The notes beneath the pieces were generated by a model. The model was not told the origin of the DNA. It did no database searches and worked only from the letters and a program-made list of their open reading frames with translations. From assembly GCA_947466165.1 (NCBI GenBank), contig CANIDW010000007.1, positions 1 to 15,971 on the forward strand: a stretch of DNA of 15,971 nt, given 5' to 3'. This document shows, piece after piece, positions 1-15,971 of the stretch (its first letter is position 1; each line of letters starts with the position of its first letter). The translations under genes were made by a program, and so were the position numbers. The stretch comes from Comamonadaceae bacterium (lineage in GTDB: Bacteria > Pseudomonadota > Gammaproteobacteria > Burkholderiales > Burkholderiaceae_C).

Positions 1-219
1 AAGCTGAGCCGGCTGTTTCAGCCACGCAATCCGCTGTTTTGGATCATGCTGAGCTTGAATGCTTTGTCGATGGTCATCGGCTGGCTCTTGCATCACCGGC
101 CCTTGAACACCTTGGGCATGTTGGTTTTGGGTGGTTTTGCCTTGAGCAACGCCATCCTGGGCACCTGGTTGGCTTGGCGCCTTGTCAAGCAGCCGCCGGA
201 CGGTAAGGCAGAGCCCTGA
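1..219 (+). CDS. C-terminal part of a small membrane protein (partial)
   Basis: The reading frame is open from the first base and ends with TGA at 217-219, giving the last 72 residues of a protein whose start lies outside the window. Two hydrophobic stretches are visible, roughly residues 13-31 (beginning LFWIML) and 38-63 (beginning LNTLGM), each long enough to cross the inner membrane. They are separated by a short HHRP turn and followed by a polar tail ending KAEP. No domain family is recognisable. It lies 59 bases upstream of the helicase on the same strand. Function unknown; that it is coding is likely from its uninterrupted frame and coherent membrane-protein composition. Confidence 0.6.
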   Translation, partial: KLSRLFQPRNPLFWIMLSLNALSMVIGWLLHHRPLNTLGMLVLGGFALSNAILGTWLAWRLVKQPPDGKAEP

Positions 220-278
220 AAACCAGTCTAAAACCCTCGCGCCGGTGGCTTATTCGGGAATGAGACAATAGAGCATCT

Positions 279-1787
279 ATGACGTCTTCATTTTCAAATC
301 TCAATCTGGCCGAGCCGATTGCCCGCGCCGTGGCCGAAATGGGCTACGAGTCCATGACGCCCATCCAGGAACAGGCCATTCCCATTGTTTTGCAGGGCAA
401 AGACGTGATGGGCGCAGCCCAGACGGGCACCGGCAAAACAGCCGCTTTTTCCTTGCCGCTGCTGCAGCGCATGATGGCCCACGAAAACCCATCGACCTCG
501 CCGGCCCGCCACCCGGTGCGTGCGCTGGTGCTCTTGCCCACACGCGAGCTGGCCGATCAGGTGGCTCAGCAGGTCAAGCTGTACGCCAAGTACACCAACT
601 TGCGCAGCGCCGTGGTGTTTGGCGGCATCGACATGAAGCCGCAAACAGCAGAGCTTAAAAAAGGCGTCGAGGTGCTGGTCGCGACGCCGGGTCGTTTGCT
701 CGACCACATTGAGGCCAAGAACGCGGTGCTCAACCAGGTCGAGTACGTGGTGCTGGACGAAGCCGACCGCATGCTGGACATCGGCTTTTTGCCGGACCTG
801 CAGCGCATCCTGAGCTACCTGCCCAAAAAACGCATCACCTTGCTGTTCTCAGCCACTTTCTCGCCAGAGATCAAGCGCCTGGCGTCGAGCTATCTGCAAG
901 ACCCGGTCACCATCGAGGTGGCCCGCTCCAATGCCACGGCCTCCACCGTCGAGCAGCATTTCTACAGCGTTGGCGCGGACGACAAGCGCCGCGCGCTGCA
1001 CCAGATTCTCAAAGCCCGCGGCCTCAAGCAGGCTTTTGTGTTCGTCAACAGCAAGCTCGGTTGCGCGCGGCTGGCCCGATCGCTGGAGCGCGAAGGCCTC
1101 AAGACAACGGCCTTGCATGGCGATAAAAGCCAGGACGAGCGTTTGAAAGCGCTGGAGGCCTTCAAAAAGGGCGAAGTTGATTTGCTGGTGTGCACCGATG
1201 TTGCGGCCCGTGGTCTGGACATCAAAGACGTGCCGGCGGTGTTTAACTTTGACGTGCCTTTCAACGCCGAAGACTATGTGCACCGCATCGGCCGCACCGG
1301 TCGCGCCGGCGCCTCAGGTTTGGCTGTGAGCTTTGTGGCGCCCAGCGACACGCGGCTGGTGGCGGATATTGAAAAATTGATCAACGCCAAAATCGAGATC
1401 GAGCCGGTGGAGTTTGAAGAAGACCGCCCGCGGATCAGCGAGCAAGGCCGCATCAACGACGGCCGCCGCATGTACCGCGAAGCCGAAGGCTCTGAACAGC
1501 CTGACGAACCGGGTGTTGCCGCGCCGGCCCCGCGGGAGCGTCGCGAAATTCGTGAGACACGCGAAGCGCGTGAGCCGCGAGAGCGCCGCGAGTACACGCC
1601 GCGCCGCAGCAACGCGCCGCGAGACCCTTTCTTTGACCAGCCCTACGAGCCTGGCCAGCCTGCGCAAGAGCAGCCTGCCTGGGAAACTGCCGCCAAGTCT
1701 GCGTCTCCGCGCGGCATTTCGGCCAACATCAAACCCAAGAAAAAAGTGGCTGCGCTTTTCAAGACAGTCACCGAACCGCAGACCTGA
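279..1787 (+). CDS. rhlE: DEAD-box ATP-dependent RNA helicase, RhlE-like
   Basis: A cytoplasmic RNA helicase that unwinds short RNA duplexes using ATP; RhlE proteins act in ribosome maturation, RNA turnover and cold adaptation. All core motifs are present: Q motif MTPIQEQAIP (26-35), motif I AQTGTGKT (47-54), Ia PTRELA (87-92), Ib TPGRLLDH (136-143), II DEAD (160-163), III SAT (191-193), IV around FVFVNSK (253-259), V DVAARGLD (307-314) and VI HRIGRTGRAG (335-344). Helicase domains occupy about 1-365. From about 380 the tail is charged and low-complexity, with an arginine/glutamate-rich segment (about 419-443) and a basic KPKKK (485-489). Such tails bind RNA in this family. At 502 residues it is a typical betaproteobacterial length. 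ATG 279 has no strong ribosome site, but the Q motif falls where expected. A terminator follows directly. Confidence 0.93.
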   Translation: MTSSFSNLNLAEPIARAVAEMGYESMTPIQEQAIPIVLQGKDVMGAAQTGTGKTAAFSLPLLQRMMAHENPSTSPARHPVRALVLLPTRELADQVAQQVKLYAKYTNLRSAVVFGGIDMKPQTAELKKGVEVLVATPGRLLDHIEAKNAVLNQVEYVVLDEADRMLDIGFLPDLQRILSYLPKKRITLLFSATFSPEIKRLASSYLQDPVTIEVARSNATASTVEQHFYSVGADDKRRALHQILKARGLKQAFVFVNSKLGCARLARSLEREGLKTTALHGDKSQDERLKALEAFKKGEVDLLVCTDVAARGLDIKDVPAVFNFDVPFNAEDYVHRIGRTGRAGASGLAVSFVAPSDTRLVADIEKLINAKIEIEPVEFEEDRPRISEQGRINDGRRMYREAEGSEQPDEPGVAAPAPRERREIRETREAREPRERREYTPRRSNAPRDPFFDQPYEPGQPAQEQPAWETAAKSASPRGISANIKPKKKVAALFKTVTEPQT

Positions 1788-1805
1788 GCGCTGCGCTCTT
1801 GAAAC

Positions 1806-1840
1806 AAAGCCCGGCTCATTGCGATGCCGGGCTTTTTTTG
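1806..1840 (+). terminator. Rho-independent terminator after the helicase gene
   Basis: A perfect 10-bp stem (AAAGCCCGGC at 1806-1815, GCCGGGCTTT at 1826-1835) with a 10-base loop runs into seven T residues (1833-1839). It begins 18 bases after the helicase stop codon. The apaH stop codon (minus strand, 1818-1816) lies at the edge of the loop, and the 3' arm plus T-tract are antisense to the last codons of apaH. The A residues flanking the 5' arm could let it also act on minus-strand transcripts. Confidence 0.9.
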
Positions 1841-2685
1841 TTTGTCTTCATGGCTTCACAACCAACAGCGATTAACTCGTAAGCGCCCGCCGTCTGGCCC
1901 AGGCGTGCCGCCGTCAGGCAGCCGCCCCAGACGCAACCTGTGTCCAGTGCCAGTGTGTTGTCACGCAGCCTTGGTCCGGTGTCCAGCGCATCCAGTCCCA
2001 CGGTGGACCAATGGCCAAAAGCAATTGGCGTACCCGCCGAGAGTCGGCCCGGCACATGGAACCAGGGCATGAAGCCCTGGGGCGCTGTGCTGGCCGCGCC
2101 CTTGGTTTGAAACTCCATTTCACCCTGCGGGCTGCAAAAGCGCAGGCGTGTGAGCGCGTTGACGATCACGCGCAGCCGGTCCTTGCCGCGCAGGTCCTCA
2201 TGCCACAGAGCTGGCGTGTTGCCGTACATGCCGGTCAAAAAATCCATGAAATGCGGACTGCGCAGCGCTTGCTCGACTTCGCCGGCCAGCTCCAGCGTGC
2301 GCGTCACTGTCCACTGGGGCAGCACGCCGGCATGCACCAACAGCCAGCCTTCTACCTGCAAGGCCATGTGTTGGTGGCGAACCCAGTCCAACCAGGCCGT
2401 GCGCTGCGGTGATTGCAGGATCGCATCCAGGGTGTCGCCGCGGTGCTGCGGGCGCAGACCGTAGCCCACCATCAGCAGGTGCAGGTCGTGGTTGCCGAGC
2501 AGGCACCGGGCTGAATCACCCATGTCTGCCAGGGTTTGCAGCAGGGCCAGCGAGTCCGGGCCGCGGTTGACCAGATCGCCCAGCAGGTAGATGGTGTCGC
2601 GGCTGGGCGAGAAATCGATGCTGCGTAAAAGTCGCTGCAAAGGCTCGTGGCAGCCCTGCAGGTCACCGATGAAGTAAAGTGCCAT
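1816..2685 (-). CDS. apaH: Bis(5'-nucleosyl)-tetraphosphatase, symmetrical (ApaH)
   Basis: Cytoplasmic metallophosphoesterase that hydrolyses diadenosine tetraphosphate (Ap4A) to two ADP, controlling alarmone levels and, in E. coli, removing Np4 caps from RNA. Metal-binding motifs are clear: GDLQGC (7-12), GDLVNRGPDS (36-45) and GNHDLH (64-69), in ApaH order. Length is 289 residues, close to E. coli ApaH (about 280). The start at 2685 places the GD motif seven residues in, as in the family; upstream in-frame ATGs (2709, 2826) would add a non-conserved extension and overlap the divergent gene more. The C-terminal end (NKKSPASQ) is encoded across the helicase terminator. The start codon shares its bases with that of the divergent CBS-domain gene. 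Confidence 0.9.
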   Translation of the reverse strand: MALYFIGDLQGCHEPLQRLLRSIDFSPSRDTIYLLGDLVNRGPDSLALLQTLADMGDSARCLLGNHDLHLLMVGYGLRPQHRGDTLDAILQSPQRTAWLDWVRHQHMALQVEGWLLVHAGVLPQWTVTRTLELAGEVEQALRSPHFMDFLTGMYGNTPALWHEDLRGKDRLRVIVNALTRLRFCSPQGEMEFQTKGAASTAPQGFMPWFHVPGRLSAGTPIAFGHWSTVGLDALDTGPRLRDNTLALDTGCVWGGCLTAARLGQTAGAYELIAVGCEAMKTNKKSPASQ

Positions 2686-4015
2686 GTCTTCATTTTCGTC
2701 TGCTTTCATGGATATTTTGCTGATCGTCTTGCTGACCTTGCTCAATGGCGTGTTCGCCATGTCGGAGCTGGCGCTCGCCTCAAGCCGTAAAGCACGTCTG
2801 ACGGCAGCGGCTGAAGCGGGCGACAAGGGCTCTCAGGCCGCGCTGAGTTTGCTGGCCAACCCGACGCAGTTTTTATCGTCTGTGCAGGTGGGCATCACCT
2901 CGATCGGCATGCTCAACGGCATCATCGGAGAGGCGGCTTTCAGCGGCGCATTGTCAGCCCTGATACAGACCTGGGGCGTGTCGGTGCGAGCTGCCGATAT
3001 CTCGGCCACGGCGCTGGTGGTGGTGGTCATTACTTACATCACCATCGTTTTCGGCGAGTTGGTGCCTAAGCGCATTGGTCAGCTTTACCCCGAAACGGTT
3101 GCCCGGCTGGTCGCGCGTCCGATGATGTGGGTCGCCATTGGCGCACGTCCCTTTGTACGCCTGCTTTCATTCAGCACCCATGTCGTGCTGCAACTCCTGC
3201 GCGTGGACAACGCTGCCAACCGGGCTGTGACCGAGGAAGAAATCACCGCCAGTCTGGAAGAGGGCGTGAGCGCCGGCTTGATCGAAGAGCATGAGCACCA
3301 AATGGTGCAAAACGTCTTTTTGCTGGACGACCGCCTGCTGACATCCTTGATGTTGCCGCGCTCTGAAATTCAATGGCTCGATGCGAACGACACACTGCCG
3401 CAGGCCATTGCCAAAGCCAGTGTCACCGGACACTCCTGGTACCCGGTGTGCCGCGGCAGTCTCGATGAAGTGATGGGCGTGGTTAAGTTAAGCGATCTGC
3501 TGGCGCAGTCTCATGCCAATGCAAATGCCGCCCCGGTTCAGGGAAAGCGTGTGGCTGACTGCACCCTGCCGGCGGTTTTTGTGCCCGAGTCGCTCAGTGG
3601 AATGGAGTTACTCGAGCAGTTCCGCGAACGCTCCACACGTATCTTGCTGGTGGTTGACGAATACGGTGTGGTGCAGGGAATGATGACGCCACTGGACATG
3701 CTGGAAGCTATCACGGGTGAGCTTCAGTCCGGCGCTCAGGTGGACGCCTGGGCAATCGAGCGCGCTGATGGCCGCTGGCTGCTCGATGGCGTGATGCCGG
3801 TGTCCGAACTCAAGGCCAGGCTGGACATCCGGCAGCTGCCGGGCGAAGAGCGTGGCCGCTACAACACCGTGGCGGGCTTGTTGCAAAGCGTCTCGGGTCG
3901 CTTGCCGGCAAAGGGAGAAAAGATTGAAACTGCAGGCTGGTGTTTTGAGATCACGGGCCTGGACGGCAAACGCATAGACACCGTGCTGGCGAGCCGGACA
4001 TCACCCGAGGCCTGA
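2684..4015 (+). CDS. CNNM/CBS/CorC-domain membrane protein (HlyC/CorC, 'hemolysin' family)
   Basis: An inner-membrane protein of the CNNM/CorC family, linked to Mg2+ or other divalent cation efflux; the old label 'hemolysin' is historical. The N-terminal CNNM (DUF21) region covers about residues 9-180, with hydrophobic segments near 9-27, 65-98, 105-126 and 145-172 and the family-typical VFGELVPKRIGQLYPE (122-137). A CBS pair follows at about 215-345 (LMLPRSEIQWLD; VVDEYGVVQGMMT), then a CorC/HlyC C-terminal domain (about 355-435) with RYNTVAGLL (392-400). Length 443 is normal. Start choice is open: ATG 2684 (weak upstream purines) or ATG 2708, which gives MDILLIVLL, the more usual family start. 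It is divergent from apaH with no intergenic gap, so its promoter must lie within apaH coding sequence. Confidence 0.88.
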   Translation: MSSFSSAFMDILLIVLLTLLNGVFAMSELALASSRKARLTAAAEAGDKGSQAALSLLANPTQFLSSVQVGITSIGMLNGIIGEAAFSGALSALIQTWGVSVRAADISATALVVVVITYITIVFGELVPKRIGQLYPETVARLVARPMMWVAIGARPFVRLLSFSTHVVLQLLRVDNAANRAVTEEEITASLEEGVSAGLIEEHEHQMVQNVFLLDDRLLTSLMLPRSEIQWLDANDTLPQAIAKASVTGHSWYPVCRGSLDEVMGVVKLSDLLAQSHANANAAPVQGKRVADCTLPAVFVPESLSGMELLEQFRERSTRILLVVDEYGVVQGMMTPLDMLEAITGELQSGAQVDAWAIERADGRWLLDGVMPVSELKARLDIRQLPGEERGRYNTVAGLLQSVSGRLPAKGEKIETAGWCFEITGLDGKRIDTVLASRTSPEA

Positions 4016-4021
4016 TCGCAG

Positions 4022-4056
4022 GGCTCAAGGCAACGAGCCACTGTTGAGCGTGCTCA
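4022..4056. other. Two small hairpins between convergent genes
   Basis: The 38-base gap between the CNNM/CBS gene (+) and the lipoprotein gene (-) has GGCTC/GAGCC (4022-4026 with 4035-4039) and TGAGC/GCTCA (4045-4049 with 4052-4056). Neither has a T-tract, so intrinsic termination is not shown. They may be weak or Rho-assisted stops for both genes. Confidence 0.25.
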
Positions 4057-4506
4057 GGGCGTGGCGGCAGCCGGTTTGCCCGCTGGAACCACCGCCGGCG
4101 TGACCGTGATGGTCACCTCGTTAACGCCGAAGTTCGAAACCTGCAGCTGAACTGTGGCAACGCGGTCTCCTTTGCTGAAGGTCAGCAAGCTCAGTTTGGA
4201 GTAAGAGCTCGATGTGAGCGCCCAGCCTGAGCCGGGCAGGCCGTCACGGAAGTAAGCAAAAACAGTTTGCGGCTCGCCCGGCACGGTCAAGCTGATACGG
4301 CCCATCCAGCGATTTCCTGAACCCATGACCAAAGATTCTTGCGGCCTGACTGTGGCGCCTTGGGGTATGGGCATGTCGCCGGCCAGTTGCTTGGCCGAGG
4401 GCTCGGGCGGGCCGGCACTGTCTTTGCCAGAGCTCATGTCCACATTGGCGCAGGCCATGAGCGTTGATGAGGCGCAAAGGATGATCAGCGACTTGAAAGT
4501 GTTCAT
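4054..4506 (-). CDS. Small lipoprotein of unknown function
   Basis: The start at 4506 gives a 150-residue protein with a classic lipoprotein signal: basic N-terminus, hydrophobic core SLIILCASSTL and lipobox LMAC with acceptor Cys19. Residue +2 after Cys is Ala, which by the Lol rule predicts sorting to the outer membrane. The mature part is about 130 residues. It has an 'IPQGA' segment, then a compact domain with RWMGRISL, VFAYFRDGLPGSGW and VNEVTITVTP, which looks like an alternating beta fold and ends in a Pro/Ala tail. I do not recognise a named family. A longer in-frame start at 4686 would place the signal peptide internally and run into hpt, so it is rejected. It lies 86 bases downstream of hpt on the same strand and may share its transcript. 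Confidence 0.75.
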   Translation of the reverse strand: MNTFKSLIILCASSTLMACANVDMSSGKDSAGPPEPSAKQLAGDMPIPQGATVRPQESLVMGSGNRWMGRISLTVPGEPQTVFAYFRDGLPGSGWALTSSSYSKLSLLTFSKGDRVATVQLQVSNFGVNEVTITVTPAVVPAGKPAAATP

Positions 4507-4588
4507 GGTGGCAGGTGACAAAGCGTCAGCGCATACCGGTGTATCCGGCTGCTCTCTTGGCTCATCCTTCAAAAGGGCATTGTAGTAG

Positions 4589-4612
4589 CCAGTCAGCCCG
4601 GTGGCTGGCTGG
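4589..4612 (-). other. Hairpin at the end of hpt
   Basis: CCAGTCAGCC (4589-4598) pairs with GGCTGGCTGG (4603-4612) with one imperfect position and a 4-base loop. It spans the hpt stop codon (4595-4593, minus strand). No U-tract follows directly on the minus strand (only TTTT about 15 bases on), so it could be an attenuator, an RNA-stabilising stem or a weak terminator between hpt and the lipoprotein gene. Confidence 0.4.
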
Positions 4613-4985
4613 ACTGTGCGGCCACCAGGCGCTTGAATTCGGCTTCTATTTCGCTCAGTGTGACGAGCAGTTCGTTGCCATTCCACTCAAGCGACTTGCT
4701 TGAGCCGGTTTGTTGTCGTTGGGCTGCCAGTGCCAGGGTCTGTTCTGCTTTTTCAAATGCCAGGGCTGCGGGCGTTGCGCTCACGGCATGACAACTGCCC
4801 TTCATTTTGTGCAGAAGTTTGCCGACGCCTTCAGCGTCGCCAGCCTGCAGGCGCTGTGCAAAGTCAGTTTGCCAAGACTCAAGTTGGCGAATGAAAGCAT
4901 CGGCCAGCCGGCTCAACAGGTCTGAACGATGACCAATCTGGTTGTTCAGTCGCTCAATGTCTATATGGGTTTGCAGCGGCGTCAT
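4593..4985 (-). CDS. Hpt-domain histidine phosphotransfer protein
   Basis: A 130-residue stand-alone phosphotransfer protein that would relay a phosphoryl group between a hybrid kinase receiver and a response regulator. The Hpt signature is LLHKMKGSCHAVSA, with the HxxKG pattern giving His59 as the likely phosphorylated residue, Lys62 and Gly63. The surrounding sequence is predicted helical throughout, as expected for a four-helix bundle. There is no kinase catalytic domain, signal peptide or membrane segment, so it is cytoplasmic. Its ATG (4985-4983) overlaps the stop of the upstream response regulator (TGA 4984-4982) in an ATGA arrangement, so the two are probably translated in fixed ratio and work together. 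No histidine kinase is seen in the window. Confidence 0.85.
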   Translation of the reverse strand: MTPLQTHIDIERLNNQIGHRSDLLSRLADAFIRQLESWQTDFAQRLQAGDAEGVGKLLHKMKGSCHAVSATPAALAFEKAEQTLALAAQRQQTGSSKSLEWNGNELLVTLSEIEAEFKRLVAAQSSQPPG

Positions 4986-5626
4986 TCAGACAGGCCTTGC
5001 TTGAGATGAATTTGCACATGCGCGTCCAAAAAGCCGCGCATTCTTTCCATGTTGATCGGTTTGGGGAAAAACAGCACGCCCGGCGGCAGTCCGCCCCGGC
5101 GCTCAATGTCGTCCATGCTCAAGCCAGACAGCACGAGGGTTGAAATGGAGCAGTATTCCGCATGGCTGCCCATCATGCTGAGCAGACGAAAGCCGTCAAA
5201 GGGCTCCATGTTGAGGTCGGTGATCAGTAAATTGGGGCGAATCCGTTCGAGTTGCATCACGGCGTCCAGGCCATCGGTGGCGACGGTGCAACGCACTTGC
5301 GGGTAATGGTTTTCGAACATGCTGACCAGTGCGAGAGCTGAAACCTTGTCATCTTCGACGATCAAGACATTGACTTGCTGGGAAACAGCCCGCCGGTTGG
5401 ACAGATTGGGCGTCCTGTTTCCCTGGTTCAAGGTCGCCAGCCGCAGCATGGCCTTTGGCCCCATTTTTTGATCCAGCGCGTCTATGGAGCTGCGCAAAAT
5501 ACGCCGGTGGCCGCCGTTTGTCTTGACCGCCGGCAGTTGGCCGGAGTCAACCAATTTCTGAACGGATGTGCGCGACAAGCCCAAAATTTGAGCCGCTTCA
5601 CCAATGCCTACAAAGTCAACAGCCAT
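4982..5626 (-). CDS. Response regulator with N-terminal excisionase/MerR-like HTH and C-terminal receiver domain
   Basis: A 214-residue cytoplasmic regulator with reversed architecture: DNA-binding domain first, receiver second. Residues 5-50 form an excisionase-type winged HTH (GIGEAAQILGLSRTSVQKLVDSGQLP, then the wing KTNGGHRRI). Residues 85-205 form a receiver with acidic pocket E91-D92-D93, phospho-acceptor D137 (LLITDLNM), switch S167 (VLSG) and K189 (FFPKP), so it should be phosphorylatable. A linker of about 30 residues (55-84, basic, Asn-rich) joins them. Start 5626 is supported by AGGA (5636-5633) six bases upstream and by the HTH beginning at once; the longer start at 5686 lacks this. 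It overlaps hpt by four bases. Target genes are unknown; the divergent dehydrogenase cluster is an obvious but unproven candidate. Confidence 0.85.
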   Translation of the reverse strand: MAVDFVGIGEAAQILGLSRTSVQKLVDSGQLPAVKTNGGHRRILRSSIDALDQKMGPKAMLRLATLNQGNRTPNLSNRRAVSQQVNVLIVEDDKVSALALVSMFENHYPQVRCTVATDGLDAVMQLERIRPNLLITDLNMEPFDGFRLLSMMGSHAEYCSISTLVLSGLSMDDIERRGGLPPGVLFFPKPINMERMRGFLDAHVQIHLKQGLSE

Positions 5627-6057
5627 TTTTTTTCCTACTTGCCAAGCAGCGCGTGTTGCTGGCCTGTGCCCAGCATTGTCGCCCATGGGATTTTTGTAAA
5701 AATTAAACTAAAGAACTCATATTTATGTAAAAAACGATTTTAAGTATACCTAAAAAATTCATTTATTGATTTTTCACCAGCAAAGTGTGAAAAAACAGAA
5801 ATTTTGTCAATTAAACAGGTATTTGTTTTTATCTACCTGGGCTTTGCCGCCTCAAGCGGCTGTATTTGACTTTCTGCGATCGGGAACTGATTAACTTCTT
5901 TAAATAGCAAATTGATATGGGCTTCAACGAATTCAGCATTGGACAAGGCGACGGGCGCTTTTTAAAGTAGACACTTCGCTTCATCAACCCTGTTGACTCT
6001 CATGTTGTCCACTAATTCAATGCTTTTGTCCACGGCCCTGTCTGAGGGCTTGTCATC
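5627..6057. other. AT-rich divergent intergenic region
   Basis: No sizeable gene is supported here. The part from about 5690 to 5840 is strongly AT-rich compared with the coding sequence around it and should contain the promoter of the minus-strand regulator-hpt operon. A TATACT (minus strand, 5748-5743) is a possible -10, without a clear -35. Other structure: a dyad CAGGTA (5816-5821) and TACCTG (5834-5839) separated by 12 bases; a small GCCGC/GCGGC hairpin (5846-5860); a sigma70-like promoter for the plus strand (listed separately); and a 19-codon ORF at 6002-6061. The low GC may reflect intrinsic DNA bending or a nucleoid-protein-bound regulatory region. Confidence 0.6.
5993..6021 (+). promoter_or_regulatory. 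Putative sigma70 promoter of the dehydrogenase cluster
   Basis: TTGACT (5993-5998, 5/6 match to the -35 consensus) is followed after exactly 17 bases by TTCAAT (6016-6021, 4/6 match to the -10). Transcription would start near 6028, giving a leader of about 30 bases before the TTG start at 6058 that includes the GAGGG ribosome site at 6044-6048. Found by eye; no activator site is established. Confidence 0.4.
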
Positions 6058-6061
6058 TTGA
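6002..6061 (+). CDS. Possible 19-residue leader peptide overlapping the dehydrogenase start
   Basis: ATG at 6002 (or the in-frame ATG at 6020) opens a short frame ending with TGA at 6059-6061. Its stop overlaps the TTG start codon of the dehydrogenase (6058-6060) as TTGA, the arrangement that allows reinitiation. The peptide is Ser/Leu/Thr-rich (begins MLSTNSMLLS) with no run of one amino acid suggesting attenuation. There is no clear Shine-Dalgarno for it, and if transcription starts near 6028 its start codons would not be in the mRNA. It is therefore only a possibility. Confidence 0.2.
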   Translation: MLSTNSMLLSTALSEGLSS

Positions 6062-7122
6062 ACCCCCATGCCAACTCCACCATCCTGAGTTTTGAGGCTA
6101 TTCGAAACTTCATTGAGGCTGCGCTGAGTAGCCAGGGCCTGCCGCCAGCTGATGCCCTCAAAGTGGCGTCGCTGATGGCTGAGGCCGACATGCAGGGCTC
6201 TGACGGCCATGGCGTGATCCGCCTGCCCATGTACATCAAGCGCATCCAGGCCGGCGGCATCAACAAAAACCCGGTCATCAAGGTGGTGCAGGAGCGCGCT
6301 GCCATGGCCGTGGTGGATGGCGACAACGGCATGGGGCACCTGGTGGTGTCGCATGCGGTGGACCTGGCGATTGAAAAAGCCCGCAAATGCGGCGTGGCCT
6401 GGGTCAGCACCCGCTTTAGCAACCATGCCGGCCCGGCCTCGTTGTATGCGCGCAAGCCCTTGCAACATGACATGCTGGGCCTTTACTTTGCGGTGGGCAA
6501 CGCCAACCATTTGCCGCCCTGGGGCGGCATGGACATGCTGCTGTCCACCAACCCGATTGCCGCCGGTATTCCGACGGACAAAGAGCCGCCGGTGGTGCTC
6601 GACATGGCCACCACCGTGGCCGCTTACGGCAAGGTCAAGGCCAAGGCCAAGCGCGGCGAGATGATGCCCGAGGGCTGGATGATCGACCGCCAGGGCAAAC
6701 CGCTGACCGATCCGAAGCGCGCCGAAGAAGGCTTTTTATTGCCGATCGGCGAGCACAAGGGCTATGGACTGGCGCTCATCGTCGGCCTGCTCGCCGGCAC
6801 GCTGGGCGGCGCGGCCATGGGGCGCGAGGTGGTGGACTTCAATGCCGACCATGTGAGCATCACCAACACAGGCCAGGCTATTTTGGTGATTGACCTGAGC
6901 GCCTTTGGCGACCCGGCGGTCTTCAAGCACGCTGTCGATACGGTGGTCAAAGACATTCGAAACAGTGAAAAAATGCCCGGTGTGGAGCGCATCTGGCTGC
7001 CTGGTGAACAAAGCCACGAGCGCCGCCAGCGCTACCAGAGTGGCGGCATTCCGGTGGTCAACCAGCTCGTCACCGAACTCCAGTCCTTGGCCCGGGAGCT
7101 GGGCATTGCACCCCTTATATAA
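6058..7122 (+). CDS. Malate/L-lactate/ureidoglycolate dehydrogenase-family oxidoreductase (Ldh family)
   Basis: NAD(P)-dependent 2-hydroxyacid dehydrogenase of the Ldh_2 family (malate, sulfolactate, ureidoglycolate and related enzymes), with a fold unrelated to classical LDH/MDH. Family motifs: GSDGHGVIRLP (47-57), STRFSNHAG (117-125) with likely catalytic His123, STNPIAAGIPT (163-173), LDMATTVAAYGK (181-192) and GEHKGYGLAL (231-240). Length 354 is typical. Start: an in-frame TGA at 6043-6045 leaves TTG 6058 as the only sensible start; GAGGG (6044-6048) lies nine bases before it. The ATG at 6069 is in another frame. It is the first gene of the plus-strand cluster and 11 bases precede the semialdehyde dehydrogenase, suggesting that the hydroxyacid product feeds the same pathway. 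The exact substrate is not readable from sequence. Confidence 0.88.
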   Translation: MNPHANSTILSFEAIRNFIEAALSSQGLPPADALKVASLMAEADMQGSDGHGVIRLPMYIKRIQAGGINKNPVIKVVQERAAMAVVDGDNGMGHLVVSHAVDLAIEKARKCGVAWVSTRFSNHAGPASLYARKPLQHDMLGLYFAVGNANHLPPWGGMDMLLSTNPIAAGIPTDKEPPVVLDMATTVAAYGKVKAKAKRGEMMPEGWMIDRQGKPLTDPKRAEEGFLLPIGEHKGYGLALIVGLLAGTLGGAAMGREVVDFNADHVSITNTGQAILVIDLSAFGDPAVFKHAVDTVVKDIRNSEKMPGVERIWLPGEQSHERRQRYQSGGIPVVNQLVTELQSLARELGIAPLI

Positions 7123-7133
7123 GAACCCAGCAC

Positions 7134-8507
7134 ATGATTTCCTCCATCAATCCCGCCACAGACCAGCTGCTCGCCGAGTTTGCAGTCCATACCGAGCAGC
7201 AAATTGACCGTCAATTGGCGCAAGCGGCCAAGGCACAAAAAAGCTGGGCCCGCCTCGGCGTGCAGGCGCGCAGGCCCTATCTGAACAAAGTCGCTGCTAC
7301 ATTGCGCCAGCAAAAAGAGGCACTCGCCAGAATCATCACCCTGGAAATGGGCAAGCCCTTGAGTGAGGCGCTGGGCGAGGTTGAAAAATGCGCATGGAAC
7401 TTTGATTTTTATGCCGAGCAAGGCCCTGTCTTTCTGGCTGACCAGGTGGTGGCCAGCGCCGCCACCGACAGCCGCATTGTTTATGACCCGCTGGGCTTGG
7501 TGCTGGCGGTGATGCCATGGAACTATCCTTTCTGGCAGGTCATGCGGGCGGCTGCGCCTGTGCTCATTGGTGGTAACGGCTTGGTTCTCAAGCATGCCAG
7601 CAACGTGCCGCAATGCGCGATGGCGCTGGAGAAGGTGTTCAAAGACGCCGGGCTGCCCGAGGGTTTGTTTTGCACCATGATGGTGGGCGCTTCTGCGGTT
7701 CCCCGCCTGATTCAGGACGATCGGATTGCCGCCGTTACTTTCACCGGCTCGACGCCGGTGGGACGCAGCATTGCGTCGGTGGCCGGTCAGGCGCTGAAAA
7801 AACAGGTGCTGGAGTTGGGTGGCTCGGACCCCTTCATCGTACTGGCGGATGCCGACATCGAGGCCGCCGCTGCGGTGGGCGTGAAGGCGCGCTTTCAGAA
7901 CACCGGGCAAAGCTGCATTTCGTCCAAGCGTTTCATTGTTGAAGAATCCGTGGCCGGGCGCTTCGTGGACGCCTTTGTAGCGATCACGCAAAAGCTCGTG
8001 GTCGGCGACCCGTTTGCGCCAGCCAGCACCATCGGCTCGATGGCGCGTCGCAACCTGCGCGATGAACTGCATGCACAGGTTGTGGCCTCACTGGGAGAGG
8101 GTGCCAAATTACTCACTGGTGGAAACCCCATTGAGGGACCTGGCGCTTTCTATCAACCTACGGTGCTTGACCATGTCTCGCCCGCCATGACGGTTGCCAG
8201 AGAAGAAACCTTCGGCCCTGCCGCAGCCATCATCCGGGTGAAGTCGGTGGACGAAGCGATCATGGTGGCCAACGGCACGCCCTTTGGCTTGGGTGCCTCT
8301 TTATGGACTGGTGACATGGACCGGGCGCGCTTGTTGACGCACCAGATTGATTGCGGCGCAGTTTTTGTGAACGGCATGGTGGCCTCTGACCCGCGCCTGC
8401 CCTTTGGCGGCACCAAGCAGTCCGGCTATGGACGTGAACTGGGCTACTTGGGGCTGCACGAATTCACCAACATCAAGACGGTCTGGACCGGCCCGGCCAA
8501 AACCTGA
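7134..8507 (+). CDS. Aldehyde dehydrogenase, succinate-semialdehyde dehydrogenase (Sad/YneI)-like
   Basis: NAD(P)+-dependent oxidation of an aldehyde, probably a semialdehyde, to the acid in the cytoplasm. The 457-residue protein resembles E. coli Sad (YneI, NAD+-dependent succinate semialdehyde dehydrogenase, about 462 aa) along its length, including MPWNYPFWQVMR, LELGGSDPFIVL and the end LHEFTNIKTVW. Key residues: Asn130 (PWN), Lys153 (LKHAS), nucleotide loop GSTPVG (205-210), general base Glu227 (ELGG), catalytic Cys261 (NTGQSC), ETFGP (358-362) and FGGTKQSGYGRE (424-435). No signal peptide. ATG 7134 has no strong ribosome site and lies 11 bases after the Ldh gene, so coupling is likely. 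Substrate specificity within this group varies; succinate semialdehyde is the family default rather than a demonstrated substrate. Confidence 0.9.
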   Translation: MISSINPATDQLLAEFAVHTEQQIDRQLAQAAKAQKSWARLGVQARRPYLNKVAATLRQQKEALARIITLEMGKPLSEALGEVEKCAWNFDFYAEQGPVFLADQVVASAATDSRIVYDPLGLVLAVMPWNYPFWQVMRAAAPVLIGGNGLVLKHASNVPQCAMALEKVFKDAGLPEGLFCTMMVGASAVPRLIQDDRIAAVTFTGSTPVGRSIASVAGQALKKQVLELGGSDPFIVLADADIEAAAAVGVKARFQNTGQSCISSKRFIVEESVAGRFVDAFVAITQKLVVGDPFAPASTIGSMARRNLRDELHAQVVASLGEGAKLLTGGNPIEGPGAFYQPTVLDHVSPAMTVAREETFGPAAAIIRVKSVDEAIMVANGTPFGLGASLWTGDMDRARLLTHQIDCGAVFVNGMVASDPRLPFGGTKQSGYGRELGYLGLHEFTNIKTVWTGPAKT

Positions 8508-8537
8508 AGCCAGATCTGCAAACTAGGAGCAAAGAAA

Positions 8538-9074
8538 ATGGGTGTCAAATTTCTCGAGCATGTGTTGATACTGACCCACGACCCCGAGGGCACGCGCGAC
8601 TGGTTTTGCGAGAACCTCGGCTTTCGCAACGGCTACCACCCGGAGTTCGGTTTTCCGGTCTACTGGCTCTACATCGGCGAGCAGGACGTGCTGCACATCG
8701 GTAAGGCACGGCACTCCACGCATCAGGACACCTACCTCAAGACGCCCAGCGACCAGGCCGGCATTGACTACTCGGCCGCCGGTGCGCCCGGTTCAGGCCG
8801 CATTGACCATCTTTGCTTTAACTCCGAGGGCATGGCCGAGTTCATTGAACGCCTGACGCAAAACGGCGTCGAGTTCAGCGAGCGCAAGGCACACAACTCC
8901 AACCTCTACCAACTCTTCATGCGCGAGCCCATCAACGGCATCAAAGTCGAGCTGAACTTCGCCTGGGAAGAAGCCGCCAACATGGGACGCGTGCCCAAGT
9001 GGACGGACGCCGGTGAAAACGCAGAGCCCGCAGCCAACATCACCGCCTCCAAAGCAGTGCCGGCCAAGGCTTAG
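8538..9074 (+). CDS. VOC-superfamily (glyoxalase/extradiol dioxygenase-like) protein
   Basis: A 178-residue cytoplasmic protein of the vicinal oxygen chelate fold, which includes glyoxalase I, extradiol dioxygenases, epimerases and fosfomycin-resistance enzymes. Two beta-alpha-beta-beta-beta modules are visible: about 4-60 (FLEHVLILTHDPEGTRDWFCENLGF as strand and helix, VYWLYIGEQDVLHIG as strands) and about 86-142 (RIDHLCFN, then GIKVELNF). Likely metal ligands by position are His8, His53, His91 and Glu138, the glyoxalase-type pattern. The C-terminal 30 residues are an Ala-rich, probably unstructured extension (ends SKAVPAKA). AGGAG at 8525-8529, eight bases upstream, supports ATG 8538. It sits between an aldehyde dehydrogenase and a binding protein, so either a pathway enzyme or aldehyde/dicarbonyl detoxification is plausible; the reaction is not known. 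Confidence 0.82.
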   Translation: MGVKFLEHVLILTHDPEGTRDWFCENLGFRNGYHPEFGFPVYWLYIGEQDVLHIGKARHSTHQDTYLKTPSDQAGIDYSAAGAPGSGRIDHLCFNSEGMAEFIERLTQNGVEFSERKAHNSNLYQLFMREPINGIKVELNFAWEEAANMGRVPKWTDAGENAEPAANITASKAVPAKA

Positions 9075-9111
9075 TTCGAAGTCATTTTTTTCAATCAACC
9101 CGGGATTTCAC

Positions 9112-10089
9112 ATGAACAGACGACATCTGCTTTCCAGTGGCACGGCGGCCTTGCTGGCCGGGCTGAGCATGCCTGCGTGGGCTCAAAAATACCCCGGCGG
9201 CCCAGTCAGCATTGTGCTGCCCTTGCAAGCCGGCAGCGCCTCTGACGTGGCGGTGCGCCACATGGCCGAACGCCTGGCAACGCGCTTGGGCGGCGGTTTT
9301 GTGGTGGAGAACGTGGCCGCTGCCGCTGGCCTCGTGGGGCTCGAGAAGATCTCCCGCGCCAAAGCCGACGGGCAGACTGTTGCGGCGCTCAACAACAGCA
9401 TCATGACCATCTTGCCGCACCTGCAGGCCAAGAACATGAAAGTGGACACCCGCAAAGACTTTGTGCCGGTCGCCGGCATTGCCAACATACCGACCTTTTT
9501 TGCGGTGCCCGCCAGCTCGTCTGTGCGCAATATTCAGGACCTGGTCAAACTGGCCAAAAGCGAACCCAAGCGCATCAACTACTCTTCCGGTGGTGTCGGC
9601 AGCCCGCAGCACCTGGCCACCGAGATGTTCACCGCCTACACCGGCACGCAACTCACGCATGTGCCCTACCGCGGCGCCAGCCAGGCGGCGCTGGCCGTGG
9701 CCACAGGCGAAGTGCAGCTGATGTCGATGGCGCTGTCCTTGGCACAACCCTTTTTGCAGGACAACCGGGTGCGCCTGATCGGCTACTGCGGCACCGACCG
9801 TCATGCGCAGTTTCGTGACATCCCGACCTTGCAGGAGCAGGGCGTGCGCGACTACGACTACTCGTCCTGGGTGGCCTTGTTTCTGCACAAGGACGTGCCC
9901 GCAGATGTGCTGGCAGTCTTGCGTCGAGAGGCGCAGGCGATCAGCGAAGACAAAGATTTCCAGCTACAGCTCATTCGCTCCGGCCTGGAGCCTTGGCCGC
10001 GCACTGCCGCTCAGTTGGGCCCCTTGGTCGAGGGCGACTTCCAGCGTTGGAAAAAGATCATCCAGGACGCCAATATCCAGGGCACCTGA
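9112..10089 (+). CDS. Bug/TctC-family periplasmic solute-binding protein (orphan)
   Basis: A 325-residue periplasmic binding protein of the Bug (Bordetella uptake gene)/TctC family, which binds small carboxylates and related compounds for tripartite tricarboxylate transporters. The signal peptide is clear: MNRRHLLSSG, hydrophobic core, cleavage after PAWA (residue 24). The RRHLL suggests possible Tat export. Family motifs: DFVPVAGIA (116-124), YSSGGVGSPQHLATEMF (157-173), THVPYRGASQA (182-192), RLIGYCGTDR (221-230) and WVALFLHKDVP (253-263). The start at 9112 puts the signal at the N-terminus; the longer start at 9013 overlaps the VOC gene and hides it. No TctA or TctB membrane gene is present, a common state for Bug proteins in Burkholderiales. 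It may supply another transporter or act as an extracytoplasmic sensor partner. Confidence 0.9.
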   Translation: MNRRHLLSSGTAALLAGLSMPAWAQKYPGGPVSIVLPLQAGSASDVAVRHMAERLATRLGGGFVVENVAAAAGLVGLEKISRAKADGQTVAALNNSIMTILPHLQAKNMKVDTRKDFVPVAGIANIPTFFAVPASSSVRNIQDLVKLAKSEPKRINYSSGGVGSPQHLATEMFTAYTGTQLTHVPYRGASQAALAVATGEVQLMSMALSLAQPFLQDNRVRLIGYCGTDRHAQFRDIPTLQEQGVRDYDYSSWVALFLHKDVPADVLAVLRREAQAISEDKDFQLQLIRSGLEPWPRTAAQLGPLVEGDFQRWKKIIQDANIQGT

Positions 10090-10099
10090 GTCCGCTGGC

Positions 10100-11029
10100 A
10101 TGGCTGTTTCCCCGATTCGTTTGGCTGGTTACCAAGGCCAGGGCTCTATCCTGACCGGCGCGCTGCGCCAATTGACCGGTCAGCTGCAAGACTCCGGCTG
10201 GGGCTTGCCTGTCGATTGCGAAGACGACGTCACGGTCGCGCAAGAAAAAGCCAGCGCGCTGTTTGACTCTGTGGAGCAAGGCAATCGGCATATCTGCTAC
10301 ATGGCTTCGGGTTACCTGTCAGCGCGCGTGCCTGAGCTGGCGGTGCTGGACCTGCCTTTTTCAGTCGCGGACCGCGCTGCGGCACTGGCCGCCCTGGACG
10401 GACAGGCCGGCCGCATGCTTAGCCGGGCAGTGGCCGCGCAAAGCGGCTTTCAGGTGCTGGCTTACTGGGACAACGGTTTTCGCCACATCTCCAATGCCGT
10501 GCGCCCCATCACCAGTCCCAAGGACTGTGCGGGTATGGTGATACGCACGCTGGACAGCGCCCATTACCGCGCTGCATTGAGTGCGCTGGGTTTTGCGCCT
10601 GTGACCACGGATGTGCGCGAGTTGCTGCGCGTGGTGCAAAGCGGCGAAGTTCAGGCCCAGGAAAACCCCTTGACCAATTTGCTCAACTTCGGCCTGTGGA
10701 AATACCACCCGCATGTCAGCCTGACGCAGCATTACTTTGGTGTGCTGCTGCTGGTCTGCCCGCGCAGCTGGTACGAGGGGCTGAGCGCCGCCCAGCGGCA
10801 GACCTTGTCGGTGGCCGCCAAGTTGGTCACGCATGAGCAGCGCAACAACGCTGAAACGCAAGACGCGATTGCGCTGGCCCAGCTCAAAAGCCACGGGGTG
10901 CAGGTGGTCGCCGCAGATGCGATCGACTTGGCCGCCATGCGCCTGGCCACGCAAGAAGTGGCGCAGCAACAACGCCAGAGCTTGCCCCCCGATCTGCTGC
11001 GTGCCTATTTCCAGGGCATGGCGCACTGA
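10100..11029 (+). CDS. TRAP-type solute-binding (DctP-like) protein without a signal peptide
   Basis: A 309-residue protein of the TRAP substrate-binding fold. It begins directly with the first beta strand (PIRLAGYQG, 5-13). There is no hydrophobic export signal, and upstream in-frame sequence within the Bug gene supplies none. Ligand-associated features of DctP proteins are retained: GYLSARVPELAVLDLPFSV (71-89), WDNGFRHISN (123-132), DCAGMVIRT (142-150) with Arg149 at the usual ligand-arginine position, and SGEVQAQENPLTNLL (181-195). It therefore looks like a working binding domain kept in the cytoplasm. It starts 10 bases after the Bug gene (weak ribosome site), so coupling is likely. Possible roles are cytoplasmic ligand sensing, substrate sequestration or an enzymatic activity; an unrecognised export route is also possible. 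No membrane segment is seen. Confidence 0.8.
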   Translation: MAVSPIRLAGYQGQGSILTGALRQLTGQLQDSGWGLPVDCEDDVTVAQEKASALFDSVEQGNRHICYMASGYLSARVPELAVLDLPFSVADRAAALAALDGQAGRMLSRAVAAQSGFQVLAYWDNGFRHISNAVRPITSPKDCAGMVIRTLDSAHYRAALSALGFAPVTTDVRELLRVVQSGEVQAQENPLTNLLNFGLWKYHPHVSLTQHYFGVLLLVCPRSWYEGLSAAQRQTLSVAAKLVTHEQRNNAETQDAIALAQLKSHGVQVVAADAIDLAAMRLATQEVAQQQRQSLPPDLLRAYFQGMAH

Positions 11030-11070
11030 GTTTTTTTTCAATCTTTTTATCACTACCAACTGAGACATCT

Positions 11071-12054
11071 ATGAAAGTTAAAGCAGTCCGATTCCACGCC
11101 GCCGGCGGCCCTGAAGTTCTGAAAATAGAGCAACTTGATTTGCCCGAACCCGCGCAGGGCGAAGTGACTATTCGCCATACCGCCATTGGTTTTAACTTCC
11201 AGGACATTTATGTCCGCTCGGGCATGTACCCGGTCGAGCTGCCCTCTGGGCTGGGCACTGAAGCGGCCGGCGTGGTTGAAAAAGTCGGCCCCGGTGTGAC
11301 AGATTTCAAAGCGGGTGACCGCGTCTGCTACATCAGCGGCCCGGTGCTGGCTGCCTGCGCCAGCCACCGCAATTACCCGGCTGCGCGTCTGCTGCATTCG
11401 CCCGACTTCATGACAGACGAGCAACTGGCTGCCAGCATGCTCAAAGGCATGACGGTGGAGTACCTGATGCAGCGCTGCTACCCGGTCAAGGCCGGGCAAT
11501 TCGTTTTGATGCACGCAGCCGCAGGCGGCGTGGGCCTGCTCGCAGGGCAGTGGGGAAAGCACCTGGGTGCACGCATGATCGGCGTGGCAGGCGGCGCTGA
11601 CAAAGTGGCTTTGGCCAAGGCCAATGGCTACGAGTTCTGCATTGACCGGCGCACCGAAGACATTGCCGCGCGCGTCAAAGAGATCACCGGTGGCGCCGGC
11701 GTGCCCGTGGTGTTTGACTCTGTGGGCAAAGACTCGTTTGAGGCCTCACTCAACTCACTGGCACCCCGTGGCTACTTTGTGTCTTTCGGCACCACCACCG
11801 GCGCGCCGCCGCCTGTGGTCGCCGGCACCTTGCAAAAAATGGGCTCGCTGTATTTCACGCGGCCCACGCTGGTCACTTACACCGCCTCGACCGAAGACTT
11901 GCGCAACTCAGCAGCTGCGGTGTTTGACATGTTCAAGCGCGGCGCTCTGAAAGTCAGCATCAACCAGCGCTACAAGATGCAAGACGTGGCCCAAGCCCAT
12001 GCCGATCTGGCAGGCGGCAAAACCTCGGGTTCGAGCATCATCCTGCCAAGTTGA
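11071..12054 (+). CDS. Quinone oxidoreductase, zinc-independent MDR family (QorA-like)
   Basis: NADPH-dependent quinone/enone reductase of the medium-chain dehydrogenase/reductase superfamily, cytoplasmic. The 327-residue sequence closely follows E. coli QorA (Qor): GGPEVLKIE (12-20), IGFNFQDIYVRSGMYP (39-54), LPSGLGTEAAGVVEKVG (57-73), LKGMTVEYLM (124-133), nucleotide-binding HAAAGGVGLLAGQWGK (148-163), VFDSVGKDSFE (214-224), VSFG (237-240) and GSLYFTRPTL (258-267). The zinc-ligand cysteine cluster of alcohol dehydrogenases is absent, as expected for quinone reductases. It starts 41 bases after the signal-less TRAP-like gene. A hairpin with a short T-run follows its stop, so it is probably the last gene of the first transcription unit. 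It may reduce a pathway enone or detoxify quinones. Confidence 0.9.
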   Translation: MKVKAVRFHAAGGPEVLKIEQLDLPEPAQGEVTIRHTAIGFNFQDIYVRSGMYPVELPSGLGTEAAGVVEKVGPGVTDFKAGDRVCYISGPVLAACASHRNYPAARLLHSPDFMTDEQLAASMLKGMTVEYLMQRCYPVKAGQFVLMHAAAGGVGLLAGQWGKHLGARMIGVAGGADKVALAKANGYEFCIDRRTEDIAARVKEITGGAGVPVVFDSVGKDSFEASLNSLAPRGYFVSFGTTTGAPPPVVAGTLQKMGSLYFTRPTLVTYTASTEDLRNSAAAVFDMFKRGALKVSINQRYKMQDVAQAHADLAGGKTSGSSIILPS

Positions 12055-12075
12055 TTCGGGAAAACCCGAATTTTG
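12054..12075 (+). terminator. Short hairpin after the quinone oxidoreductase, possible terminator
   Basis: A perfect 7-bp stem ATTCGGG (12054-12060) / CCCGAAT (12065-12071) with an AAAA loop is followed by T residues at 12071-12074. It begins at the last base of the stop codon. The stem and T-run are short, so read-through into the TRAP genes is likely. Confidence 0.5.
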
Positions 12076-12126
12076 ATATCACCTTGATATGGCTAGGGTT
12101 GAAATAGGTATTGGACGCCTTGATGT
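12073..12126. repeat. TTGATAT-type short repeats upstream of the TRAP operon
   Basis: TTGATAT occurs at 12073-12079 and 12084-12090, an 11-bp period (one helical turn). CCTTGATAT (12082-12090) recurs as CCTTGATGT at 12118-12126, 36 bases on, overlapping the putative promoter spacer. The spacing on one DNA face would fit cooperative binding of a regulator, but the units are short and could be chance. Confidence 0.3.
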
Positions 12127-12138
12127 TCAGCGTATAAA
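12111..12138 (+). promoter_or_regulatory. Putative promoter of the TRAP transporter operon
   Basis: TATAAA (12133-12138, 5/6 match to the -10) is preceded after 16 bases by a weak -35, TTGGAC (12111-12116, only TTG conserved). Transcription would start near 12145. A strong ribosome site AGAGGAGA (12162-12169) then precedes the ATG at 12175. The weak -35 suggests activator dependence. Confidence 0.4.
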
Positions 12139-12174
12139 TTAAGCGGTGAAATTTAATAATCAGAGGAGACTTTC

Positions 12175-13242
12175 ATGATCAATCGTTTCAAATCCACTTT
12201 GCTGGTTGGCTTGCTGGGCCTGCTGGGCGCGTCAGCGGCCAGCGCCGAAGACATCAGGCTGCGTATCGCCTCGGGTCACCCGGCGGCCAATACCTATGTC
12301 AACCTGATGCAGAACTTCTTTGTGCCCGAAGTCACCAAGCGCGTGGCTGCCCGCACCGCGCACAAAGTTGAATTTGTTGAAGGTTACGGCGGCTCCATGG
12401 TCAAGGTGGCCGACACGCTGGAAGGCGTGCAGTCGGGCCTGATCGACATCGGCGGTTACTGCTTTTGCTTTGAAGCCTCCAACCTGCCGCTCAATGCGTT
12501 TCAGGTCATGCTGCCCTTTGGTTCCATGAACTCTGAGACCAGCGTCAAGCTCGCGCGCACTGTCTACAACAGGGTGCCCCAGTTGTCCAAGGTCTTTGAG
12601 GACAAGTTCAACCAGCAGCTGATCGCTCTCATTTCTGACAACGGCTACAACCTGGGCACCACTTTTGAGTGGAACAAGGTCAGCGACCTCAAAGGCCGCA
12701 AGATCGCCGGTGCCGGCCTGAACCTCAAATGGCTGGAATACGCCGGCGTGGTGCCGGTGCAGTCTTCGCTGCCCGAGGCTTACACCTCCATGCAGACCGG
12801 TGTTTACAACGGCTGGATCATGTTCCCGTCGGCCTGGGTCAACTTCAAGCTCAATGAAGTGGCCAACAACTACACCGAAGTCGGCTTCGGCGCCATCACC
12901 TGGCACGGTCTGACCATCAACAAGGCCCGCATGGCCCGTTTGCCCAAAGACGTGCAGGCCATCGTCATTGAGGTGGCCAAAGAGTTCGAGGCCAAGACAG
13001 GTTCTGTCAACCAGGAAAACTATCCCAAGCAGATTGCCCAGCTCAAGACCATGGGCGTGAACGTCAAGTCCGTGCCGGATGCGGTGCGCCTGGAGTGGGC
13101 CAACTCGCTCAAGGACTGGCCACAAGCCATGGCGACCGACCTCGATGCCAAGGGCCTGCCCGGCTCGCAGGTGCTGAAGATCACGCTGGAAGAAGCTGAA
13201 AAGCTGGGCCACAAATGGCCTGTGCGCTACGTGATCAAGTAA
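12175..13242 (+). CDS. TRAP transporter solute-binding protein (DctP family)
   Basis: Periplasmic binding protein of a tripartite ATP-independent periplasmic transporter. A Sec signal peptide (basic MINRFK, Leu-rich core, cleavage after ASA at residue 24) is followed by a typical DctP fold of about 330 residues: IRLRIASGHP (27-36), GSMVKVADTLEGVQSGLIDIGG (73-94), LISDNGYNLGTTFEWNKVSDLKG (152-174), EAYTSMQTGVYNGWIMFPSAW (201-221) and WHGLTINKARMARLP (243-257). In canonical DctP proteins DLKGLKIR carries the ligand-binding arginine; here the segment is DLKGRKIAGAG, with Ala178 at that place. The ligand may therefore be uncharged or held differently. It is the first gene of the TRAP operon, with a strong ribosome site, and lies 12 bases before dctQ. 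The high expression signal fits the need for excess binding protein. Confidence 0.92.
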   Translation: MINRFKSTLLVGLLGLLGASAASAEDIRLRIASGHPAANTYVNLMQNFFVPEVTKRVAARTAHKVEFVEGYGGSMVKVADTLEGVQSGLIDIGGYCFCFEASNLPLNAFQVMLPFGSMNSETSVKLARTVYNRVPQLSKVFEDKFNQQLIALISDNGYNLGTTFEWNKVSDLKGRKIAGAGLNLKWLEYAGVVPVQSSLPEAYTSMQTGVYNGWIMFPSAWVNFKLNEVANNYTEVGFGAITWHGLTINKARMARLPKDVQAIVIEVAKEFEAKTGSVNQENYPKQIAQLKTMGVNVKSVPDAVRLEWANSLKDWPQAMATDLDAKGLPGSQVLKITLEEAEKLGHKWPVRYVIK

Positions 13243-13254
13243 GACAAGAGCCCG

Positions 13255-13773
13255 ATGCTGACCAAATTCAATGACTGGGTCACCAAGGCCCTGATGGTGG
13301 CGGCCGCCATCCTGGCCTTCATGCTGTGTTTCCTGGTTGTGGCCGACGTCGGCGGACGGGTGCTCTTTAACAGCCCGATCAAGGGCACGCCGGAGATCAT
13401 CTCGCTGTCCATCGTGATCATTTGCTTTCTCCAGTGCGGATTCGCCATCCGCTCCGGGGGCATGCTCAATGTGGACACGCTGGTGGTGCGCTTTTCGCCC
13501 AAGGTGCAGAGCTGGCTGGCCGTGTGGGGTGCGGTCGCCGGCTTGTTTTTCTTTGGTGTGATCTGTTACGGCATGCTGGGTGGTGCAGCGCACGCCTGGG
13601 CCTCCGGTGAATACGAGGGCGAAGGCGCGTTGCGCGTGCCGGTCTGGCCCGCCAAGTTCGTGATCGTCCTTGGTTGCAGCCTGGCCAGCCTGAGCTACCT
13701 GATCTTGATCCTGCAAAACTTCCAGCATGCCCTTAAGGGCGAGTTGCCAGTGAAGTCCTCCAGCCAACACTGA
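13255..13773 (+). CDS. TRAP transporter small permease subunit (DctQ)
   Basis: Small inner-membrane subunit of the TRAP permease, needed together with DctM for Na+-driven solute uptake. The 172-residue protein has four hydrophobic segments at about 10-32, 47-67, 86-108 and 132-153, the DctQ topology. Family features: DVGGRVLFNSPIKGTPEI (31-48), the loop GGMLNVDTLV (68-77) and VPVWPAKFVIVLG (128-140) before the last helix. ATG 13255 follows dctP by 12 bases, with a purine-rich site (AAGAG) just upstream. The dctM gene follows after 12 bases. DctQ and DctM are separate genes here rather than fused. Confidence 0.92.
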   Translation: MLTKFNDWVTKALMVAAAILAFMLCFLVVADVGGRVLFNSPIKGTPEIISLSIVIICFLQCGFAIRSGGMLNVDTLVVRFSPKVQSWLAVWGAVAGLFFFGVICYGMLGGAAHAWASGEYEGEGALRVPVWPAKFVIVLGCSLASLSYLILILQNFQHALKGELPVKSSSQH

Positions 13774-13785
13774 GCGAGAAAATTG

Positions 13786-15150
13786 ATGTTTGATCCCACC
13801 GACATGATCATCCTGGTCAGCGTGCTGCTGGTCCTGGTGTTCACAGGTATTCACATCGCGGTGTCGCTGGGCATCACCAGCATGCTGGGCATTTACCTCA
13901 TGACCGGTCAGGTCGAGACGGTGCTGAGCTTCACATCGAACACCGCCTACGAGGCGCTGCGCGACTACATCTTTGCCGTCATTCCACTGTTCCTGCTGAT
14001 GGGCGAGTTTTTAGCCAAGTGCGGGGCGGCCACGGACCTCTTTGCGCTGATCAACCGCGCCACGCGCCGCGTTCCAGGCCGGCTGGGTGTGGCCACGGTG
14101 CTGGCTAACGCCGTGTTTGCGTTTATCACCGGCGTGTCGATTGCCGCGGCGGCGGCTTTCTCCAAGATTGCTTACCCCGAAATGCGCCGCTTCGGCTACG
14201 AGCGCAAGTTCGCGCTGGGTTGCATTGCCGGCAGCGCCTGCCTGGGCATGTTGATTCCGCCTTCTGTGCTGATGATCGTCTGGGGCGTGCTGACCGAGAT
14301 GGCGATTGGCAAGCTGTTCATCGCCGGCATCATCCCGGGCTTTATTGTGGTGACGCTGTTTATCGGGTACATCATGTGGGTGGCCATCCGCCACCCCGAG
14401 CGCGTGGGCGAGGGCGCCGTGCTACCGGCAGCTCAGCAGCTGGCGCGCGACGCCAACGACCTGGTCGAAGAAAAAGACATGAAAGCCATCTTGCTCAGCA
14501 CCCTGGGTATTTTGTGCCTGATCGTGCTGGTGCTGGGCGGTATCTGGCTGGGTCTCTTCACCCCGACCGAGGGTGCGGGCGTGGGTGCCACGCTGGCGCT
14601 CATTCTGGCTTTGATGCGCGGCATGAAGATGTCTGAAATGCTGGAGGCCATTTTGTCGGTGGGCAAGACCTCGGCACCCCTGCTGCTTTTGCTGGTCGCC
14701 GCGCAGCTTTACTCGCGCGTGCTGGCCATGACGGGTGTGACTGGCGCTACCAAAGATTTTTTCCTGAACTCCGGCTTGTCGCCTTATGTCATTTTGGCGC
14801 TGATGGTGCTGGTCTGGTTCATTCTGGGTTGCATCATTGACTCCATCTCCATCATCTTGCTGACGGTGCCGGTGTTTGCGCCCCTGGCCACGGCCCTGGG
14901 TTTTGACCCCATTGCTTTTGCGATCATCGGCATCATCGCGATTGAAACCGGCTTGCTGACGCCGCCTTTCGGCATATTGGTCTTTACCGTGAAAGCGGCG
15001 GTGACCGACGAAAAAGACCTCACGCCGGGGGAAATTTTCAAGGGCTCCATACCCTACTGGATCATGCTGCTGATCGCGATTTTGGCTCTGGTCTTCTTTC
15101 CGCAAGTCGCGACCTGGCTGCCCAATCTGGGCAACGCGGTCAAGCTCTAA
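13786..15150 (+). CDS. TRAP transporter large permease subunit (DctM)
   Basis: The main transport subunit of the TRAP permease, an inner-membrane protein of the ion transporter superfamily that couples Na+ influx to uptake of the DctP-bound solute. The 454-residue sequence is hydrophobic throughout (about 11-12 helices), with repeat hallmarks: FAVIPLFLLMGEFLAKCG (63-80), PEMRRFGYERKFALGCIAGS (131-150), LGMLIPPSVLMIVWG (153-167), FTPTEGAGVGA (258-268), DSISIILLTVPVFAPL (352-367) and ETGLLTPPFGILVF (387-400). A polar loop at about 203-232 separates the halves. ATG 13786 is preferred over the adjoining TTG 13783; CGAGAAA lies just upstream. It follows dctQ by 12 bases and precedes the DUF1330 gene by 14 bases, all one operon. 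Confidence 0.93.
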   Translation: MFDPTDMIILVSVLLVLVFTGIHIAVSLGITSMLGIYLMTGQVETVLSFTSNTAYEALRDYIFAVIPLFLLMGEFLAKCGAATDLFALINRATRRVPGRLGVATVLANAVFAFITGVSIAAAAAFSKIAYPEMRRFGYERKFALGCIAGSACLGMLIPPSVLMIVWGVLTEMAIGKLFIAGIIPGFIVVTLFIGYIMWVAIRHPERVGEGAVLPAAQQLARDANDLVEEKDMKAILLSTLGILCLIVLVLGGIWLGLFTPTEGAGVGATLALILALMRGMKMSEMLEAILSVGKTSAPLLLLLVAAQLYSRVLAMTGVTGATKDFFLNSGLSPYVILALMVLVWFILGCIIDSISIILLTVPVFAPLATALGFDPIAFAIIGIIAIETGLLTPPFGILVFTVKAAVTDEKDLTPGEIFKGSIPYWIMLLIAILALVFFPQVATWLPNLGNAVKL

Positions 15151-15164
15151 CACCTGGATATTTC

Positions 15165-15467
15165 ATGCCCGCTTATTGGATTGCCCGAGCCAAGATTCAC
15201 GACCCCGTGGAGTACAAGAAATACACCGATCTGGTGCCTGGCATCATTCAAAAATTCGGCGGCAAGGTGCTGGCCCGTGGCGGCAAGTACCAGATCAACG
15301 AAGGGCCTGAGGACTTTCACCGCTTTGTGGTGATCGAGTTTCCCAGCCTGGAAGTGGGTGTTTCCTGCTTTGAGTCGCCGGAGTATGTGGCGGCTGCAGC
15401 ATTTCGCCGGGCTGGCGCCGGCGTGGTTGAAAACGTGATTGTGGAAGGTGGCGAAGCGACTCGCTAA
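15165..15467 (+). CDS. DUF1330 domain protein (small dimeric alpha-beta barrel-like)
   Basis: A 100-residue cytoplasmic protein matching the DUF1330 pattern: MPAYWIARAKIHDPVEYKKY at the start, VPGIIQKFGGKVLARGG (24-40), a central FHRFVVIEFPSLEVGVSCFESPEY (51-74) and a final strand ending VIVEGGE. These proteins adopt a ferredoxin-like dimeric fold like small monooxygenases, but no reaction is assigned. It is full length for the family. It starts 14 bases after dctM with GGATA upstream, so it is likely the last gene of the TRAP operon. A GC-rich hairpin follows. Its persistent company with catabolic genes suggests a pathway-accessory role, which is inference. Confidence 0.85.
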   Translation: MPAYWIARAKIHDPVEYKKYTDLVPGIIQKFGGKVLARGGKYQINEGPEDFHRFVVIEFPSLEVGVSCFESPEYVAAAAFRRAGAGVVENVIVEGGEATR

Positions 15468-15468
15468 A

Positions 15469-15490
15469 GCCGCCTGGGCTTGGCGGCCGG
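15469..15490. terminator. GC-rich hairpin between convergent genes, possible terminator
   Basis: GCCGCC (15469-15474) pairs with GGCGGC (15482-15487) across a 7-base loop, directly after the DUF1330 stop and before the stop of the acyl-CoA-binding protein gene on the other strand. The plus strand has only CGGTTTATT after it, and the minus strand CTTTAG, so it lacks a proper U-tract but could serve both genes. Confidence 0.35.
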
Positions 15491-15491
15491 T

Positions 15492-15740
15492 TTATTGCAG
15501 CGAAGCCACTAAATCAATGTAAGCCTGCATGGCCGCGTCAGCGCTCATGCCACGCTTTTCAAGCCAGGACTTGTGCTTGAATTTACCGATCATGTCGCCC
15601 GGTCCTTCGTCGGGCGCATCGCCCTCTGTGGCCTGCTTGTACAAGGCATACAGTTTGAGCATGGTGGCGTTGTCAGGGCGGCTGTCCAGTTCTTTCGAGT
15701 CGGCGACGGCGGTCTGAAAACGTTGCGACAAATCAGTCAT
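15492..15740 (-). CDS. Acyl-CoA-binding protein (ACBP)
   Basis: An 82-residue cytoplasmic protein that binds long-chain acyl-CoA thioesters, buffering and delivering them to metabolism. The four-helix ACBP signature is plain: MLKLYALYKQATEGDAP (27-42), then GPGDMIGKFKHKSWLEKRGMSADAAMQAYIDLV (46-78). Tyr31, Lys35, Lys53 and Tyr74 correspond to family acyl-CoA contact positions by eye. The length equals a single-domain ACBP. Start 15740 gives MTDLSQRF, preceded by GGAG nine bases upstream; the in-frame ATG at 15761 would only add seven residues. Bacterial ACBPs are sporadic but frequent in Burkholderiales. It is convergent with the DUF1330 gene and divergent from the next gene, so it is a stand-alone unit. 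Confidence 0.9.
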   Translation of the reverse strand: MTDLSQRFQTAVADSKELDSRPDNATMLKLYALYKQATEGDAPDEGPGDMIGKFKHKSWLEKRGMSADAAMQAYIDLVASLQ

Positions 15741-15827
15741 GGCACTGGGCTCCAAGTTCAATGAGCTGCCATTGTCGCCCAGAGCGCACTCCCAAGTTAA
15801 GCTGAAGAAGCCTTCAATATTTATGGC

Positions 15828-15856
15828 TTGTCCGGCAGGCCCCGTAGGGCTTTAAT
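15828..15856 (+). promoter_or_regulatory. Putative sigma70 promoter for the right-edge gene
   Basis: TTGTCC (15828-15833, 4/6) and TTTAAT (15851-15856, 5/6) are separated by exactly 17 bases. Transcription would begin near 15863, about 30 bases before the ATG at 15892. A 12-base inverted repeat TACAT-TC-ATGTA (15856-15867) lies across the predicted start point, where a repressor would block initiation. Confidence 0.45.
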
Positions 15857-15891
15857 ACATTCATGTACTTGGCCAATGCCATCCCCTGAAC

Positions 15892-15971
15892 ATGCACGCT
15901 GACACCTTGTCAGAGGCAGATCAACGCCCAGACGGTCTGGCCCGTGTCGAAGACCGCCGCCTGCTCACCGG
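15892..15971 (+). CDS. Start of a xanthine dehydrogenase/aldehyde oxidase-family molybdenum-binding subunit (partial)
   Basis: The frame runs from ATG 15892 to the end of the window without a stop, giving 26 complete codons. The N-terminal residues DGLARVEDRRLLTG match the opening signature of large (CoxL/XdhB-type) molybdopterin-binding subunits, where 'G.....RVED.RLLTG' precedes the first domain. These subunits hydroxylate or oxidise aldehydes, purines, CO or aromatic heterocycles with the help of FAD and 2Fe-2S partners, which would lie outside the window. No strong ribosome site precedes the ATG; an in-frame TAA at 15853-15855 limits upstream choices. The call rests on a short motif, so it is moderate. 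Confidence 0.65.
   Translation, partial: MHADTLSEADQRPDGLARVEDRRLLT

Follow-up and report, generated by a model that had tools for sequence, protein, structure and literature searches.

TRAP solute-binding proteins work in the periplasm and require an export signal. The stretch of DNA analysed here, 15,971 nucleotides from a Comamonadaceae bacterium (hereafter the window), encodes a protein with the fold of the DctP binding proteins that appears to lack such a signal, here called X. The locus therefore raises the question of whether the signal is really missing and, if so, in which compartment the protein resides and what it could do there.

The open reading frame of X was found where the original prediction had placed it (10100-11029, forward strand; Table 1), as were the ligand-site arginine, Arg149, within an MVIRT segment and the QENP segment, which comprises residues 187-190. 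The sole Pfam match of the protein at E 0.001 was to DctP (PF03480; E 1.6e-50), and at that threshold X is not a member of the TctC family (PF03401). It passed the NCBIfam model NF037995, 'TRAP transporter substrate-binding protein DctP' (122.9 bits, cut-off 50), and stayed below the cut-off of TIGR00787 (130.6 against 175.05). The predicted structure, with a pLDDT of 96.6, is a complete DctP fold extending over all 309 amino acids, in which strand 1 begins at residue 6, and the solved DctP chains near X among the matches listed were 4pdh, 4pak, 4xeq, 4pdd, 4ovq and 7bbr (DctPAm, a sugar-acid binder). In sequence, predicted fold, ligand-site arginine and Q-E-N-P segment X is a DctP protein, but two characters of the class are lacking, namely the N-terminal export signal and a DctQ and DctM encoded alongside as its transporter. 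A comparison of X with its counterpart in locus L009 rendered a dN of 0.187 and a dS of 1.785, and three more pairs gave dN values of 0.325-0.405 and dS values of 1.213-2.325, with dS near saturation. A search of PHROGs matched a single family, phrog_31178, of unknown function, and a plasmid search, scored by identity only, returned 781 records, all below 60% identity. In one metagenome homologue (P0007) the last third is almost identical to X and the remainder far less similar, so that it resembles an assembly chimera.

Table 1. Features of the X locus; coordinates are positions in the window, and residue numbers are those of X
Feature	Coordinates	Strand	Remarks
Ldh_2 type 2-hydroxyacid dehydrogenase	6058..7122	+	Same-strand cluster; Pfam
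Aldehyde dehydrogenase, succinate-semialdehyde-dehydrogenase-like	7134..8507	+	
VOC/glyoxalase-superfamily protein	8538..9074	+	Neighbour in 12/58 loci
tctC, TTT binding protein with export signal	9112..10089	+	10 nt upstream of X
X, DctP-fold protein without signal	10100..11029	+	309 aa, ATG to TGA; ORF list, Pfam, model
G10-Y11-Q12-G13, group motif after strand 1	10127..10138	+	Tyr11 in 56/56 group members, 0/59 ordinary DctPs
Cys66-Tyr67 in strand 3	10295..10300	+	Tyr67 in 56/56 group members, 0/59 ordinary DctPs
Tyr72	10313..10315	+	53/56 group members, 1/59 ordinary DctPs
Arg128 (NGFRH)	10481..10483	+	56/56 group members, 54/59 ordinary DctPs
Arg149, DctP ligand-site arginine	10544..10546	+	56/56 group members, 59/59 ordinary DctPs
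Q187-E188-N189-P190 segment	10658..10669	+	Common to group and ordinary DctPs
His203	10706..10708	+	51/56 group members, 0/59 ordinary DctPs (Gln in 57/59)
Zinc-type quinone oxidoreductase/alcohol dehydrogenase family protein	11071..12054	+	
Complete TRAP transporter	12175..15150	+	Exported DctP 12175-13242, DctQ 13255-13773, DctM 13783-15150

The presence of a signal was judged from hydropathy (Kyte-Doolittle, means over 12 residues) and from the positions of start codons, and in ordinary DctPs by eye. The reading frame of X is open upstream to about base 9779, with starts 108, 104 and 74 codons before the GYQ motif, and this open stretch is tctC read out of frame. No hydrophobic core was found at the ATG at 10100 or in the extended X, the best 12-residue mean being 0.61 as against 1.46 for TctC and 2.24 for the other DctP of the window by the same measure. 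A start codon is located at most 14 residues before the motif in 55 of the 56 group loci, L022 being the exception, and 25 of the 56 have a stop in the same frame so near that at most 20 codons separate it from the first motif. A signal hidden behind upstream starts was rejected on these grounds: the upstream frame is out-of-frame tctC without a hydrophobic core, and relatives have close in-frame stops. Hydropathy and the structural model thus bear out the earlier claim that X starts at its first strand, has no hydrophobic N-terminus and finds no rescue upstream.

The short N-terminus is not peculiar to the window. The GYQ motif was present in 119 of 120 listed homologues, preceded by a median of 10 residues (15 or fewer in 110), and a second search, begun from the most distant arm of the group, rendered the same 119 of 120, with a median of 8 residues (15 or fewer in 111) and an outlier, P0226, with 63. 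The missing signal, whose conservation among homologues had been proposed as a check, is indeed common to the whole group, and an upstream sequencing error that would restore a signal is contradicted by the same 5' end in other genomes. Since the relatives of X show the same short N-terminus, the absence of a signal in X was taken as real. The nearest ordinary DctPs from the bacterial family of the window, on the other hand, all have a signal sequence (29 of 29, by eye), and in that family they reach bit scores of up to 172 as against 398-538 for the signal-less proteins.

In a tree of 54 signal-less and 59 ordinary DctP rows, a single branch separates the two sets (SH-aLRT 99). An earlier tree, with 56 signal-less and 34 other rows, had placed the signal-less rows in one group (SH-aLRT 100), together with a truncated L056 paralogue whose low score had led to its being labelled ordinary; for the second tree, 29 ordinary DctPs were added and six doubtful rows were removed (L056_can2, which is this paralogue, the other DctP of the window, L004_can37, L064_can106, and L042 and L055, truncated). 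Most simply, the group of X would descend from a TRAP solute-binding protein whose signal was lost once, long ago; both trees were short-search trees rooted by the choice of outgroup, which makes a single loss the simplest reading of them and not a proof. A further, truncated member of the group is encoded at the start of the L056 contig, which also carries the main one.

Members of the group were found in Pseudomonadota, Actinomycetota, Nitrospinota, Rokubacteria and Tectomicrobia, the loci coming in finer terms from Beta-, Alpha- and Gammaproteobacteria (a Granulosicoccaceae), Acidimicrobiia, Nitrospinota, Rokubacteria and Tectomicrobia. In the bacterial family of the window, 5 of 399 genomes carried a group member at E 1e-60, and in a sample of Pseudomonadota 34 of 398 genomes matched A2 at E 1e-55, the genome of the window being included in both counts. 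The 29 non-window loci fetched from the latter sample all encode a hydrophobic N-terminus, by eye, and are therefore ordinary DctPs, with no group member among them; L156 was flagged by its motif but has a signal. Eight listed matches of this sample had no locus of their own, of which one was seen inside L132 and the other seven lie outside the count. Because both genome searches scored about five candidates per genome, the rarity of the group is only roughly stated by these figures. The 56 loci used for motifs include L090-L093 and the window, and the 58 used for gene context add L043 and L045, which are truncated and lack the N-terminus; the set contains near-copies (L048/L053/L057; L025/L027; L012/L013; L039/L041/L042/L051), so that the counts given throughout are not of independent events.

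Cysteine tends to be scarce in exported proteins. The 56 members of the group average 3.59 cysteines across the aligned fold, as compared with 0.49 in the 59 ordinary DctPs and 0.21 in the 29 of these that come from the bacterial family of the window; the difference between the 56 and the 59 has a Mann-Whitney p of 4e-20, a value that is only indicative since the sequences are related. Cys66 is found in 42 and Cys143 in 47 of the 56 members, and neither in any of the 59 ordinary proteins, while the mean is lower, 1.96, among the 120 proteins listed for the distant arm. The missing signal and this cytoplasm-like cysteine content make it very likely that X is cytosolic. Of the cytoplasmic binding domain put forward in the original prediction, the first half is thus strongly supported, by the signal-less group, the near in-frame stops, the cysteines and the gene partners described below; as to its role, which that prediction left open between sensor, carrier and enzyme, the evidence leans towards an enzyme without settling the matter.

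The residues that the group shares with ordinary DctPs and those that set it apart can be told from the alignments (Table 1). Arg149, Gln187, Asn189 and Pro190 are each present in 56 of 56 group loci, and Arg128, Arg149 and Asn189 would match carboxylate-binding residues of SiaP, which is consistent with an offset of two in the range of the alignment. Among the distinctive positions, Asp171 occurs in 48 of 56 group members and in 3 of 59 ordinary DctPs. Over 240 homologues from two listings, Tyr72, Arg128, His129, Arg149, Asn189, His203 and His211 were present in all 240, Asp or Glu was found at position 171 in 239, Tyr11 in all 238 with a residue there, and Tyr67 in 237 of 239. The alignments show a putative carboxylate clamp retained in the group, to which a new and near-invariant Tyr/His set has been added. 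In the structural model, with strands at 6-9 and 65-69, Tyr11 follows strand 1, Tyr67 is inside strand 3 and Tyr72 follows it. Regions after such strands form the ligand cleft in this fold, and from these positions and general knowledge of the fold the three tyrosines are inferred to be near the cleft.

The genes of the window cluster are arranged in the order Ldh_2, aldehyde dehydrogenase, VOC, TctC, X, quinone oxidoreductase and complete TRAP transporter. The dctQM genes lie 2-3 kb downstream of X behind a separate, exported DctP, the TRAP genes of the window having a binding protein of their own. To compare gene contexts, two control sets were taken, namely 29 ordinary DctPs from the bacterial family of the window (for distances up to 1.5 kb) and 27 ordinary loci mostly from other phyla (up to 8 kb); some of the loci counted are close relatives of one another or run off a contig end, and families were named from Pfam searches of representatives. 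Within 1.5 kb, DctM was found in 26 and TctC in 1 of the 29 same-family controls, as opposed to no DctM and a TctC in every locus of the betaproteobacterial sub-group of the window (0/14 and 14/14), and to 0/58 and 23/58, respectively, in all signal-less loci. Within 8 kb, TctC was found in 32/58 group loci versus 1/27 controls and TctA in 13/58 versus 1/27, the reverse being true of DctM (2/58 versus 18/27), which occurs anywhere in the locus in only four cases (the window, L014, L031 and L033). A link of X to the TRAP genes of the window was rejected as a general feature because of the 2/58 count. In relatives, the transporter companion of X is of the TTT type (TctC, TctA, TctB) and not TRAP.

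Enzymes are the other companions of X. Enriched within 8 kb were Gfo/Idh/MocA proteins (27/58 versus 0/27), 3-hydroxyisobutyrate-type dehydrogenases (HIBADH; 21/58 versus 3/27) and Ldh_2 (16/58 versus 0/27), as well as VOC (12/58), carboxymuconolactone-decarboxylase family (8/58) and FAH proteins (7/58), each versus 0/27; not clearly enriched at that distance were quinone oxidoreductases (QOR; 12/58 versus 5/27), SDR proteins (9/58 versus 7/27) and the regulators GntR (16/58 versus 5/27) and LysR (5/58 versus 2/27). The tctC gene is directly upstream of X, at 50 nt or less, in 13 of 55 loci, and in 7 of 55 a dehydrogenase gene overlaps X or ends at most 12 nt before it; overlaps of 4 nt with the following gene involve an SDR gene in L054 and an Ldh_2 gene in L058. 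The Ldh_2 protein of the window is nearest to L-sulfolactate and malate dehydrogenases, its aldehyde dehydrogenase to succinate-semialdehyde dehydrogenases, and the FAH neighbour in L010 to FAA-hydrolase and putative fumarylpyruvate-hydrolase chains, while the VOC protein had no PDB match at E 0.001; none of the aldehyde dehydrogenase, Ldh_2, quinone-oxidoreductase, FAH, 3-hydroxyisobutyrate-type and Gfo/Idh/MocA proteins reaches an NCBIfam cut-off among the matches listed. By their families, these neighbour enzymes point to hydroxy and keto acids as candidate substrates. In L030 (7830-12896), a malate synthase G gene adjoins X upstream and proteins of 255 and 376 amino acids without a Pfam match are encoded downstream, and open reading frames of 272 and 376 amino acids are likewise located downstream of X in L029. 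A ChrR-like cupin (Cupin_7, by Pfam on the L023 copy) is encoded within 8 kb of X in L023, L032, L056, L060 and L061, and in all of these except L056 it directly follows X downstream, encoded on the other strand.

In L058, from an Acidimicrobiaceae, X runs on into a cupin, with Pfam matches to DctP at residues 11-287 and to Cupin_2 at residues 348-416. A 92%-identical fusion, P0121, stands in the protein database for a cluster of ten sequences drawn from three sources, so that the fusion in L058 is not a single assembly accident; a protein of 300 amino acids with 88% identity (P0122) has no cupin. The X-cupin fusion is known from one narrow lineage. The same cupin family is encoded at most 4.4 kb from X in nine further loci of the 58 and in none of the 27 controls, and it was not found in the window. 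Against the PDB, the cupin had only weak matches to varied cupins, and Pfam detected no DNA-binding domain in the fusion protein.

The near-invariant new Tyr/His residues, the cupin fusion and the start/stop overlaps with dehydrogenase genes make us lean towards a catalytic role, although that X is an enzyme rather than a pure binding protein is, judged from sequence, about an even matter. The fuller proposal, which we hold tentatively and at somewhat less than even confidence, is that of a cross-phylum family of enzymes with the DctP fold that lost the signal, kept the clamp and gained the Tyr/His set with which to carry out a cofactor-free step in degrading TTT-fed acids, being fused to a cupin in one lineage. 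An organic acid would enter the cell through the TTT transporter, after being caught outside by TctC, and X would close in the cytosol on this acid or on a keto or hydroxy acid derived from it. Arg128, Arg149 and Asn189 would hold the carboxylate of the bound acid, and tyrosines 11, 67 and 72, with His203 or Asp/Glu171, would catalyse the cofactor-free step, candidate reactions being isomerisation, tautomerisation, dehydration and decarboxylation. This step could come before or after an oxidation by the adjoining Ldh_2, Gfo/Idh/MocA or 3-hydroxyisobutyrate-type dehydrogenase. It counts against an enzyme that a binding protein with a fixed ligand would also keep its cleft, and the enzyme partners vary among sub-groups, so that no single missing pathway step points to X. 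MqnA, MqnD and THI5/NMT1 are cytosolic enzymes of the type II periplasmic-binding-protein fold that have neither signal nor transporter, and they provide a precedent for the proposed mechanism; to our knowledge they are not DctP-family proteins, and MqnA, MqnD and THI5 were absent among the best 50 of 894 and the best 50 of 1000 fold matches.

It could also be the case that X does not catalyse at all. As a cytoplasmic ligand sensor, X would bind the imported acid or an intermediate and report to the transporter face, a regulator or an enzyme. LysR and LacI regulators do have cytosolic sensor domains resembling periplasmic binding proteins, and both the retained carboxylate clamp and the position of tctC directly upstream of X in 13/55 loci would fit; so would the example of BctC of Bordetella pertussis, which, as described in PMC5812351, is a TctC protein that transports and, with BctDE, also signals. 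BctC is a precedent for a TTT binding protein taking on a second role, but differs from X in acting outside the cytoplasm with a sensor kinase. X itself has the DctP fold throughout its 309 amino acids and no output domain, regulators are not a constant neighbour (see the GntR and LysR counts above), and the sole fusion seen is to a cupin and lacks a DNA-binding domain by Pfam, all of which makes a sensor rather unlikely. We find still more doubtful a substrate carrier or chaperone that would bind an intermediate in the cytosol, be it toxic, labile or scarce, and deliver it to the adjacent dehydrogenase or to a cupin/VOC protein: the overlaps with dehydrogenase genes and the cupin fusion fit a physical partnership, and the fold is a binding fold, but the partner families differ by sub-group, which is hard to square with one docking surface.

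The remaining explanations deny X its cytosolic place or its integrity. Export by a non-classical route, with either TctC carrying X or a cryptic leader, would make X a periplasmic TRAP or TTT binding protein; the product of the adjoining tctC is exported, a long frame is open upstream of X in the window and L022 has no start codon 4-14 residues before the motif. We consider it very improbable nevertheless, given that the upstream frame is out-of-frame tctC with no hydrophobic core, that in 25/56 loci the frame is closed by a stop 20 codons or fewer before the motif, that the cysteines are unlike those of exported DctPs and that DctM is found within 1.5 kb in none of the 58 loci. A decayed or mis-called gene, either a DctP pseudogene missing its 5' end or an assembly error, might be suspected in a genome of 343 contigs given as 74% complete, but is hardly credible and was rejected on the 5' end shared with other genomes (with GYQ in 119/120 listed proteins, a median of 10 residues from the start), the excess of dS over dN in the comparison with L009 and the complete predicted fold.

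Solute-binding proteins are treated as extracytoplasmic in PMC5812351 and PMC9602780, and no description of a signal-less or cytoplasmic TRAP binding protein was found in the literature searched, which leaves most subscription papers outside and includes PMC5812351 and PMC4996985. Most existing names of group proteins are TRAP transporter substrate-binding or periplasmic protein, which puts them on the wrong side of the membrane and links them with a transporter that they do not serve. X differs from the DctPs of TRAP transporters in its lack of a signal, its higher number of cysteines, the absence of a link to dctQM and the near-invariant Tyr11, Tyr67, Tyr72 and His203. It differs too from the TctC/Bug proteins of TTT transporters, its genomic companions (within 8 kb in 32/58 and within 1.5 kb in 23/58 loci), which belong to another Pfam family (PF03401 versus PF03480) and carry the signal that X lacks. 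The signal-less DctPs have a fair chance of being a group of enzymes on the DctP fold. If they are enzymes, a transport fold would have become a catabolic enzyme inside the DctP family, and an unassigned step of hydroxy- or keto-acid catabolism could be put to the test; as sensors or carriers, they would show how the cytosol could read or route a substrate delivered by a TTT system. The single split in the tree offers a clean system for studying a change of role.

Two further gene arrangements were seen in the window. On the reverse strand, the gene for a response regulator whose N-terminal domain is HTH_17 (4982-5686) shares 4 nt with that for a small Hpt-domain protein (4593-4985); the pair points away from the catabolic cluster, which begins at 6058, and is possibly its regulator. 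The genes for a calcineurin-like phosphoesterase (1816-2826, reverse strand) and a CNNM/CorC-type membrane protein (2684-4015, forward strand) overlap by 143 nt at their 5' ends, and the phosphoesterase may start internally to its first start codon.
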